Part shown: positions 1-64,000 of the stretch, in pieces | Numbering within the stretch: position 1 is the first letter of the stretch | Layout of the letters: every line of letters begins with the position of its first letter | From: Bacteroidia bacterium | GTDB lineage: Bacteria > Bacteroidota > Bacteroidia > 2-12-FULL-35-15 | Reading direction: 5' to 3' | Assembly (NCBI GenBank): GCA_030654175.1 | Contig: JAURXZ010000024.1 | Span: 310,001 to 374,000 of the forward strand | Length of the DNA stretch: 64,000 nucleotides | Program-made: the position numbers and the translations under genes | The notes under the pieces: generated by a model | Databases searched by the model: none | Told to the model about the DNA's origin: nothing | The model's input: the letters and a program-made list of their open reading frames with translations, nothing else

Positions 1-142
1 AATTTCGTTCATGTGAAAATGATTACACTGATTAAAAAAAATTGAAAGTAATAAAGTTGAAATTCAAAAGTTTAAAGTGATTTTTCTTTTAAATTTTGAT
101 CGTTTTTTTGAATTCTGACTTATTTCTCTTTTGACTTATCTG
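1..142. other. AT-rich intergenic edge
   Basis: Non-coding, very AT-rich sequence between the window edge and the stop codon of the acyl-CoA dehydrogenase gene. I see no convincing terminator or promoter in it. Confidence 0.5.
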
Positions 143-1858
143 TTAAAACTCCCAGGCGATCAAACCTTTAACCTCATCACTTGAAAGTGGCATTACTTCT
201 GATAATTCAGAAGGGGTGTATCGTTCTTTCAGATAATTTAATGCAGGGAGCACCCAGGGCTTACTTTCTTCGTTCAGATTGTCGATGAGTAAAGATATCT
301 GGTACAGTGAGGTTAGTTTTTCAAAAAATGGTTTTGCTGATGCTTCCATTTTATCTGAAGCAAACGTTTTTATTTTATCTGAAAAAAGTATTAATTTATT
401 TAATTCTTCTTTTACCCATTTACCATAAGCAGTGCTTTTATCTGCACTCTTGTTTACTTCATCACATAGAACTTCAAAGCCTTTTGATTTTGACATGGCC
501 CTTAGCATATCCAGGATAATAATATTACCGGATCCTTCCCAGATAGGCAATACCATCATATCCCGCATTAACTTTGGCATTACCGTATCTTCGATATAAC
601 CCAGGCCGCCCATCAACTCCATGCTTTCACGGTTAATGTAAACACCTGTTTCTGCCGACCATTTTTTTGTCATCGGATTTATCAAACGAAGTAATTGTGT
701 TTCCCTTTCATCTCCAGCATCTGCAAGTTCAAGTGACTTAACTGTTCTCCACACAAGATAAAAATTAGCAACGTGCAGGGAGCCTAGTTCAGTGAGTTTG
801 GTCCGGATCAACGCATTTTCAGTAGCTGTTTTCCCAAATGTATCCCTGAAGCATAAAAACTGGTAAGCCTCTATTAAAGCCCTGCGAGAACAAGCAAGTG
901 CGGCTACGGAATTATAAAGCCGCGACAGGGTAACCATTTGCATCATTACTTTAAACCCATCAAACTCCTTGCCTACAAGTTTTCCAACGGTATTGGTAAG
1001 CATACATTCTGCGCTTGCCATGGAACGCACTCCAAGCTTATCTTTTAACCGGATAACATCCATCGGGTTCCGTTCTCCGGAAGGAAGTGTTTTTTCAATT
1101 AAAAATATGGAAAGTCCTTTTGTCCCTTTAACGCTTGAATCGGTGCGTGCAAGAGCAAAAATAAGATCGGCATTTGCATTACTGCAAAACCATTTTTCTC
1201 CGTTCAAAAAATAATTTTTTCCTTCTTTATGAGTAGCAACAACTAAGTTGGCGCCTACATCCGAACCACCGGTTTTTTCGGTAAGAAACATAGCTCCGCT
1301 GTATAGTTCTTCTGCATTATCAGTATAAATATGTGGTAATAATCTTGCTTTATCTTCATCATCACAAAACAGGTCAATAAGCCGCGCAACACCATCTGTC
1401 ATGCATAAAGGGCAAAATTGGCCACACTCGCTTAAACCATAAATATATCCTGAAGCAAAACCAAGAAGTTGTTTTTCATTATTAAATTTTTCACGTAAAG
1501 AAGGCTCCCATTTTACGCGAAACATTTCCGATTTTACAGCGATTTTCATCAGGTCCCAATAGGCAGGATGAAAACGTATTTCATTAATTGTTTCACCAAA
1601 AGAATTTCTTTTTACAAGTTCAGGCCCTAATTTATCAGCAAGCAGAGAAAGTTCGTTCATTTTTCCGGCAGCCTCTTTACCAATGAAATCCAGTTTATCG
1701 GCCATGTAAGCAAATCCGTTTGGAGTGCTGTTCTTTTTAAAGTAATGTCCGAAAATTTTATCGCTGTGATAAAAATTAGTACTTGTCCGGGAATTTTTAT
1801 TTAAAACATTATTTTTTTCCTGTGGGTACTGAGGAGTTGTGGCTACGGTAGTTTTCAT
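143..1858 (-). CDS. AidB-like acyl-CoA dehydrogenase
   Basis: Predicted FAD flavoprotein of the acyl-CoA dehydrogenase superfamily, about 571 residues. It shows the flavin-binding stretch FLTEKTGGSDVGANLV followed by NGEKWFCSNANADL, the usual beta-sheet flavin site. The C-terminal half carries GGLGYIEDTVMPKLMRD and then PIWEGSGNIIILDMLRA. The WEGSGN motif and the extra C-terminal helical part are typical of the AidB-like branch rather than short fatty-acid dehydrogenases. I place the start at the ATG at 1858 (MKTTVATTPQ), since the 21 residues encoded upstream are not family-like. Substrate cannot be read from sequence; AidB homologues are linked to alkylation response in Escherichia coli, but many Bacteroidota members may simply be acyl-CoA dehydrogenases. 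Confidence 0.88.
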   Translation of the reverse strand: MKTTVATTPQYPQEKNNVLNKNSRTSTNFYHSDKIFGHYFKKNSTPNGFAYMADKLDFIGKEAAGKMNELSLLADKLGPELVKRNSFGETINEIRFHPAYWDLMKIAVKSEMFRVKWEPSLREKFNNEKQLLGFASGYIYGLSECGQFCPLCMTDGVARLIDLFCDDEDKARLLPHIYTDNAEELYSGAMFLTEKTGGSDVGANLVVATHKEGKNYFLNGEKWFCSNANADLIFALARTDSSVKGTKGLSIFLIEKTLPSGERNPMDVIRLKDKLGVRSMASAECMLTNTVGKLVGKEFDGFKVMMQMVTLSRLYNSVAALACSRRALIEAYQFLCFRDTFGKTATENALIRTKLTELGSLHVANFYLVWRTVKSLELADAGDERETQLLRLINPMTKKWSAETGVYINRESMELMGGLGYIEDTVMPKLMRDMMVLPIWEGSGNIIILDMLRAMSKSKGFEVLCDEVNKSADKSTAYGKWVKEELNKLILFSDKIKTFASDKMEASAKPFFEKLTSLYQISLLIDNLNEESKPWVLPALNYLKERYTPSELSEVMPLSSDEVKGLIAWEF

Positions 1859-1949
1859 AGTTTGATAAATTATTAATTTGTCAAAGCGATTAGATGTTAA
1901 TTTGTTTAATACTTTTAACACCTGTTCGAATTATCAAATTTACACATTA

Positions 1950-2561
1950 TCAAATTGATTTATTAATTCTTTTTCTTGGAAAATGAAGGTGTTTGTTAAT
2001 AACCATACGGTAGCACAGTATCTGGTGCAAATTACCGTATTCTGATTTTATTTTTGTTTCTATTTTTTGTATTCCTCTGCTATCAAATCTATCTTGTTGA
2101 AGTGCGTCCAAAACAAGAAGTTCAAATGCTGTTGCTATCATCCAGTCCACTTCTTGTTTATAACCAATTGCTGCTATGGCATTCGTTTTTTTAAGAAATG
2201 ATTGGATGGTTCGTTCGGCTGCATTCAGCGTTTCGCAGGAAGCAAAATATATAACTTTCCCCTGGGCAGAATTTTCAAGGATTCCCGCAAGATCATTCAG
2301 AGAATAAGTGTTATTATGTGTGATGTAAATATGTCCTTTTTTTCCATGAAAGGCTAAGTACAGAATTGGGAATTTAGTAATGATTGCTTTTTGTTTCCAT
2401 TTTTTTAAGAAGAACTCCAGCTCTTCTTTGGTGGCACAGGTGTGATAGATATAATTACAAATGCCACCTTTGTGTAATAACTCCAGAATTGGAAGTACTG
2501 TAGATTTGTTTTGAAGATCACGATCCCATAAACCTTCTAAACAATAGATGCCTTTTTTCAT
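1950..2561 (-). CDS. Caspase/CHAT-like hypothetical protein (DUF6642-like)
   Basis: A soluble protein of 203 residues with no signal peptide or membrane segment. After a strand (FPILYLAFHGKKG) there is a His at residue 72, and after a second strand (KVIYFASCETL) a Cys at residue 109. This strand-His-Gly, strand-Ser-Cys layout is the pattern of clan CD cysteine peptidases (caspase and CHAT families). A third conserved-looking block is AIAAIGYKQEVDW. From memory the N-terminus (KKGIYCLEGLWD) resembles proteins called DUF6642, but I could not check this. It stands alone between a dehydrogenase and a divergent T9SS cargo gene, with no adjacent adaptor, gasdermin or TPR gene. Peptidase activity is an inference from the dyad only. 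Confidence 0.6.
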   Translation of the reverse strand: MKKGIYCLEGLWDRDLQNKSTVLPILELLHKGGICNYIYHTCATKEELEFFLKKWKQKAIITKFPILYLAFHGKKGHIYITHNNTYSLNDLAGILENSAQGKVIYFASCETLNAAERTIQSFLKKTNAIAAIGYKQEVDWMIATAFELLVLDALQQDRFDSRGIQKIETKIKSEYGNLHQILCYRMVINKHLHFPRKRINKSI

Positions 2562-2956
2562 TTTCCTTCAAATTACTCTCTATCTTAGAGGAATACGAAT
2601 TTACGAATAACCATACCATCAAAAAAGAATAAGGATCAATTTATAAAAATAATTTACAAAAAGCTGATTATTAGCCAGTTGGGTGTGTGTGAAGTATGCA
2701 AAGTATCACTAAAAGAATGATTTATTCTTTTGGAGCACCTATTTTATAGTTTTTGATCTTTTTAAGTTCTGTTACGTTTTTCTTTTCTTAATTATTATTC
2801 TTAGATTAGTGAACTGAAAAAAGCCGATCCGGCAAAGCACCTTTTTTAAAGGTTTTCATTGTTTTTTTTTAAATTGGATACATTTTTGTTGATATAAAAA
2901 ATACGGAGCTGTTCAAAACGTAATATGTTCATTTTACTCCTTTAGTACTTACAGAA
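2562..2956. other. Divergent intergenic region
   Basis: A 395-base AT-rich gap between the DUF6642-like gene (minus) and the T9SS cargo gene (plus). It should hold both promoters, but no strong TAnnTTTG box with a TTG at the right spacing stands out. Near 2595-2607 it contains a short copy of the dispersed motif ACGAATTTACGAA that recurs at 10.6, 35.1 and 47.3 kb. Confidence 0.45.
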
Positions 2957-4669
2957 ATGAAACAAATAGCCATTACAAAACCCCTTCTTCTGATACTGCT
3001 GACCCTGATTGTAAAAACAAGTATTGGGCAGTGGAGCAGCAATACTTCAGTTAATACCCCCGTGTGTGTTGATTTGGGAAGGCAAATTGATTTGAGGATG
3101 GCTGATGATGGTAAAGGAGGGGTGTTCATAACTTGGAAAGATTATAGGTCTGGCGGAGGTGTTGGATTGCCCGATATTTATATTCAATATTTAAACGAAG
3201 CCGGTTATCCTCAGTGGACCACAAATGGAGTTGCTTTATGCACGGATGCAGCTGATCAAAGTACTCCGTCAATTGTATCAGATATGGCTGGCGGTGTAAT
3301 TGTAGCCTGGTCGGATTGGCGGACAGGTATTGAACGCGATCTTTTTGCGCAACGAATAGATTCTGCCGGGGTAGTTCAGTGGACACTAAACGGTGTAGGT
3401 GTTGCCAACAAACCGGAAAGGGAGCATAACGAAAAGATAGTAAGTGATGATGCCGGAGGCGCAATAATTGTTTGGGAACAGCAGGGTGGCAATGGGAGCT
3501 GGGACCTTTGGGCTCAACGTATAGATCATTCAGGAACCCCGATTTGGCCGGTTGGAGGCGTTCCTTTATGCACGGTGGATGCTAACAGATTGAACCCAAA
3601 AGTTCAAAAAGATGGAAAAGGTGGCGCCATCATCACCTGGCAGGACTATAGAAATCTTACAGATTACAATGTTTACGCCCAACGAATAAATGCTACAGGT
3701 TCATTGCTATGGGGAACAGGAGCGTTGGCAATTTGTTCGGCTCAGGGAGCACAGATCGACCCTAAAATTGATCCGGATTCCGCTACTGGCGGAGCTTACA
3801 TTGTTTGGGTAGACAAGCGAAACCTCGCTGATTATGATATATATGCTCAAAAGGTAGATGAAAATGGAAACATTCTGTGGGCTAATGACGGTGTGGTGGT
3901 AGCCAATGCTGTGGGAAATCAAAGCGCTCAGGATATTTTAAGCAATGGAAATGTAACTAATGGATTAATTGTTACCTGGAAGGATGTAAGATCAGGAAAC
4001 TACGATATTTATGCCCAAAAATTAAGCCCTGCGGGAGTCAGACAATGGACAAACAGTGATGCGCCCATTTGCACATCGATCAACGATCAGTTAAACCCTA
4101 ATATTTTGCACGACAAAGCGGGTGGAGCCATCATCGTATGGCAGGATGCCTCAGGAATTGATACGGACATAAAAAGTCAGCGAATAAATGGAAATGGTAT
4201 AATTCAATGGGCATTAAATGGTGTGACCGTATCCAATGCCATTGGCAATCAATCAAGCCCCAAAAACGTTTCGGATGGCAATGGTGGAGCCATTTATGCC
4301 TGGCAGGACAGACGTGATGATGCTAACATGAGTAACGACATCTACGCGCATCACCTTTATTCGGATGGCTCTATTAATATGAGCGTAAATGAAAATTCAT
4401 TATCATCAACATTAAGTTCCTTTCCAAACCCCTTTACTGATAATTTTACTATTGCAATTGACCTGCAAAAAGAAGAAAAGATCTCCATTAAATTGCTTGA
4501 TCTATTAGGACAGGAATTACCATTAATGATTGCATCGTCCTCAATTCAATCGAAGGGAAAACACACCTTACAAATATTTACAGAAAAGGCCGGCCTGCCC
4601 AAAGGAGTATATTTTATCAAGGTAAATGGAAATGGTTGGGCCAAAACAATTAAAGTTATTAAAGCTTAA
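2957..4669 (+). CDS. Secreted repeat protein with T9SS type A sorting domain
   Basis: A 570-residue secreted protein. The N-terminus MKQIAITKPLLLILLTLIVK is a signal peptide, ending near SIGQ. About eight degenerate repeats of roughly 55-60 residues follow; each has a core like GGAIITWQDYRN, then D-hydrophobic-YAQRI and then a Trp-containing strand (GSLLWGTGALAIC). The regular spacing suggests a beta-propeller or similar all-beta surface domain. The last 80 residues (SFPNPFTDNFTIAIDLQ, LLGQELPL, KGVYFIKVNGNG) form a T9SS type A C-terminal sorting domain that directs export and surface attachment. The function of the repeat domain is unknown. It is followed after 23 bases by ybeY, probably without functional connection. 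Confidence 0.85.
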   Translation: MKQIAITKPLLLILLTLIVKTSIGQWSSNTSVNTPVCVDLGRQIDLRMADDGKGGVFITWKDYRSGGGVGLPDIYIQYLNEAGYPQWTTNGVALCTDAADQSTPSIVSDMAGGVIVAWSDWRTGIERDLFAQRIDSAGVVQWTLNGVGVANKPEREHNEKIVSDDAGGAIIVWEQQGGNGSWDLWAQRIDHSGTPIWPVGGVPLCTVDANRLNPKVQKDGKGGAIITWQDYRNLTDYNVYAQRINATGSLLWGTGALAICSAQGAQIDPKIDPDSATGGAYIVWVDKRNLADYDIYAQKVDENGNILWANDGVVVANAVGNQSAQDILSNGNVTNGLIVTWKDVRSGNYDIYAQKLSPAGVRQWTNSDAPICTSINDQLNPNILHDKAGGAIIVWQDASGIDTDIKSQRINGNGIIQWALNGVTVSNAIGNQSSPKNVSDGNGGAIYAWQDRRDDANMSNDIYAHHLYSDGSINMSVNENSLSSTLSSFPNPFTDNFTIAIDLQKEEKISIKLLDLLGQELPLMIASSSIQSKGKHTLQIFTEKAGLPKGVYFIKVNGNGWAKTIKVIKA

Positions 4670-4692
4670 TCATTTTTATTTCTCAATCTATT

Positions 4693-5121
4693 ATGATAAA
4701 CCTCCAAACCGAAAGCATTAAGTTTACTTTAAAAAACAAAACACTTCTGAAACAATGGATAAAGGAGGTCATTGAAAAAAAGAAACGAAAGGCGGGTGAA
4801 ATAACTTTTGTTTTTTGTAATGACGACTATTTGTTGAACATCAATAAACAATATCTCAATCACGATACCTTCACAGATATCATCACATTTGATTATTCAA
4901 AGGAGGATAGCAAACAGCCCATTAGCGGAGATATTTTCATTAGCATAGAGCGAGTGGAAGAGAATGCCTTAAAATATTCTAAAACGTTTGAAAACGAATT
5001 ACACCGGGTAATTATTCATGGTGTATTACATTTGCTTGGCTATACCGACAAAACAAAAATCGCAAAAGAAGAAATGACCAAACAGGAGAATTTGTGTTTG
5101 AAGGTCCTTGAAAAGATGTAG
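4693..5121 (+). CDS. ybeY: Endoribonuclease YbeY, rRNA maturation
   Basis: A 142-residue metal-dependent RNase of the UPF0054/YbeY family, which acts in 16S rRNA 3' end maturation and ribosome quality control. The family block is visible as NHDTFTDIITFDYS, then GDIFIS, then the metal motif HGVLHLLGYTDK. His109 and His113 match the first two metal ligands. The third position, normally His in proteobacterial proteins (GYDH), is Asp119 here. From memory, such an Asp is usual in Bacteroidota members, so I do not read it as inactivation. Length is normal. The gene is followed by a strong hairpin shared with the convergent cargo gene. Confidence 0.95.
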   Translation: MINLQTESIKFTLKNKTLLKQWIKEVIEKKKRKAGEITFVFCNDDYLLNINKQYLNHDTFTDIITFDYSKEDSKQPISGDIFISIERVEENALKYSKTFENELHRVIIHGVLHLLGYTDKTKIAKEEMTKQENLCLKVLEKM

Positions 5122-5162
5122 ACAAATATTCAAGCGAAAAACTAAAAAACAAAGGCATTAAA

Positions 5163-5194
5163 AAAGGCCCACCCTCTATTGAGGATGGGCCTTT
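5163..5194. terminator. Bidirectional hairpin terminator
   Basis: A 14-base stem (AAAGGCCCACCCTC at 5163-5176) pairs with GAGGATGGGCCTTT (5181-5194) across a 4-base loop, with a single C-A mismatch. It starts with A residues and ends with T residues, so it could terminate both ybeY (plus) and the large cargo gene (minus), which converge here. Confidence 0.85.
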
Positions 5195-5215
5195 CTGTTA
5201 ATTTATTTCTAATGA

Positions 5216-8200
5216 TTACTGAATAATTAATTTTTGCGTTTTAACTCCAGTTTCTGTATTTAATTTGATATAATAAATACCTTTTGCTAAGCCTTCTAAA
5301 TTAATCTGTTTGTTGTAATTAGCAGAGTAATTTTTATCTGAAGTGCTGAACACTTCTTTGCCCTGGATATCTATTACACTAATAGTTAATTGAGTAAAGT
5401 TAGCGTTACTTGTAGTTATATTAAATAAACCAGTTGTTGGGTTTGGATATACCGAAATAGTATTAAGCATTTCGTTTTCTTCAATTCCAACAAGAGAAGG
5501 AATGCTTACTAAATAGTCTTCTGTTTCACCGTAACCATAAGTTCCACAAGAGTCAATTGTATTAGCAAAGTCCGTTTCTGTATTCACAACTCTCATCAAT
5601 GTACTACCACTTGATGCTGATGTAGGAACAGTAAAGGTACCGGTTTTTGTATATGCACCTGTAGCGGTATCTGATGTATAAACAGTTTCTCCAGTTTCAG
5701 CAAAAGAGCCATTTTTATTATAATCGATATATATTTTAAATGCACTTGTATAGGCTGAGGTGCCACAAGTTCCAATTGAAACTGAAAAAGAGGTAGCTGC
5801 TGTTCTTGAAAGAATTGGAGCAGCTACAGCTGTATAATTTGAATATTTATTCAATACAGACCCTGTACCACCAGTTGTTAGGCAAGTTGAAGTATTGTTT
5901 AAGGTACCAACAGTAACATTAAAAATATCTTCGTCAGAAGTGTTTGTTGCATTTGAGGTGCAGTAGCAATTCATAATTGGAGTCAGATGTACTGTAATAA
6001 TATTTGAGCTAACAGGAGTTCCACCGCTGCAGGTTACAACACACTTGTAATAAGTTGTAGCTGTTTGTGTTGTTGCGTAGGTTGCTGTGGTAGCACCTGA
6101 AATGTCGGTGTAGGTTCCACCTGAAGTGGAAGAAGATTGCCATTGAAAAGTAATTCCTGCAACACCGGAAGTATAGCCAGTTAATATAAGGTTAAAGCTC
6201 GTGCCACTACAAGCTGAATCATTAGTGGCAGATGCTGTACCGGCTGTTGGGGTTCCTGTACATGCTGTTCCGGCAGCAATAGTTACTGCATAGTCTTCAG
6301 TTTCTCCATAAGTATATGCTAAACAAGCATCTGCACCGGTTAATGTGGAATTCCATCTTGTTCTAACACGCATCTTCGTTGCTCCTAACGTGGCTGTTCC
6401 GGGGATAACAATTGCAGAAGTAATAGTTAAGCTTCCGGTACCTAAGTAAGTAAATTCAGAGGCATCAAAAGTTCCATTTTGGTTATAATCAATCCAAACC
6501 CCAACATACTGTGAGGTAGCGCCAACAGTTACTGTAATAGGGTAGCTAACAGCTTGGTTAAAGGTAGCTGTTGGAGTAGTGTATGACGAATAACCGGCAG
6601 TACCACAAGTGGTTGTATTGTTAATTGTAGAGATCGTTACATTGGTAATTTTATCAGTAGTTAAACAGTTTGTTGATGCAGGCGTGCAATAACAAGCTGA
6701 AGGAGCATTTAACGTTACAGTTACAATATTTGAAGCTACTGCTGTTCCACCGCTGCAACTTACAAGGCATTTGTAATAAGTTGTTGCTGTTAATGATGCT
6801 GCATAAGTTGGAGAAGTTGCACCACTAATGTTTGAATAGGTTCCACCTATTGTAGATGAAGATTGCCACTGGAAAGTAATTCCAGAAACACCTGAAGAAT
6901 AACCTGTTAATACAAGGTTAAAACTTATCCCGCTGCAAGCCCCAGTCGGACCGGAAGCTGTTCCGGCAGTTGGTGCACCTGTACATGGGGTAGCTGCAAT
7001 TATGGTTACTTTATAATCCTCTGTTTCACCGCTTGCAAAACTTGTACAAGCATCGGTGCTTCCGTTTGAACTTCCGTTTGAACGGCTTCTTATTCTCATT
7101 CCTGTAAGGCCTGCAGTAGCAGAGGAGGGAATCGTAATGGAGGCGTAGTTAGGCGTGTTTGCAACCGAAGTGGTGCTGATCTGGTTCCATTCGCTTGCAT
7201 CATACGTTCCATTTTGGTTATAATCAATCCAAACGGATATGATATTGTTAGAAGTAGTTGTAACTTTAAAAGTATAAATAGTTCCACCTGTTAATGATGC
7301 AGTTGTAGTTCCGGTTGCCGGATACACAGTGTATGCTGTACCGTTTGTGCTAGTGCATCCTGTTTGTATATTCGAAAGCGTTGTACCTACTATAACTACG
7401 CTGTCAATGTTGTTTGTAGTATTACATGCAACAGAATGGACAGGTGTGCAATAGCAGCTTGCAGGAGCAGTTAAAGTTACAGTTACAATATTTGAAGCCA
7501 CTGCCGTTCCGCCACTGCAACTTACCATGCATTTATAATACATTGTAGTTGTTTGTGTTGTTGCAAAAGTTGTAGTAGTAGCTAATGGAATGTTTGAATA
7601 TGTTCCACCTAAGGAAGTTGATGATTGCCACTGAAAAGTAAGACCTGAAACATTTGGAGTATAACCGGTTAACACAAGATTGAAACTTACACCGCTACAA
7701 GCACTTGTTGGCGCAGAAGCTGTCCCTGCCGTTGGAGCACCGGTACAAACTGGTGGAGGCGTCCAGGTAAAGGTTTGACCAGAAGCCGGTTTAACTGTTG
7801 TGGTAAGGCTGCAAGTGTCAGTATTAAGTGTACCTGCTGTAGTTGAAGCCCAGTTAGTAGTTGTTTTTCTATTATTAAAATCTGTGTTAGCACTTCCACG
7901 AAGACCAACCTCATATTTACTTGAAGTGGAGTTGGTTTGGAAAGGACCATAAACAAATGCAATAGTATTGCTTGTTTCAGTAAGTTTGATCTGGAAATTA
8001 AAAAAATTGTTTTGGTAAACCGATGCTGTAGCACTGTATCTGCGGGCACGTGTCCATTGAATAGTGCAAGTTCTGTTAGGAGCTGTTCCGGCAGTTAAAT
8101 ACTGGATATTTCCCATAACCGTATAAGTGCCAGCGGTTCCAGTTGAGGTAGCATTAGCAGAAAGAGTAAGTGTTGTTGCGCCTACTGCTGTAACAGTTGT

Positions 8201-8653
8201 TCCTGGTGCAAATCCTGTAGAAGTAACAAAAAAATCACCTACAACAAAACCGGTAGTTCCCCCTAAAGCCATTGTAACTGTTGGACTACCTGATGTATAG
8301 CTACCTGCTGCAGAATAACCTAATTGAAGATCTCTGCCCAATGCAGAAATAACATTATTGGTTGTTCCGCTACTGATTGGAGTATAGCTGCTAACTGGCG
8401 CAGTTGAACCAAGAGATATCCATCCGTTTATATTTGCACCAAATGTGGTGTAATTTGTACCATTATAATTAAAAGTAAACCCAATTGGTTTTGCAGTGAT
8501 AACGCTATCATCCTGTATGCCTGTTGCAATTGAGGTGCCTGTTGAAAACGCTGTATACGTTCCAGAGCTGCCCGCAAAAGTGTAGGCACTAACCTGCGCA
8601 TTTGCGAAATTAAACAAACCGACAGTAAATAAAGTAAGTAAGGTTTTTTTCAT
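5216..8653 (-). CDS. Large secreted GEVED/Ig-like protein with T9SS type A sorting domain
   Basis: A secreted protein of about 1145 residues. The start at 8653 (MKKTLLTLFTVGLFNFANAQ) gives a clean signal peptide; an upstream start at 8695 would lie in the promoter -7 box. The body alternates Ig-like modules (CTGAPTAGTAS..., ending WQSSSTIGGTYSNI and YYKCLVSCSGGT) with modules that contain VWIDYNQNGTFDASE and end GETEDYAVTI, the signature of GEVED domains. The Ig-like unit occurs at least three times with very similar sequence, a sign of internal duplication. The C-terminus (SVYPNPTTGLFNIT, GKEVFSTSDKN, KGIYYIKLNTETGVKTQKLIIQ) is a T9SS type A sorting domain. It is probably a surface adhesin-like protein or one that carries a lost catalytic partner; no enzyme motif is visible. 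Confidence 0.85.
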   Translation of the reverse strand: MKKTLLTLFTVGLFNFANAQVSAYTFAGSSGTYTAFSTGTSIATGIQDDSVITAKPIGFTFNYNGTNYTTFGANINGWISLGSTAPVSSYTPISSGTTNNVISALGRDLQLGYSAAGSYTSGSPTVTMALGGTTGFVVGDFFVTSTGFAPGTTVTAVGATTLTLSANATSTGTAGTYTVMGNIQYLTAGTAPNRTCTIQWTRARRYSATASVYQNNFFNFQIKLTETSNTIAFVYGPFQTNSTSSKYEVGLRGSANTDFNNRKTTTNWASTTAGTLNTDTCSLTTTVKPASGQTFTWTPPPVCTGAPTAGTASAPTSACSGVSFNLVLTGYTPNVSGLTFQWQSSTSLGGTYSNIPLATTTTFATTQTTTMYYKCMVSCSGGTAVASNIVTVTLTAPASCYCTPVHSVACNTTNNIDSVVIVGTTLSNIQTGCTSTNGTAYTVYPATGTTTASLTGGTIYTFKVTTTSNNIISVWIDYNQNGTYDASEWNQISTTSVANTPNYASITIPSSATAGLTGMRIRSRSNGSSNGSTDACTSFASGETEDYKVTIIAATPCTGAPTAGTASGPTGACSGISFNLVLTGYSSGVSGITFQWQSSSTIGGTYSNISGATSPTYAASLTATTYYKCLVSCSGGTAVASNIVTVTLNAPSACYCTPASTNCLTTDKITNVTISTINNTTTCGTAGYSSYTTPTATFNQAVSYPITVTVGATSQYVGVWIDYNQNGTFDASEFTYLGTGSLTITSAIVIPGTATLGATKMRVRTRWNSTLTGADACLAYTYGETEDYAVTIAAGTACTGTPTAGTASATNDSACSGTSFNLILTGYTSGVAGITFQWQSSSTSGGTYTDISGATTATYATTQTATTYYKCVVTCSGGTPVSSNIITVHLTPIMNCYCTSNATNTSDEDIFNVTVGTLNNTSTCLTTGGTGSVLNKYSNYTAVAAPILSRTAATSFSVSIGTCGTSAYTSAFKIYIDYNKNGSFAETGETVYTSDTATGAYTKTGTFTVPTSASSGSTLMRVVNTETDFANTIDSCGTYGYGETEDYLVSIPSLVGIEENEMLNTISVYPNPTTGLFNITTSNANFTQLTISVIDIQGKEVFSTSDKNYSANYNKQINLEGLAKGIYYIKLNTETGVKTQKLIIQ

Positions 8654-8692
8654 TTTTATTGCTTTTTTAGTTTTGGGTTTTATATAGAGGGA

Positions 8693-8721
8693 CAAAAATA
8701 CGACATTTTTTTCGTTCTCAA
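8693..8721 (-). promoter_or_regulatory. Bacteroidota-type promoter of the GEVED gene
   Basis: On the minus strand a TTG (8721-8719) is followed after 18 bases by TATTTTTG (8700-8693), matching the Bacteroidota consensus TTG-N17-20-TAnnTTTG. It implies transcription starting about 8686 and a leader of about 35 bases before the ATG at 8653. Confidence 0.6.
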
Positions 8722-8886
8722 AGAAAAAAAAGGAAACAATGCGGGTTAATTAGCTAAAAAACAGCCGTTTGTAAGGTTAAAGTGTGGCTTTTTTAATGAT
8801 AAGAGAGTATGAAACAAATGTTAAGTATTTGTCTCCTATTGTAGCATCAAAATATCAGCAGATTTTTTATCCTTTGATGCCCAATA

Positions 8887-10581
8887 CTAATAAACAACAA
8901 CCTTTACGACATTGGATTTTTTATCGTTAGCATTGATATTGACAAAATAGATCCCTTTTTCAATGGAATTTAGATCCATGCTAAGGTGCTGTATCCCCGA
9001 GGCGTTGTTATCCATTTTGATGCGTTTCACTTCCTGACCCAATACATTTACCAGCGCAACAGATATTTGATTACCCAATAGCAGAGAACTATTGTAAACA
9101 ATGTTTAGTGTTTTATTGGCCGGGTTTGGATACACGTTTGTAATTTCAAAAGAATCGTGAAAAGGTAAAATATCACCAACAGAAACAAGCGAACAATAAT
9201 TTTGAACAGCTTTTACAGCTTTAAATAAATTCAACCGCCCACCAGTCAGGGTAATTCCTGCACTCATAGATGGGATGAGATCAACTGCGCCTAACAGTGA
9301 ATCCTTAACCATCAGTGCAATACCTGCCGGATCAGCCTTGTAATTGATAATAAACTGCGGACAAAAAACGGAGTACATTAAGGCAATGGCTCCCGCTACG
9401 TGTGGTGTAGCCATTGATGTTCCCGAAATAGCCGAATAGGAATTGGAAGGGTAGGTGGAGGTGATGTTTGTACCGGGAGCGCCTAAGTCAATGGTGGTGG
9501 CACCATATCCGCAACTGCTGTTTTTTGAATCGGTATTGGTTGTATTGGTAACGGTAACAAGCCAATTGCTTTCACAAGCAGTGGGAATATCGCCTGTTAC
9601 ATCTATATTAAAGTTTGCATTAGCCGTAGCTCCAGCGCTCAAAATCCCAACCGAACCTAAGGAATCATACATTGCACACCATAGCGGGTAAGCACTTGGC
9701 TGACCATTGTTAACACCAAAAGAAGAGTTGGTTGAAACCACAAAAGCGCCTTTTGCACCATTGGTTTCGTTGTATTCCCTCCGCTGATCCATCACAAAGG
9801 CATAAGAAGCCACTACATTTGATTCAAAGCTACCACCTGATGAACCGTAAGATACAGCCATCGTTTTTACGTTCCAGTTTACCCCGGTTACCCCAATTCC
9901 ATTATTCCCTTTGGCCCCAACAGTTCCGGATACGTGTGTTCCGTGACTTGAAACCGGAAAATTATCCGTTCCGTTTGAACCATTCCATCCATCAAAATCA
10001 TCTATATAGCCATTGTTATCATCATCAATGCTGTTGTTGGGTATCTCATCTGAATTTTTCCAGAAATCTAAATCTTGCTGGCTCAGATCAAATCCACCGT
10101 CAATAACAGCAACCACAATGGTATCACCCTGAGAGGTTAATCCACCGGTAGTTATGTCCCAGGCTTCTGTTGCCTGAATATCCGCCAAAGGTGTGCCACC
10201 GCTTTGTCCGGTGTTTTTCATGTCCCACATTGCACCAAATTGAGGGTCGTTAGGGGTAGCGCGTTCTGTAAAGGTGTGATTAAATTGTGCAATTTTTACT
10301 AAAGAGCTTCGCCTAACAGCATTCAGCATTTCAGCATTATCAATAGTGGCAGCATTGAAATTAAACAAATAAATGTGCATTGATCTTGAAAGAAGGCGTT
10401 CAACTTTAAAATCAGTTTTACGTCCACTAACAAATTGCAGGCCATTGGAAAGCTTTACTGCATCAGCTTCTGAACTTACCATGACCAAAAGGTTGCCGGG
10501 GACAATATTGGTTTCCTGGGCATACAAAAAATGGCCAGAGAAAATTAAAAGGAAATTAAAAAGGGTAATAATTTTTTTCAT
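8887..10581 (-). CDS. Secreted subtilisin-like S8 serine protease with T9SS sorting domain
   Basis: A 564-residue exported protease. It has a signal peptide (MKKIITLFNFLLIFSGHFLYAQ) and a pro-region up to about residue 110. The S8 catalytic triad is present: Asp161 in VVAVIDGGFD, His213 in SSHGTHVSGT and Ser389 in ISGTSMATPHVAGA. The oxyanion region around SFGVNN is also in place. An acidic stretch IDDDNNGYIDDFDG (residues 185-198) looks like the calcium-binding loop seen in many Bacteroidota subtilisins. The C-terminus (VYPNPANKTLNIVY, VLGQEVKRIK, KGIYFVNINANDKKSNVVKVVVY) is a type A sorting domain. It is expected on the cell surface or in the medium, degrading proteins. Confidence 0.93.
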   Translation of the reverse strand: MKKIITLFNFLLIFSGHFLYAQETNIVPGNLLVMVSSEADAVKLSNGLQFVSGRKTDFKVERLLSRSMHIYLFNFNAATIDNAEMLNAVRRSSLVKIAQFNHTFTERATPNDPQFGAMWDMKNTGQSGGTPLADIQATEAWDITTGGLTSQGDTIVVAVIDGGFDLSQQDLDFWKNSDEIPNNSIDDDNNGYIDDFDGWNGSNGTDNFPVSSHGTHVSGTVGAKGNNGIGVTGVNWNVKTMAVSYGSSGGSFESNVVASYAFVMDQRREYNETNGAKGAFVVSTNSSFGVNNGQPSAYPLWCAMYDSLGSVGILSAGATANANFNIDVTGDIPTACESNWLVTVTNTTNTDSKNSSCGYGATTIDLGAPGTNITSTYPSNSYSAISGTSMATPHVAGAIALMYSVFCPQFIINYKADPAGIALMVKDSLLGAVDLIPSMSAGITLTGGRLNLFKAVKAVQNYCSLVSVGDILPFHDSFEITNVYPNPANKTLNIVYNSSLLLGNQISVALVNVLGQEVKRIKMDNNASGIQHLSMDLNSIEKGIYFVNINANDKKSNVVKVVVY

Positions 10582-10604
10582 AGCTCCGGTTACGGATAAG
10601 TAAC

Positions 10605-10625
10605 GTTACGAATTTACGAAACTGT
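10605..10625. repeat. Dispersed motif GTTACGAATTTACGAAACTG(T)
   Basis: A 21-base sequence upstream of the S8 protease gene whose exact reverse complement occurs at 35115-35135. A 15-base core (AATTTACGAAACTGT) recurs at 47312-47326, and a shorter core near 2595-2607. It lies next to GTTACGGATAAGTAAC, also shared with the 35.1 kb locus. Confidence 0.75.
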
Positions 10626-10682
10626 AGAGCAAAAAGCAAGTAATTTTTAATTTCAAGTTAGGGCCTCAAAGGAAACCACCAA

Positions 10683-11957
10683 TTAATCTTTTTGAATTAC
10701 AACTCTACTTACGTAATTTATTTTATTGTTGTGTAAGGAAAGAATATAAACCCCGTTGCTCAAACCGCTAACATCAATATTGTGACTTGATGCAAAATTT
10801 ATTTGATCATTTACAATTTGCTGTCCTTGTATGTTCATTAACGAAAAATTAAAGTTTTGTTCAATTTTGCTTTTATTAACTATTGTTATGTTATTGCTTG
10901 CCGGATTAGGATATACATTTATATCATAAATATTATTGTATTCAGAAATGGTATTAACATTTTGTGGATCAACACAAATTTGTAAAATTCCTGATTCAAA
11001 ACAATAGATCTCAATCTCATTAACATTTCCTGTGAATGACAAATAAACATTTTCCCAATTAGAAAAATTAGTTGCAGTTGTGTCCAAATTGACGATAACT
11101 CCACCTATTGTGGTAGGGAAACTCGCATTTAAAGCAATGGTGGTAGACCCATTAACAGAAAACCCCATTTGATTAAATTGGCTGTAACCGCCATATATTT
11201 CATAGGTTATTACCTGCGTGCTTCCATCAAAAGAAAAATTGGCACCTGTGTAAGAGCCATAAATTCCCGGGAAATTCTGATTGAATTCCCAAGTTCCTAA
11301 AGTCGATGCAGTATCAAAATAAGGAACATTGATAATTGGATAAATACCACCTTGTGTATATCCTAATGTATCTCCATTTGGTTGCCAATTGTATGTTGTA
11401 AAATCATTACAAGGAGTATTATCCAAAGAGTCAACGCACATTTGTAAAATTCCCGATTCAAAGCAATAAATCTCAATCTCATTAACATTTCCTGAGAATG
11501 ACAAATAAACATTTTCCCAATTAGAAAAATTAGTTGCAGTTGTGTCCAAATTAACTACAATTCCACCTATTGTGATAGGAAAACCGCCATTTAAAGAACT
11601 GGTTGAAGATCCATTAACAGAAAACCCCATTTGATTAAATTGGCTGTAACCGCCATATATTTCATAGGTTATTACCTGCGCGCTTCCATTAAAAGAAAAA
11701 TTGGCACCTGTGTAAGCGCCATAGATTCCCGGGAAATTCTGATTGAATTCCCAAGTTCCTAAAGTCGATGCAGTATCAAAATAAGGAACATTGATAATTG
11801 GATAATTACCACTCTGTGTATATCCTAATGTATCTCCAGTTGGTTGCCAATTGTATGTTTCAAAATTATCACAACCGAGAGGGGGTTGGCCATAATTTAT
11901 ATTAACCATAAATATTAGCATAAGAAATAAGGTAATTTTTTTTAGTTTAGTTTTCAT
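10683..11957 (-). CDS. Secreted protein with 154-residue tandem duplication and T9SS sorting domain
   Basis: A 424-residue exported protein of unknown function. After a signal peptide (MKTKLKKITLFLMLIFMVNINYGQ) two nearly identical units of 154 residues follow, from Cys29 and from Cys183. Each contains TYNWQP.GDTLGYTQ, PIINVPYFDTASTLGTWEFN, ITYEIYGGYSQFNQMGFSVN and WENVYLSF.GNVNEIEIYCFES. The DNA is similarly conserved with a 462-base period, so the duplication is recent. The C-terminus (INVYPNPASNNITIVNKS, NIQGQQIVND, NGVYILSLHNNK) is a type A sorting domain. The units look like a beta-sandwich, possibly carbohydrate- or surface-binding, but I recognise no family. Confidence 0.82.
   Translation of the reverse strand: MKTKLKKITLFLMLIFMVNINYGQPPLGCDNFETYNWQPTGDTLGYTQSGNYPIINVPYFDTASTLGTWEFNQNFPGIYGAYTGANFSFNGSAQVITYEIYGGYSQFNQMGFSVNGSSTSSLNGGFPITIGGIVVNLDTTATNFSNWENVYLSFSGNVNEIEIYCFESGILQMCVDSLDNTPCNDFTTYNWQPNGDTLGYTQGGIYPIINVPYFDTASTLGTWEFNQNFPGIYGSYTGANFSFDGSTQVITYEIYGGYSQFNQMGFSVNGSTTIALNASFPTTIGGVIVNLDTTATNFSNWENVYLSFTGNVNEIEIYCFESGILQICVDPQNVNTISEYNNIYDINVYPNPASNNITIVNKSKIEQNFNFSLMNIQGQQIVNDQINFASSHNIDVSGLSNGVYILSLHNNKINYVSRVVIQKD
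10968..11875 (-). repeat. 462-bp tandem duplication inside a gene
   Basis: Two in-frame copies of a 462-base unit lie head to tail within the T9SS cargo gene. For example, the sequence GTTGCCAATT occurs at 11381 and again at 11843, exactly 462 bases apart. Most differences between copies are scattered single bases. Confidence 0.85.
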
Positions 11958-12167
11958 GTTTTATAGATTATGGTTAAATACATTTAAGACATCAGAAATT
12001 TTATTTTCAAGGATGATGTTATTTCAAACAAAATAGTTGCATCGGTTAAATTGGCTTATAGCATAATCTCAGTTTTTTTCGAAAAGCTGTCTAGGATATT
12101 ACTTGAGAAATGTATATTTTGCATAACTATTCATGGTGATTGCACACCATGTATCGTTAATTTTAAT

Positions 12168-15100
12168 ATGTCAGATAAAAATTTCACCATATATAAGTCA
12201 TCGGCCGGATCAGGAAAAACGTTCACATTGGTGAAAGAGTACCTGGCATTGGCATTGAACGATGAATCCAATCCCCCCAAAGCATACCGTCATATTTTAG
12301 CCGTTACCTTCACCAATAAGGCCGCATCTGAAATGAAAGAGCGAATCATCAAAGCCTTGAAAGAGCTTTCTCAGGACGATTACACAAAACTTTCGGGAGG
12401 AACAAAAACATTACTTGCCGAATTAAAAAAACATAAAAAATTAAATTTCCGCCAACAGGTAGATGATACCATCATCCGGAAACGCGCCAATAATGTGCTT
12501 ACGGAGGTGTTGCATAATTACTCCGATTTTGCGATCGGAACCATCGACAGCTTTGTGCATAAGATAGTGCGCACCTTTGCGTTCGATCTTAAAATTCCAA
12601 TGAGTTTTGAATTGGAAATGGATGATGATAAATTGCTGACGCAAGCAATTGACCTATTAATAGCGCAGATCGGGACTGATGAAACTTTAACAAAAGCATT
12701 AGTAGAATTTACTGAAAGTAAAACGGATGATGAAAAAAGCTGGCACATAGAAAATGATCTGAAATATTTTGCTAAAAATCTATTGACTGAAGATGGTGCT
12801 GTACATATAGAAAAACTAAGGCAGTTAAGCGTTAGTGATTTTTTTAAAATAAAAGATACGATACAGGAGGAGATCAAAAAATTTGAAGCATTTATTAATG
12901 GATGCGGAAAAGAGGCATTGAAAATTATCAGTGATGCGGGGATCGAACACGAGAAATTTGCAGGCGGAGCAAATGGAATTGGTAAGTATTTTACCTACCT
13001 TGCTGAATCACGTTTTGATAAATTAACACCCTCAGCTACCATTCAAAAAAATATTGATTCGGATAGTTGGTATGCCGGTAAAGCCTCTGTGTCTGACAAA
13101 GCAGGTATTGATGCTATTAAAGGTACGTTAACTAAATTATACAATGAGGCTTTTGCTTACATCCAACATAATTTGCAGGAAGTAACATTATTCAGATTAA
13201 TAAATACTACTATTTATTCGTTGGCAGTATTGAATGAAATTGAAAAACTACTCAATGAGTATAAGGCTCAAAACAATATTTTACACATTTCGGAATTCAA
13301 TAAATTAATTGCAAAGATCGTATTGAACGAGCCAATCCCTTTTATTTATGAGCGCTTGGGCGAGCGGTATAATAATTATCTGATCGATGAATTTCAGGAT
13401 ACCTCTGTTTTACAATTTCAAAATCTGTTGCCATTAATTGATAATTCGCTGGCAAGCGGACATTTTACAATGCTTGTAGGTGATGGTAAACAAGCTATTT
13501 ATCGATGGCGCGGAGGTGAAGTGGAACAGTTTGCCATGTTGCCAGAAGTATTTGCACACAATAATAATCCTTTGGTGTTAGAGCGGGAACAAGCATTGAA
13601 GCGAAATCACAATCCACAGGTGTTGGATAAAAATTATCGCAGTAAGCGCGAAATAATAGAATTTAATAATGCTATTTTCAGAACACTTTCCAATAAATTA
13701 AATGAAAAATTTAAAAGTATTTATGAAACATTAGAACAGGGTTTTAACCCTGAAAATAGTGGCGGATTTGTTCAGGTGGAGTTTTTGGATGCTGAAAAAG
13801 AAGAAATGCGGGAACAGAATTTAGAACGCACCTATCTTATCATTCAGGATCTGTTGATACAAAATTTTCAATTAAGGGACGTAGCTATATTGGTGCGTAA
13901 GAATACCGATGGCAGCGAGATCGCCAATTATTTATCCAATAAAGGAATTGAAGTGATCTCTTCTGATTCATTATTACTGAGCAATTCAGCTGAGGTGAAT
14001 TTTATTTATTCCCTGCTCCGGTATTTAAATAATACGAGCGACCAAATAATACAAGCCGAATTGTTAGAATACCTTGTTGCTTCCAAACGTGTTGAAAATA
14101 CAGACATAAACCAATTGTTAGTAGAAAATAAACAGGATTTTATTTCTGTAATTAAATTAGTTTGCCGCGATTTTAATAGTAATGCCCTTTCTAAAATGGC
14201 ATTGTATGAGCTGTGTGAAGAGTTGGTGCGCTTATTTAAACTCAATACGATCCCCAATGCTTACATTCAATTTTATCTGGATGAGGTGTTGAATTATTCT
14301 ATTAAACAAAATAACAACCTGAATGATTTTATTGATTATTGGGAAGATAAAAAAGAGAAAGCTTCATTAATTGTTCCCCTGGGAATGAATGCGGTTACTA
14401 TTATGACGATCCATCGTGCAAAAGGATTGGAGTTTCCGGCTGTGATATTACCATTCTCCAACGGAAAAGTGGAAAAAGGGAAAAAGCACTTATGGGTGGA
14501 TCTGGAAAACAATAAGATCCCGCAATTGCAATCAGCATTGGTTTCTGCAAGTGAAAGTTTGCGGGAAACGCCTTATGGTGATCAATATGATGATGAAAAA
14601 AACAAGTCGTTGCTTGATAGCCTGAATGTGCTATACGTAGCCCTTACACGCCCCGAAGAACGTTTGTATATACTTACCGGAAAGCCATCGAAATCACCTG
14701 GTAATTTGAGCACTGTTAGCGATATGTTCGCTCATTACTACCAACAGAATGGCGATTGGCAGGAGGGGAAGACCGTTTATACTTTTGGTGAACAAACTAC
14801 ACATAAACAACATTTAAAAGGTGCCGAAACTCAAAACTTTAAACTTTTAACTTTTAACTCAAACCAGTGGCGAAATCATATTAAAATGCGTGCTGCAGCA
14901 CCAAGTATCTGGAATCTGGAAATAACAGAAAGTAAAAAAGATTACGGTGTGATGGTGCATACTGCACTGGCAAAAATAAAATCAGTGGAGGATATTGAAT
15001 CTGCTGTAAATTCAATGTTCCTGGAGGGGCTGGTTACGGCAGATGAAAAAGAAAATTTGCTAACTGTAATTAAAAAGATCATCAAGCTGCCTAAATTAAA

Positions 15101-15377
15101 AGCCCATTTTGCACAAGGATTAAAAGTGAAAAATGAAAGCGAAATTATTTCATTGACCGGTGAAAAGTTTCGCTTGGACAGAGTTGTATTTCACCCGGTT
15201 TTGAAAGGAAAGGAAGGACAATCAACCGCTGTAATCATTGATTATAAAACAGGCGAAGAAAAACCGGATCACAAAAAACAAATACTTCAATATGCCGACC
15301 TGTTAAACCAAATGGGTTATTCTGTTACTGAAAAATTATTGGTTTACATTGAAGAACAGAAGGTGTTGGAATGTTAG
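12168..15377 (+). CDS. RecB/AddA-like UvrD-family helicase-nuclease
   Basis: A protein of about 1069 residues of the UvrD/Rep superfamily 1 helicases with a C-terminal nuclease domain, expected to process double-strand DNA ends for recombination. Walker A is YKSSAGSGKTFTLVKEY at the very N-terminus and Walker B is YLIDEFQDTS. Helicase motifs further on include LVGDGKQAIYRWRGG, MTIHRAKGLEFPAVILP and VLYVALTRPEERLYIL. Near the end, RLDRVVFHP followed by VIIDYKTGEE and a Q-x-x-x-YA-x-L element form a PD-(D/E)xK RecB-type nuclease site. I choose the ATG at 12168 (MSDKNFTIYKSS), because the 39 residues upstream are not family-like. A partner AddB or RecC gene would be expected nearby in many genomes but is not in this window. 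Confidence 0.9.
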   Translation: MSDKNFTIYKSSAGSGKTFTLVKEYLALALNDESNPPKAYRHILAVTFTNKAASEMKERIIKALKELSQDDYTKLSGGTKTLLAELKKHKKLNFRQQVDDTIIRKRANNVLTEVLHNYSDFAIGTIDSFVHKIVRTFAFDLKIPMSFELEMDDDKLLTQAIDLLIAQIGTDETLTKALVEFTESKTDDEKSWHIENDLKYFAKNLLTEDGAVHIEKLRQLSVSDFFKIKDTIQEEIKKFEAFINGCGKEALKIISDAGIEHEKFAGGANGIGKYFTYLAESRFDKLTPSATIQKNIDSDSWYAGKASVSDKAGIDAIKGTLTKLYNEAFAYIQHNLQEVTLFRLINTTIYSLAVLNEIEKLLNEYKAQNNILHISEFNKLIAKIVLNEPIPFIYERLGERYNNYLIDEFQDTSVLQFQNLLPLIDNSLASGHFTMLVGDGKQAIYRWRGGEVEQFAMLPEVFAHNNNPLVLEREQALKRNHNPQVLDKNYRSKREIIEFNNAIFRTLSNKLNEKFKSIYETLEQGFNPENSGGFVQVEFLDAEKEEMREQNLERTYLIIQDLLIQNFQLRDVAILVRKNTDGSEIANYLSNKGIEVISSDSLLLSNSAEVNFIYSLLRYLNNTSDQIIQAELLEYLVASKRVENTDINQLLVENKQDFISVIKLVCRDFNSNALSKMALYELCEELVRLFKLNTIPNAYIQFYLDEVLNYSIKQNNNLNDFIDYWEDKKEKASLIVPLGMNAVTIMTIHRAKGLEFPAVILPFSNGKVEKGKKHLWVDLENNKIPQLQSALVSASESLRETPYGDQYDDEKNKSLLDSLNVLYVALTRPEERLYILTGKPSKSPGNLSTVSDMFAHYYQQNGDWQEGKTVYTFGEQTTHKQHLKGAETQNFKLLTFNSNQWRNHIKMRAAAPSIWNLEITESKKDYGVMVHTALAKIKSVEDIESAVNSMFLEGLVTADEKENLLTVIKKIIKLPKLKAHFAQGLKVKNESEIISLTGEKFRLDRVVFHPVLKGKEGQSTAVIIDYKTGEEKPDHKKQILQYADLLNQMGYSVTEKLLVYIEEQKVLEC

Positions 15378-15509
15378 ATTTGCCGATAAATGCACCTTTA
15401 GAGATTTAAGAATATTTATTTTCAATTATTATGGTTAGTCCCGTAACGTAGTAAAATTGGGCGTTTGAGGCAATTAAAAACAAAAGAGCATGATACGTTA
15501 TTGTTGTTT

Positions 15510-16361
15510 CTAAGCAATAGATGAATTGTACTTTTCAAGAAAAGTTGTTTTGAAAAACGGAGCCAGGTTTTTTCCCTTGTATTTCAGAACAACGTACACA
15601 GCCAGCAACATAATTAATGTACTCATAGTTGCTGCAACCATTTCTGTTTGTCCGATCATTGATACCATATTCCATGTAAAATGCCAGATACTTACTGCAA
15701 GCAAACTACCTCTGGTGTAATTAAAAATAAAAGTGAGCCATAAAGAACCGGCAAAAATCCCTAATATAAATCCAATAAGCATGGCGCTGTTCAATTCATA
15801 ACGGTAAAAGAAAGAGGGAATATGCCAGCACACCCAGAAAACTGAGAGAATACAACTTGCAACAAATGCAGAATATTTACTTTGTAAAAATGGCAACGCA
15901 AAACCCCGCCAACCCGCTTCCTCTCCAAAACCATATGTAATAAGAGGGAAAAACCAGGCAAGAAAATTTATTGGCGAAAGTAATTGATTGCTGCGAAAGA
16001 AATCCGAAACACTAAACCATTCGTGATTGATAAATCGATCAACAAAAATTGCAAATATTAAATAGAGAATTGGTGACAGTGCAATTATCAATCGATTGGT
16101 AGTAAGATCCTTGTATGAATATGATTTCAAGAAATTCCTGATAGAATTTTTATTAAAAAACAATTTCAATGTAATTATGGCACCTAAAAAAGGACCGAAT
16201 CCTCCTAAGGCATGCCATACATCCTGTGTGCGTGCATGGGCTGCATCATCAGGAAAAAGAAAAATAATTTTATGATGATTGAGTGCAAGCATTATAAAAA
16301 TAATCCAGGAGAAGAAATAGGAAAGAAAAAAATAAACCAGTAATGTTTTTGGGCGTTTCAT
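15510..16361 (-). CDS. CPBP-family intramembrane glutamic protease
   Basis: A 283-residue polytopic membrane protein with about seven hydrophobic segments. The CPBP (Abi/CAAX prenyl protease-like) motifs are present: EEAGWRGFALP with Glu147, Glu148 and Arg152, then His180 in VCWHIPSFFY, then IWHFTWNMVSMI in a later helix. Family members are intramembrane proteases or processing factors; the substrate cannot be told. It lies convergent to the RecB/AddA-like gene with 132 bases between, and I see no operon partner. Confidence 0.88.
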   Translation of the reverse strand: MKRPKTLLVYFFLSYFFSWIIFIMLALNHHKIIFLFPDDAAHARTQDVWHALGGFGPFLGAIITLKLFFNKNSIRNFLKSYSYKDLTTNRLIIALSPILYLIFAIFVDRFINHEWFSVSDFFRSNQLLSPINFLAWFFPLITYGFGEEAGWRGFALPFLQSKYSAFVASCILSVFWVCWHIPSFFYRYELNSAMLIGFILGIFAGSLWLTFIFNYTRGSLLAVSIWHFTWNMVSMIGQTEMVAATMSTLIMLLAVYVVLKYKGKNLAPFFKTTFLEKYNSSIA

Positions 16362-16679
16362 TTACAATAATAATAGTTGAACAAATATCATAATGATTTC
16401 TTTAAAAGAGTGTGACAGCCATCAACTTATCAAATGTTTCAGATCACAATGCTGTTATGCTGACGTATGGCCACAAAATTTTATAGACAAACAAATCAGT
16501 AATCACCCATAAGTGGGATTAGCCCATTGAAAAGGTACATCGCGAAACATTTTATTTCCTTAATTATTCGTAAATTAGCATTTCAATTTTGGTGAATGAA
16601 TAGTTAAGTAGATAAAAATATTACAATTAAGGCAATTCAAAAAAGACAGTTTTAAAAACCTGTCCGGTAAAAAAATATT
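16362..16679. other. Divergent intergenic region before dnaG
   Basis: A 318-base AT-rich gap between the divergent CPBP gene and dnaG. I see no clear promoter box, RNA or repeat in it. Confidence 0.4.
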
Positions 16680-18710
16680 TTGATACACAAAGAAGACATA
16701 GATAAGATTTTTGAAGCTGCTCGCGTTGAGGAAGTGGTTGGGGATTATGTTACGCTTAAAAAACGTGGCGTTAATCTTATTGGCCTGTGTCCTTTTCACG
16801 ATGAAAAAACACCATCATTTTATGTATCACCGGTAAAGGGTATTTACAAATGTTTTGGTTGTGGTAAAGGAGGGCATGCGATAAATTTTGTGATGGAGAA
16901 AGAGCTGATGTCGTATCCTGATGCCTTGCGACATCTTGCAAAAAAGTATAACATACACATTGTAGAAGAAGAGCAATCGCCTGAACAGTTGCAATCACAG
17001 AACGATCGTGAGAGTTTGTTTGTAGTTTCTTCTTTTGCTCAAAAGAATTTTTCTGAAAATTTATACAACACCGATGAAGGAAAATCAATAGGGCTGGGCT
17101 ATTTCAAAGAGCGAGGTTTTAGAGAAGATATTATTCAGAAGTTTCAGCTGGGCTATTGTTTAACTAACCGAAGTGCGTTTACCGATATTGCAATAAAGAC
17201 CGGGTATAAAGCGGAATACCTTGTAAAGGCCGGGCTTACGCTTGAATATAAAAATGAAAACCCTTCACCCTCTTTTAATGAAGATGCCGAAATTGCACCC
17301 TCTACAGAGAAGGCCGGTTCAAAGTTGCTTGACCGTTTCTGGGGCCGTGTAATGTTTCCTATTCACAATGCAACAGGCCGCGTGATTGCCTTTGGGGGCC
17401 GCACACTGCGCACGGATAAAAAAACCGCTAAGTACATCAACTCTCCTGAAACGGATATTTACCACAAGAGTGATGTGTTGTACGGAATATTTTTTGCCAA
17501 AAAAGAGATCATTGCGCAGGACAATTGTTTTTTGGTAGAGGGCTATACGGATGTAATATCCATGCATCAATCGGGAATTGAAAATGTGGTAGCGAGCAGT
17601 GGTACCTCTTTAACTGTGGGGCAAATAAAATTGATCCGCAGGTTCACCAACAACATCACTATTTTGTATGATGGTGATAACGCGGGTATTAAAGCCAGTT
17701 TCAGAGGGATCGATTTGATCTTGGAAGAGGGGATGAACGTTAAAGTATTGTTGTTTCCTGATGGTGAAGATCCGGACTCTTACTCGAAACGTGTTAGTAG
17801 CGAAGAGTTGAAGACCTTTATTAAAAACAATTCGAAAGATTTTATTTCGTTCAAAACAAATTTATTAATGGGTGATGTACAAAACGATCCCATAAAAAAA
17901 GCAGGACTTATCAAAGAAATTGTTGAAAGCATTGCGCTTATTCCCGAAGCTATTTATCGTTCGGTATATGTGAAAGAATGCAGCCGTATCATGGATATGG
18001 AAGAACAAATTCTGTTGAGCGAGTTGAATAAGATACGAAGCAAAAAGTTCAATGAAAAAAGCAATTCGCATAACACCACAGCCCCAGCCAACACAGAGTC
18101 GGAAGTTGTAGAAGCATTGCAAATTGAGGAAAAGAAACAATTGCTGGATGCCACTGCAGAACATCAGGAGCGGGACATAATTCGTTTATTACTCAATTAT
18201 GGAAATAAAAATGTAGTAGTAGACGGGGAGGAGACGGATGAAAAAAACCAACCCGTACAAATTGAAATCCCTCTTGCAGCTTTAGCGATACATGAATTAC
18301 AACATGATAATATTGTTTTTGAAAACGCGCTATACCATAGTATTTACAAAGAATTTGTTCAGCATCTGGATAATGAAAAAGTACCGGACTATAATTATTT
18401 TATTAGTCATGAGAACACCGCTATTTCATACCTGACAGTAGATTTGATAAGCAGCCCCTATTTCCTTTCTAATTGGGAACAACATAGTATTTATACTACA
18501 ATGGAAGAGGATGTTCTTAAAAAATCGTTGTACCATGCCGTGTATGCCTTAAAAAGCCGCAGGCTGGAAATGATGATCCATGATATTCAAAAGAGATTAA
18601 AAGAAAATCCTCCTGATGAGGAAATGATGACACTTATGCAAACGCAGCATCAATTACTTAAAACTAAAAAAGAATTAAATGTTTTGTTGGGTAGGATAGT
18701 GGTAAAGTAA
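16680..18710 (+). CDS. dnaG: DNA primase DnaG
   Basis: A 676-residue primase that lays RNA primers at the replication fork. The N-terminal CHC2 zinc ribbon has Cys37 and His40 (CPFHDEKTPSFYVSP) and Cys58 and Cys61 (YKCFGCGKGG). The catalytic core follows, with FWGRVMFPI and GRVIAFGGRTL. The TOPRIM centre has LVEGYTDVISMHQSG and later ILYDGDNAGIKA. The C-terminal part (DnaB-binding) is less conserved. The start is a TTG at 16680, which gives the usual primase N-terminus (MIHKEDIDKIFEAA); the next in-frame ATG would cut off the zinc ribbon, so TTG is clearly preferred. Confidence 0.96.
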   Translation: MIHKEDIDKIFEAARVEEVVGDYVTLKKRGVNLIGLCPFHDEKTPSFYVSPVKGIYKCFGCGKGGHAINFVMEKELMSYPDALRHLAKKYNIHIVEEEQSPEQLQSQNDRESLFVVSSFAQKNFSENLYNTDEGKSIGLGYFKERGFREDIIQKFQLGYCLTNRSAFTDIAIKTGYKAEYLVKAGLTLEYKNENPSPSFNEDAEIAPSTEKAGSKLLDRFWGRVMFPIHNATGRVIAFGGRTLRTDKKTAKYINSPETDIYHKSDVLYGIFFAKKEIIAQDNCFLVEGYTDVISMHQSGIENVVASSGTSLTVGQIKLIRRFTNNITILYDGDNAGIKASFRGIDLILEEGMNVKVLLFPDGEDPDSYSKRVSSEELKTFIKNNSKDFISFKTNLLMGDVQNDPIKKAGLIKEIVESIALIPEAIYRSVYVKECSRIMDMEEQILLSELNKIRSKKFNEKSNSHNTTAPANTESEVVEALQIEEKKQLLDATAEHQERDIIRLLLNYGNKNVVVDGEETDEKNQPVQIEIPLAALAIHELQHDNIVFENALYHSIYKEFVQHLDNEKVPDYNYFISHENTAISYLTVDLISSPYFLSNWEQHSIYTTMEEDVLKKSLYHAVYALKSRRLEMMIHDIQKRLKENPPDEEMMTLMQTQHQLLKTKKELNVLLGRIVVK

Positions 18711-18741
18711 AGTGATTTCTTCGTTTTGTGTTTTGTTTACC

Positions 18742-19026
18742 CTATTTTATTTTTTCGACCTGAATCCATCCTTCATTTTCGTGGTACATATGGCAAATGG
18801 CACCCCCTGTGCAATTTTTAATTTTTTTAAAAGTCGCAGTAACCAATATCCCGTTTGGAAATGACGATACCTTTTCGAGATTACAAACATTATAGTCTTT
18901 TTCGTTAAAGCGAAGGTATGTCCCTGTGCAATCTCTCACAACAGTCATGGTTTCATTTTTTACTTTTTTGCATGCAACGAAAGTAAGCATGGTAATTGTT
19001 GTTGCGAGAAAAATTATTTTTTTCAT
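18742..19026 (-). CDS. Small lipoprotein of unknown function
   Basis: A 94-residue protein with a lipoprotein signal: MKKIIFLATTITMLTFVAC followed by KK, with the lipobox Cys at position 19. The mature part has four further Cys (CTGTYL, VCNLEK, NCTGGAICHMY), which could form two disulfides. The charged KK after the lipid-anchored Cys gives no clear sorting cue. I do not recognise a family. It is convergent to dnaG and lies just downstream of the Cys/Lys-rich exported protein. Confidence 0.7.
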   Translation of the reverse strand: MKKIIFLATTITMLTFVACKKVKNETMTVVRDCTGTYLRFNEKDYNVCNLEKVSSFPNGILVTATFKKIKNCTGGAICHMYHENEGWIQVEKIK

Positions 19027-19074
19027 TTTATCTTTCTCGGATTTGTTAACGAATTCGAATCAAAATTTTTAATA

Positions 19075-19111
19075 AAAAAACCCGTCAGGCAATTTGCATG
19101 ACGGGTTTTTT
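19075..19111 (-). terminator. Rho-independent terminator
   Basis: AAAAAACCCGTCA (19075-19087) pairs perfectly with TGACGGGTTTTTT (19099-19111) around an 11-base loop. It ends the transcript of the Cys/Lys-rich gene, whose stop codon is 16 bases upstream on the minus strand. The A tract on the other side means it could act on both strands. Confidence 0.9.
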
Positions 19112-19126
19112 ATTGAATTGAATTAA

Positions 19127-19435
19127 TTACTTAGCAGGAGTTGCTGCTGGTGCTACATCAGCCTTTGCTTCAGCTTTTCCTTTGCAACAAGCTTTTCCTT
19201 TAGTTTCTCCACCGTGACAAGATTTAGCTTCTGCTTTTCCTTCAGAAGTAGTACTTGCAGCAGCAGTTTCATCTTTTTTGCAACATGCTTTCTTTTTATC
19301 GCATTTCTTTTTCTCGTCTTTTTTCTCTTCACCACCTAAAGTGATAACAGTTCCTGTAGTTAAAGCGGTAACAGTTACTGCTGAAGAAGCTCCAACGATT
19401 CCGGTAAATGCGAACAATAAAAATAATTTTTTCAT
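19127..19435 (-). CDS. Exported Cys/Lys-rich low-complexity protein
   Basis: A 102-residue protein with an N-terminal hydrophobic segment (MKKLFLLFAFTGIVGASSAVTV) that is a probable signal peptide. The rest is low complexity, rich in Lys, Ala and Glu, with Cys grouped as KKCDKKKACCKK, KSCHGG and KACCKGK. Seven Cys and one His in about 50 residues suggest metal binding, like a metallothionein, although no named family is recognised. It has its own predicted promoter and a strong terminator, so it is probably a monocistronic, perhaps well expressed gene. Codon use looks ordinary for the window. Confidence 0.7.
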   Translation of the reverse strand: MKKLFLLFAFTGIVGASSAVTVTALTTGTVITLGGEEKKDEKKKCDKKKACCKKDETAAASTTSEGKAEAKSCHGGETKGKACCKGKAEAKADVAPAATPAK

Positions 19436-19480
19436 GTAGATTATGGTTTTAAGTGATTAATTCGTTTTCGATTTCAATAA

Positions 19481-19488
19481 CAAAGATA
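19481..19488 (-). promoter_or_regulatory. Promoter -7 box of the Cys/Lys-rich gene
   Basis: On the minus strand this reads TATCTTTG, a perfect match to TAnnTTTG, about 45 bases upstream of the ATG at 19435. No clear TTG lies at the usual upstream distance. Confidence 0.45.
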
Positions 19489-19540
19489 ATGCTAAATTTA
19501 AATTTTATTGCTTTTCATCGTTAATAATTGTTAAAATGGG

Positions 19541-20200
19541 TTATTCGAAGGTAGCAATAACGGTTTCGCGGCCACGCACTTTCTGTTCAAGATTTACTTT
19601 CACCTTCACGTTTAAAGGTAACAATAAGTCTACTCTCGAACCGAATTTAATGAAGCCGAACTCATTTCCCTGAACAGCAACATCCCCTTCTTTAGCATAA
19701 TTTACAATGCGTCTGGCCAAGGCACCTGCAATTTGCCTGAATAATACGGCTTGTCCGTTTTTGTGTTCCACTACAATTGTTGTGCGTTCATTATCTGTAG
19801 ATGATTTCGGGTGCCAGGCCACTAAAAATAAACCCGGATGATATTTTGAATATTTTACAATCCCGCTAATAGGGTAACGATTAATATGCACATTGATGGG
19901 TGACATAAAAATGGAGATCTGAAGGCGTTTGTCTTTAAAATATTCTGTTTCCGTTACTTCTTCAATTACCACCACCTTGCCATCGGCAGGAGCTATAATA
20001 TGGTTGTCGTTGATAATGATGCCACGGTTTGGACTCCGGAAAAATTGTAAAATGGTAATTAATAAAAAGGCAGATAAAAGATACCCCAGCCATAATATTA
20101 TAGAATATTCAGAGAAAAAATAACAGGTCAGAAAATTTATGATTGCAACCACAATTATGGTGATGATCAATGATGGAATGCCTTCTTTGTGAAATTTCAT
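19541..20200 (-). CDS. psd: Phosphatidylserine decarboxylase
   Basis: A 219-residue enzyme of the short phosphatidylserine decarboxylase type that makes phosphatidylethanolamine. Two hydrophobic segments at the N-terminus (residues 10-45) anchor it in the membrane. Family blocks include APADGKVVVIEEV, FMSPINVHINRYP and YHPGLFLVAWHPKSS. The self-cleavage site that forms the pyruvoyl group is the Gly-Ser in KFGSRVDLLLP near the end. Length agrees with the short bacterial form. It is the first gene of a minus-strand group whose downstream neighbours have a separate promoter. Confidence 0.95.
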   Translation of the reverse strand: MKFHKEGIPSLIITIIVVAIINFLTCYFFSEYSIILWLGYLLSAFLLITILQFFRSPNRGIIINDNHIIAPADGKVVVIEEVTETEYFKDKRLQISIFMSPINVHINRYPISGIVKYSKYHPGLFLVAWHPKSSTDNERTTIVVEHKNGQAVLFRQIAGALARRIVNYAKEGDVAVQGNEFGFIKFGSRVDLLLPLNVKVKVNLEQKVRGRETVIATFE

Positions 20201-20332
20201 TTTTTAATATATTAAATTTCTAATCATTAAATTTTAACCTTTATTTCAAAACAACCGGCACATGGCCCCCGACAAGCTCTGATTCACCAACGTGTATCAA
20301 TACTCAACCGGAGCATTGAATTTTCACCAATG

Positions 20333-22228
20333 TTATTTTTTCTTTTGACCGATCTGTTGTTGACGATCCTTGGTCATTTGCTCTAATTTCTCCTGGAATT
20401 TTGATACCTTTTTAGGTTTCTTTTTGTTCTCCTGAATTTTAGCATGCAAAGCATCCGAATCAATTACAAATTTTTGCATCACCCATGTTTGTCCGAAAGT
20501 GATCATATTCGCAAGAAAATAATACCAGCTTAATCCTGCTGAATAGTTATTTAAAAATCCAAGAAACAGGATCGGCATCAGATACATCATCCATTTCATG
20601 CCCGGCATTTGGTTAGATGTGCCCATAAGCTGACTGTTGCTCCAGGTATATAAAAGGGTAGAGGCGGTCATTAACAGCGCAAACAAACTCACGTGATCAC
20701 CATACCAAGGCACAGCAAAACCAAAATTATAAACAGAGTCGTACGTGGAAAGGTCATGCGCCCAAAGGAAAGGCTCCTGGCGTAACTCAATGGATGCCGG
20801 GAAAAAGCTGAACAACGCGATCAAAATAGGCATTTGCAATAATACAGGGATACAACCAGCCATAGGATTAACGCCTGCTTGTTTATACAGCGCCATAGTA
20901 GCTTGCTGTTTTTTCATTGGCTCGTCATCCTTATGCTTCTCATTCAGTTCATCAATTTCGGGTTTCAATACCCTCATCTTAGCAGATGATAGCACCGTTT
21001 TGTAGGCGATCGGTAATAATAACAATTTCAGGATCACTGTTAAAATAAGGATAATGATACCATAGTTCAAATTGAAACCGCTCAGGAAATTAAAAATCGG
21101 AATTGTTAAAAATCGATTTAACCATCCAAAGATCTTCCAGCCCAAATTGATCTGTTTTTCTAATTCAATATCATATTGTTTAAGTGTTTTAAAGTGGTTA
21201 GGGCCAAAATAAAAACGCATTCCAAATGTTTCGGACTGCAAATGTTTGTAAGGAATAGCTATAGCAGCTGAATATCTCTTTACATATTTTTTAGATCCGT
21301 GTTCAATTGCTGTTTCAATGTCAGCTGCTTTTTCAAACGTTCCATCAGCAATAATTGCAGCCGTAAAAAACTGTTGCTTAAAGCCGATCCACTTAACAGC
21401 TGTTTCCAGTGTCTTTTTTTCTTCGTCTGATTCACTTATCCTGTCTACATTCTCACCAACCGGACTAAAATAAATAGTGGATGCCGCTTGTTGCGTTTCA
21501 TGGTTTTGCTCCTGCATTGGAGTTTTCATGCTCCAGTTAAGTGTTAAGGCGTTGGCGCTTGGCGAAACAATATCTTGTATTCCAACAATGTTTACACGGA
21601 ATCCCATCATGTATTCATCCCCGTTCATTGTATATAAATACTCAATATATTTTGTTTTGCTTCCCGCGTATAAGCGCATAGCAAGGCTTTTAGAATTTTT
21701 TCCTGTCAAACTAAAGCTGCTGCCTTCCGGCTCAAAGTATAAGGAGTCAGTAGAAAGCATTTTAGAATTTACCTGCAAACTAATGTTTTGTGCTGAGGAG
21801 TCTGCATCAAACAAGATCAATGGTTTGGCGTCAAATGTTTTGTAATTTTTTAATTCAACAGAGGCTATTCTTCCGCCTTTTGTAAAAACGTTTACTTTCA
21901 TCACCTCGTTTTCAAGGGTAATGGTTTTGTTTTCGCCAATTGCTGCATTTGCGAAATCCGCATAGGCCTGTTTGTTGATGATCGCTTTTGCAGAATCACT
22001 TATTACTCCTGTAGAATCTGCCAAGCCAGATGCGGTAAGTGCATTGATACCTGTTGCTTTTGACGCGATATCCGCTTTTTGTTGTAGTGCCTGTTTTTCA
22101 AATTGAACAACCGAATCGTGCTGATGTTGCTGTATTGCAAGCTCCTGTTGAGATGGTTTGGTCAGGAACATCCAACCAATTAAAATTGCACCAATTACTA
22201 AGAGACCTATTATCGAATTTTTATCCAT
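20333..22228 (-). CDS. yidC: Membrane protein insertase YidC
   Basis: A 631-residue Oxa1/YidC family insertase of the inner membrane. It has the N-terminal membrane helix (SIIGLLVIGAILIGWMFLT), a large periplasmic domain of about 300 residues with HETQQAASTIYFSPVGENVD, and the conserved C-terminal membrane core beginning NYGIIILILTVILKLLLLPIAYK. KMRVLKPEIDELNEKHKDD and KQAGVNPMAGCIPVLLQMPILIALF are hallmark cytoplasmic and membrane segments. The C-terminus is a Lys-rich tail that may contact ribosomes. Length is normal for the Gram-negative type. Confidence 0.97.
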   Translation of the reverse strand: MDKNSIIGLLVIGAILIGWMFLTKPSQQELAIQQHQHDSVVQFEKQALQQKADIASKATGINALTASGLADSTGVISDSAKAIINKQAYADFANAAIGENKTITLENEVMKVNVFTKGGRIASVELKNYKTFDAKPLILFDADSSAQNISLQVNSKMLSTDSLYFEPEGSSFSLTGKNSKSLAMRLYAGSKTKYIEYLYTMNGDEYMMGFRVNIVGIQDIVSPSANALTLNWSMKTPMQEQNHETQQAASTIYFSPVGENVDRISESDEEKKTLETAVKWIGFKQQFFTAAIIADGTFEKAADIETAIEHGSKKYVKRYSAAIAIPYKHLQSETFGMRFYFGPNHFKTLKQYDIELEKQINLGWKIFGWLNRFLTIPIFNFLSGFNLNYGIIILILTVILKLLLLPIAYKTVLSSAKMRVLKPEIDELNEKHKDDEPMKKQQATMALYKQAGVNPMAGCIPVLLQMPILIALFSFFPASIELRQEPFLWAHDLSTYDSVYNFGFAVPWYGDHVSLFALLMTASTLLYTWSNSQLMGTSNQMPGMKWMMYLMPILFLGFLNNYSAGLSWYYFLANMITFGQTWVMQKFVIDSDALHAKIQENKKKPKKVSKFQEKLEQMTKDRQQQIGQKKK

Positions 22229-22261
22229 TTTTATTTATTATAATACCTTTAAATGCGGGCG

Positions 22262-22269
22262 CAAAGATA
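22262..22269 (-). promoter_or_regulatory. Promoter -7 box of yidC
   Basis: Minus-strand TATCTTTG, a perfect TAnnTTTG box, about 34 bases upstream of the yidC ATG. The matching -33 TTG is not evident. Confidence 0.45.
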
Positions 22270-22348
22270 ATAATAATTAGTTATGAGAATTGAGATATAA
22301 GAATTGCAGATTTTTAATAATGAGAACACTCAATAAAAACAATACATG

Positions 22349-22404
22349 CCACGAATTACACGAATTAAAGGCATTTTTTGATTTTAAATTTGTGAAATCC
22401 GTGG
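22349..22404. repeat. Imperfect inverted repeat CCACGAATTACACGAATT
   Basis: CCACGAATTACACGAATT (22349-22366) faces AATTTGTGAAATCCGTGG (22387-22404), matching at about 15 of 18 positions. It lies 30 bases downstream of the asd stop codon and upstream of yidC. It may end the asd transcript, but it lacks a T tract and looks like one of the dispersed intergenic palindromes. Confidence 0.6.
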
Positions 22405-22434
22405 CTATTCTCTGACATTACGGACAGACACTAA

Positions 22435-23421
22435 TTAAACCAGTTTATTCTCCAGCAAATATTCCGCTATCTGCACTGCATTGGTAGCTGCGCCTTTGCG
22501 AAGATTGTCAGCAACGATCCACATGTTTAATGTTTTTTCCTGCGTTTCGTCCCTGCGCAAACGGCCAACAAATACCTCATCTTTATCATGAGCATCCATC
22601 GGCATGGGGTATTTTAAATTTTTTACATCATCTACCAAAATCACCCCGGGAGCCATTGCCAGCAATTCACGTACGTCAGTCAGGTCAAATTCTTTTTCAA
22701 ATTCTATGTTCAGGCTTTCGCTGTGTCCGCCCATAACCGGTATTCTCACAGTGGTTGCAGTAACACGAATGGTGTCACCCATGATTTTTTTTGTTTCATT
22801 CACCATTTTCATCTCTTCTTTGGTGTAACCATTTTCTGTAAAAACATCAATTTGAGGGATCACATTCAAGTCGATAGGGTAGGGATAGGCCATTTCTCCT
22901 TTAATGCCTTTTCGTTCGTTCATCAATTGGTCCACAGCTTTAACACCAGTACCGGTAACTGATTGGTAGGTAGAAACCACTATTCTTTTAATGTTATATC
23001 TTTTGTGCAAGGGGTTTAAAGCCACCACCATTTGTATTGTTGAACAGTTGGGGTTTGCAATAATTTTATCAAGGCCGCTTAATTCACGTGCGTTTATCTC
23101 CGGAACGATCAGCTTTTTTGAAGGGTCCATTCTCCAGGCCGATGAATTATCAATGACCGTGATTCCTGCCTCGGCAAATTTGGGTGCCCACTCCAGCGAT
23201 GTACCTCCCCCAGCCGAAAACAGAGCCACATCAGGTTTCATGTTAATGGCAGTTTGCATTCCAACCACTTTATATTTAGTTCCATTGAACAAAACTTCCT
23301 TTCCAATCGACTTTTCAGAGGCCACTGGAATTAATTCTGTCACCGGAAAATTCCGTTCCTCTAAAATTTGTATCATTTTTGTTCCTACTAAACCTGTTGC
23401 ACCAACTACTGCTACTTTCAT
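22435..23421 (-). CDS. asd: Aspartate-semialdehyde dehydrogenase
   Basis: A 328-residue enzyme that reduces aspartyl phosphate to aspartate semialdehyde, for lysine, diaminopimelate, threonine and methionine synthesis. The NADP site is GATGLVGTKMIQIL at the N-terminus, and the catalytic Cys126 sits in ANPNCSTIQM. SYQSVTGTG- and GGHSESLNIEFE-like blocks (the substrate region) are present. Length matches the family. It is apparently transcribed alone, ahead of yidC on the same strand with about 200 bases between. Confidence 0.97.
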   Translation of the reverse strand: MKVAVVGATGLVGTKMIQILEERNFPVTELIPVASEKSIGKEVLFNGTKYKVVGMQTAINMKPDVALFSAGGGTSLEWAPKFAEAGITVIDNSSAWRMDPSKKLIVPEINARELSGLDKIIANPNCSTIQMVVALNPLHKRYNIKRIVVSTYQSVTGTGVKAVDQLMNERKGIKGEMAYPYPIDLNVIPQIDVFTENGYTKEEMKMVNETKKIMGDTIRVTATTVRIPVMGGHSESLNIEFEKEFDLTDVRELLAMAPGVILVDDVKNLKYPMPMDAHDKDEVFVGRLRRDETQEKTLNMWIVADNLRKGAATNAVQIAEYLLENKLV

Positions 23422-23694
23422 TTGTTAACTCTCCCTCTTTTGTTAATGATTAATAATTTTGTAAATATAACAACTCGGCCGTTAAATATTGACACCGACA
23501 ACACAGATTTAATTATTCATAAACTAATTTTAAAAAAGTTGTATAATTTAAGACAAAAAAGCGGAAATAGCTGCCGGATGATAATAGCTTTTTAACCCTT
23601 AATTCCTTTTAATCCAATTATCTTGTTAATTTAGCAGTTCTTATATTGTTATCAGGAGATTTTTCTATAATTTACACAAGATAATTGAAACAAG

Positions 23695-26600
23695 ATGCGC
23701 ATCCTATTTTTATCTTTTCTTTTCATCACTTCTTTTGTTACAGCACAAGTAACAGATAATTTTACAGATGGCGACTTTACCTCCAGCCCTGTATGGAGTG
23801 GGGATGCAGCTGAATTTATCGTAAATACATCACAGCAGCTGCAACTAAACAATACAGTAGCTGGTGCAAGTTATCTTTCTACCCCAAGTCCTGCCTCATC
23901 TTTAAATAATATTGAATGGCGTTTTTATATTAAACAAACTTTCGCCCCCTCATCCAGTAATTACGGAAGAGTTTACCTGGCATCGGATCAGGCTAATTTA
24001 GAAGGCCCTTTGAACGGTTATTATTTGCAATTTGGTGAAGCTTTAAGTAATGATGCGGTGGAACTTTTTCGTCAAACCGGCTCAACAAGTACTTCTGTTG
24101 CACGTTGTACCAATGGACAAATTGCAGCATCTTTTGCAATCGGTGTAAAAGTAACTCGTAATGCCTCTGGTGTGTGGAGTTTATATGTGGATGTAACAGG
24201 AGGCACAGCTTATGCTTTCGAAATTTCAGGAACAGACAACACACATACCACAACTGGTTTCTTTGGTGTGGCTTGTGTTTATACGGTAGGAAACATTACC
24301 AAATTTTATTTTGATGATTTTTATAATGGTGCAATTGTAGTTGATGTAACCCCACCTTCAATTGTGTCATCAACAGCGATCTCAAGTACTCAGGTGGATG
24401 TGTTGTTCAGCGAAAATGTTGATCTTACAACATCCCAAACCCTTACTAATTATACCGCTAATAATAGTTTAGGTAATCCTACTGTGGCTTTAAGGGATGC
24501 TGTTAATTTAAGTTTGGTTCATTTAACTTTTGCAGGTACCTTTACCAGCGGACTTGCCAATACCCTCACGATAACCAATGTTAAGGATTTTAGCGCAAAC
24601 GCAATTACAACGGCCAATACCATTTTTACCTATTTCATATCTTCTTTACCTTCATTCAAAGATGTTATCATAACGGAAATTTTTGCAGACCCCTCCCCTC
24701 AATTAGGTTTGCCGGCTGTTGAGTTTATTGAGATTTATAACAGAAGTGCCAATACAATTAATTTAAATGGATGGAAATTTACGGATGGCTCATCCATTGC
24801 AACATTGAGCTCATACAACCTTTCAGCAAATCAATATTTAATTATTTGCAGTTTGGCTGATACAGCTTTGTTCACACCGTTTGGAAACAGAATGGGAGTG
24901 AGTAGTTTTCCATCTCTGAACAATACGGGCGACAAAATTTATTTAAAGGACAATACTCTTGCATTTATTGATTCTGTTGGGTATTCCGATAGCTGGTATC
25001 AGGATGCAACTAAAAAAGCCGGTGGGTGGTCGCTGGAATTGATCAATCCTAATTCAGGGGTAAATTGTTTGGAATCCACTAACTGGATCGCCTCAACTAA
25101 TGTCAGTGGTGGTACGCCCGGAACACAAAACAGTGTCTATTCAATAGCTACTGATGTCACAGCGCCAACAATTTCAAGCGTTACAGTTGTTGATTCAATC
25201 CATATTAATGTTTGTTTTAGTGAAGCTTTGGATGCCACACAAATTTCCGTTCTTACAAATTTTAATATCAACAATGGAATCGGAACGCCAATAGCAGATA
25301 CAGCTAACAGCACGCTGACATGTGCCGCTTTAACCTTAGGCACTCCATTGGTTTCCTCCACAACGTATACGCTTACATTAACCAATATGGCGGATTGTTC
25401 CGGAAATGCCTTAAGTCCTGCATTTATTAGTTTTTCGGCACAGGACGTACCTGCATTTGGTGTGGTGATAAATGAAATTATGGCTGATCCGGACCCTGTT
25501 GTAGGGTTACCAAACCATGAATATGCAGAGCTTTACAACAAAACTGCATTCCCGATCAACTTAACCAATTGGACAATCACAATTGGAACAACAATAAAAG
25601 TTTTCCCCAATATTACCATTCTTGCTGATAGCTTTTTGGTATTAACATCAGCAGCCGCTTTACCGGATTTCGCCTCTACTATTGCTACTGTTGGGTTTTC
25701 AAGTTTTTCATTAACAAATTCCGAACAGACCTTAACATTAAAAAATCCGCAAGGAGCTGTTATATCAACTGTTTCATACAGCGACCAATGGTATCATGAT
25801 GCAATTAAAAAAAATGGAGGATGGAGTTTAGAGCAAATAGATCCTAATAATCCTTGTGCTGGAATTGATAACTGGAGAGCCTCTTTCAATACTTCCGGTG
25901 GAACTCCGGGCACATTAAACTCAACTAATGGCAATAATCCGGATAATACACCTCCGGAAGTGTTGAGGGTAGCCGTTATTGCAACAGATACTATTCAGGT
26001 TTATTTTAATGAAGCTTTGGATAGCATTACAATGCTGAATTTGGCGATCTATTCAATAGATAACAGCCTTGGTTTACCAATACAACTAAGCCCAATTGCG
26101 CCTGATTTTAAAAGTGTACGATTAGCATTATCAGCAGCATTACAGATCGGAACAATATACACCATCACCATAAATAATGCGATCACTGATTGTGCCGGAA
26201 ATCCTGTTGGATTAGAAAACACAGCTCGTTTTGCTTTACCAGAACCAGCGTTGCCCAACGATATTGTTATCAATGAAATATTGGTTGATCCAAAAACGGA
26301 TGGTGTTGATTTTGTAGAAATTTATAACCGTTCAAATAAAGTGATCGATTTAAACACAATGACCATTTCTCAGTACGACACTGTTAACAATGTGCTTACA
26401 AGCATCTACGCTATTTCTACAGAAAGTTATTTGATTTTTCCACAAGAATATTTGGTGTTGAGTGAAGATGGCTCAATCGTTAAAAGCCATTATAACACAA
26501 CTAATCCAAAAGGGTTTTTGGATGTGGATAACCTGCCGACCCTTAGTATTTCGGGCGGAACCGTTTGTTTGGCAACGAATTCCGCTATCATAGACCTGTT

Positions 26601-27096
26601 GAAATATTATGATTATATGCAATTTGCATTATTGAGTATTACCAAAGGAGTTTCATTGGAGCGTATCGATTTTAACAGATCAACCCAAGACCTTACCAAT
26701 TGGCATTCGGCAGCTCAGGATATCGGTTTTGCAACACCGGCCTATAAAAACTCACAATATAACGATGCCGGGGAAACGGACGATGCGATAGAAATAACTC
26801 CTGAAGTATTTTCACCGGATGAAGATGGATTCAATGATATTGTAAATATCAACTATCATTTCAATACACCTGGATTTGTTGCAAATATTACAATCTACGA
26901 TAGCAAAGGGCGCGTAGTAAGAAATTTGGTACGCAGCGAATTATTAGGTTTGAAAGGAACTTATAGTTGGGATGGCATCACCGCAGATCGCGAAAAAGCA
27001 CGCATCGGAATTTACGTCATCTTTTTTGAAGTGTTTGATCTATCCGGCAATGTAAAGCAGTATAAGAAAACGTGCGTGGTTGCTGGAAAGTTTTAA
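23695..27096 (+). CDS. Secreted lamin-tail/Ig-like repeat protein with C-terminal sorting domain
   Basis: A 1133-residue secreted protein with signal peptide MRILFLSFLFITSFVTAQ. A first beta-sandwich region (residues 20-215) is followed by alternating modules. One type starts VIITEIFADPSPQLGLPAVEFIEIYN or VVINEIMADPDPVVGLPNHEYAELYN, the lamin-tail (LTD) domain seen in secreted bacterial proteins; a third, VINEILVDPKTDGVDFVEIYN, follows. The other type is an Ig-like module with VDVLFSENVD or INVCFSEALDATQ. The C-terminus (PEVFSPDEDGFNDIVNINYHF, ITIYDSKGRVVRNL, IGIYVIFFEVFDLSGNVKQYKKTCVV) resembles the FlgD-like/gliding-type sorting domain. It is likely a cell-surface protein; no catalytic motif is seen. 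Confidence 0.85.
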   Translation: MRILFLSFLFITSFVTAQVTDNFTDGDFTSSPVWSGDAAEFIVNTSQQLQLNNTVAGASYLSTPSPASSLNNIEWRFYIKQTFAPSSSNYGRVYLASDQANLEGPLNGYYLQFGEALSNDAVELFRQTGSTSTSVARCTNGQIAASFAIGVKVTRNASGVWSLYVDVTGGTAYAFEISGTDNTHTTTGFFGVACVYTVGNITKFYFDDFYNGAIVVDVTPPSIVSSTAISSTQVDVLFSENVDLTTSQTLTNYTANNSLGNPTVALRDAVNLSLVHLTFAGTFTSGLANTLTITNVKDFSANAITTANTIFTYFISSLPSFKDVIITEIFADPSPQLGLPAVEFIEIYNRSANTINLNGWKFTDGSSIATLSSYNLSANQYLIICSLADTALFTPFGNRMGVSSFPSLNNTGDKIYLKDNTLAFIDSVGYSDSWYQDATKKAGGWSLELINPNSGVNCLESTNWIASTNVSGGTPGTQNSVYSIATDVTAPTISSVTVVDSIHINVCFSEALDATQISVLTNFNINNGIGTPIADTANSTLTCAALTLGTPLVSSTTYTLTLTNMADCSGNALSPAFISFSAQDVPAFGVVINEIMADPDPVVGLPNHEYAELYNKTAFPINLTNWTITIGTTIKVFPNITILADSFLVLTSAAALPDFASTIATVGFSSFSLTNSEQTLTLKNPQGAVISTVSYSDQWYHDAIKKNGGWSLEQIDPNNPCAGIDNWRASFNTSGGTPGTLNSTNGNNPDNTPPEVLRVAVIATDTIQVYFNEALDSITMLNLAIYSIDNSLGLPIQLSPIAPDFKSVRLALSAALQIGTIYTITINNAITDCAGNPVGLENTARFALPEPALPNDIVINEILVDPKTDGVDFVEIYNRSNKVIDLNTMTISQYDTVNNVLTSIYAISTESYLIFPQEYLVLSEDGSIVKSHYNTTNPKGFLDVDNLPTLSISGGTVCLATNSAIIDLLKYYDYMQFALLSITKGVSLERIDFNRSTQDLTNWHSAAQDIGFATPAYKNSQYNDAGETDDAIEITPEVFSPDEDGFNDIVNINYHFNTPGFVANITIYDSKGRVVRNLVRSELLGLKGTYSWDGITADREKARIGIYVIFFEVFDLSGNVKQYKKTCVVAGKF

Positions 27097-27152
27097 GGTC
27101 ACTGCAAGTAATTGCTGCCGCTGAGCCAATATCTGTTTACAAAAAGTAAATA

Positions 27153-29636
27153 CTATTCCTGATAATAAACCCTTTTTACTCTTCTTGAAACATTGGTTAA
27201 TATTTCATAAGGAATTGTTCCAACATCCTTTGCAACCTCTGTGATGGGATAGGCTTCACCAAAAACGATCACTTCATCATTTTCACTCGCATTAATATCG
27301 GTTATGTCGATCATGCACATATCCATGCATACGTTGCCGATAATAGGAGCATATTTACCGTTTACGATCATTTTCCCTTTACCACCGCTAAGTTTGCGGC
27401 TCAACCCATCGGCATACCCTATTGGTACGGTAGCTATTTGTATGTCGCGGGTTGCGATTCCTTTCCGGCTATAACCAATGGTTTCGTTTGCAGGAATATT
27501 TTTTATTTGAGAAATACTGGTTTTTAATGTGCTTACATTTTGCAGTTGGCTCTGTTCTGAAGTGCCGGCTCCAATGCCATATAATCCAATGCCCAGGCGC
27601 ACCATATCAAATTGTGCATCAGGAAAACGGGTAATGCCGGCCGAATTTAATATATGTTTCATAATTGGATAAGTGAAATGTGATTTTATTTTTTCACTCA
27701 TCTCATTAAATCGTTTTATTTGTTGCCATGTAAAATCATCGTGTTCACTTTCATCTGTTGCAGCTAAATGTGAAAAAACGGATTTTACGGTAAGATGTTT
27801 ATTGTTTTTGATGCGGACGATCAGTTCATTTACTTCGTCCGGATCAAAACCTAAACGGTGCATGCCAGTATCCAGTTTGATGTGTATAGGGATAGGGTGG
27901 TCGCTGTCGTGCTCGCTTCGTTTTAATGTTTCTTCAAATAAACTTAACACACGGAAACTGTAAATTTCGGGCTCCAGGTTGTATTGAAGCATTGAATCAT
28001 AGCTTTGCTCCTCAGGATTCATCACCATTATTGGCATGGTGATCCCCGCTTTACGCAATTCAATACCTTCATCGGCATAAGCGACAGCTAAAAAATCAAC
28101 ACGGTGAAACTGAAGTATATTGGCTATTTCAAAGCTTCCGCTCCCATACGAAAAGGCCTTTACCATGGCCATTATTTTGGTGTCCGATTTAATTTTTGCA
28201 CGAAAATAATTCAGGTTGTGAACGATCGCATTCAAATTAATTTCCAAAACCGTTTCATGTGCTTTTTGTTGAATAATTTTACTGATTGCTTCAAAGCCGA
28301 AGGCTCTGGCGCCTTTCAATAAAATAGTTTCGTCACGAAAAAACGAATTATTAAATTCTTTTAAAAATTCATCGGTTGATCTGTAAAAAGTTTTTTCAAC
28401 ATCAAATTGTTTTGTTTGGTTGGAAATGCCATCTCCAATTCCGATCAGGCGTGAAACCCCCTTTTTGTGGATCAACTCGGCCACCTCTTTATAAAGTGTT
28501 TCTTCATTCCGGCCGCTTTGTAAAATATCCGAAAGTATAAGTGTCTTTTTGGGATGCTGTTTTTGCTGATTTAAAAAATCCAGCGCTATGGCCAACGAAC
28601 CTAAATCGGAATTATAACTATCATTGATGATGGAGCAATTGTTGATGCCTTCTTTTAATTCCAACCGCATTGCTATTGGGCTCAAAAAGCGCATGCGTTC
28701 TGCTATTACAGGGTTCTCATAACCTAAGTAAAGCAGCATTGCCCAACAGTGGATAGCATTTTCGATGCTTGCCTCATCGGTAAAAGGAATATTGATTTGG
28801 ATGAAATCATTTTTGTAGATGCCCTGAATTTTTGTGTCAGCAATGCCTTTAGTGATACGCCCTACCAACAGGTCGGAACGAAGCTTGCGCGACCACGAAA
28901 AAACTTGTAGGTCCTTAAATGCTTTGTTTATAGTGATTTCATTGTGTACTAATAAATAATCTTTGCAATAGATCAAGACTTCTGAATTAACGAAGAGCTT
29001 TAATTTTTCGTCTACCTTTTGCTTTTGATTTTCAAAATTTTCATCATGCGCCTGCCCTATGTTGGTTATCAATCCAATGGTTGGCTGAATGATGGCTTCA
29101 AGCAAACTCATTTCCTGTGTTTTTGAAATACCGGCTTCAAAAATACCCAGTTTATTCTCTCCGGTTATTTGCCAAACAGAAAGAGGAACACCCACCTGTG
29201 AGTTAAAACTTTTTGGACTGCGCACAATGTTTTTGTCTTCACGCATTAATTGATACAGCCACTCTTTAACAATTGTTTTTCCGTTACTTCCCGTAATACC
29301 AATAACCGGAATTTTAAATTGTTTACGATGAAAGGCGCACAAATATTGCAAGGCAAGTAGTGTATCTTTTACCAATAAAAAAACCGAATTATTGAAGACA
29401 GCATTGTTTTGCGGCAAAGATGAAACTACAAAATGACGTACACCTTTTTCATACAGATCAATTAAATACGCATGGCCATCATGACGTTCGCCTTTAATGG
29501 CAAAAAATAAAGATGTCTCCGCATTGCTGAGTTTGCGGCTATCTATCAGCAGGTTTTTGATCGCAGTGTTTGTATTGCCATTGCCGCTGGTGCTTGCATT
29601 AATTACGGTAGCAATGGTTGAGATAGTATGGTTCAT
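27153..29636 (-). CDS. Bifunctional MurF ligase / alanine racemase
   Basis: An 827-residue fusion typical of Bacteroidota. The N-terminal part is UDP-N-acetylmuramoyl-tripeptide:D-Ala-D-Ala ligase, with the ATP loop GITGSNGKTIVKEWL near residue 115 and later NDSYNSDLGSLAIALDFL. The C-terminal part is a PLP-dependent alanine racemase beginning near residue 465 (ETVLEINLNAIVHNL). Its PLP lysine lies in KIMAMVKAFSYGSG, the catalytic Tyr in ETIGYSRKGIA, and VCMDMCMIDITD is a family block. Joining the two activities links D-alanine supply to its use in peptidoglycan precursors. Tdk follows upstream on the same strand with 53 bases between. Confidence 0.96.
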   Translation of the reverse strand: MNHTISTIATVINASTSGNGNTNTAIKNLLIDSRKLSNAETSLFFAIKGERHDGHAYLIDLYEKGVRHFVVSSLPQNNAVFNNSVFLLVKDTLLALQYLCAFHRKQFKIPVIGITGSNGKTIVKEWLYQLMREDKNIVRSPKSFNSQVGVPLSVWQITGENKLGIFEAGISKTQEMSLLEAIIQPTIGLITNIGQAHDENFENQKQKVDEKLKLFVNSEVLIYCKDYLLVHNEITINKAFKDLQVFSWSRKLRSDLLVGRITKGIADTKIQGIYKNDFIQINIPFTDEASIENAIHCWAMLLYLGYENPVIAERMRFLSPIAMRLELKEGINNCSIINDSYNSDLGSLAIALDFLNQQKQHPKKTLILSDILQSGRNEETLYKEVAELIHKKGVSRLIGIGDGISNQTKQFDVEKTFYRSTDEFLKEFNNSFFRDETILLKGARAFGFEAISKIIQQKAHETVLEINLNAIVHNLNYFRAKIKSDTKIMAMVKAFSYGSGSFEIANILQFHRVDFLAVAYADEGIELRKAGITMPIMVMNPEEQSYDSMLQYNLEPEIYSFRVLSLFEETLKRSEHDSDHPIPIHIKLDTGMHRLGFDPDEVNELIVRIKNNKHLTVKSVFSHLAATDESEHDDFTWQQIKRFNEMSEKIKSHFTYPIMKHILNSAGITRFPDAQFDMVRLGIGLYGIGAGTSEQSQLQNVSTLKTSISQIKNIPANETIGYSRKGIATRDIQIATVPIGYADGLSRKLSGGKGKMIVNGKYAPIIGNVCMDMCMIDITDINASENDEVIVFGEAYPITEVAKDVGTIPYEILTNVSRRVKRVYYQE

Positions 29637-29689
29637 TTTTTAAAAAAATCGGTGCTGATAAAAAAAATGTTTAGATTATAAATTTGGAA

Positions 29690-30280
29690 TTACTCTAAAT
29701 TAGTTATCCGCATAGCACCTACAAAACAATCTCTGCAAAGCGGTTCATAATTATTTGTTTCTCCAAGTAATACTAAGGATGATTCCTGAGTAATGCGATG
29801 TGAATGATTTGCAACATTTCCACAACGCATACAAATAGCATGAACTTTGGTAACATGCTCTGCAATGGCTAATAATGCAGGGATCGGGCCGAAAGGCTTT
29901 CCTAAATAATCCATGTCCAATCCGGCAATGATTACCCTTACACCACTATCAGCAAGTTGATTGCAAACATCAACCAAACCTGCATCAAAAAATTGCGCTT
30001 CGTCAATACCAACAACCTGAACATCGCTTGCTAGTAATAATATATTTCCTGAGGAAGGGACCGGTGTGGAATGAATAGAGTTACTGTTATGAGAAACAAC
30101 TTTTACATCATCGTAACGGGTATCAATAGCGGGTTTAAAGATCTCCACTTTTTGTTTTGCATATTGAGCCCGTTTGAGTCTTCGTATCAATTCTTCTGTT
30201 TTTCCCGAAAACATAGAGCCGCAAATAACTTCGATTGAGCCTTTGCGATTATGCGGATGAATGGTGTTTTCGAGGAACAT
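29690..30280 (-). CDS. tdk: Thymidine kinase
   Basis: A 196-residue type II thymidine kinase that phosphorylates thymidine for salvage. The P-loop [15 protein letters not shown] spans residues 21-35, and the lid and base region has [14 protein letters not shown]. The structural zinc site is CMRCGN and CRDC towards the end. Length is normal. It lies upstream of murF-alr in the same direction, perhaps co-transcribed. Confidence 0.97.
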
Positions 30281-30471
30281 GCTAAGGGAAAGTTGAATGT
30301 TAAATTATAAATGCTAAGGAAATGTTGGATGTTGAATTATCGAGTAAGATCATTTATAATTCAACATTTATCATTTATCATTCCCTAAAAGTGTATTTTT
30401 ATTCACAATTAATGTAGTACAAAACTAATCAAAAAAGCGTTGTGAAAATTCACCCGCCAAAATAAATATTC

Positions 30472-31836
30472 ATGGATAAGTTCAATGTCAGAAAGGAGAT
30501 TGCGGCTTTGCGGGTCTTATTCATTTTTTTGTTTTCTTCTTTCATCGGTCCATCCGTTTTTGCACAGGAAAATAAAGGAGAAGTTTATCAATATGCCCGA
30601 AAGATTGTTGATACAATGGCTTCAAAAAGCATGCACGGGCGTGGCTATGTAAATGATGGAGATAAAATTGCTGCCAATTATATCCGGTCGGAATTTAAAA
30701 AGTTGGGATTAAAACCGTTCAAAGATGATTATTATCAACCCTTTACTTTTTCGATCAATACATTTCCCGATAAACTGGAATTAAAATTTAACTTGTCAGA
30801 TAAAAGCAATAAGAATTTTAATTTTACCGGAATTGCAGGAAAAAATTATTTAGTAGAGCCATCTTCACCAGGTATTTCTGCGGATTATTCTTTAGACGTT
30901 TTTGATTCTACCAATGCGCTTTGTAATAGAACATTTAGAAAATTTGTTAGAAGAACCGTCAAAAATCAATTTATTCTGATTGATGACAGAGGCGTTACTG
31001 ACAAAAAAAAACTAGCTTATTTTAGTAAGATAAGATTAAACCCTAGTTCGGTAGCGGGAACAATTGAAGTAGTAAAAAAGTTGACATGGAGCCAATCTCA
31101 AACGGTTTCAAACTTTGTGAAAATTCGGATATTAGCAGACAGCTTTAATTACAATGGTTATAGAAAAGCGGAGGGTGGAGGTGGAATAGTAATAGAAAAT
31201 AAATTCATCCCCAACTATCAATCTCAAAATACCATTGGCTATGTTAAAGGGTCCGAGCAACCCGATTCATTTATTGTTTTTTCGGCCCATTACGATCACT
31301 TAGGGCAAATGGGTAAAGATGCTTATTTCCCGGGCGCCAATGATAACGCAAGCGGTTGCGCGATGTTACTTAACCTTGCAAAATATTATTCTATCCCACA
31401 AAACCAACCAAAATATTCTATTGCCTTCATGGCGTTTGGCGCTGAGGAGGTTGGTTTGCTTGGTTCTAAACATTATACCGAAACTCCGTTGTTCCCGCTC
31501 AACAGCATTCGGTTTTTATTGAATATGGATATTATGGGAACCGGAGAGGATGGCATTACCGTGGTAAATGGTTCTGTTTTTAAAGAAGAGTTCGACAATC
31601 TGGTAAAAATAAATGTGAAAAACAGTTTTATCAAAGATGTAAAAATACGGGGAAAAGCGGCCAATAGCGACCATTATTTTTTTTCAGAAAAAGGTGTAAA
31701 AGCCTTTTTTATCTACACCATGGGTGGAATAAAAGCGTATCACGATATTTACGATAGAGCAGAAACATTACCTTTGAATGAATTTGAAGATATGTTTAAA
31801 TTGATAATGTCATTTAGTACATATCTACAAAATTAA
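30472..31836 (+). CDS. Exported M28-family zinc aminopeptidase
   Basis: A 454-residue exported peptidase with a signal peptide (hydrophobic RVLFIFLFSSFIGPSVFAQ). The di-zinc M28 motifs are seen in order: SAHYDHLGQ, PGANDNASGCAMLL, FMAFGAEEVGLLGS, LNMDIMGTGEDG and SDHYFFSEKGVKAFFIYTMG. These supply the His, Asp, Glu-Glu, Asp and His ligands. A PA-like insert lies between residues 120 and 250. There is no T9SS sorting domain, so it may be periplasmic. It probably digests peptides. Confidence 0.92.
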   Translation: MDKFNVRKEIAALRVLFIFLFSSFIGPSVFAQENKGEVYQYARKIVDTMASKSMHGRGYVNDGDKIAANYIRSEFKKLGLKPFKDDYYQPFTFSINTFPDKLELKFNLSDKSNKNFNFTGIAGKNYLVEPSSPGISADYSLDVFDSTNALCNRTFRKFVRRTVKNQFILIDDRGVTDKKKLAYFSKIRLNPSSVAGTIEVVKKLTWSQSQTVSNFVKIRILADSFNYNGYRKAEGGGGIVIENKFIPNYQSQNTIGYVKGSEQPDSFIVFSAHYDHLGQMGKDAYFPGANDNASGCAMLLNLAKYYSIPQNQPKYSIAFMAFGAEEVGLLGSKHYTETPLFPLNSIRFLLNMDIMGTGEDGITVVNGSVFKEEFDNLVKINVKNSFIKDVKIRGKAANSDHYFFSEKGVKAFFIYTMGGIKAYHDIYDRAETLPLNEFEDMFKLIMSFSTYLQN

Positions 31837-31908
31837 TAAAAGTGACAGAGATTTAAAATGGAGAGATTATGAAATTTGTGCAGCAACAAATAAAATTGCA
31901 GCCGAATT

Positions 31909-31941
31909 AATTCCCCCTTGAAAAGGGGGGTAGGGGGGATT
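31909..31941 (+). repeat. C/G-rich palindromic repeat, copy 1
   Basis: The element reads ATTCCCCCTT-G-AAAAGGGGGG followed by TAGGGGGGATT. It has a short hairpin plus a trailing G tract. Two other copies lie at 32353-32383 (inverted) and 61562-61592 (same orientation). This copy lies about 45 bases upstream of the DUF559 start codon. Confidence 0.85.
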
Positions 31942-31986
31942 AAAAGTGCAAGTTATTAAATAGGATAAATTCATAAACCCATCGCA

Positions 31987-32385
31987 TTGAAAAAACCTTT
32001 CGTGGATTATAATTTAGATTTAAAAGCGGATTCGCGCCTTTTAAGGAATAATTCCACTTTATCAGAAGTGCTTTTATGGAAAAAATTACGCGCAGGAAGT
32101 ATGATGGGGTTCAAATTTAACAGGCAAAAACCTCTTGGAAATTATATTGTTGATTTTTATTGTAAACCATTAAATTTGATAATTGAAATTGATAGAAGTA
32201 GTCACGATAATAAATATGAAAAAGATTGTTATCGCCAGAAGGAGTTAGAAAAACTAGGGTTTACCGTATTAAGATTTACAGATTTACAAGTGAAAAAGGA
32301 TATGAATAATGTAATTAGAGGAATTGAGATTTGGGTTAATGAAAACAAAAAGAATCCCCCTAACCCCCTTTTTAAGGGGGAATGA
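31987..32385 (+). CDS. DUF559-family nuclease-like protein
   Basis: A 132-residue protein of the DUF559 family, a fold related to very short patch repair and PD-(D/E)xK endonucleases. The family pattern is clear: LRNNSTLSEVLLWKKLRAG, MGFKFNRQKPLGNYIVDFYC, LNLIIEIDRSSHD, then LEKLGFTVLRFTD. The conserved Glu-x-Asp of the family sits in IIEIDRSSH. The start is a TTG at 31987. The last residues, NPPNPLFKGE, are encoded by the inverted palindrome copy at 32353-32383, and another copy lies upstream, so the gene is bracketed by repeats. Function is unknown; it could be a repeat-associated mobility or repair nuclease. Confidence 0.85.
   Translation: MKKPFVDYNLDLKADSRLLRNNSTLSEVLLWKKLRAGSMMGFKFNRQKPLGNYIVDFYCKPLNLIIEIDRSSHDNKYEKDCYRQKELEKLGFTVLRFTDLQVKKDMNNVIRGIEIWVNENKKNPPNPLFKGE
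32353..32383 (-). repeat. C/G-rich palindromic repeat, copy 2
   Basis: Inverted relative to copy 1. Read on the minus strand it is ATTCCCCCTT-AAAAA-GGGGG followed by TTAGGGGGATT. It overlaps the last codons of the DUF559 gene and so defines its C-terminus. The gene plus both repeats spans about 475 bases. Confidence 0.85.
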
Positions 32386-32443
32386 ATTCATCCATAATAA
32401 CAAGAACACAGCTTAAAGATGAAATGAAGGAATAAATAAATCT

Positions 32444-33115
32444 ATGAAACTATACATTGTACCTACACCTATTGGAAACCTTGAAGATATCACCCTTCGA
32501 GCGATTCGTATTTTAAAAGAGGTGGACCTGATATTAGCTGAAGATACGCGTAAATCCGGCATTCTTTTAAAACATTTAAATATTACAAAAAAGATGTTTG
32601 CGCATCATATGCACAACGAACATAAAACGGCAACAATGATTGCCGACCGCATTGCAAGCGGTGAAAGCATAGCATTAATAACGGATGCAGGCACCCCCGC
32701 TATTTCTGACCCCGGATTTTTATTGGTGCGTGAGTGTATAAAAAAAGGGATAGAGGTAGAGTGTTTGCCTGGTGCAACAGCATTTGTGCCGGCTTTGGTC
32801 AATTCAGGTTTGCCAAGTGATTCATTTTGTTTTGAAGGTTTTTTACCTCAAAAAAAAGGGCGACAGACAAAAATTAAATCATTAGTGAGTGAACCGCGCA
32901 CGATGATTTTTTATGAATCTCCACATCGCCTGGTAAAAGCACTGGAGCAGTTCATAGAGTTTTTTGGTGCTGATAGAAAAGCTTCCGTTTCCCGTGAACT
33001 TACCAAGATGTTTGAAGAAACAAAACGTGGTACTTTACAGGAAATTCTGGATTATTTTAAAGAAAAAACAATTAAAGGTGAAATTGTGATCGTATTGGAA
33101 GGCAATAAAAATTAA
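32444..33115 (+). CDS. rsmI: 16S rRNA 2'-O-methyltransferase RsmI
   Basis: A 223-residue SAM-dependent enzyme that methylates the ribose of C1402 in 16S rRNA. It shows the tetrapyrrole methylase-like N-terminus LYIVPTPIGNLEDITLRAIR, then LILAEDTRKSGILLKHL, TDAGTPAISDPGFLLV and PGATAFVPALVNSGLPSDSFCFEGFLP. The length is slightly short of the proteobacterial form because the C-terminal extension is reduced, which is common in this phylum. The stop codon lies at the edge of the inverted repeat before corA. Confidence 0.96.
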   Translation: MKLYIVPTPIGNLEDITLRAIRILKEVDLILAEDTRKSGILLKHLNITKKMFAHHMHNEHKTATMIADRIASGESIALITDAGTPAISDPGFLLVRECIKKGIEVECLPGATAFVPALVNSGLPSDSFCFEGFLPQKKGRQTKIKSLVSEPRTMIFYESPHRLVKALEQFIEFFGADRKASVSRELTKMFEETKRGTLQEILDYFKEKTIKGEIVIVLEGNKN

Positions 33116-33226
33116 TTTTACAATTTTTCCAATTTGTCAGTAGGCAATTTGTCTCCTTGAATAATTGTATGCCGTAAAATTGTTAAAGTTGATTTGTAAA
33201 ATTGCCTACTGAAAAATTGTAAAATT
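33114..33226. repeat. Imperfect inverted repeat between rsmI and corA
   Basis: AATTTTACAATTTTT (33114-33128) and CAGTAGGCAATTT (33138-33150) pair perfectly with AAATTGCCTACTG (33199-33211) and AAAAATTGTAAAATT (33212-33226). The arms cover nearly the whole intergenic region and overlap the rsmI stop codon. The right arm carries one copy of the TTGCCTACTG repeat. Confidence 0.75.
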
Positions 33227-33229
33227 GAT
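33202..33229 (+). repeat. TTGCCTACTG repeat, copy 1
   Basis: A 28-base unit TTGCCTACTG-N3-AATTGTAAAATTGAT. Further copies lie at 34361-34387 and 34431-34458, both after corA, and an inverted partial copy at 33138-33150. Confidence 0.75.
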
Positions 33230-33233
33230 TTAT

Positions 33234-34280
33234 ATGGAATACGTACTAAATAAAGCCGGAGCCCCTCCGGGAACAGTTGTTTATAGTGGAAAAGACACTG
33301 CCGAGAAAGTAAAGATCACTCTCATTGAATATAACGAAACCCAATTTATTGAAAAAAATTTTTATGACTTTGCTGAATGTTTAGAATCGGTGGATCCCAA
33401 CATGGTAAAGTGGATAAATGTTGATGGGATACATAAAGTTGGATTAATTGAAGCGATAGGTAAACATTATAACATTCACGCCCTCACTCTTGAAGATATT
33501 GTAAACACAAACCAGCGTTCTAAGTTTGAGGATTATGATACTTATGTGGTATCGATCATGAAAATGATCTACTATGATGAAGAAATTCGCTCCGAACAGC
33601 TGACGGTTATTTTAATGGAAGGAATGGTTATTTCATTTCAGGAAATACACGGAGGCGATGCTTTTGATATGATACGAAACCGGATTCGTCAAGGGAAAGG
33701 ACGAATCCGTAAGATGGGGGCTGATTATTTAGCCTATGCTCTACTGGATGCAGTAGTAGATTGTTATTTTACCATTCTTGAAAAATTTGGTGACAGGATA
33801 GAATTGCTTGAGGAAGAATTGATGGAGGAGCCTACTAAAGAAACATTGAAACAACTGCATTTCATGAAACGTGAAATGATTTTTTTACGCAAAGCTGTTT
33901 GGCCAATGCGTGAGTTAATTAATAATTTAGAGCGCAGCGAAACCGAATTAATAAAACCCTCCACAGATATTTATTTGAGGGATTTACACGACCATTCCGT
34001 GCGTGTGATTGATACCGTTGAAACATTCCGAGATTTGCTTTCCGGCATGATGGATATTTATTTATCCAGTGTAAGCAACAGGATGAATGAAGTTATGAAA
34101 GTGTTAACCATTATTACTACCATTTTTGTTCCGGTAACATTTATTGTTGGTGTATACGGTATGAATTTCGACTTTATGCCCGAACTTCACTCAAAATGGG
34201 GGTACCCGCTAACATGGTTCGTAATAATTGTTACGATCGGGTCCTTATTGATCTATTTCCGAAGAAAGAAGTGGATGTAG
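33234..34280 (+). CDS. corA: CorA-family magnesium/cobalt channel
   Basis: A pentameric divalent cation channel subunit of about 348 residues. The large cytosolic part is followed by two transmembrane helices, with the signature YGMNF in the loop (GVYGMNFDFMPELHSKWGYP) and the C-terminus TWFVIIVTIGSLLIYFRRKKWM. The ATG at 33234 (MEYVLNKAGAPPG) is preferred to an upstream TTG at 33225. The gene is bracketed on both sides by TTGCCTACTG-type repeats. CorA mainly imports magnesium; cobalt or nickel transport is also possible. Confidence 0.95.
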   Translation: MEYVLNKAGAPPGTVVYSGKDTAEKVKITLIEYNETQFIEKNFYDFAECLESVDPNMVKWINVDGIHKVGLIEAIGKHYNIHALTLEDIVNTNQRSKFEDYDTYVVSIMKMIYYDEEIRSEQLTVILMEGMVISFQEIHGGDAFDMIRNRIRQGKGRIRKMGADYLAYALLDAVVDCYFTILEKFGDRIELLEEELMEEPTKETLKQLHFMKREMIFLRKAVWPMRELINNLERSETELIKPSTDIYLRDLHDHSVRVIDTVETFRDLLSGMMDIYLSSVSNRMNEVMKVLTIITTIFVPVTFIVGVYGMNFDFMPELHSKWGYPLTWFVIIVTIGSLLIYFRRKKWM

Positions 34281-34360
34281 CTTTGGAACAATTAAACAAT
34301 TGTGCAATTTGGCAATAGGCTGTTAAACAGCAGGCAATTGTTTTCATTTTTTTTAAAAAG

Positions 34361-34387
34361 TTGCCTACTGCCTATTGTAAAATTGAT
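34361..34387 (+). repeat. TTGCCTACTG repeat, copy 2
   Basis: TTGCCTACTG followed by CCTATTGTAAAATTGAT, 27 bases, same orientation as copies 1 and 3. Confidence 0.75.
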
Positions 34388-34430
34388 CTATTTCCTACTT
34401 TCCAATTGCCCCAATTGCATAATTGAATAT

Positions 34431-34458
34431 TTGCCTACTGCCAAATTGTAAAATTGAT
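34431..34458 (+). repeat. TTGCCTACTG repeat, copy 3
   Basis: TTGCCTACTG followed by CCAAATTGTAAAATTGAT, 28 bases. It just touches the stop codon of the minus-strand HemJ-like gene at 34458. Confidence 0.75.
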
Positions 34459-35009
34459 CAATTGCCTTCTTTCTTCTCCCTGCTTCTCTTATATATTTTC
34501 ACGGCAAACATCAAGGTAATTGAAAAGATCACCAAGCCTAACATTCCCCAAACCCAGCCTGTATTGCTTTTTAATTCAATTAAAAACACAATGGCAACCA
34601 AAAACACTGTTGCCAGTTCATTCCATAAACGTAGCTTAAAGGAGCTGTATTTTATAACATTTGACTGTAATTGTTTAAACATCACCTGACATTGTATGTG
34701 ATATGAAATAAGTCCACCTACAAAACAAAGCTTAAGAATAAAATATCCTTCTGATAATAAATACGGAGAGATCCAAAGTAACCAGCCTCCAAAAATAAGA
34801 GTTAATATCATGGAGGGCCATGTAATTCCATACCATAGGCGTTTCTCCATTAGTTTATATTGAGTCTGCAAAATGCTTTTTTCGGGTTCCGGTTTTGCTT
34901 CTGCTTCGGTATGATAAATAAATAATCGTCCGATATAAAAAAGCCCGGCAAACCAGGTAACTATAAAAATGACGTGTAACGGTTTGATATATTGATAAAA
35001 ACTTTCCAT
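34458..35009 (-). CDS. hemJ: HemJ/CopD-like membrane protein, possible protoporphyrinogen oxidase
   Basis: A 183-residue membrane protein with about five hydrophobic segments. The N-terminus YIKPLHVIFIVTWFAGLFYIGRLFIYH contains the conserved His12 and Arg of the HemJ family, which oxidises protoporphyrinogen IX to protoporphyrin IX in heme synthesis. MEKRLWYGITWPSMILTLIFGGWLL is the second conserved region. The C-terminal helix has NTGWVWGMLGLVIFSITLMF. Bacteroidota databases often name such genes CopD family, but the motif pattern favours HemJ. Confidence in the fold is high, in the activity moderate. Confidence 0.78.
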   Translation of the reverse strand: MESFYQYIKPLHVIFIVTWFAGLFYIGRLFIYHTEAEAKPEPEKSILQTQYKLMEKRLWYGITWPSMILTLIFGGWLLWISPYLLSEGYFILKLCFVGGLISYHIQCQVMFKQLQSNVIKYSSFKLRLWNELATVFLVAIVFLIELKSNTGWVWGMLGLVIFSITLMFAVKIYKRSREKKEGN

Positions 35010-35056
35010 TTTTTATAATTTTTCAACGAAGGTACGAATCAATACAACATAATATG

Positions 35057-35184
35057 GTTACGGATAACGAATCTGTTACGAATTTACAAAATAGTGTTTG
35101 TTACTTTTCAAAATACAGTTTCGTAAATTCGTAACCATTCGTTATTTGTAATCTGTAAATTCGTTTTTATTAGTTATCCGTAAC
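35057..35184. repeat. Nested inverted repeat between hemJ and thioesterase
   Basis: An outer pair, GTTACGGATAAC (35057-35068) and GTTATCCGTAAC (35173-35184), matches at 12 of 12 positions. An inner pair, GTTACGAATTTAC (35075-35087) and GTAAATTCGTAAC (35123-35135), matches at 13 of 13. The outer right arm touches the thioesterase promoter region. Parts recur at 10.6 and 47.3 kb, so this is a dispersed element and not a private operator. Confidence 0.75.
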
Positions 35185-35189
35185 TTTAG

Positions 35190-35197
35190 TACCTTTG
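35190..35197 (+). promoter_or_regulatory. Promoter -7 box of the thioesterase gene
   Basis: TACCTTTG, a perfect TAnnTTTG match, ends 14 bases before the ATG at 35212. It lies just outside the nested inverted repeat. A -33 TTG is not evident. Confidence 0.5.
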
Positions 35198-35211
35198 CAA
35201 AAAAAAATTTT

Positions 35212-35733
35212 ATGAAATCGAAAACGCCCAAAGAATCATTAACAATTCAAACTCAGGTAGTATTACCCAACGATACCAATGTAATGGGAAACCTGTTTGG
35301 TGGCAGATTGCTTCAGTGGATGGATATTGTTGCTTCTATCTCTGCTCACAGGCATTCCAAGCGTGTAGTGGTTACGGCTTCCGTGAATAATGTATCCTTT
35401 AATAATCCAATTCTTCATTCAAGTATAGTGACGCTGGAAGCAAAAGTTTCAAGAGCCTTTACTTCATCCATGGAAGTGTATATTGATGTTTGGGTCGAAG
35501 ACCATGTAAGTGGAGTAAAAATGAAATGTAACGAAGCTATTTATACTTTTGTTGCGGTTGATCAAAACGGCTCCCCCTTACATGTGCCTGTTTTGGTGCC
35601 TGAAACAGACGAAGAAAAGTCGCGTTTCGAAAGTGCTTTGCGCAGAAGGCAGTTAAGTTTGATCCTGGCAGGAAAAATGAATCCCCAGGATGCAACGGAA
35701 TTGAAGGCTTTGTTTGCACCTGCCAATTCCTAA
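35212..35733 (+). CDS. Hotdog-fold acyl-CoA thioesterase
   Basis: A 173-residue thioesterase that releases free acids from acyl-CoA. It matches the acyl-CoA hydrolase (YciA/BFIT-like) hotdog family: QVVLPNDTNVMGNLFGGRLLQWMDIVASISAHRHS, with the catalytic Asn/Asp region and the helix starting GGRLL. VVTASVNNVSFNNPI and SMEVYIDVWVED follow as the expected strands. Length is typical of a single hotdog domain. Chain-length preference is unknown. Confidence 0.93.
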   Translation: MKSKTPKESLTIQTQVVLPNDTNVMGNLFGGRLLQWMDIVASISAHRHSKRVVVTASVNNVSFNNPILHSSIVTLEAKVSRAFTSSMEVYIDVWVEDHVSGVKMKCNEAIYTFVAVDQNGSPLHVPVLVPETDEEKSRFESALRRRQLSLILAGKMNPQDATELKALFAPANS

Positions 35734-35899
35734 TCAAAAAACAGTTAATTGTAAGTGCCTTAAAGCTAGCCAATTACAAGAAAAATGAATTTTTCTTGGT
35801 TTGCACATCAAACATGGAAAGGGGCTGAAACCGCTTCGTAAATTTCCGTTTTTTATCCTTTATATTGGCAAAATTTGTATATTCGCAAAAAACATTTGA

Positions 35900-38800
35900 A
35901 TGAAAAAAATAATACTTATCGCCCTGACTTTTACAATGTTGCTGGCTCAAAATGTAAAAGCATCGCATATATCTGGCGCAGAAATAACCTATAGTTACAT
36001 TGGTAATAACCAATATCGGGTTAACCTGAAATTATATTGGGACTGTACCGATGGTTTTGATCCGGGCGATCCTCAAACTGTTGATTTAACAAGCACTTGT
36101 GGTGGCAACCTTAGTCTTTCCGTTGAGCAAACAAATCCGGGAGGAACCGATATTTCCCAGTTATGTACCAGTGCATTAAGTACCTGTAGCGGAGGAACCA
36201 CGCCAGGTATGAATATGAATGAATATACTGATACAATAACATTATCTCCCTGCGATACCTGGACAATGAGTTGGAGCAGTTGCTGTAGAAACCAGGTTAT
36301 TTCAAACCTTCAAAATCCGGATCTTTTTGGTATGTATGCAGAAGCGATATTAAACAGCGTAACCGCTCCTGCCAATAATTCACCTTATTTTACCTCTCAG
36401 CCTTTACCTTATTTATGTGTGAATCAGGCAATTTGCTATAATTTTGGAGTGGTGGAAGCAGATGGAGATTCGTTATACTATTCATTGGTAAATGCAATGG
36501 AAACCGGAGCGTCCAATTTACTTTACAATACGGGCTATACAGCAACCTCACCTATCCCAGGAATTACCATTAACCCTAATACCGGTCAAATCAGTTTTAC
36601 ACCTACCACTGTTGGGAATTTTGTTGTTGTGGTGGAAATAGCCGAATACACACCAGCTGGTGTTTTGATTGGTTCGGTAATGCGTGATATTCAGTTTGTT
36701 GTGTTTAATTGTGGTAATCAAACAGTTGGTTGTACCGATGGCTCAATTACCGGTTTAACCGGAACTGCCTCACAAACAGGCCCTTATACGGTAGAAATGT
36801 GTGAAGGCTCTCTCTTTAGTTTTGATATAACCTATACAGATCCTAATGCAGGCGATAGTTTGTCAATTATTTCGAACCTTGCAATTGTTCTTCCGGGTTC
36901 TACCATTACTACCTCAGGAGTAAACCCCTTAGTGGCAACCATCAGCTGGACAGCCCCTCCGGGAACAGCGAATACAAACACCTCATTTAGTATTACCGTT
37001 AAAGATAATGCTTGCCCTGTACCGGGTCAACAAACATTTGTTTACGACATCAATGTATTAACACGAACACTTGCAGGTGCTGACCAAATTATTTGCGGTA
37101 CCCAAACAGCTTCACTGAATGGTACAGGAGGTACAACTTTTACCTGGAATGTTATAAGTGGCCCGGCAATGGTGGTAGGTAGTAATTTTTCATGTAACCC
37201 TTGCGCAAGCCCTGTTGCATCACCTGTATCCACCACAACGTATGAAGTTGTTAGTGATTTAAGCGGAACATGTTTAAACAAAGACACTGTTACAGTTACC
37301 GTTGTTCCGGATTTTTCATTTTTAACAACTCAAACCACAGATACCCTTTGTTTGCAACAACTTGTTTCTTTAAATATAACAGGTTCTCCTGCAGGAGTAT
37401 ACACACAATTGTGGTCACCTTCAACCTATCTCGACAATGTTACAATTGCAAACCCTACTGCAACCATCACTATTCCGGGGACCTATAGCTATTATGTTAG
37501 TATTACCAGTCCTTTCGGATGTCTTAAAAAAGATACTACAGCAGTAACCGTATTGCCCGAGATAAGAACCCGCATTGGCACCGATACTATTTTGTGTCTT
37601 TCTCAAAGCACACAATTAAATGCAACCGGTGGAGCAACGTTTAACTGGAGCGTAATAAGCGGTCCTGCTATAGCGGTAGGCACTAATTTTTCATGTAATC
37701 CTTGTGCTAGTCCGATCGCAACACCTGCTTCAACAACAGTTTACCAGGTTACGAGCAATTTAAATGGTACATGTATCAATAAAGATACAGTTACTGTTAC
37801 CGTTGTTCCGAATTTTACAAATACAATAACACAAAGTGAAACGATCACTTGTTTATTGCAGCCATCAATCCAGTTGAATGTGACCACAGTTCCTTCAGGA
37901 ACCTACAGCTACCAATGGGATTTAAATTCAGCTTTAAATAACTACACAATTTCTAATCCGCTTGCGAGCACGGCCATTCCGGGTACACACCTCTATATTG
38001 TAAGCGTTACAAGTCAAACAGGATGTGTTAAAGAAGACACCGCCCAAATAATAATTACCCCAAGCTATGCTCCCGATCCAATTGCTTATGGTTCGGATTC
38101 AGTTGTTTGTACAGGTGATACCGTTCAACTTGGAGTAACCTTCGGAACCTCAGTTCCCTCTGTTTGTGGGCTAAACCCTGTTGGTTGTTCCGCTTCACTA
38201 TCCGGAGTTGTGGGAACAGCAACAACAGCAAACACAAGTACTCAATATCCCGCTCCTTATGGTAACTGGTATAAATCTGCAAAACACCAGTTTTTATTCA
38301 CGGCCGCTGAGTTAAATGCGTCAGGTGTTGTGGGTGGCAAAATAGATCAGTTGGATTTTAATGTTTCACAGATCCCTACCGGTGCCTTAACTACTTATCA
38401 TGAGTATACGATCAATATGGGGTGCACCAATGCTATAGCGCTAAGCAACTGGGCAACCGGCCTTTTAAACGTTTATACTCCAAAAAATCACTCTGTTACC
38501 GTTGGTTGGAATGTTCACTCGTTTGATAACGCTTATGAATGGGATGGGATTTCAAATGTTATTGTAGAAATTTGTTTCAATGAGATCCCACAGGGAACCA
38601 CCTATACAAATAACTGTATTTCACCATATACTACTACATCATTTAATTCGGCTCTGTATGATAATGACGACAATACACCGATGTGTCCAAGTTTATCCGC
38701 ACCTACTGTGAGCAATAAAAGACCTAATACGCAATTTCATTATTGTGGTGGTGCACCCGATTCTACAAAATATACGTATAGCTGGTTTCCTCCAGCCGGG

Positions 38801-39700
38801 ATAGTTAATACGAATGCACAATATACGGGAGCAATTGTTTCTGGGCAAACGCAATATTATGTGGTTGTTACAGATACACTTAGCGGTTGTTTAGACACAG
38901 CTTATTTTAATGTGGCAGCCACGGCACCCACTCCGCTTACTGTTTCTGCAGGAAGCGATGTAACTATATGCCCGGGCGTATCTACAACACTAACAGCATC
39001 AGGTGCCCTTTATTATTCCTGGAGTCCACCAACAGCTTTATCAAGCACAACTACTGCAATTACAAACGCAAATCCAACATCTACTATTACATATACCGTT
39101 ACAGGAGACGGGGATTGCGCAACAGGCCCGGCTACAGCTACCGTAACCGTGATAGTGCCTACAGGGCAAACGCTGGCGATAGATGCGGGACCCGACCAGG
39201 AAGTGTGTGGCACAGGCCCATTTAATTTGAGTGCTGCAACTACAGGTGGATTGGCAGGAAATACATACGCCTGGACATTCATATCCGGAACAGCAGGTGA
39301 TAGTATTCACAACCCGAATTCAATTACAGCGTTTGTGAATCCTACAGCAGAAAACACTAATACTTATCAGATAACCGTTACAGATACATGTGGTAATACA
39401 GCATCCGATATGGTTGTTATTAATGTGCTTTTGGATTGTACTTTAGATATACCAAACGTATTTACTCCAAATGGAGATGGAACCAATGATTATTTCCTTG
39501 TTTCCGGTGTTGGTTTGAAATCATATTCCGCTGCAATCTTTGATCGTTGGGGAAGAAAAGTTTTTGAATCGGTTGATGTTAAACAAAGCTGGGATGGTAA
39601 AAATGCTGATGATGGAACTTTTTATTATGTAATAAAAGCCGAATCAAACGCAGGAAAACTTTTTGACGAAAAAGGTTATCTTCTTAGAATTGGGAAATAG
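35900..39700 (+). CDS. Giant secreted protein with gliding-type (type B) sorting domain
   Basis: A 1266-residue secreted protein with signal peptide MKKIILIALTFTMLLAQNVKA. The first 250 residues form a conserved domain (HISGAEITYSYIGNNQYRVNLKLYWDCTD, WSSCCRNQVI), followed by Ig/cadherin-like modules with VAEADGDSLYYS-like and DPNAGDSLSI stretches. Two modules are near repeats: residues from Arg389 (GADQIICGTQTASLNGTGG) and from Arg556 (GTDTILCLSQSTQLNATGG), 167 residues (501 bases) apart. The C-terminus IPNVFTPNGDGTNDYF, FDRWGRKVFESVDVKQSWDGK, DGTFYYVIKAE is the gliding-motility-associated (CHU_C) sorting domain. Surface adhesin is the likely role. Confidence 0.87.
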   Translation: MKKIILIALTFTMLLAQNVKASHISGAEITYSYIGNNQYRVNLKLYWDCTDGFDPGDPQTVDLTSTCGGNLSLSVEQTNPGGTDISQLCTSALSTCSGGTTPGMNMNEYTDTITLSPCDTWTMSWSSCCRNQVISNLQNPDLFGMYAEAILNSVTAPANNSPYFTSQPLPYLCVNQAICYNFGVVEADGDSLYYSLVNAMETGASNLLYNTGYTATSPIPGITINPNTGQISFTPTTVGNFVVVVEIAEYTPAGVLIGSVMRDIQFVVFNCGNQTVGCTDGSITGLTGTASQTGPYTVEMCEGSLFSFDITYTDPNAGDSLSIISNLAIVLPGSTITTSGVNPLVATISWTAPPGTANTNTSFSITVKDNACPVPGQQTFVYDINVLTRTLAGADQIICGTQTASLNGTGGTTFTWNVISGPAMVVGSNFSCNPCASPVASPVSTTTYEVVSDLSGTCLNKDTVTVTVVPDFSFLTTQTTDTLCLQQLVSLNITGSPAGVYTQLWSPSTYLDNVTIANPTATITIPGTYSYYVSITSPFGCLKKDTTAVTVLPEIRTRIGTDTILCLSQSTQLNATGGATFNWSVISGPAIAVGTNFSCNPCASPIATPASTTVYQVTSNLNGTCINKDTVTVTVVPNFTNTITQSETITCLLQPSIQLNVTTVPSGTYSYQWDLNSALNNYTISNPLASTAIPGTHLYIVSVTSQTGCVKEDTAQIIITPSYAPDPIAYGSDSVVCTGDTVQLGVTFGTSVPSVCGLNPVGCSASLSGVVGTATTANTSTQYPAPYGNWYKSAKHQFLFTAAELNASGVVGGKIDQLDFNVSQIPTGALTTYHEYTINMGCTNAIALSNWATGLLNVYTPKNHSVTVGWNVHSFDNAYEWDGISNVIVEICFNEIPQGTTYTNNCISPYTTTSFNSALYDNDDNTPMCPSLSAPTVSNKRPNTQFHYCGGAPDSTKYTYSWFPPAGIVNTNAQYTGAIVSGQTQYYVVVTDTLSGCLDTAYFNVAATAPTPLTVSAGSDVTICPGVSTTLTASGALYYSWSPPTALSSTTTAITNANPTSTITYTVTGDGDCATGPATATVTVIVPTGQTLAIDAGPDQEVCGTGPFNLSAATTGGLAGNTYAWTFISGTAGDSIHNPNSITAFVNPTAENTNTYQITVTDTCGNTASDMVVINVLLDCTLDIPNVFTPNGDGTNDYFLVSGVGLKSYSAAIFDRWGRKVFESVDVKQSWDGKNADDGTFYYVIKAESNAGKLFDEKGYLLRIGK

Positions 39701-39710
39701 ATAGTGAGAT

Positions 39711-39998
39711 TTGAGATATTAGACTTTGTATAAGTTAAAATACAACCTAATGCTTACAAGGAAATTGAAATGCTTACACATAGTTTTCTCGACAAGCTCG
39801 AAATAGCCCTGTGCATGGTCATTTCGAGCTTGTCGAGAAAGTGTGGCGATTACTCTAAAGAATTAACTTATATAAAGTCTATCGTAGTGTTTTCTTTTTT
39901 ATTCCTCCAATGAGATAATTGAAATGTGAGCCCTTATCCTGTATTTAAAAAGTGTTATCTGCCCCTTTTTTTCTCTATACTCAAATCTAATATCTCAA
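39711..39998. repeat. Nested inverted repeats filling an intergenic region
   Basis: Three nested pairs occupy the gap between the giant cargo gene and nadB. Outer: TTGAGATATTAGA (39711-39723) against TCTAATATCTCAA (39986-39998). Middle: a 19-base arm TAGACTTTGTATAAGTTAA (39720-39738) against TTAACTTATATAAAGTCTA (39863-39881), one mismatch. Inner: a perfect 20-base pair TTTCTCGACAAGCTCGAAAT (39785-39804) against its reverse complement (39821-39840), loop 16 bases. The middle pair has TA at both ends, like a miniature transposable element. The inner hairpin could also stop the upstream transcript. Confidence 0.8.
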
Positions 39999-40000
39999 TT

Positions 40001-41551
40001 CTATTTTGCCATATAATGCAATCCCCTGCTTTCTTTTCGCTGACGTGCGTGTTTAATGATGATATAAGCAACATTGATCAGGTTGCGAAGCTCACATAAT
40101 TTAGGTGAAATAGTAGTTTTTAAATACAAGGCTTCATTCTCTTTATAAAGAATTTCCAACCTGTCGAATGCACGCTGCAAGCGCAAATCAGAGCGAACTA
40201 TACCCACATAGTTTGTCATAATGGCTTGTACCTCACGCAGCGTTTGTATGAGTAAAACCATTTCTTCGGGGTGGTGCGTTCCTTCTGCATTCCAGTCGGG
40301 GATGGTTTCGCAAAAGTTGATTGTTTTTATTTCTTCGATAGAATCCAATGCTGCATTGTGCGCATACACCACCGCTTCGAGCAGGGAGTTGGATGCCAAG
40401 CGATTTGCACCGTGCAAACCCGTTGCAGAGCATTCACCTATTGCATACAATTGTTTGATACTGCTTCTCCCTTTTTTATCCACCTTGATCCCTCCACACA
40501 TATAGTGTGCAGCAGGCACCACAGGAATATAATCTTTCATCATATCAATCCCCAAACTCAGGCATTTTTGATAAATATTTGGGAAATGTTTTATCAATTC
40601 GTCTTTATCTAAATGACGGCAATCTAAATATACATAGTCGTCACCCCTTATTTTCATTTCATTGTCTATTGCACGGGCAACAATATCTCTGGGGGCAAGC
40701 GATTTGCGTTCATCATATTTTTGCATGAATTCTTCTCCGTCTATCGTTTTTAATATCCCTCCAAAACCCCGCACAGCCTCTGATATAAGGAAGGAAGGGA
40801 TTTCTCCCGGATTGAATAACGAGGTGGGATGAAACTGATAAAATTCCATTCCTTCCACTCGGCCCTTTGCACGATACACCATAGCTACCCCATCGCCTGT
40901 GGCAATAGATGGGTTTGTGGTAGTTGAATACACATTGCCGGCACCACCTGTTGCCATCAGAACAATTTTTGCAAGTATGGTTTCGGTTTTATTTGTTCTC
41001 AGGTTTAGCACATATGCTCCGTAACAATCAATATCCGGAGTGCGGCTATTCACTTCGTGCCCCAGGTGGTGCTGTGTTAAAACATCAATAGCAAAATAAT
41101 GGTCAAGGATCTCGATATTCGGATGTTTGTGAACCGCTGTTAACAACGCTCGTTCAATTTCAAAACCGGTATTATCCTTATGGTGTAAAATGCGGTGTTC
41201 GGAGTGTCCTCCCTCTTTAGCAAGGTCAAATTCACCTGTAGCAGTTTTATCAAATTTTGCTCCCCAGGCAATGAGCTCATTTATACGGTCAGTCGATTCT
41301 GTAATAACCATTCTCACTACTTCTTCATCACAAATTCCGTCACCGGCAATTAAGGTATCTTCAATATGTTTCTGGTAGGAATCCGGATGATGCATAACTG
41401 CTGCTATGCCACCTTGTGCATATTTGGTGTTGCTTTCATCTTCATTGGCTTTGGTTATCATACACACTTTACCATAGGGCGCCACTTTCAGTGCATAACT
41501 CAATCCGGCAATACCTGAACCGATGATTAAAAAATCCGTTTTTTTGTTCAT
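40001..41551 (-). CDS. nadB: L-aspartate oxidase NadB
   Basis: A 516-residue flavoenzyme that oxidises aspartate to iminoaspartate, the first step of NAD synthesis. It shows the FAD fold LIIGSGIAGLSYALKVAPYG at the N-terminus, NTKYAQGGIAAVMH, MATGGAGNVYSTTTNPSIATGDGVAM, FYQFHPTSLF, and the signature YAIGECSATGLHGANRLASNSLLEAVVYA. The C-terminal helical part is present and the length is normal. Partners nadA and nadC are not in the window. Confidence 0.97.
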   Translation of the reverse strand: MNKKTDFLIIGSGIAGLSYALKVAPYGKVCMITKANEDESNTKYAQGGIAAVMHHPDSYQKHIEDTLIAGDGICDEEVVRMVITESTDRINELIAWGAKFDKTATGEFDLAKEGGHSEHRILHHKDNTGFEIERALLTAVHKHPNIEILDHYFAIDVLTQHHLGHEVNSRTPDIDCYGAYVLNLRTNKTETILAKIVLMATGGAGNVYSTTTNPSIATGDGVAMVYRAKGRVEGMEFYQFHPTSLFNPGEIPSFLISEAVRGFGGILKTIDGEEFMQKYDERKSLAPRDIVARAIDNEMKIRGDDYVYLDCRHLDKDELIKHFPNIYQKCLSLGIDMMKDYIPVVPAAHYMCGGIKVDKKGRSSIKQLYAIGECSATGLHGANRLASNSLLEAVVYAHNAALDSIEEIKTINFCETIPDWNAEGTHHPEEMVLLIQTLREVQAIMTNYVGIVRSDLRLQRAFDRLEILYKENEALYLKTTISPKLCELRNLINVAYIIIKHARQRKESRGLHYMAK

Positions 41552-41560
41552 AAATCAATA

Positions 41561-41745
41561 GATGTGAGATGTGAGATATAAGATTCAAGACAAAAAACAC
41601 TTTATGTTTTCCAAAACGAAGAAAATTCTCCAGTGTCAAATCTTACATCTCAACACTATTATATTAGTATCTTTGTATCAATCCTGATAGCTATCCGGAT
41701 AATCAAGTCAAAATTAACAAATAGATTCGAGATTTTAGATTTGAG
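41561..41745. repeat. GAGATxTxAGATTxGAG-type repeats upstream of nadB
   Basis: GATGTGAGATGTGAGATATA (41561-41580) continuing to AGATT faces the inverted AAATCTTACATCTCAAC (41637-41653). A further copy GATTCGAGATTTTAGATTTG lies at 41724-41743. The same word family forms the outer arms of the palindrome at 39711-39998, so nadB is bracketed by it. CCTGATAGCTATCCGGATAA near 41685-41704 is a further palindrome-like patch. Confidence 0.6.
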
Positions 41746-41824
41746 TCCCGGAGATTAAAAAACATCTTAAATTCTTTAGAGCAGAAAAATCTTGTCAAAC
41801 ACTTAATTAGTAAGAAAATAAAAA

Positions 41825-42448
41825 ATGAACACATTTGTAAAAAAGCCGGTGGTTGTATATGCTGAAAGCACACCTAATCCGGCATCAATGAAATTTGTTG
41901 CCAACCAGTTATTGGTGCAAAATGGCGCAACGGCTCAATATTTATCAAAGGGAGAAACAAAAGGTTCGCCTCTTGCAGCTAAACTGTTTGAATTTCCATT
42001 TGTGAAAGCAATTTTCCTTACTGGTAATTTTGTTACAGTTTCAAAAACGGATAGTGTTCTGTGGGAAGAGGTTACACAAGAGTTGCGTGATTTTATTAAA
42101 ACTTATATTAATGAAGGTCACCCGATAATTACTGATCTGCCCACCACCGAAATGCCTGTTGATAATACATTTGCTGCAAAAAAAGAAATGTTTACAGAGC
42201 ATAGCGCTCCTTCAACGGAATTAGAAGTAAAAATTGTTGAAATACTGGAACAATATATCCGTCCGGCAGTTGAAAGTGATGGAGGAAGCATTACTTTCAA
42301 AAGTTTTATCGATGGCATTGTAACAGTTCAGTTAAGGGGCTCTTGCAGCGGTTGTCCATCCTCAGCCATTACTCTGAAAGCTGGTATTGAAGGGCTTCTA
42401 AAGCGAATGGTGCCTGATGTAAAAGAAGTGGTTGCGGAAGCAATGTGA
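41825..42448 (+). CDS. NifU-like Fe-S scaffold protein
   Basis: A 207-residue protein with two domains. The N-terminal Nfu_N domain begins VYAESTPNPASMKFVANQLL and has AKLFEFPFVKAIFLTGNFVTVSK. The C-terminal NifU domain (residues 137-207) contains YIRPAVESDGGSITF and the Cys pair in GSCSGCPSSAITLKAGIEGLL that binds a bridging [4Fe-4S] cluster. It acts in iron-sulfur cluster assembly or transfer. It is divergent from nadB and followed by a strong terminator. Confidence 0.95.
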   Translation: MNTFVKKPVVVYAESTPNPASMKFVANQLLVQNGATAQYLSKGETKGSPLAAKLFEFPFVKAIFLTGNFVTVSKTDSVLWEEVTQELRDFIKTYINEGHPIITDLPTTEMPVDNTFAAKKEMFTEHSAPSTELEVKIVEILEQYIRPAVESDGGSITFKSFIDGIVTVQLRGSCSGCPSSAITLKAGIEGLLKRMVPDVKEVVAEAM

Positions 42449-42487
42449 TTTTAAAATCCCGATTAAAATTGAAAATACATCTTTATG

Positions 42488-42524
42488 AAAACAACCTCTG
42501 AAATTTTTTTCAGAGGTTGTTTTT
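42488..42524. terminator. Terminator after the NifU-like gene
   Basis: ACAACCTCTGA (42491-42501) pairs with TCAGAGGTTGT (42510-42520), flanked by A residues on the left and TTTTT on the right. It lies between the convergent NifU-like and SnoaL-like genes and probably serves both. Confidence 0.9.
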
Positions 42525-42554
42525 TATGATCAGCGAATAAAAATTGGTTAATAA

Positions 42555-42998
42555 TTAATGTTGAACAATTTCAATTTCTGGTATTGCGCCAATTTGTTTC
42601 ATCATTCCAAGGGCATCGAATTCTGACCACTCTTCAACTATTTTTCCATCAACAATTCGTAGTATGGAGATTCCGGAAACTATTATTTTTTTGTTTGAAG
42701 CAATGAAACCTTGAAAATCCCCTTTGTGTGTTGCGCCAAATGTGGTGCGGGTTACAACTAAATCGCCTTCAGCGATCTGTTCCTCAATTGATAATTTCAT
42801 ATCCGGGAAACCTGTATTATATTCTATAATAACCTGCTTACTTTCTTCTATACTAAGCGCATTGGTTTTACCAGGGAAATGCAATTTATAATCATTTCCC
42901 CATAGTTTTTCCACTTGTTGAACATCCCCTTTTGCGAAGTATTCCCAAAATTCACGTGCAATTTTTTTGTTGGATTCTAATTTTGTTGTTGTTTCCAT
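42555..42998 (-). CDS. SnoaL-like (NTF2-fold) ester cyclase family protein
   Basis: A 147-residue protein of the SnoaL-like NTF2 superfamily. The pattern is NKKIAREFWEYFAKGDVQQVEKLWGNDYKLHFPG, then EESKQVIIEYNTGFPDMKLSIEEQIAEGDLVVTRTTFGATHKGDFQGF and the closing strands ILRIVDGKIVEEWSEFD. Such proteins are small cone-shaped folds, often of uncertain role. A truncated paralogue lies next upstream. No signal peptide. Confidence 0.85.
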   Translation of the reverse strand: METTTKLESNKKIAREFWEYFAKGDVQQVEKLWGNDYKLHFPGKTNALSIEESKQVIIEYNTGFPDMKLSIEEQIAEGDLVVTRTTFGATHKGDFQGFIASNKKIIVSGISILRIVDGKIVEEWSEFDALGMMKQIGAIPEIEIVQH

Positions 42999-43067
42999 TT
43001 TATTTTAATTTAAGAAATTAATAGCTTGTTTTTAAATTGGTTCTGTTTTTCTGCCGGTCCTGATAAG

Positions 43068-43271
43068 TTATACATAAGGAAAAGCCACGTTAAACTGTTT
43101 GTTAAATTTTTCAGCATCTTCATACTTCAAAGGTTTATCCATTCCCGGTAAATGGCGTTTTAGTTTAGGCATATCCGTGATTTTTTCAATTGCAGAATAA
43201 TTATTTTTTTCATATCCTTCAAATGACTGGTATGCAATATTTTTGTTCGTGTTTAATATTTTTGTTTCCAT
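43068..43271 (-). pseudogene. Truncated SnoaL-like paralogue
   Basis: A 67-residue open frame that aligns with the first half of the neighbouring SnoaL-like protein: NTNKNIAYQSFEGYEKNNYS with its NKKIAREFWEYFAKGD, and FNVAFPYV with YNTGFPDM. It stops just there, and only about 70 bases separate it from the next gene, so the second half of the fold is missing. It is most likely a decayed tandem duplicate. Confidence 0.65.
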
Positions 43272-43814
43272 TATTTTTGTTTTTGTTTTGCTGCTCTTTT
43301 ATGGGGTGTATCGCACTGAGCGAATAGTTTTTATTCTTTCGGTATGTTTCAGATAAGGAATACATTTAAAAAAATGACTTCAAAATTAAGCTCGCGCCAC
43401 CTCGATTTGATTCATTTTAGATGAAACGAGATGATTAATAGGCGATATATTAAATTAATAGCCTGCTTCGTGCAATTTGCCAAACAGGAATTACCATAAA
43501 AAAATATTAAAAAAAGTCATATTGCTATTGTTCAACCAATTGGTCTTTTTTTTGTGATTAAAATCATTTCCGGCAAAAAAGGTTGAGTTTATTTGATAAA
43601 AAACACGGAATACTAGTAAGAGGAATTGTAAATGCTTTTAGGATACAAAGAATAAATTCATGGTTTTGTCTGTTAAAACAGATGGTTGATAAACCACTTT
43701 TGGTATAAAACAGAAGGTTTTTCTTTAAAATCGCATTTTTTTTTAAGAAAAATTTGGTTGTATTAAAAATTTATTACTTTTACGCATTCTATTATTGAAA
43801 AAACAAAAATTGGA
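43272..43814. other. Intergenic region with promoter of the PKD gene
   Basis: A 543-base AT-rich region between the truncated SnoaL-like fragment and the PKD-repeat gene. Apart from the promoter near 43754-43782 I see no gene, RNA or repeat in it. Confidence 0.4.
43754..43782 (+). promoter_or_regulatory. Bacteroidota-type promoter of the PKD gene
   Basis: TTG (43754-43756), 18-base spacer, then TACTTTTA (43775-43782), close to TTG-N17-20-TAnnTTTG with a final A in place of G. The ATG is 33 bases further on. Confidence 0.5.
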
Positions 43815-46196
43815 ATGAAGAATAAACTACTGTTATTTTATATTTTCATATTTTTAAGTCCCCTAATTTCTTCCGCCACTTGTCCGGGAGATACTGCAAG
43901 TTTCACAAGTGCACCTGGTGCATGTAAAAACAAGACCATCTCCTTTACTAACACCTCAATTGGCGCAACTACCTATTTTTGGGATTTTGGTGATGGCAGC
44001 ACTTTATCGGATACATCTCTTCTTCAAAACCCTCCGGCATATACATATCCTGTTTTAGGCAGCTACACAGCGATGTTGATCGTTGACAAAGGAACCCTTT
44101 GCGCTGATACATTTATGGCAGTTGTTAACATGTCGTTTGTGGTAGCTAATTTTACAAGCGATGCACCTAGTTGTATAAGCGATTCGGTAAATTTTACGGA
44201 CGCATCAGTTATTGGGCCCGGTGGCACGATCACCAACTGGCTGTGGAACTTTGGTGACCCGGGATCAGGCATAAACAATACTTCAACTTTACAAAATCCG
44301 GCTCATTTGTATAGTGCCGGTAATCAGGCGTTTAATGTAAAGTTGGTTACTACTTCAGCAGCACTTTGCAAGGATTCAATAACCATTGGTGTGGGTATCC
44401 AAAATTTGGTGGTTACAAATGCCGGTACAGATGTTACCAGCTGTGATAACAACCTCACTGTTAATTTGGTAGGTAGCATTTTAAATGCAGGTGGTGGTTC
44501 CTGGAGCGGTTCCGGAACATTTTCGAATTCCACTTCATTAACTCCTATTTATACTCCAACATCTACTGCAAAAGCAAACGGGATGGATACAGTTGTGTTT
44601 ACTTCCTTTAGCAGTCCGTATTGTCCAAATGTCAGCGATACAGTTCTTATAATTTTTAATCCTGGTCCGACTGTTAACGTTGGCGCAGATTTTTCGGTTT
44701 GTAAAGATACTTCAGGTGTTCCGGTATCTGCAACAATTACAGGAGCAACCGGTGGCAGGTGGTATAGTACAGGTGTTGAAGGAACATTTGCAGATTCGAG
44801 CTTAAATGTAACAACTTATTTTCCAAGCAACGCTGATACTGCTGCAGGTTCAGTTATCCTTTACAGAGAAACAATAGGCAACGGTATCTGTTTGGCTGCA
44901 ATTGATTCGGTAACAATAACTTTTAATCCCCTGCCAACTATTGTTATTAAAACGGAAGACAGTTCTTGCTCAAGCAACCCGATCATTTTGGATGTAACAG
45001 TTTCAACAGGTGCAGGAACATGGAGCTCAACAGGAACTGGTATATTTTTACCAAACGCCACCACACTTAATGGGTTGTATTATCCCAGTGCAGCAGACGA
45101 TCTTGCAGGGGTTGTTACCCTGAAATTCGTAACTGATAATAACGCAGGCTGTCAACCGGTTTCTGATACATTAAATGTATATATAAAACCATCGCCTACA
45201 GCAGGATTTACAAGTATAAGTGCTTGTGAAGATGACGATATTATATTTACAGATGCCTCTACACCTGCTGGTACAATAGCTAACTGGACCTGGACTTTCG
45301 GAGATCTAAGTCTGCCAAGTATTTCCCCATCACCAACCCATGGCTATTCCTCATGCGGATCTAAAAATGTTACACTTGTTGTAACATCAGTTAATGGTTG
45401 TATTGATTCTAATTTACAAAGTGTTGTTGTTTACTGCAACCCTGTAACAAATTATACAGCAAACGGTGTATGTTTGAATGACGGAACAGTATTTACTAAC
45501 ACCTCCACAGTTAACGGTTCAACGATATTAACATCGGATTGGGATTTTGGTGATACCACTTCTGATACTTTAACAAATCCAACACACTCTTTCCCTTCCA
45601 GTGGTTCGTTTCCTGTTATCCTAACAGTAGAAACCGCACAGGGGTGTACAGGTACGATCACACAAACAGTGAGTCTGGTGCCCGGGCCAACAGCCGTATT
45701 TACTGTTAGCGATGCAACAGCGGATATTAACCAGAACATAACTTTCCAGAACCAATCTATTGCTGATGTATCATGGTTATGGAATTTTGGAGATTCCTCT
45801 ACAGGGTCAATTTTGGAAAACCCATCACATGTTTATACCACCGCAGGTGTTTATAATGTTTGTTTAGTGGCAACTGACATAAGCGGTTGTAATGATACTG
45901 CCTGCCAAACAGAAATTGTTTCTACCGATCCTGTCGGGCCAAGTGGATTTTCTCCAAATGGTGATGGTCAGAATGATGTGTTCTATTTATTGGGTGGACC
46001 ATTCAAAACCCTGGAATTCAGAATTTATAATAACTGGGGTGAATTGGTATTTGAAACAACCAAGCAATCGATCGGTTGGGACGGAAAATTCAAAGGTGTT
46101 GATCAGGCTATAGGTGTTTATGTGTATTCTGTTATAGGAATTACAGAAGACGATTTCGAATACAAAGTATCAGGTGATATAACGTTGCTGAGGTAA
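43815..46196 (+). CDS. Secreted PKD-repeat protein with gliding-type (type B) sorting domain
   Basis: A 793-residue secreted protein with signal peptide MKNKLLLFYIFIFLSPLISSA. PKD domains are shown by ATTYFWDFGDGSTLSD, NWLWNFGDPGSG, NWTWTFGDLSLP, DWDFGDTTSD and WLWNFGDSSTGS, each followed by PAHLY- or PTHSF-like turns. Between them lie Ig-like modules with conserved Cys (VTSCDNNLTVNL, DSSCSSNPIIL). The C-terminus GFSPNGDGQNDVFYL, IYNNWGELVFETTKQSIGWDG, IGVYVYSVIG is the type B (CHU_C) sorting domain. The next gene is a PorP/SprF protein, the usual partner of type B cargo. Confidence 0.9.
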   Translation: MKNKLLLFYIFIFLSPLISSATCPGDTASFTSAPGACKNKTISFTNTSIGATTYFWDFGDGSTLSDTSLLQNPPAYTYPVLGSYTAMLIVDKGTLCADTFMAVVNMSFVVANFTSDAPSCISDSVNFTDASVIGPGGTITNWLWNFGDPGSGINNTSTLQNPAHLYSAGNQAFNVKLVTTSAALCKDSITIGVGIQNLVVTNAGTDVTSCDNNLTVNLVGSILNAGGGSWSGSGTFSNSTSLTPIYTPTSTAKANGMDTVVFTSFSSPYCPNVSDTVLIIFNPGPTVNVGADFSVCKDTSGVPVSATITGATGGRWYSTGVEGTFADSSLNVTTYFPSNADTAAGSVILYRETIGNGICLAAIDSVTITFNPLPTIVIKTEDSSCSSNPIILDVTVSTGAGTWSSTGTGIFLPNATTLNGLYYPSAADDLAGVVTLKFVTDNNAGCQPVSDTLNVYIKPSPTAGFTSISACEDDDIIFTDASTPAGTIANWTWTFGDLSLPSISPSPTHGYSSCGSKNVTLVVTSVNGCIDSNLQSVVVYCNPVTNYTANGVCLNDGTVFTNTSTVNGSTILTSDWDFGDTTSDTLTNPTHSFPSSGSFPVILTVETAQGCTGTITQTVSLVPGPTAVFTVSDATADINQNITFQNQSIADVSWLWNFGDSSTGSILENPSHVYTTAGVYNVCLVATDISGCNDTACQTEIVSTDPVGPSGFSPNGDGQNDVFYLLGGPFKTLEFRIYNNWGELVFETTKQSIGWDGKFKGVDQAIGVYVYSVIGITEDDFEYKVSGDITLLR

Positions 46197-46201
46197 GAAA
46201 A

Positions 46202-46235
46202 CCTCTCTAAATACTCCTCTTTAAAGAGATGAGGT
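46202..46235 (-). repeat. CTC/GAG palindromic repeat, copy 1
   Basis: ACCTCTCTAAATACTCCTCT (46202-46221) followed by TTAAAGAGATGAGGT. It contains the palindrome CTCTTTAAAGAG. On the minus strand it aligns loosely with the element at 46294-46327: a short hairpin followed by a purine tract. Confidence 0.5.
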
Positions 46236-46257
46236 GAATAAAAAAAAGAAAAAGAAA

Positions 46258-47289
46258 ATGAAAAAGATAACTGAAATAATCTGCAGAAACTTGCTCCCAC
46301 TCCTTAGGAGAGAGTTAGGGATAGGCCTTTTATTTTTACCTTCCCTTCTGGTTGGGCAGGATTTTCAGCTTTCGCAATATGATGCACCTCCATTATTTTT
46401 AAACCCGGCCATGACAGGAATGTTTGATGGGCAATATCGTGTTCATGCACATTATCGTACACAATGGGCTGCCGTTGCAAGCAAACCATATACAACAGCA
46501 GGTATTTCATTTGACATGCCCGTTAAAAAATTCGGAATAGGCTTACAGGTTATGAATTATCGTGCAGGCGGTGGAACCTATAACGTTTCAAGTGCTTTAG
46601 TATCAGTTGGGTATGATGTTGTTTTTGACAAAGAGAACAATCATCATTTAGCTTTAGGCGCACAAGGCGGCATTCTTCAGAAAAGTGTTGATGTTGCTTC
46701 ATTAACCTTCGGTAACCAGTATATAGGTGCAAATGGCGGTAGTTTTGATGCCGGCCTTGCAAGTGGTGAAACATTCAGCAATTCAAGTTTTTTGATACCT
46801 GATATAAATGCCGGCTTTTTATATTATTATGCAAAGGAGAGTTCCCGGTTAAATCCATTTATTGGATTTTCTGTATTTCACCTTACAGAGCCAACAGAAG
46901 CATTTTTAGGAGGAACAAATAAACTACCTATCAGAACTTATTTTCATGGGGGAACAAAAATAAATGTGAACGAAAAAATTCAGTTGCTGCCAAAGTTTGT
47001 GTACATGCAACAAAACAACAATCAGTCGTTTACCGCTTCGCTTTTACTTCATTACTTTTTGAAAGATGCTGACACGTATTTGATATTCGGACCAACGTAT
47101 CGTAGCAAAGACGCAGCCATTCTTGAGGCCGGAATAAAAAAAGGCAAATACATTGCCCGCATTAGTTATGATATCAACACATCATCATTAAAAACAGCAT
47201 CAGGCTCCCGCGGTGGTTTCGAAATTTCATTAACGTATATTACCCGTAAGAGCAAACCGAACCCTTTGGCAAATTGCCCGAGACTATAG
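46258..47289 (+). CDS. PorP/SprF-family type IX secretion outer-membrane protein
   Basis: A protein of about 343 residues of the PorP/SprF family, outer-membrane proteins with a predicted barrel that help secrete or anchor T9SS substrates. After the signal peptide comes the family start GQDFQLSQYDAPPLFLNPAMTGMFDGQYRVHAHYRTQW, then repeated strands such as GIGLQVMNYRAGG and HLALGAQGGILQKS. The ATG at 46258 is preferred to an upstream GTG at 46234 that would add a Lys run. Residues 13-23 (LPLLRRELGIG) are encoded by a dispersed repeat, which makes the signal peptide unusually long. It pairs with the preceding type B cargo gene (37 bases from its stop to the upstream GTG). Confidence 0.92.
   Translation: MKKITEIICRNLLPLLRRELGIGLLFLPSLLVGQDFQLSQYDAPPLFLNPAMTGMFDGQYRVHAHYRTQWAAVASKPYTTAGISFDMPVKKFGIGLQVMNYRAGGGTYNVSSALVSVGYDVVFDKENNHHLALGAQGGILQKSVDVASLTFGNQYIGANGGSFDAGLASGETFSNSSFLIPDINAGFLYYYAKESSRLNPFIGFSVFHLTEPTEAFLGGTNKLPIRTYFHGGTKINVNEKIQLLPKFVYMQQNNNQSFTASLLLHYFLKDADTYLIFGPTYRSKDAAILEAGIKKGKYIARISYDINTSSLKTASGSRGGFEISLTYITRKSKPNPLANCPRL
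46294..46327 (+). repeat. CTC/GAG palindromic repeat, copy 2, inside a gene
   Basis: CTCCCACTCCTTAGGAGAGA (46294-46313) continuing GTTAGGGATAGGCC. It has the short hairpin CTCCTTAGGAG followed by a G-rich tail, the same architecture as the C/G-rich palindrome at 31.9 kb. It is translated in frame as part of the PorP signal peptide. Confidence 0.65.
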
Positions 47290-47311
47290 GTTCAATTAAT
47301 TGATTATTAGG

Positions 47312-47326
47312 AATTTACGAAACTGT
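47312..47326. repeat. Dispersed motif AATTTACGAAACTGT
   Basis: A 15-base perfect match to the motif at 10605-10625 and, inverted, 35115-35135. It lies between porP and the PD40 gene. Confidence 0.65.
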
Positions 47327-47377
47327 TTTTGTTACATTGCTTACTGTTAAATTGTCAAATTGTTTAATTTGTTTTGT

Positions 47378-49150
47378 ATGAAACGTATTGCCGCATTACT
47401 AATTTTATTTGCATTTTCTACTGCCGCTTTTGCTCAAACCAAAAGGGAATGGTTGAAGTATGCTGATGCTGCATTTAAGAATGGTGATTATACTAACGCT
47501 GCCAGCTTTTATATAAAAGTTATTGACAAGAGCACCCCTTTCGATATTACTCACCCTTATGCGGTAAAACCTTACGTTGCTAAAAAAAAGCAGGACACCG
47601 CTGCAGCAGGGTTTAAGATCTTTAATATAACAATTGCGATCGCTCCACAAAACAAAACAAAAGACAGTCTTTCAGGAGAAACAGACTCTGTTAAAACAGT
47701 AGAGGTTGCAAGCACAAGTGATCAGTATGTGGTTCATCAAATTGCCGAATCTTATCGTTTGAACCATGATTACCAAAATGCGGAGACCTGGTATCAGTTA
47801 TCGGTGAAAAACAGCTCAAAAGCGTATCCTTTTGAAAGCTATTATTATGGTGATGCATTGATGAAAAACAAAAAATATCCTGCTGCAAACCTTCAATTTG
47901 AAGCCACATTAAGCACTGCAACAGAAAAAAAAGACACAAATATGATCAAGCTGGCCAAGCTTAAAATTACGGGTTGTTATTTGGCAATAGATCCAAACAG
48001 TGTGCAAAAGGGCGTTACAGTTACTGAACGCGACTCGGTTTTTAACACCGGTACCTCCAGTTTTGCTGTTAATTATTATGGTGATGAAAACACGATACAC
48101 TTTAGTTCTGCAAGAGATACCGTTGGTGATCCTAAAAAACAAAAAACAAAATATACAAGTGATATTTACACACTCAGCAAAACAGAAAACGTTTGGTCAA
48201 ATTTGAAAATCGTGCCGGGCCCAATAAACACCGCTCAAAATGAAGGCTCTGGATTTTTAACAGCTGATGGTACAAGATTCTTTTTTACAAGATGGTCCAC
48301 TACAAATAAAAATGAATGCGCTATCTACTTTTCAAGATTTTTTAATGGAGAGTGGTTAATTGCACAAAAAATGAACGACAAGGTAAATCTTGACGGTTAT
48401 AAAAGCATGGATCCTTCAGTTTCACCGGATGGTTCTATTATTTATTATTCTTCCAACCGCCCGGGAGGGTCTGGAAAAATGGATATCTGGTACGAGGCTA
48501 TTGACGAAGATGGCAGAACTTACGGAGAACCAATTAATATGGGACCGCTTTTCAATACAGCAGAGGATGAAACAAGCCCTTTTTATCATATAGGTACATC
48601 TACCATGTATTTCAGCTCTGACGGGCATCCCGGATTTGGTGGCCTGGATGTTTTGAAATCTTCATTTAATACGAGTGATTCGATATGGTCCTTACCAAAA
48701 AATTTAGGACAACCAATTAATTCAAGTAATGATGACACCTATTTTGTGCTGGATGCAAGTCAGCAAAACGGCTTTGTTACCACTGATCGTAAAGAATGCA
48801 AATCATGTACAAGTGGCTCGTGCTATAAAATTTATTCTGTTACAAAAGAGCAAAACGTATACGATGTTCGTGGTACGGTTTATAATTCCGAAACCAATGA
48901 AGTGATACCCAATGCTACTATTACCTTTAAAGACATCCGTAGCGACTGGGAACCATTTGCTATAACTACAGATGCCGCAGGAACCTATTTTTATAATCTT
49001 AAAGAAGGCGTTGAACTTTATATGAAAGCACAAATGCCCAATTTCGCAGGTGATGCAGGAACTGTTATTACACTTGGCTTAACGGAATCAAAACATTTCG
49101 AAAAAGATTTTTTCCTTGCTCCGAATTCTTCCGGAGGAACAATTAAATAA
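47378..49150 (+). CDS. TPR/PD40 protein, PorE-like without OmpA domain
   Basis: An exported protein of about 590 residues with signal peptide MKRIAALLILFAFSTAAFAQ at the ATG at 47378. A TPR-like part follows (EWLKYADAAFKNGDYTNAASFYIKV; later YRLNHDYQNAETWYQLS and GDALMKNKKYPAANLQFEATL). Then come PD40 propeller strands: GSGFLTADGTRFFFTRWS, SMDPSVSPDGSIIYYSSNRPGGSGKMDIWY and SPFYHIGTSTMYFSSDGHPGFGGLDV. The last part (YDVRGTVYNSETNEVIPNATITF) is a carboxypeptidase regulatory-like beta domain. PorE-type T9SS proteins normally end with an OmpA peptidoglycan-binding domain, which is missing here. It directly follows the PorP gene, so a secretion or surface-assembly role is likely. Confidence 0.85.
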   Translation: MKRIAALLILFAFSTAAFAQTKREWLKYADAAFKNGDYTNAASFYIKVIDKSTPFDITHPYAVKPYVAKKKQDTAAAGFKIFNITIAIAPQNKTKDSLSGETDSVKTVEVASTSDQYVVHQIAESYRLNHDYQNAETWYQLSVKNSSKAYPFESYYYGDALMKNKKYPAANLQFEATLSTATEKKDTNMIKLAKLKITGCYLAIDPNSVQKGVTVTERDSVFNTGTSSFAVNYYGDENTIHFSSARDTVGDPKKQKTKYTSDIYTLSKTENVWSNLKIVPGPINTAQNEGSGFLTADGTRFFFTRWSTTNKNECAIYFSRFFNGEWLIAQKMNDKVNLDGYKSMDPSVSPDGSIIYYSSNRPGGSGKMDIWYEAIDEDGRTYGEPINMGPLFNTAEDETSPFYHIGTSTMYFSSDGHPGFGGLDVLKSSFNTSDSIWSLPKNLGQPINSSNDDTYFVLDASQQNGFVTTDRKECKSCTSGSCYKIYSVTKEQNVYDVRGTVYNSETNEVIPNATITFKDIRSDWEPFAITTDAAGTYFYNLKEGVELYMKAQMPNFAGDAGTVITLGLTESKHFEKDFFLAPNSSGGTIK

Positions 49151-49364
49151 CGAAGTCCAGAGCACTTTTCATCATTATTCTTAGAAAAAATTAGTGCACT
49201 TCAAAAACACTGCTAAACCATTTTTTCAACGATAATCCTGGTTCAAAAAGCTATTGTTGCAGCTTCTAAAACAAAACATCCGATACGTAATGTCAACATT
49301 AAAAATAGACAGGAGATTAAAACATCTTTTATCTAAAATACTAATGTAAATTTTTTTAAAACTT

Positions 49365-49841
49365 ATGATTACAATCTACAGTGATGGTGCATCTCGTGGG
49401 AATCCTGGTCCGGGTGGTTATGGTGCAATATTGATATTCGGTACTTTACGAAAAGAACTTTCGGAGGGCTTTCGTTTAACTACCAATAATCGAATGGAGT
49501 TATTGGGTGTGATCGCTGCACTGGAAGCTTTAAAAAAAGAAGACACTGCGGTTACTGTCTATTCTGATTCGAAATATGTGGTGGACTCAGTTGAAAAAAA
49601 ATGGGTTTTTGGTTGGGAGAAAAAAAACTTTAAAGAGAAAAAGAACTCCGATCTGTGGATACGTTTTTTAAATGTTTATAGAAAACATAAAGTAAAGTTT
49701 ATTTGGGTGAAAGGTCACCATACCAACAAGGAAAATAATCGTTGTGATGAATTGGCTGTGGCAGCTGCTCAGGGAAAGGATCTGAAGCCCGATGTAGGGT
49801 ATGAGATTGAAAAAAAAACGGAGAACGCAAAACTGCTTTAA
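49365..49841 (+). CDS. rnhA: Ribonuclease HI
   Basis: A 158-residue RNase H that cuts RNA in RNA-DNA hybrids. The catalytic acids are in TIYSDGASRGNPGPGGYGAI (Asp), TNNRMELLGVIAALEAL (Glu), VTVYSDSKYVVDSVEKKW (Asp) and NNRCDELAVAAA (Asp), with the KGHH loop (WVKGHHTNKENN). Length is normal. No operon partner is seen. Confidence 0.97.
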   Translation: MITIYSDGASRGNPGPGGYGAILIFGTLRKELSEGFRLTTNNRMELLGVIAALEALKKEDTAVTVYSDSKYVVDSVEKKWVFGWEKKNFKEKKNSDLWIRFLNVYRKHKVKFIWVKGHHTNKENNRCDELAVAAAQGKDLKPDVGYEIEKKTENAKLL

Positions 49842-49996
49842 AATCACTCAGTTTTTTAATCCATCATTAAAAAATTAAGTTCAGTAAATTACCATTAACG
49901 CTTCAAAACAATAAGCTTCAGTGGCTGGATAATATGTCTTTTGGGAGGCAGATCATTTTTTTATGCTAAGTTAAAAGCTAAAACAAACCGTTGTTT

Positions 49997-50037
49997 TATA
50001 ACCTTTTCCAAAGTTTCAAACTTTGGAAAAGGTTATA
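49997..50037. repeat. Perfect 20-bp inverted repeat
   Basis: TATAACCTTTTCCAAAGTTT (49997-50016) and its perfect complement (50018-50037) are separated by a single C. It lies 67 bases beyond the purE stop codon. Without a T tract on either side it is more like a dispersed palindrome than a typical terminator, though it may stabilise the purE mRNA end. Confidence 0.75.
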
Positions 50038-50103
50038 TAGAAAATCAGCAAAAAACAGATTAGGATAATTTGTTCTAAGCACTTTAATTAAAGCCAATTG
50101 GTT

Positions 50104-50613
50104 TTATACCCTGTATTCATATTTATGTTGCTTTAACTCCTCATTTGCTTTTAAAACTTTTACCTTAAGATTTTCTTTAAATTCCTTCACATGCTTTAAT
50201 AGTTCATCATTGCCAATGGCAAGCATTTGCAAAGCAAGTATTCCCGCATTTTGTCCGCCATCTACACCAACTGTTGCCACTGGAATTCCTGGAGGCATTT
50301 GCACGATTGAAAGCAGAGAGTCCCAGCCGTCTAATGAAATGGAGGAACGGCAAGGCACCCCTATTACAGGAGTGAGGGAAAGAGCCGCAACAACTCCAGG
50401 GAGATGAGCCGCTCCTCCTGCCCCTGCAATGATTACTTTTATTCCACGTGTAGGTGCATTTTTTGCAAAGTCCATCACCTGTTCAGGCACGCGATGTGCT
50501 GACAGCGCATTAATTTCAAATGGAATTTTGAACTGATCAAGAATTTTTGCTGCTTCCTGCATGACTGCCATATCAGATGTGCTGCCCATAATGATGCTTA
50601 CAATTGGTTTCAT
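50104..50613 (-). CDS. purE: 5-(carboxyamino)imidazole ribonucleotide mutase PurE
   Basis: A 169-residue PurE of purine synthesis, acting at the carboxylation step that gives CAIR. The signature is VSIIMGSTSDMAVMQEAAKIL, then INALSAHRVPEQVM, GIKVIIAGAGGAAHLPGVVAAL, PVIGVPC and VGVDGGQNAGILALQML. It fits class I (NCAIR mutase) in length, though class II enzymes use CO2 directly; purK is not in the window. It is the last gene of the long minus-strand run that begins with bestrophin and carbonic anhydrase. Confidence 0.95.
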   Translation of the reverse strand: MKPIVSIIMGSTSDMAVMQEAAKILDQFKIPFEINALSAHRVPEQVMDFAKNAPTRGIKVIIAGAGGAAHLPGVVAALSLTPVIGVPCRSSISLDGWDSLLSIVQMPPGIPVATVGVDGGQNAGILALQMLAIGNDELLKHVKEFKENLKVKVLKANEELKQHKYEYRV

Positions 50614-50699
50614 AATTTTAATTTTTAAATGGTGATTTTTTTATTTAACAGTTTATTTTATTTGTAATTTCTCTTTTGATAAATTTTATCTTTAAAATA

Positions 50700-51659
50700 T
50701 TATTTTGCCGAAGCCCTTTCCAGTCTATCGTTAATCGCTATTCCAATACCATTATTAGGAACACGTTCTGCAATAATTCTGTCCAGTTTTAAGCTGTCGA
50801 GTCGATGCAAGGCTTTATAAAGATTGTGGGCGGCTTCATCCAGGCTTCCACTTGTTGATAATATGTCCTGGTTTTCTAACGGTATTAAAGGTGAAAGATT
50901 CTTAAAAGCAAGAATTCCGGTGCCTGTTCGTGGGAATGTTTTTAGCATCACCTCCATATTGTCAGTTAAATAAAATGATGTATTTGGTGCGTAATGAAAA
51001 GGATGCATTCCGGGACTAATTGGTTTTGCATTATGCTTATTGTTTATTTCAACTTTTCCCGCAATTTTTTTTATTGCTTCCGGGCTTATTGCCCCAAGCC
51101 TGTAAATTATAGGTGTTTCACCCTCAAACCCCACAATGGTTGATTCTATGCCTTTGGAGCATAAGCCTCCGTCAAGTATGTAATCTATTTTTCCGAATAA
51201 TATTCTTTTGACATCCTCTGCTGATGTAGGACTAATATAACCGAAAGGGTTTGCGCTTGGTGCCGCAAGTGGAAATGAAAGTTTACGTAATAACTGGATG
51301 GCTAATGGATGACTAGGAATACGAACTGCCACATTTGGAAACCCTGAAGTTACAATGTCAGGAATTACATCCCTTTTAGGAAGTAATAATGTTAGAGGTC
51401 CAGGCCAGAAGTGTTCGGCAAGCTTTTCGGCTATTGCCGGAATATTTTTTACATATTTATGTAATTGCGTTACATCAGACAAATGTATGATGAGTGGATT
51501 AGTGAGCGGACGTTTTTTTACCTCATAAATTTTAGTTATTACAGAAGGGTTAAGCGCATTTCCAGCTAAACCATATACAGTTTCGGTTGGAATACCGATT
51601 ACCTGGTCGTTTTCCAATAAGCTTACTGCTCTTTCTATATCGTTACCTATGTAAGTCAT
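50700..51659 (-). CDS. L-threonylcarbamoyladenylate synthase (Sua5 type)
   Basis: A 319-residue enzyme that makes threonylcarbamoyl-AMP from threonine, bicarbonate and ATP for the t6A37 modification of tRNAs. The YrdC domain has IGIPTETVYGLAGNAL, KRPLTNPLIIHLSD, LAEHFWPGPLTLLL and APSANPFGYISPTSAEDV. The C-terminal Sua5 domain follows, starting near SPGMHPFHYAPNTSFYL. It therefore is the long Sua5 form rather than the short TsaC. It also consumes bicarbonate, which is notable next to carbonic anhydrase in the same gene run. 66 bases separate it from the upstream gene. Confidence 0.95.
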   Translation of the reverse strand: MTYIGNDIERAVSLLENDQVIGIPTETVYGLAGNALNPSVITKIYEVKKRPLTNPLIIHLSDVTQLHKYVKNIPAIAEKLAEHFWPGPLTLLLPKRDVIPDIVTSGFPNVAVRIPSHPLAIQLLRKLSFPLAAPSANPFGYISPTSAEDVKRILFGKIDYILDGGLCSKGIESTIVGFEGETPIIYRLGAISPEAIKKIAGKVEINNKHNAKPISPGMHPFHYAPNTSFYLTDNMEVMLKTFPRTGTGILAFKNLSPLIPLENQDILSTSGSLDEAAHNLYKALHRLDSLKLDRIIAERVPNNGIGIAINDRLERASAK

Positions 51660-51725
51660 TAGTTATTGTTCATGTGTTGTTAGTCATTAATTGTAAGTAA
51701 TTACCTGTATGTAATTACCTGTTAG

Positions 51726-52577
51726 TTAAGGGTTACAGAAATCGCAAAATGTTGGTTCGCTGAATTTTTGCCCACTCGGATATTGAATTTCTTTTTGGTG
51801 ATTACATTTTTTACATTGGTAAATATGTTTTGCTGTTCCTTTTGTTGGAAAAAAACAATTTTCGCAAGGCAGGCCATTTATCCACTCTGTAATTTCGAAT
51901 CCCAGCCAACCACATGCAGGACATAAACTTTTTATTTTGTTAAGAAGGTTAATGGTAGCTTTTTCAATAACCTTCATTCTTTTAGGATTATACATAGCTC
52001 GCATATCTGTTTCCATTAATGCTTTCCCATTTTGTGAAGCAGTGATGGATTTAGCTACCGCTTCTTCAAGTATTTCTTCAGATGTTATTCCTTTGAACAA
52101 CAGACCGCTATTATCATTAGGTCTTACTACCATTCCGTGTGATGGAAAACCACACTTTTTGGCAAAATCTTTTGCTTCTTCTAAATCTGATATTTCGGTA
52201 TGACAGAAGTTCGTATCAGTAGAAATTTCCCAACCAGCAATTTCTATATTATTGAGAGTATCTATTAACAATACCAGTTCAACATTTGCAGGGGCGAAAA
52301 AAATAGTAGGATGAGGGCCAAAACTTCCTTCACTTGCAATTGCAAGTGATTCCCCTGTTTCTTCAATCGCCTTCAGGGCTTTATAGCGGGCCGCTTCCAG
52401 TTGTGTTCCTTTGCGGTCAACATCACGGGTAAATGTTCCGAATGTATCCGTATCTATTGTATCAAGCAGGTTTAAGTTCATCGCTGTTTGAGTAAGAACA
52501 GGAAAAATAACTTCATCCTTTTTGTGCTTTGTTATAAGTACAGCATTTCTGTTTTTGAATATGTCTGATTGTTCCAT
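51726..52577 (-). CDS. Zinc-ribbon protein of unknown function (DUF6671-like)
   Basis: A 283-residue cytosolic protein. The first 220 residues are a conserved unknown domain: NAVLITKHKKDEVIFPVL, DTFGTFTRDVDRKGTQLEAARYKA, LAIASEGSFGPHPTIFFAPANVEL and MVVRPND. The C-terminus has several Cys pairs: CPACGW, CENCFFP, CKKCNHQ and CDFCNP, enough for one or two zinc ribbons. I recall similar proteins under the name DUF6671, but I could not check this. It begins 6 bases after a tiny membrane ORF and is followed by sua5. Its role is unknown; zinc ribbons often bind nucleic acids or ribosomal factors. Confidence 0.7.
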   Translation of the reverse strand: MEQSDIFKNRNAVLITKHKKDEVIFPVLTQTAMNLNLLDTIDTDTFGTFTRDVDRKGTQLEAARYKALKAIEETGESLAIASEGSFGPHPTIFFAPANVELVLLIDTLNNIEIAGWEISTDTNFCHTEISDLEEAKDFAKKCGFPSHGMVVRPNDNSGLLFKGITSEEILEEAVAKSITASQNGKALMETDMRAMYNPKRMKVIEKATINLLNKIKSLCPACGWLGFEITEWINGLPCENCFFPTKGTAKHIYQCKKCNHQKEIQYPSGQKFSEPTFCDFCNP

Positions 52578-52583
52578 TTTCGT

Positions 52584-52685
52584 TTAAAACTGACTTATCA
52601 TTGTCAACAGAAGATATAAGAGAATGATTAGGTTGATTATGGATATTATCTGAGTTGTGATTGCAATTGCTGAATATTTTCGCAT
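52584..52685 (-). CDS. Predicted 33-residue single-pass membrane micro-protein
   Basis: An ATG at 52685 opens a 33-codon frame ending at a TAA. The peptide begins MRKYSAIAITTQ and continues as a hydrophobic helix (IISIINLIILLYLLLTMI), so it would be a small single-pass membrane protein. It fits exactly in the gap between purC and the zinc-ribbon gene: 34 bases after the purC stop and 6 bases before the next start, all on the minus strand. Chance ORFs of this length are common, so translation is unproven. Confidence 0.35.
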   Translation of the reverse strand: MRKYSAIAITTQIISIINLIILLYLLLTMISQF

Positions 52686-52719
52686 CAAATGTTTATTTCC
52701 ATGGTCAATTTTGATCAGT

Positions 52720-53676
52720 CTATATCAATTCATTTTTTTTAAGAAATGCAGTTACATTTTCTTCCACCCTTTTCAGTACTTGTGAAACATCGGATTTGAT
52801 AAAATTGTCGCCAGTGATGTTTTCATATAGTTCAATGTATCTTTCAGAAACAGCATTTACAAAATCGTTTGTCATTTCGGGGATTTGTTGTCCTTCCTTT
52901 CCCTGAAAACCATTTTCCATTAGCCATTCTCTTACAAATTCTTTAGATAGTTGTTTTTGCGATTCTCCTTTTTTCTGACGTTCTTGATACCCTTCTGAAT
53001 AAAAATATCTTGATGAATCGGGTGTATGTATTTCGTCAATAAGCATAATTTTCCCGTCTTTGTTTTTCCCGAATTCATATTTTGTATCAACCAATATCAA
53101 TCCTTTGCGGGCCGCAAAGTCGGTTCCTCTTTCAAATAGAGCGTGTGTATATTTTTCAAGTTGCTCATAGTCGTTTTCGGAAACAAGGCCTTGTTTGATT
53201 ATTTCTTCTTTGGAAATGTCTTCATCGTGTCCGACCGATTCTTTGGTGGTGGGTGTGATAATTGGTTCGGGGAACTTATCATTTTCTTTCAGTCCGTCAG
53301 GCAATTTTACTCCGCAAAGTTCACGTTTCCCTGCCTTGTATTCTCTCCAGGCATGTCCTGCAAGATACCCCCTAATTACCATTTCTACTTTAAATGGTGC
53401 ACATAAATGCCCAACCGAAACTACAGGGTCGGGTACATCAATTATCCAGTTAGGAACAATGTGAGAAGTAGCCGACATAAATTTTGCTGCAATTTGATTA
53501 AGGACCTGCCCTTTGTATGGAATTCCTTTTGGAAGAACAACATCAAATGCCGAAATACGGTCAGTAACAATCATTACAAGGTATTTATCGTCAATGTTGT
53601 ACACATCTCTTACTTTGCCTTTGTAAAAAGATTTTTGCTTTGGGAATTTAAAATCAGTTTTTGTAATTGCGTTCAT
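52720..53676 (-). CDS. purC: SAICAR synthase PurC
   Basis: A 318-residue enzyme that joins CAIR with aspartate in purine synthesis. Family blocks include [63 protein letters not shown] and [12 protein letters not shown]. It is the long form found in this phylum. It is separated by 12 bases from the receiver-like gene and probably co-transcribed with it. The product of PurE is the substrate of PurC; purE lies four genes downstream in the run. Confidence 0.97.
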
Positions 53677-53688
53677 TGCTTGTTGGTT

Positions 53689-54054
53689 TTAAATGGTTTT
53701 GTTTTTGAAATGTTCATTAACAAGCGCACTAATTGTATCGCTGTCAAATGGTTTTTTAAAAATGCCAATCACATTTTTTTCTCGCTCTTTCATTATTTTG
53801 TCATCAACTTCCAAACAGATGTATATTATTGATATATCGTTTTTCCTGTAATTGTTTTTTAATTTTTCAAGTTCTTTTTTTTGTGGTGTATCCGTATCAC
53901 AAATAACAAGATGCGGTACATTACCATCTGTTATGGAAATCTCTCTATTAACCTCATAGCCTTCGCCTTCTAATTTTTTTTTAATGTCCATCCAAAGAAT
54001 GCCATGCCGTTCAAAAATTAAGATCCGCTTGTTATTATGTTTAAAATGTTCCAA
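53689..54054 (-). CDS. Stand-alone receiver-like protein, degenerate
   Basis: A 121-residue protein with the receiver (CheY) fold. The phospho-acceptor Asp53 is in LVICDTDTP, and Lys101-Pro102 in GIFKKPFD matches the conserved Lys. The usual acidic pair after the first strand (DD or ED) is replaced by Phe14-Glu15 in RILIFERHG, so metal binding may be impaired. There is no output domain. It lies between the DUF2490 protein (33 bases) and purC (12 bases), so it is probably co-transcribed. No kinase gene is nearby. Confidence 0.72.
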   Translation of the reverse strand: MEHFKHNNKRILIFERHGILWMDIKKKLEGEGYEVNREISITDGNVPHLVICDTDTPQKKELEKLKNNYRKNDISIIYICLEVDDKIMKEREKNVIGIFKKPFDSDTISALVNEHFKNKTI

Positions 54055-54087
54055 TTTGAAATGTATGTTTTGGTTGCAAAAAACAGG

Positions 54088-54798
54088 TTATTCTTTTTTT
54101 CTGAAATCAATGTTATAAAAAATTGCAGCCTGCAAATATTGCTTTGTAGTAATGTTTACTGTTTGAGCAAGGCATCCAAGCTGGATGTTTGCATTTGGCA
54201 TAAACTGGTATCCTATTGCTCCATATAATCGGTTTCTGTCAAATGGTGTTGATGAAAAATGAATAAATACTTCATCATAAAAGCTCAGGAAAAAGGTGTT
54301 TTTTTCTATTTCTTTTTTATTCAGCGGGACTGTGACTCTTAGTAGGTATCTTATCCTGTTAAGGTATCGGTTATTGTTGTTTGACTGCATCCATCGTTGT
54401 TCAAGTCGATAGCGGTGTTCAAACCAACATCTGCCTATATTATTACGCATAAGAAATTGCTGCCAAATGCGATTTTCGGATACCTGAACACCCGACAATT
54501 GTTCTTTATCAAAAGCATAATTTGTGATATAAGCATATCCAATACTTGTAAAAGCAGAATTGTTTATATGATAATTAATGCCACCACGTAAAAGCAATTG
54601 TTCGGTGTTAGGAGTAATTTCAAAACTGCGGTATTGCGCTTCTGTATGAATGCTCCATTTATTGTTAAGCCGTGTTTGGTTAAAACACATCAACCAGTTG
54701 CCTGTTTTGCCGGATGGCGACTGTCCGAATGAGGACAAACTCATCAAAAACAGAAAAACACAAAATGCATTACTTGGTTTATATAAATTTTTATTCAT
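54088..54798 (-). CDS. DUF2490 outer-membrane-like protein
   Basis: A 236-residue exported protein of the DUF2490 family. A signal peptide (NAFCVFLFLMSLSSFGQ) is followed by beta strands with alternating hydrophobic residues, for example NKWSIHTEAQYRSFEI, LLLRGGINYHIN, SIGYAYITNYAF and RCWFEHRYRLEQRW. This pattern suggests a small outer-membrane beta-barrel. Its start overlaps the end of the carbonic anhydrase gene by 8 bases, so translation is probably coupled. Role unknown; the context suggests a passage for small anions. Confidence 0.82.
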   Translation of the reverse strand: MNKNLYKPSNAFCVFLFLMSLSSFGQSPSGKTGNWLMCFNQTRLNNKWSIHTEAQYRSFEITPNTEQLLLRGGINYHINNSAFTSIGYAYITNYAFDKEQLSGVQVSENRIWQQFLMRNNIGRCWFEHRYRLEQRWMQSNNNNRYLNRIRYLLRVTVPLNKKEIEKNTFFLSFYDEVFIHFSSTPFDRNRLYGAIGYQFMPNANIQLGCLAQTVNITTKQYLQAAIFYNIDFRKKE

Positions 54799-55450
54799 TT
54801 ACCCATTGAGAATTTACTATCATTGTTTCATTATAAAATGTTACCAAGCCTGTTGATAGATCATGTGTTCCGCCTACAATTCCTATTTCTCCGTTTTCAA
54901 TCAGTTCCTTTAAAATAGGACTTCGTTCCATAATGGCTTTGACGGTTCGTTTTACATTTATGGTTGCTACTTTTTCTACAAATTCATCATTCTTCGAATT
55001 ACGATTTAGGGTTATGGTTTTTTCATCATCAACGGCAGGTCTTATTTTGCTTAGCAATGCAGTGAGGTTACCCATTTCTACGTGATCGCAAGCCCCTTTT
55101 ACGGCACCACATTTTGTATGTCCCAATACAACTATAATTTTTGAACCAGCTATTTTACAGCCAAATTCCATACTGCCCAAAATGTCTTCATTGATAATGT
55201 TGCCTGCTATCCGAACACTAAAGATATCTCCCAGTCCCTGGTCAAAAATTAATTCGGCAGAAGTTCTGCTATCAATGCAGCTTAGGATAACCGCAAAAGG
55301 GTGTTGCCCATCCGATGTTTCATTTGCCTGTTGTAAAAGATTGCGGTTTATTTTAAGATTATTTACAAATCTTTTGTTTCCTTCTTTTAATAAATCGATC
55401 GCCATTGAAGGCGTGATTGTTTCTTGGATTTCTCTTGTTAATGTTTTCAT
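54791..55450 (-). CDS. Beta-class carbonic anhydrase
   Basis: A 219-residue beta-carbonic anhydrase that interconverts CO2 and bicarbonate. The zinc ligands are Cys58 in VILSCIDSRTSAEL, with Asp60 and Arg62 of the catalytic pair, and His111 and Cys114 in VLGHTKCGAVKGA. FDQGLGDIFSVRIAGN is a second family block. No signal peptide is seen, so it acts in the cytosol. It is 21 bases downstream of bestrophin and overlaps DUF2490, forming a tight three-gene unit. Confidence 0.96.
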   Translation of the reverse strand: MKTLTREIQETITPSMAIDLLKEGNKRFVNNLKINRNLLQQANETSDGQHPFAVILSCIDSRTSAELIFDQGLGDIFSVRIAGNIINEDILGSMEFGCKIAGSKIIVVLGHTKCGAVKGACDHVEMGNLTALLSKIRPAVDDEKTITLNRNSKNDEFVEKVATINVKRTVKAIMERSPILKELIENGEIGIVGGTHDLSTGLVTFYNETMIVNSQWVNE

Positions 55451-55471
55451 TTTTGGATTGATTTTGATTGT

Positions 55472-56365
55472 TTATGATAGATGAAATTTTTCTGACTGGT
55501 GTGGTTGAGGAATTTCGGTTTCCTTTAAGAGTTGCTTTATATTTATTTCAATGGTTCGTGCAATAGATGTAATTGGAGTATCTGTAGCTTTATTTTCAAA
55601 TGGATCTTGCATGTGAGTTGCTGATTTTTCTAATAAAAAAAAGGCTGCTGAAATCAGGAGCAACAATGGTATTTCAAAAAAGCCACCTACCCCTTTTAAT
55701 GAAATAGAGAGAGTAGCAACGAACAAGTATATTATGGAGTGTAGAAACAGTCGGTAAGTAACTGGAAAAATAGTTGTTTTTATTCGTTCCGCTTTCCCTT
55801 GTGCATCGCAAAGCCGCAAAAGTGTATTGTCAAATTGCAATTGTGAAAAAATGTCCAGTTGATTGTTTGCTTTAAGATCTTTAATATCCATTCCATGTAA
55901 ATAAATCAATGCTAATGGTTTGTTGTTGTGTTGTTTTATTTCCTCAATGTCCTCGGTAGAGATAAATTTTTCTAGATTTTCGGTCGGGTTCAATCCTCTA
56001 AGGGATTGTCCTAACGAATAGCACCAGGCAATTTGTCTGAAAGCGATTTTCTTAATTAAATCATCATTACCTTTTGCAGTCAAGGTTTTTAACTGAATAA
56101 CAAAAGTGCGGGAATCATTAACGATACTGCCCCATACTTTACGAGCTTCCCACCATCTGTCGTAAGATTGACTTAGCTTAAATGAGAGAAGAATTGAAAT
56201 GGCTGTTCCAAGGAAAGCTGGAATTGTCAAAGGCATTTCAGGCAGGAGTTCTTGATACCTGTTAGTAATAAAAAGAACCGATAAGGATAGAATCAGCACG
56301 TATAAAAGGTCGTATTTTACCTTGTTGACAATGTAGGATATGGGAATTGGTTTATTCAGTAGCAT
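55472..56365 (-). CDS. Bestrophin-family anion channel
   Basis: A 297-residue membrane protein of the bestrophin (UPF0187) family, a pentameric channel in eukaryotes and bacteria. The N-terminus carries KPIPISYIVNKVKYDLLYVLILSLSVLF, followed by the family hallmark PAFLGTAISILLSFKLSQSYDRWWEARKVWGSIVNDSR. Later helices have ITYRLFLHSIIYLF- and LLLLISAAFFLLEKSATHMQDPF-like stretches. Bacterial members can conduct cations or anions, so bicarbonate transport is only inferred from the neighbouring carbonic anhydrase. It is the first gene of the run and divergent from TetR. Confidence 0.92.
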   Translation of the reverse strand: MLLNKPIPISYIVNKVKYDLLYVLILSLSVLFITNRYQELLPEMPLTIPAFLGTAISILLSFKLSQSYDRWWEARKVWGSIVNDSRTFVIQLKTLTAKGNDDLIKKIAFRQIAWCYSLGQSLRGLNPTENLEKFISTEDIEEIKQHNNKPLALIYLHGMDIKDLKANNQLDIFSQLQFDNTLLRLCDAQGKAERIKTTIFPVTYRLFLHSIIYLFVATLSISLKGVGGFFEIPLLLLISAAFFLLEKSATHMQDPFENKATDTPITSIARTIEINIKQLLKETEIPQPHQSEKFHLS

Positions 56366-56387
56366 ATTTAAATTTTTAAGTTCGCAA

Positions 56388-56395
56388 CAAAGATA
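56388..56395 (-). promoter_or_regulatory. Promoter -7 box of the bestrophin operon
   Basis: Minus-strand TATCTTTG, a perfect TAnnTTTG box, 23 bases upstream of the bestrophin ATG at 56365. Confidence 0.5.
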
Positions 56396-56413
56396 GTAAC
56401 ATTATTTTAATAA

Positions 56414-56426
56414 ATAGTAATACTAT
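56414..56426. promoter_or_regulatory. Candidate TetR operator palindrome
   Basis: ATAGTAATACTAT, a palindrome of two 6-base arms around a central base, lies between the divergent -7 boxes of bestrophin and TetR. A related half-site ATAGTAA lies at 56393-56399. This is the usual place for a TetR operator, but binding is inferred from position and symmetry only. Confidence 0.4.
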
Positions 56427-56441
56427 CATTAAAAATATTTT

Positions 56442-56449
56442 TACATTTG
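56442..56449 (+). promoter_or_regulatory. Promoter -7 box of the TetR gene
   Basis: TACATTTG, a perfect match to TAnnTTTG, 20 bases upstream of the ATG at 56470. Confidence 0.5.
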
Positions 56450-56469
56450 TACTTTAACAATAAAAAACC

Positions 56470-57144
56470 ATGGAGCTATCCCTGAAAATAAAAATGAATG
56501 AGAAGTTGTTTCTTCGTAACCCCGAAGAATCCGAATTAGGCAGAAAGATCATACAGCATAGTATTATCCTTATTCATAAAATTGGATTAGAAGCTTTTAC
56601 CTTTAAAAAATTAGCAAAGGAAATTAGCACTACAGAAGCAGGTATTTACCGTTATTTTGAAAATAAACACCGTTTGCTTATTTATATAGTAGAGTGGTAC
56701 TGGAGCTGGCAGGAATACCGTTTAATATTTCAAACCAACAATATAAAAAACGCTGAAACCAGATTAAAAAAGGCAATACGACTAATTTCTACTCCTATTG
56801 AGGATGATGTTACAACCAGCCACATAAACGAAAATTTATTATATGAAATAGTAATGTCGGAGGGAGCTAAATCATTTCTAACCAAACATGTTACTGAAGA
56901 TAATAAGGCAAAGTTATTTAAACCATATAAAGACTTATGTGCACGTATTGCTGGAATAATTCTGGAGTGTAACCCGAAATATAAATACCCCAATTCGTTA
57001 TCAATCACAGTAATAGAAATGGCGCACTCTCAAAATTATTATGCAAAACACCTTCCTTCTTTAACTGATTTCGGAAATTCTAAGGATGAATCAAAAATTG
57101 TATCCTATCTTGAGGACCTGGTTTTTTCAAGTATAAAGGTTTGA
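56470..57144 (+). CDS. TetR/AcrR-family transcriptional regulator
   Basis: A 224-residue regulator. The N-terminal helix-turn-helix is KIIQHSIILIHKIGLEAFTFKKLAKEISTTEAGIYRYFENKHRLLIYIVEWY, the clear TetR DNA-binding pattern. The C-terminal part is helical and unlike known ligand-binding types. It is divergent from bestrophin, with a palindrome between them, so it likely represses the bestrophin-carbonic anhydrase operon and itself. The ligand is unknown. An alternative start is the ATG at 56494. Confidence 0.9.
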   Translation: MELSLKIKMNEKLFLRNPEESELGRKIIQHSIILIHKIGLEAFTFKKLAKEISTTEAGIYRYFENKHRLLIYIVEWYWSWQEYRLIFQTNNIKNAETRLKKAIRLISTPIEDDVTTSHINENLLYEIVMSEGAKSFLTKHVTEDNKAKLFKPYKDLCARIAGIILECNPKYKYPNSLSITVIEMAHSQNYYAKHLPSLTDFGNSKDESKIVSYLEDLVFSSIKV

Positions 57145-57201
57145 GGGAAGGCAAAAATATTAGGTGGTATCATATAATTGGTTGGCTTTATGGCATAGCG
57201 C

Positions 57202-58662
57202 CTATTCACCCTTAGCTCCCTGCTCTATCCAACACTGAATCACATCTCTTTCCTCTTGTGTCATATGTGTTTTGTTGGCCTGAGGCATTGTTTTAGTAGT
57301 TACCGCTCTGGCTAAAATTCGTTCTGAAAACTTTATAATATCCTTAGGGTCGTCAAATGTAATTGCGTTAGGAGCAACTTTTAGGAGATCATCTGTTGGA
57401 TTTGCCGAATGACATTGAACACATCTTTTTGTAATAATATTATTTACTTCAGCAAAGCTTGTAGGAGCATCTTCTTTACAAACTGATTTTGTTTTAGGGG
57501 CTGTAACAATAGCAAGGGCAATCATTCCTGTAACCGCAACAGGAAGTATCCAAACCGCTTTTTCTCCTTTTTCGATCAGGTTTAAATAATGTTTTACAAA
57601 TACACTTGTTAGCGACAAACCAATTAAAACGATCCAGTTAAAAGAACTTCCATAAGTGCTTGGGAAGTGGTTACTGATCATAATAAAAATAACAGGCAGG
57701 GTAAAATAATTATTATGCAATGATCTTAAAAGGGCTTTTTTTCCTAAAGTAGGATCTACCAATTTGCCTTCCTTGGCAGCGCTTACCATTGCTTTTTGAG
57801 ATGGGATGATCACCCTGAACACATTCCCCACCATGAACGTCCCAATGATTGCACCTACATGTATGTATGCTGCACGACTGCTAAAAACATGGGCGAAAAA
57901 CCAGGCTGCTCCGGAAATAAATAAGAACAAAATGAATCCGAAAATAAGAGGTTTTTTAGAAAGCGGAGATTTGCATAAAAGGTCATATACTAACCAGCCT
58001 ATAATGAGTGAACCTATGCCGATCATAATGCCCGTACTTGCAGAAATATCAAGAACCGAAGGATCAATAAGATAAACTTTTGCATCCAAATAATAAACAA
58101 TTACCAGTAACATAAATCCTGATAGCCAGGTGAAATAGGCTTCGTATTTAAACCAGTGAAGATCTTTAGGGATTTCAGGGGGAGCCGTTTTGTATTTTTC
58201 AAGATAATAAAATCCTCCTCCATGAACAGCCCATAAATTACCGGCTATTCCCTCTCTTAAGCCCTTGGTCCTGTTCAAGCTGTTTTCCAGAAAATTAAAA
58301 TAAAACGAAGCCCCTATCCATGCTATACCAAAAACCACATGCGCCCACCTTACAATTAAATTAAACCATTCCACCACATGCGATTCCAGGGTAGTTCCTT
58401 TTACAAAAACATAAGAAACATAAAAAAATGTAATGATGAGCGAGATGTAAAACAATACCGATTTTATTTCTTTCAGATCTTCTACTTTGCTTTTTGTTTT
58501 TTCTGAGATGCCGGGTAAATTGTTTCCCTGACTTTCCTTGTTTTCCTTTTCTAAAGCATTAATTGCAAGCTTCAGCGCCAATAAAATAAGTAAGATAATT
58601 GCAACAGGAATAGCAATAAAAAAGAAATCGGTGAGGTTAATCTGATGATTAAATACGGTCAT
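57202..58662 (-). CDS. puuD: Urate hydroxylase PuuD with cytochrome c domain
   Basis: An integral membrane urate oxidase of about 486 residues that converts urate to 5-hydroxyisourate. It has about eight to nine membrane helices, with the family block VRWAHVVFGIAWIGASFYFNFLENSLNR and VHGGGFYYLEKYKTAP. The C-terminal 80 residues are a c-type cytochrome with the heme motif CVQCH and a later Met-containing loop (TKTMPQANKTH). Electrons are thus probably passed to the respiratory chain, unlike soluble uricase, which makes peroxide. The ATG at 58662 is preferred to an upstream TTG. It is divergent from allB and heads the urate cluster. Confidence 0.93.
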   Translation of the reverse strand: MTVFNHQINLTDFFFIAIPVAIILLILLALKLAINALEKENKESQGNNLPGISEKTKSKVEDLKEIKSVLFYISLIITFFYVSYVFVKGTTLESHVVEWFNLIVRWAHVVFGIAWIGASFYFNFLENSLNRTKGLREGIAGNLWAVHGGGFYYLEKYKTAPPEIPKDLHWFKYEAYFTWLSGFMLLVIVYYLDAKVYLIDPSVLDISASTGIMIGIGSLIIGWLVYDLLCKSPLSKKPLIFGFILFLFISGAAWFFAHVFSSRAAYIHVGAIIGTFMVGNVFRVIIPSQKAMVSAAKEGKLVDPTLGKKALLRSLHNNYFTLPVIFIMISNHFPSTYGSSFNWIVLIGLSLTSVFVKHYLNLIEKGEKAVWILPVAVTGMIALAIVTAPKTKSVCKEDAPTSFAEVNNIITKRCVQCHSANPTDDLLKVAPNAITFDDPKDIIKFSERILARAVTTKTMPQANKTHMTQEERDVIQCWIEQGAKGE

Positions 58663-58735
58663 TTTCAAATTTGATTTGATAAATAAATAAGTCCATTTTC
58701 AAATTTGCTCATTTTCAAATTTTCAAATTGATTTA
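58663..58735. repeat. ATTTTCAAATTTG-rich tract between puuD and allB
   Basis: Several overlapping copies of ATTTTCAAATTTG fill the gap upstream of puuD and allB. Similar TCAAATTTTCAAATTT words lie at 62678-62713, upstream of the last gene. Such AT-rich tracts are frequent between genes in this phylum, so no function is claimed. Confidence 0.45.
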
Positions 58736-58761
58736 ATGCCTAAATATATAAACAAGTTTAA

Positions 58762-58769
58762 TACATTTG
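58762..58769 (+). promoter_or_regulatory. Promoter -7 box of allB
   Basis: TACATTTG, a perfect TAnnTTTG box, 17 bases before the ATG at 58787. It supports that ATG as the true start, because an upstream ATG at 58739 would precede the promoter. Confidence 0.5.
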
Positions 58770-58786
58770 TTAAAATTGTTTACTGC

Positions 58787-60148
58787 ATGAAAAATTTATT
58801 ACCCGATTTTGGTTTACATAGCACAAGAGTTCTTACCGGATCAGGCTTTCAGGATGCTACCCTTTTAATTAAGGATGGAATAATTTTAGAAATTGTTGCC
58901 GGTAAAATAAATTCTTCTGGTTTTCCTATTGAGGATGTAGGCGATTTTGTTGTAATGCCCGGCATCATCGATTCTCATGTTCACGTCAACGAACCCGGAA
59001 GAACCGAGTGGGAAGGTTTTGAAACCATCACTAAAGCTGCTATTGCCGGAGGAATAACTACCCTGGTGGATATGCCTTTAAATGCAAGCCCTGTAACCAC
59101 ATCAGCGAAAGCTCTCCGGGAAAAAATAAGATCAACCGAAGGTAAACTATACTGTAATTGTGGATTCTGGGGAGGTATTGTCCCGGATAATTTGGATCAA
59201 CTGGAAGAGTTAATTCAGGCAGGAGTATTGGGTATCAAAGCGTTTTTAACACATTCCGGTATTGATGATTTTCCAAATGTTACTGTTTCCGATCTTAAAA
59301 CAGGAATGCAGATCATCGCAAAATACAACATTCCCTTGCTGGCTCATGCCGAACTTGATGAAATGCACCCGGGCATTTCAGTATTTGAAAAAAATCCAAC
59401 CAATTATAAAGCATACCTTGATTCCCGCCCCAAAATATGGGAAGACAAAGCTGTTGAGTTAATGATCGGCTTGTGTGAAGAATATAATTGTAGGGTTCAT
59501 ATTGTACATTTATCTTCTGCTAACAGCATTGAACAAATAAAAATTGCAAAGGCAAAGGACTTGCCTTTAACAGTGGAAACCTGTCCTCAATACCTCTATT
59601 TTTGTGCCGAAGAAATTCCCGATGGGAACACACTTTTTAAATGTGCACCACCTATCCGCGAAAGAGAAAACAATGAAAAACTTTGGGATGCAATAAAAGA
59701 TGGAACCATTGATTTTATTGTTACTGACCATTCTCCCGCTACTCCGGAATTAAAAAAAGTGGAGGCCGGTAATTTAAAAGAGGCCTGGGGAGGTATTGCT
59801 TCTATACAGTTTTCGTTGCCGATCATTTGGACCGCAGCAAAAAAAAGGGGACTTAATATTAACGAAATCGCTACGCTGATGAGTTCTGCTATAGCTAAAT
59901 TTATTGGCTATGGAGCTACCAAAGGACAAATTAAAAAAGGTTATGATGCTGATATCGTTGTTTGGGATCCGGAACAAAAATTTACTGTAAAAAAGGAGGA
60001 TATTCAATACCGTCATAAAATAAGTCCTTACATAGACGAAGAACTTTTTGGGGTTGTTAAACAAACTTATGTGAGTGGTAAAAAAGTGTATGAAAACGGA
60101 AATTTTATATCTTTACCACAGGGAAAAATTTTATTAAAAACACACTAA
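58787..60148 (+). CDS. allB: Allantoinase
   Basis: A 453-residue amidohydrolase that opens allantoin to allantoate. The metal motif is IIDSHVHVNEPGRTEWEGFETITKAAIAGG, with the two His of HVH. The carboxylated Lys is in GVLGIKAFLTHSGIDD. Further metal ligands are His in LLAHAELDE and HIVHLSSA and Asp in VTDHSPAT. The ATG at 58787 (MKNLLPDFGLHSTRVL) is supported by a promoter box just upstream. It is divergent from puuD and starts the plus-strand urate operon. Confidence 0.96.
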   Translation: MKNLLPDFGLHSTRVLTGSGFQDATLLIKDGIILEIVAGKINSSGFPIEDVGDFVVMPGIIDSHVHVNEPGRTEWEGFETITKAAIAGGITTLVDMPLNASPVTTSAKALREKIRSTEGKLYCNCGFWGGIVPDNLDQLEELIQAGVLGIKAFLTHSGIDDFPNVTVSDLKTGMQIIAKYNIPLLAHAELDEMHPGISVFEKNPTNYKAYLDSRPKIWEDKAVELMIGLCEEYNCRVHIVHLSSANSIEQIKIAKAKDLPLTVETCPQYLYFCAEEIPDGNTLFKCAPPIRERENNEKLWDAIKDGTIDFIVTDHSPATPELKKVEAGNLKEAWGGIASIQFSLPIIWTAAKKRGLNINEIATLMSSAIAKFIGYGATKGQIKKGYDADIVVWDPEQKFTVKKEDIQYRHKISPYIDEELFGVVKQTYVSGKKVYENGNFISLPQGKILLKTH

Positions 60149-60160
60149 TATTTAAGTATC

Positions 60161-60478
60161 ATGGCTGAAAAAGAATATACCACTTTTGAGGAATTTTACC
60201 CTTATTATCTTGACCAACACCGCCACACAGGTACACGTGTAACGCATTTTGTTGGCACCAGTCTTTTTTTTCTGCTTGCGATTACTGCCATCATTCAACA
60301 AAATGCCTGGTTTGTTCTTATGGGTGTTGTTTCGGCCTACTTATTTGCCTGGATAGGTCATTTTTTTATTGAAAAAAACAAACCTGCAACATTCAAATAT
60401 CCCTGGATGTCGCTTAAAGGCGATTTTAAATTGTATTTCGAAATATTAACAGGGAAACAAGGGTTTAAAACAAATTGA
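60161..60478 (+). CDS. DUF962/Mpo1-like membrane protein
   Basis: A 105-residue membrane protein of the DUF962 (Mpo1-like) family. It has FYPYYLDQHRHTGTRVTHFVGTSLFFLLAITA, a second helix with WFVLMGVVSAYLFAWIGHFFIEKNKP and a last stretch PWMSLKGDFKLYFEI. The His residues of the Gly-His-Phe and His-Arg-His parts may bind iron, as in yeast Mpo1, a 2-hydroxy-fatty acid dioxygenase. It follows allB by 12 bases and precedes alc. A link to purine breakdown is unknown. Confidence 0.85.
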   Translation: MAEKEYTTFEEFYPYYLDQHRHTGTRVTHFVGTSLFFLLAITAIIQQNAWFVLMGVVSAYLFAWIGHFFIEKNKPATFKYPWMSLKGDFKLYFEILTGKQGFKTN

Positions 60479-60490
60479 TTTTAAAACAAA

Positions 60491-60627
60491 GGCTGTAATG
60501 CCAGAGGCATCATACGTTTATAGAATTGAGATTATTATGATCTGCGACCCCAGCTGGGGTAGAACAAAAACAGGCAATCCCTGTTTCAGGTATAAAAGCC
60601 CCTGACAGGTTTTCAAAACCTGTTAGG
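60491..60627. repeat. Cluster of short palindromes upstream of alc
   Basis: Four short palindromes are packed together: TGCCAGAGGCA (60499-60509), ACCCCAGCTGGGGT (60547-60560, perfect), AAACAGG-N5-CCTGTTT (60568-60586) and CCTGACAGGTTTT-C-AAAACCTGTTAGG (60601-60627, one mismatch). The words GCCAGAGGCATCATACGTTT and TATAGAA near 60500-60525 look like dispersed intergenic elements typical of this phylum. The last palindrome may stop transcription or shape the mRNA between the DUF962 gene and alc. Confidence 0.65.
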
Positions 60628-60725
60628 GTTAAAATAAACAAAGTACGAAACCGTTTTTCTTATTGCATCTTTAAGATCATTGGTTGAAGAATTATTAAAA
60701 AAAATAAAATTATTTTAAAAGTAAA

Positions 60726-61775
60726 ATGGAAATCACCCAAATACAACAACCGAAATTCACATCTTTAATTGACCTTGCCTCCGAACGCCTCGGTGGTAAA
60801 GCACTTGTATGTAGCGATGATTTTTTTGCGGAAAAAGAAAATTTATTAAAACCGGGAAGGGGTATTTTTATCACTGATAAATATACCGATAGAGGAAAAT
60901 GGATGGATGGCTGGGAATCGCGCAGGAAAAGAACTCCGGGATATGATTGGTGTATCATTAAACTTGGAGCGTCCGGAATTATTAGCGGATTGGACATAGA
61001 CACCAACTTTTTTTTAGGAAATCATCCGCCTTTTGCATCTGTAGAAGCATGCAATATGGCAGAAGATCCTTCTGCTGAATTGTTACAATCCGAAAAAGCG
61101 GGGTGGGTTGAAATAGTATCCAAATCACCTTTAAATCCGGGAAGTCAGAATTTTTTTGAAATTACAAACGATAAGATCTGGACACATTTACGATTGAATA
61201 TTTATCCTGATGGTGGAGTGGCCCGCTTAAAAGTATATGGCGAAGTGTATAAAAACTGGGATGCCGTAAAACAGGATCAATTGGTTGATCTGGCTTCAGC
61301 CGTGAATGGTGCGAAATCTGTTTTGTGTAATGATATGTTTTTTAGCCACATGGATAATTTAATTATGCCGGGTAGAGGTGCTAACATGGGTGACGGGTGG
61401 GAAACCAAACGAAACAGAACACCCAATAATCGTGATTGGGTAATTGTAAAACTGGCGCACAAAGGGGATATTAAAAAAATATTGGTGGATACCTGTCATT
61501 TTAAAGGTAATTACCCCGATACCTGTTCTATTGAAGGAATAAATTTAGAGGATACAAATTTATTCCCCCTTTCAAAGGGGGCCAGGGGGATTGATTTAGG
61601 TTCTCCTGATTTAAAATGGACAGAAATTTTGCCTAAAATGAAATTACAAGCAGACCATGAACATTATTTTGAAACAGAGATTTCAAATGCCGGTGCGTTT
61701 ACTCATGTTCGTTTGAACATCTTTCCTGATGGCGGAATCAGTCGTTTGCGTTTATTTGGTTTTATAAATAAATAA
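60726..61775 (+). CDS. alc: Allantoicase, with an in-frame repeat insertion
   Basis: A 349-residue enzyme that splits allantoate to ureidoglycolate and urea. It has two homologous halves: LIDLASERLGGKALVCSDDFFAEKENLLKPGRG, and LVDLASAVNGAKSVLCNDMFFSHMDNLIMPGRG. Each then has DGWE(S/T)-R-RNRTP and a DW-x-I-x-KLG/AH block. The end has HEHYFETEIS and THVRLNIFPDGGISRLRLFG. Codons at 61560-61592 (residues 279-289, LFPLSKGARGI) come from the C/G-rich palindrome shared with the DUF559 locus. The insertion is in a loop before the WTEIL strand and keeps the frame. Confidence 0.95.
   Translation: MEITQIQQPKFTSLIDLASERLGGKALVCSDDFFAEKENLLKPGRGIFITDKYTDRGKWMDGWESRRKRTPGYDWCIIKLGASGIISGLDIDTNFFLGNHPPFASVEACNMAEDPSAELLQSEKAGWVEIVSKSPLNPGSQNFFEITNDKIWTHLRLNIYPDGGVARLKVYGEVYKNWDAVKQDQLVDLASAVNGAKSVLCNDMFFSHMDNLIMPGRGANMGDGWETKRNRTPNNRDWVIVKLAHKGDIKKILVDTCHFKGNYPDTCSIEGINLEDTNLFPLSKGARGIDLGSPDLKWTEILPKMKLQADHEHYFETEISNAGAFTHVRLNIFPDGGISRLRLFGFINK
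61562..61592 (+). repeat. C/G-rich palindromic repeat, copy 3, inside alc
   Basis: ATTCCCCCTTTCAAAGGGGG (61562-61581) followed by CCAGGGGGATT. It matches copy 1 and the reverse of copy 2, with an 8-base stem around a single base. It is translated in frame within allantoicase. Confidence 0.88.
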
Positions 61776-61778
61776 ACT

Positions 61779-62282
61779 ATGACCATCGAAGAATTAAATA
61801 AATTAAGTAAAGAAAAAGCGTTCGAAGAATTATTTAAATGTTGTGGTTGCACACCATGGGCTCAAAACCTTACCGATTTCAGACCTTTTAAAAGCAAGGA
61901 AGATCTATTAAGACTGTCGGATATGAACTGGATCACTTGTGATGAAGAAGAGGTCTTGGAGGCATTTTCACATCACCCTAAAATAGGAGATCTGAAAAGT
62001 CTTGAAAAAAAGTTTGCTTCAACTAAAGAGTGGGCCTCCGGGGAGCAGTCTGGTGTGGATGCGGCAACTCATAAAACACTTACGGAGCTTGCCCACGGTA
62101 ACATTGCGTATGAAAAAAAATTCGGATTTATCTTTATCGTTTGTGCAACAGGAAAAACTGCTGATGAAATGTTGACAATGCTTAAAGCGCGTTTAGTGAA
62201 TGATGCTGCAACAGAAATTAATATTGCAATGAACGAACAAAATAAGATCACACATATCCGACTAAATAAATTAATAGAATGA
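61779..62282 (+). CDS. uraD: OHCU decarboxylase UraD
   Basis: A 167-residue enzyme that decarboxylates 2-oxo-4-hydroxy-4-carboxy-5-ureidoimidazoline to (S)-allantoin. The catalytic His66 is in FSHHPKIGDLKSL, and the conserved C-terminal blocks are EKKFGFIFIVCATGKTADEML and ARLVNDAATEINIAMNEQ. Length is normal. It starts 3 bases after alc and overlaps uraH by 4 bases (ATGA), so translation is coupled. Confidence 0.96.
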   Translation: MTIEELNKLSKEKAFEELFKCCGCTPWAQNLTDFRPFKSKEDLLRLSDMNWITCDEEEVLEAFSHHPKIGDLKSLEKKFASTKEWASGEQSGVDAATHKTLTELAHGNIAYEKKFGFIFIVCATGKTADEMLTMLKARLVNDAATEINIAMNEQNKITHIRLNKLIE

Positions 62283-62620
62283 GCCAGATAACCACCCATA
62301 TTTTAGATACCACTTTAGGTAAGCCTGCTCAAGGCGTTTCTATTGTTTTAGAACAGCAAACAACAGATAATAAATGGCTGCAAATGGGAGAGGGCAAAAC
62401 CAATTCGGATGGACGGCTTCCAAATTTACTTTCTTCTGAAATAAAATTAAACATAGGAACCTACCGGCTGATCTTTGATACCGCTTCGTATTTTAAAACA
62501 TTGGGCATTAAAGGGTTTTATCCATCAGTAACCATTGCTTTTGAATTATCGGATGATTCACATTATCATGTGCCATTACTGCTGAACCCTTTTGGATATT
62601 CAACTTACAGGGGGAGCTGA
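62279..62620 (+). CDS. uraH: 5-hydroxyisourate hydrolase UraH
   Basis: A 113-residue transthyretin-like enzyme that hydrolyses 5-hydroxyisourate. The N-terminal motif is ITTHILDTTLGKPAQGV with the active-site His, and the C-terminus ends in STYRGS, the family signature. It acts between PuuD and UraD in the pathway. It overlaps uraD by 4 bases. Confidence 0.96.
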   Translation: MSQITTHILDTTLGKPAQGVSIVLEQQTTDNKWLQMGEGKTNSDGRLPNLLSSEIKLNIGTYRLIFDTASYFKTLGIKGFYPSVTIAFELSDDSHYHVPLLLNPFGYSTYRGS

Positions 62621-62677
62621 AAATAATTTGGCAATTTAACAATGTGCTGATGTGCTGATTAAAAAGGTATAAATTAA

Positions 62678-62713
62678 TTTTCAAATTATTAAATTCTCAA
62701 ATTTTCAAATTTA
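62678..62713. repeat. TTTTCAAATT-rich tract
   Basis: Overlapping copies of TTTTCAAATT, as between puuD and allB, immediately upstream of the last gene. TGTGCTGATGTGCTGATT at about 62643-62660 is a short direct repeat next to it. Confidence 0.45.
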
Positions 62714-62720
62714 ATTTCAC

Positions 62721-64000
62721 ATGAAACTATCAATACCACAAAACGAAAAAGAATCCATCCTGAACGAATTAGGACAAGCGAATAAAGCCTTTCAAAAAAT
62801 CTATCCTGGCGACAAGCCCGACAGGCAACCTGTTCATACCGTTTATGGTGGAGCTGATCTATTCTCTGCCGATTCAGCAGAAAAAATGGGGCAGGCAGCC
62901 CTTAATACACTTTTGAATAATGCTCCGAATTTTGTGGAGTTTGCAAAAGCGATCGAATTGCCCGGTCACGCTTCACTGCCTTCTGATGCGAAGGGAATAG
63001 AACTTTTGACCAAGAAAATGGATAATAGCTCTGAAATTGAGCGTAAAAAGGAATCAGCATGGTTATCTTACACAACCTACAATAAAGTGATTGGCAAGCT
63101 TAAAACAGAGGCCCTTGAAGATTTTAGAATTGATTTTGAAGACGGATTTGGTAACCGTTCCTGGGAAGAAGAAGATGCAACAGCTGTGCAGGCTGCAAAA
63201 GAGGTGGCAAAAGGAATGAAAGCGAATTCTTTATCGCCATTTATTGGAATCAGGATCAAACCTTTTACAGAGGATATGAAAGAGCGTGGTTCCAGAACTC
63301 TTGATATTTTTCTTACTACATTATCTGAAGAAACGAACGGAAAACTTCCGGATAATTTTGTGGTGATGTTGCCCAAAGTAACCATCCCTGAACAGATAGC
63401 AGCATTGATCAAAATGTTTGAAACCATTGAAGCCAACACAAAAATTGAAAGCGGTGCGCTTAAAATGGAAATGATGGTGGAAACCACACAAGCGGTAATT
63501 GACAAAGACGGAAAAAATCCATTGAGGTCGTTTTTAGAAGCCAGTAAAGGAAGAATGATAGCAACTGCTTTTGGCACGTATGATTATACTGCGGCATGCA
63601 ACATCACCGCTAAATACCAGGATATGGGACATGCTGTTTGTGATTTTGCACACCATTTTATGAAGGTGTCTTTAGGGGCAACAGGGATCTGGCTTTCTGA
63701 TGGAGCTACCAATGTAATGCCGATAGGCCCTAATAGAGGAGCTAACCTTACCCCTGAACAATTAGCAGAAAATAAAGCTGTAGTTTTCCATAACTGGAAA
63801 AAGGCTTATGACCATACCCGTTATTCATTATGGAAAGGCTTATACCAGGGTTGGGATCTTAATCCGGCTCAATTCCCTATGCGTTATGCGGCTGTATATT
63901 CTTTCTTTTTAGAAAGTTACGAGGATGCAGCTAAACGTTTAAAAGCCTTCGTTGAAAAGGCTGCAAGAGCCACATTAACCGATGACGTTTTTGATGATGC
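62721..64000 (+). CDS. CitE-like (HpcH/HpaI superfamily) protein, DUF6986-like, incomplete
   Basis: An open frame starting at the ATG at 62721 (MKLSIPQNEKESILNELGQ) that runs off the window end, so at least 426 residues are present and the C-terminus is missing. The pattern is that of the HpcH/HpaI aldolase/citrate lyase superfamily: EDFRIDFEDGFGNRSW (acidic metal ligand), IGIRIKPF with a conserved Arg, EMMVETTQAVIDKDG (Glu ligand) and MIATAFGTYDYTA. I recall similar proteins as DUF6986, not verified. Superfamily members split or form C-C bonds with short 2-oxo acids such as glyoxylate. It follows the urate genes by 100 bases, so a role in using the glyoxylate part of allantoate is likely but unproven. 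Confidence 0.75.
   Translation, partial: MKLSIPQNEKESILNELGQANKAFQKIYPGDKPDRQPVHTVYGGADLFSADSAEKMGQAALNTLLNNAPNFVEFAKAIELPGHASLPSDAKGIELLTKKMDNSSEIERKKESAWLSYTTYNKVIGKLKTEALEDFRIDFEDGFGNRSWEEEDATAVQAAKEVAKGMKANSLSPFIGIRIKPFTEDMKERGSRTLDIFLTTLSEETNGKLPDNFVVMLPKVTIPEQIAALIKMFETIEANTKIESGALKMEMMVETTQAVIDKDGKNPLRSFLEASKGRMIATAFGTYDYTAACNITAKYQDMGHAVCDFAHHFMKVSLGATGIWLSDGATNVMPIGPNRGANLTPEQLAENKAVVFHNWKKAYDHTRYSLWKGLYQGWDLNPAQFPMRYAAVYSFFLESYEDAAKRLKAFVEKAARATLTDDVFDD

Follow-up and report, generated by a model that had tools for sequence, protein, structure and literature searches.

DUF559 nuclease genes bracketed by inverted hairpins: a probable small mobile element in many bacterial phyla

Why should a small nuclease gene lie between two inverted copies of the same C/G-rich palindrome? 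The question is raised by a locus in the window (the whole 64,000-nt stretch of Bacteroidia DNA that was analysed), where an open reading frame (ORF) of 132 aa with a TTG start (31987-32385, + strand) lies between a left end at 31904-31943 (- strand; hairpin ATTCCCCCTTGAAAAGGGGG, with an additional GGGGG half-site towards the gene) and a right end at 32353-32389 (+ strand; half-site CCCCCT with hairpin CCCCCTTTTTAAGGGGG). These hairpins are of the CCCCC..GGGGG type and are inverted copies of each other, their 34-nt arms (31904-31937 and 32356-32389) being 91% complementary with 418 nt between them, and a 31-nt match to the right-hand copy, found once in the window, was seen in none of 100 shuffles. 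The ORF product is a DUF559 protein (PF04480; 115.1 bits, E-value 1.8e-33, curated cut-off 20.6) and gave no match to Y1 in the Pfam scan. The initial annotation, which had described a nuclease gene framed by inverted palindromes, is thus borne out, as is its claim that the second copy supplies the last codons of the gene: the right end encodes the tail NPPNPLFKGE, the C-terminus (...KNPPNPLFKGE) falling inside the hairpin. The third copy that it placed inside alc is likewise there, a lone palindrome at about 61562-61592 (- strand), in frame within an allantoicase-like ORF (60726-61772) that reads ...NLFPLSKGARGIDLG... across it. The left and right neighbours, a gene for an M28-type peptidase (30472-31836, + strand) and rsmI (32444-33115, + strand), define the insertion site in relatives, one of which (G261) has the sequence GCAGGATTAATTCCCCCTTGAAAAGG at the position of the left end. 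Elsewhere in the window, an imperfect inverted repeat unrelated to the C/G palindrome is located between rsmI and the next ORF (33115-33224), and a single 827-aa ORF (27153-29636) looks like a MurF-alanine racemase fusion.

The window alone, with only three copies, could be read as chance proximity or as an assembly artefact, and the whole genome is more informative. A genome-wide count with a strict pattern found the window palindrome, whose predicted clustering at DUF559 genes was at issue, in only five copies in 5.1 Mb, two of which bracket the window gene; with five copies, chance alone would be expected to give about 0.002 pairs closer than 500 bp. Of DUF559 genes this genome has just two, and both are bracketed by palindromes, the second (C19:74236-74553) by a different one, CCCCTCTCC(n4)GGAGAGGGG, which occurs in 18 copies genome-wide (about 0.03 pairs closer than 500 bp expected by chance). 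The rarity of the window palindrome in the genome had not been foreseen, nor had the old age of the window insertion, to which we return below.

The arrangement extends far beyond this genome. Loci collected by protein or profile search alone, blind to repeats, included 193 DUF559 domains with usable flanks (132 free-standing and 61 in-frame, the loci being phylogenetically redundant). An inverted pair scoring at least 30 was found at 131 of these 193 domains but in only 4 of 1522 control windows (0.26%), which were shifted windows from the same loci, and it was found in both classes (92/132, or 70%, of free-standing and 39/61, or 64%, of in-frame domains). Pyrimidine-first hairpins, i.e., those with a C-rich 5' arm, were present on at least one side of 181 domains (94%), leaving 6% of DUF559 genes without a qualifying hairpin, and on both sides of 130 (67%), whereas the corresponding figures for 841 control windows were 16 one-sided (2%) and 0 both-sided. 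Hairpins of the opposite polarity were not enriched around the 193 domains, and 231 of the 233 hairpins extracted were pyrimidine-first. Next to 89/233 of these hairpins (vs. 24/1150 with shuffled flanks) the outer arm is present once more; this additional copy faces the gene in most free-standing elements (62:10) and lies externally in those that are in frame (16:1). The hosts of bracketed genes include Bacteroidota, Neomarinimicrobiota, Nitrospirota, Ignavibacteria, Brevinematales, Magasanikbacteria and others, and bracketing is also seen in 9 of 16 DUF559 genes carried on plasmids (Alphaproteobacteria, Deinococcus, cyanobacteria). By eye, a DUF559 gene of Neisseria gonorrhoeae (L335:2650-3665), probably related to the solved NGO0050 (3hrl), is flanked by copies of a similar hairpin that are direct repeats holding CCCTCTCCCTGTGGGAGAGAG, not inverted ones. 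The both-sided counts in domains and controls rule out chance, and many cases come from contigs that are long or near-complete, which leaves chance or artefact with a practically negligible probability. The gene and its two palindromes probably form one small mobile element, of whose family the copies consisting of a hairpin only would be gene-less derivatives.

If the hairpins belong with the nuclease, the two should vary together, and they do. Hairpin and nuclease sequences covary (Mantel r 0.41; the largest value in 2000 permutations was 0.086), palindrome similarity being 0.26 at <35% nuclease identity and climbing to 0.75 at >70%. Part of this covariation is shared ancestry of whole elements, as a unit of inheritance predicts. 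At the level of genomes, a CCCCT-type palindrome is present in 32 of the 124 genomes of the class with DUF559 and in 3 of the 123 without (odds ratio 13.9, p 6e-8, uncorrected for phylogeny), and the palindrome is therefore not equally common where the nuclease is missing, as it would have been were the two unconnected. It is extremely unlikely that DUF559 is a passenger and that the palindromes are mobilised by a different enzyme, for example a Y1/RAYT transposase. Y1_Tnp genes are indeed common in these genomes, and a solo copy of the window palindrome has an IS200-like one (G000, C27; L003:2593-3024) at a distance of ~1.1 kb, but the palindrome was found in 2/68 genomes with Y1 only as against 31/106 with both Y1 and DUF559, and none of 19 Y1 genes had hairpins on both sides (2/19 had one on one side). 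On these counts we rejected Y1/RAYT as the main mobiliser, and a Y1 mover would also leave the covariation of DUF559 and palindrome unexplained.

What kind of enzyme is DUF559? The AlphaFold model of the window protein (pLDDT 86) has a Vsr-like PD-(D/E)XK fold, which matches 3hrl, the homing endonuclease I-Bth0305I (3r3p; Foldseek TMt 0.77) and, weakly, Vsr (1vsr). Six catalytic-type residues (E16, D45, E56, D58, H62 and D69) are near-invariant, being conserved in 99-100% of 195 domains, and are kept in the window protein; in its predicted fold, and probably in these residues, DUF559 resembles the EDxHD homing endonucleases, and one DUF559 gene has been termed EDxHD-family in the literature (PMC9403480). 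The window protein has an Arg where Gly is 98% conserved, its two orthologues retaining the Gly, and this copy, substituted at a near-invariant glycine, may be inactive. The window gene has evolved under purifying selection (dN/dS 0.11 vs. G261). Such selection would suit a nuclease that serves its host, by Vsr-like mismatch repair or by policing palindromes, with the hairpins acting in regulation or termination, and so would the Caulobacter DUF559 protein VsrA, which affects the SOS response and for which very short patch repair has been proposed (PMC12907096). We nevertheless consider a host-serving role very unlikely as an explanation, for it would not lead one to expect matched inverted ends, a patchy distribution, several copies in a genome or in-frame inserts in unrelated enzymes. 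Regulatory hairpins leave the in-frame copies unexplained, and a reading of the palindromes as terminators only is rejected because copies of them lie in frame in ORFs.

About 60 DUF559 domains sit in frame within ORFs (330 to 1400 aa long), and in most of these ORFs both flanks of the domain read as one known protein. The interrupted proteins, named by reading conserved motifs and not by profile scan, include LeuRS (in two loops), MetH, Acs, RecJ, MutS, RecG, methylmalonyl-CoA mutase, IleRS, HsdR and others. A single frame spans both hairpin ends in 35 of the 39 bracketed in-frame cases, and the LeuRS carrying an insert is the only LeuRS in all 22 genomes examined. Many in-frame copies have, after the left palindrome and before the DUF559 core, a YHTTD...W..L stretch. 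With the nuclease and hairpin paired in many phyla, and often in frame in essential genes, the whole therefore looks like a widespread, very small mobile element.

The strongest rival is homing, in which the nuclease would cut the uninterrupted allele at a conserved site and be copied by homologous repair, while the palindromes would be structural or tolerated and have no role in recognition. That its closest characterised fold is an EDxHD homing endonuclease, the name already given to a DUF559 gene, argues for it, as does the repeated occupation of some host loops, those of LeuRS, MetH and Acs being filled in different families (these recurrent sites could reflect homing-like specificity or merely tolerant loops). 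In the tree of the domain, however, almost every in-frame copy belongs to a single group in which host sites are mixed, with 18 changes, and MCM and LeuRS inserts are sisters within one family; the tree was built on few columns and its forks are therefore uncertain, but the mixing implies that elements have changed sites, including between unrelated ones. Homing would predict neither this, nor that the hairpin sequence covaries with the nuclease, nor that gene-less solo and doublet copies exist at many unrelated sites, and the remote Vsr-like relatives in phages, which are thereby ruled out as general hairpin carriers, had no hairpins (0/19). Homing as the whole explanation thus seems unlikely, and it may be part of the mechanism.

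The histories of individual sites are best followed by comparing relatives, as had been proposed, and a single site was indeed seen with the full element, with a deleted one, with a hairpin only and empty. The window site is full in G000, G261 and G262, holds relics or lone palindromes in five relatives and nothing in ten; the insertion in the window is an old one, inherited vertically since before the split from two relatives. The Acs loop of one genus is empty in G059, G015 and G189, contains a solo palindrome in G159 (+39 nt) and G128 (+27 nt) and the full element in G216 (+498 nt), all these lengths being multiples of three. The RecJ site is full in G015, G159 and G096 and empty in G128 and G189, and the MetH site of one genus is found in full, in-frame internally deleted, solo, eroded and empty forms. 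The empty sites of solo copies are mostly too diverged to give exact ends. The one clean case is solo copy L018, where G261 reads CCCCTTTCT-CTTT-AGAAAGGGG and, in G000, a 51-nt ACCTC...GAGGT element stands in place of the 4-nt hairpin loop; at this site there is loop replacement, and no target-site duplication was recognised. Six solos (L011, L013, L017, L018, L022 and L023) appeared by eye to be nested in the loop of a GGGCGTTCCCCTTTCT..AGAAAGGGG repeat, like stacked palindromes.

Gene-less copies can be tied to gene-bearing ones by their ends, the mark of an autonomous/MITE pair. In genus g1, the solo units of G193 carry GCAGGATC at the foot of the hairpin, as do both ends of the nuclease-bearing L054/L148 element. 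G093 has inverted hairpin doublets ~40 nt apart without a nuclease remnant, some of which carry AGTTAGCTGGCATTTCCTGA, as do nuclease-bearing elements of that genus. Solo copies could, alternatively, be decay products only, rather than independently mobile units. Upstream of rsmI in L150, two palindromes face each other and TTGATTAACGAA comes after each of them, perhaps as a duplicated flank.

How might such an element work? Judging from sequence, we infer that its movement is driven by the nuclease. The element would be ~0.5 kb long (its exact ends are approximate) and consist of a hairpin end, the DUF559 nuclease gene and an inverted hairpin end, (i) the Vsr/EDxHD-type nuclease recognising the cognate hairpin ends and/or nicking or cutting the target, for which hairpins or their loops are likely candidates, (ii) host repair copying the element into the target and (iii) the stop-free ends and gene allowing inserts to survive inside genes. 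Hairpin-only copies, whether single or in inverted pairs tens of nt apart, would derive from the nuclease-bearing family, and the window copy would be an old insertion between the M28 peptidase gene and rsmI.

Several known systems invite comparison. The initial annotation had likened the locus to the RAYT/REP arrangement, with a PD-(D/E)xK-type protein in place of Y1, and since the association holds both for whole genomes and for the flanks of DUF559 genes, this layout is real and general across DUF559 loci. As in RAYT and REP/REPIN systems, a small enzyme gene is flanked by inverted palindromes, which track their enzyme, also occur solo and as inverted doublets and are occasionally found in frame within genes, like REPs (PMC3733652). 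However, whereas RAYT is a Y1 HUH transposase, the DUF559 enzyme is a nuclease with a predicted Vsr/EDxHD fold. The repeat here begins with CCCC and frequently has one more CCCCT half-site (no GTAG or CGTC tag was seen at the foot of the DUF559 hairpins read by eye), and it is the gene-bearing element itself that inserts in frame in essential genes. Because the defining Y1 transposase is absent, this is not a member of RAYT/REP. With I-Bth0305I the elements share the fold of the catalytic domain and a selfish-looking occupation of conserved genes, but they have hairpin ends, shift between unrelated sites and leave gene-less palindromes, and no intron or intein was recognised around DUF559, the ~0.5-kb inserts leaving little room beside the nuclease. 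Vsr and Caulobacter VsrA have the same fold and domain, whereas the genes described here are palindrome-bracketed, often intragenic and multi-copy. MITEs and Rickettsia palindromic elements are also short gene-less palindromes inserted in frame inside genes, but here there is a candidate gene-bearing parent in the same genus. No earlier link between DUF559 and palindromes was found in the open-access papers searched, and we file the DUF559 element as a new variant among palindromic mobile repeats with a dedicated enzyme, or as a new class if nuclease-driven movement holds. The fullest version of this idea, to which we give an even chance, is a new class of transposable elements, spread over ten or so phyla, whose Vsr/EDxHD-type nuclease moves DNA that has pyrimidine-first hairpins at its ends, inserting it in frame (perhaps into hairpin loops) and giving rise to many orphan REP-like palindromes.

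Many families of palindromic repeats in bacteria have no known mobilising enzyme, as a 2013 survey says of CGTC REPs (PMC3733652), and with a nuclease family that follows such palindromes from phylum to phylum, the identity of the mobilising enzyme becomes directly testable. The element would also account for odd proline/glycine-rich tails and inserts in annotated proteins (NPPNPLFKGE, LTPNPSPKERG), and it presents us with a nuclease gene sitting in frame, with no splicing domain recognised, inside the sole copy of an essential enzyme.
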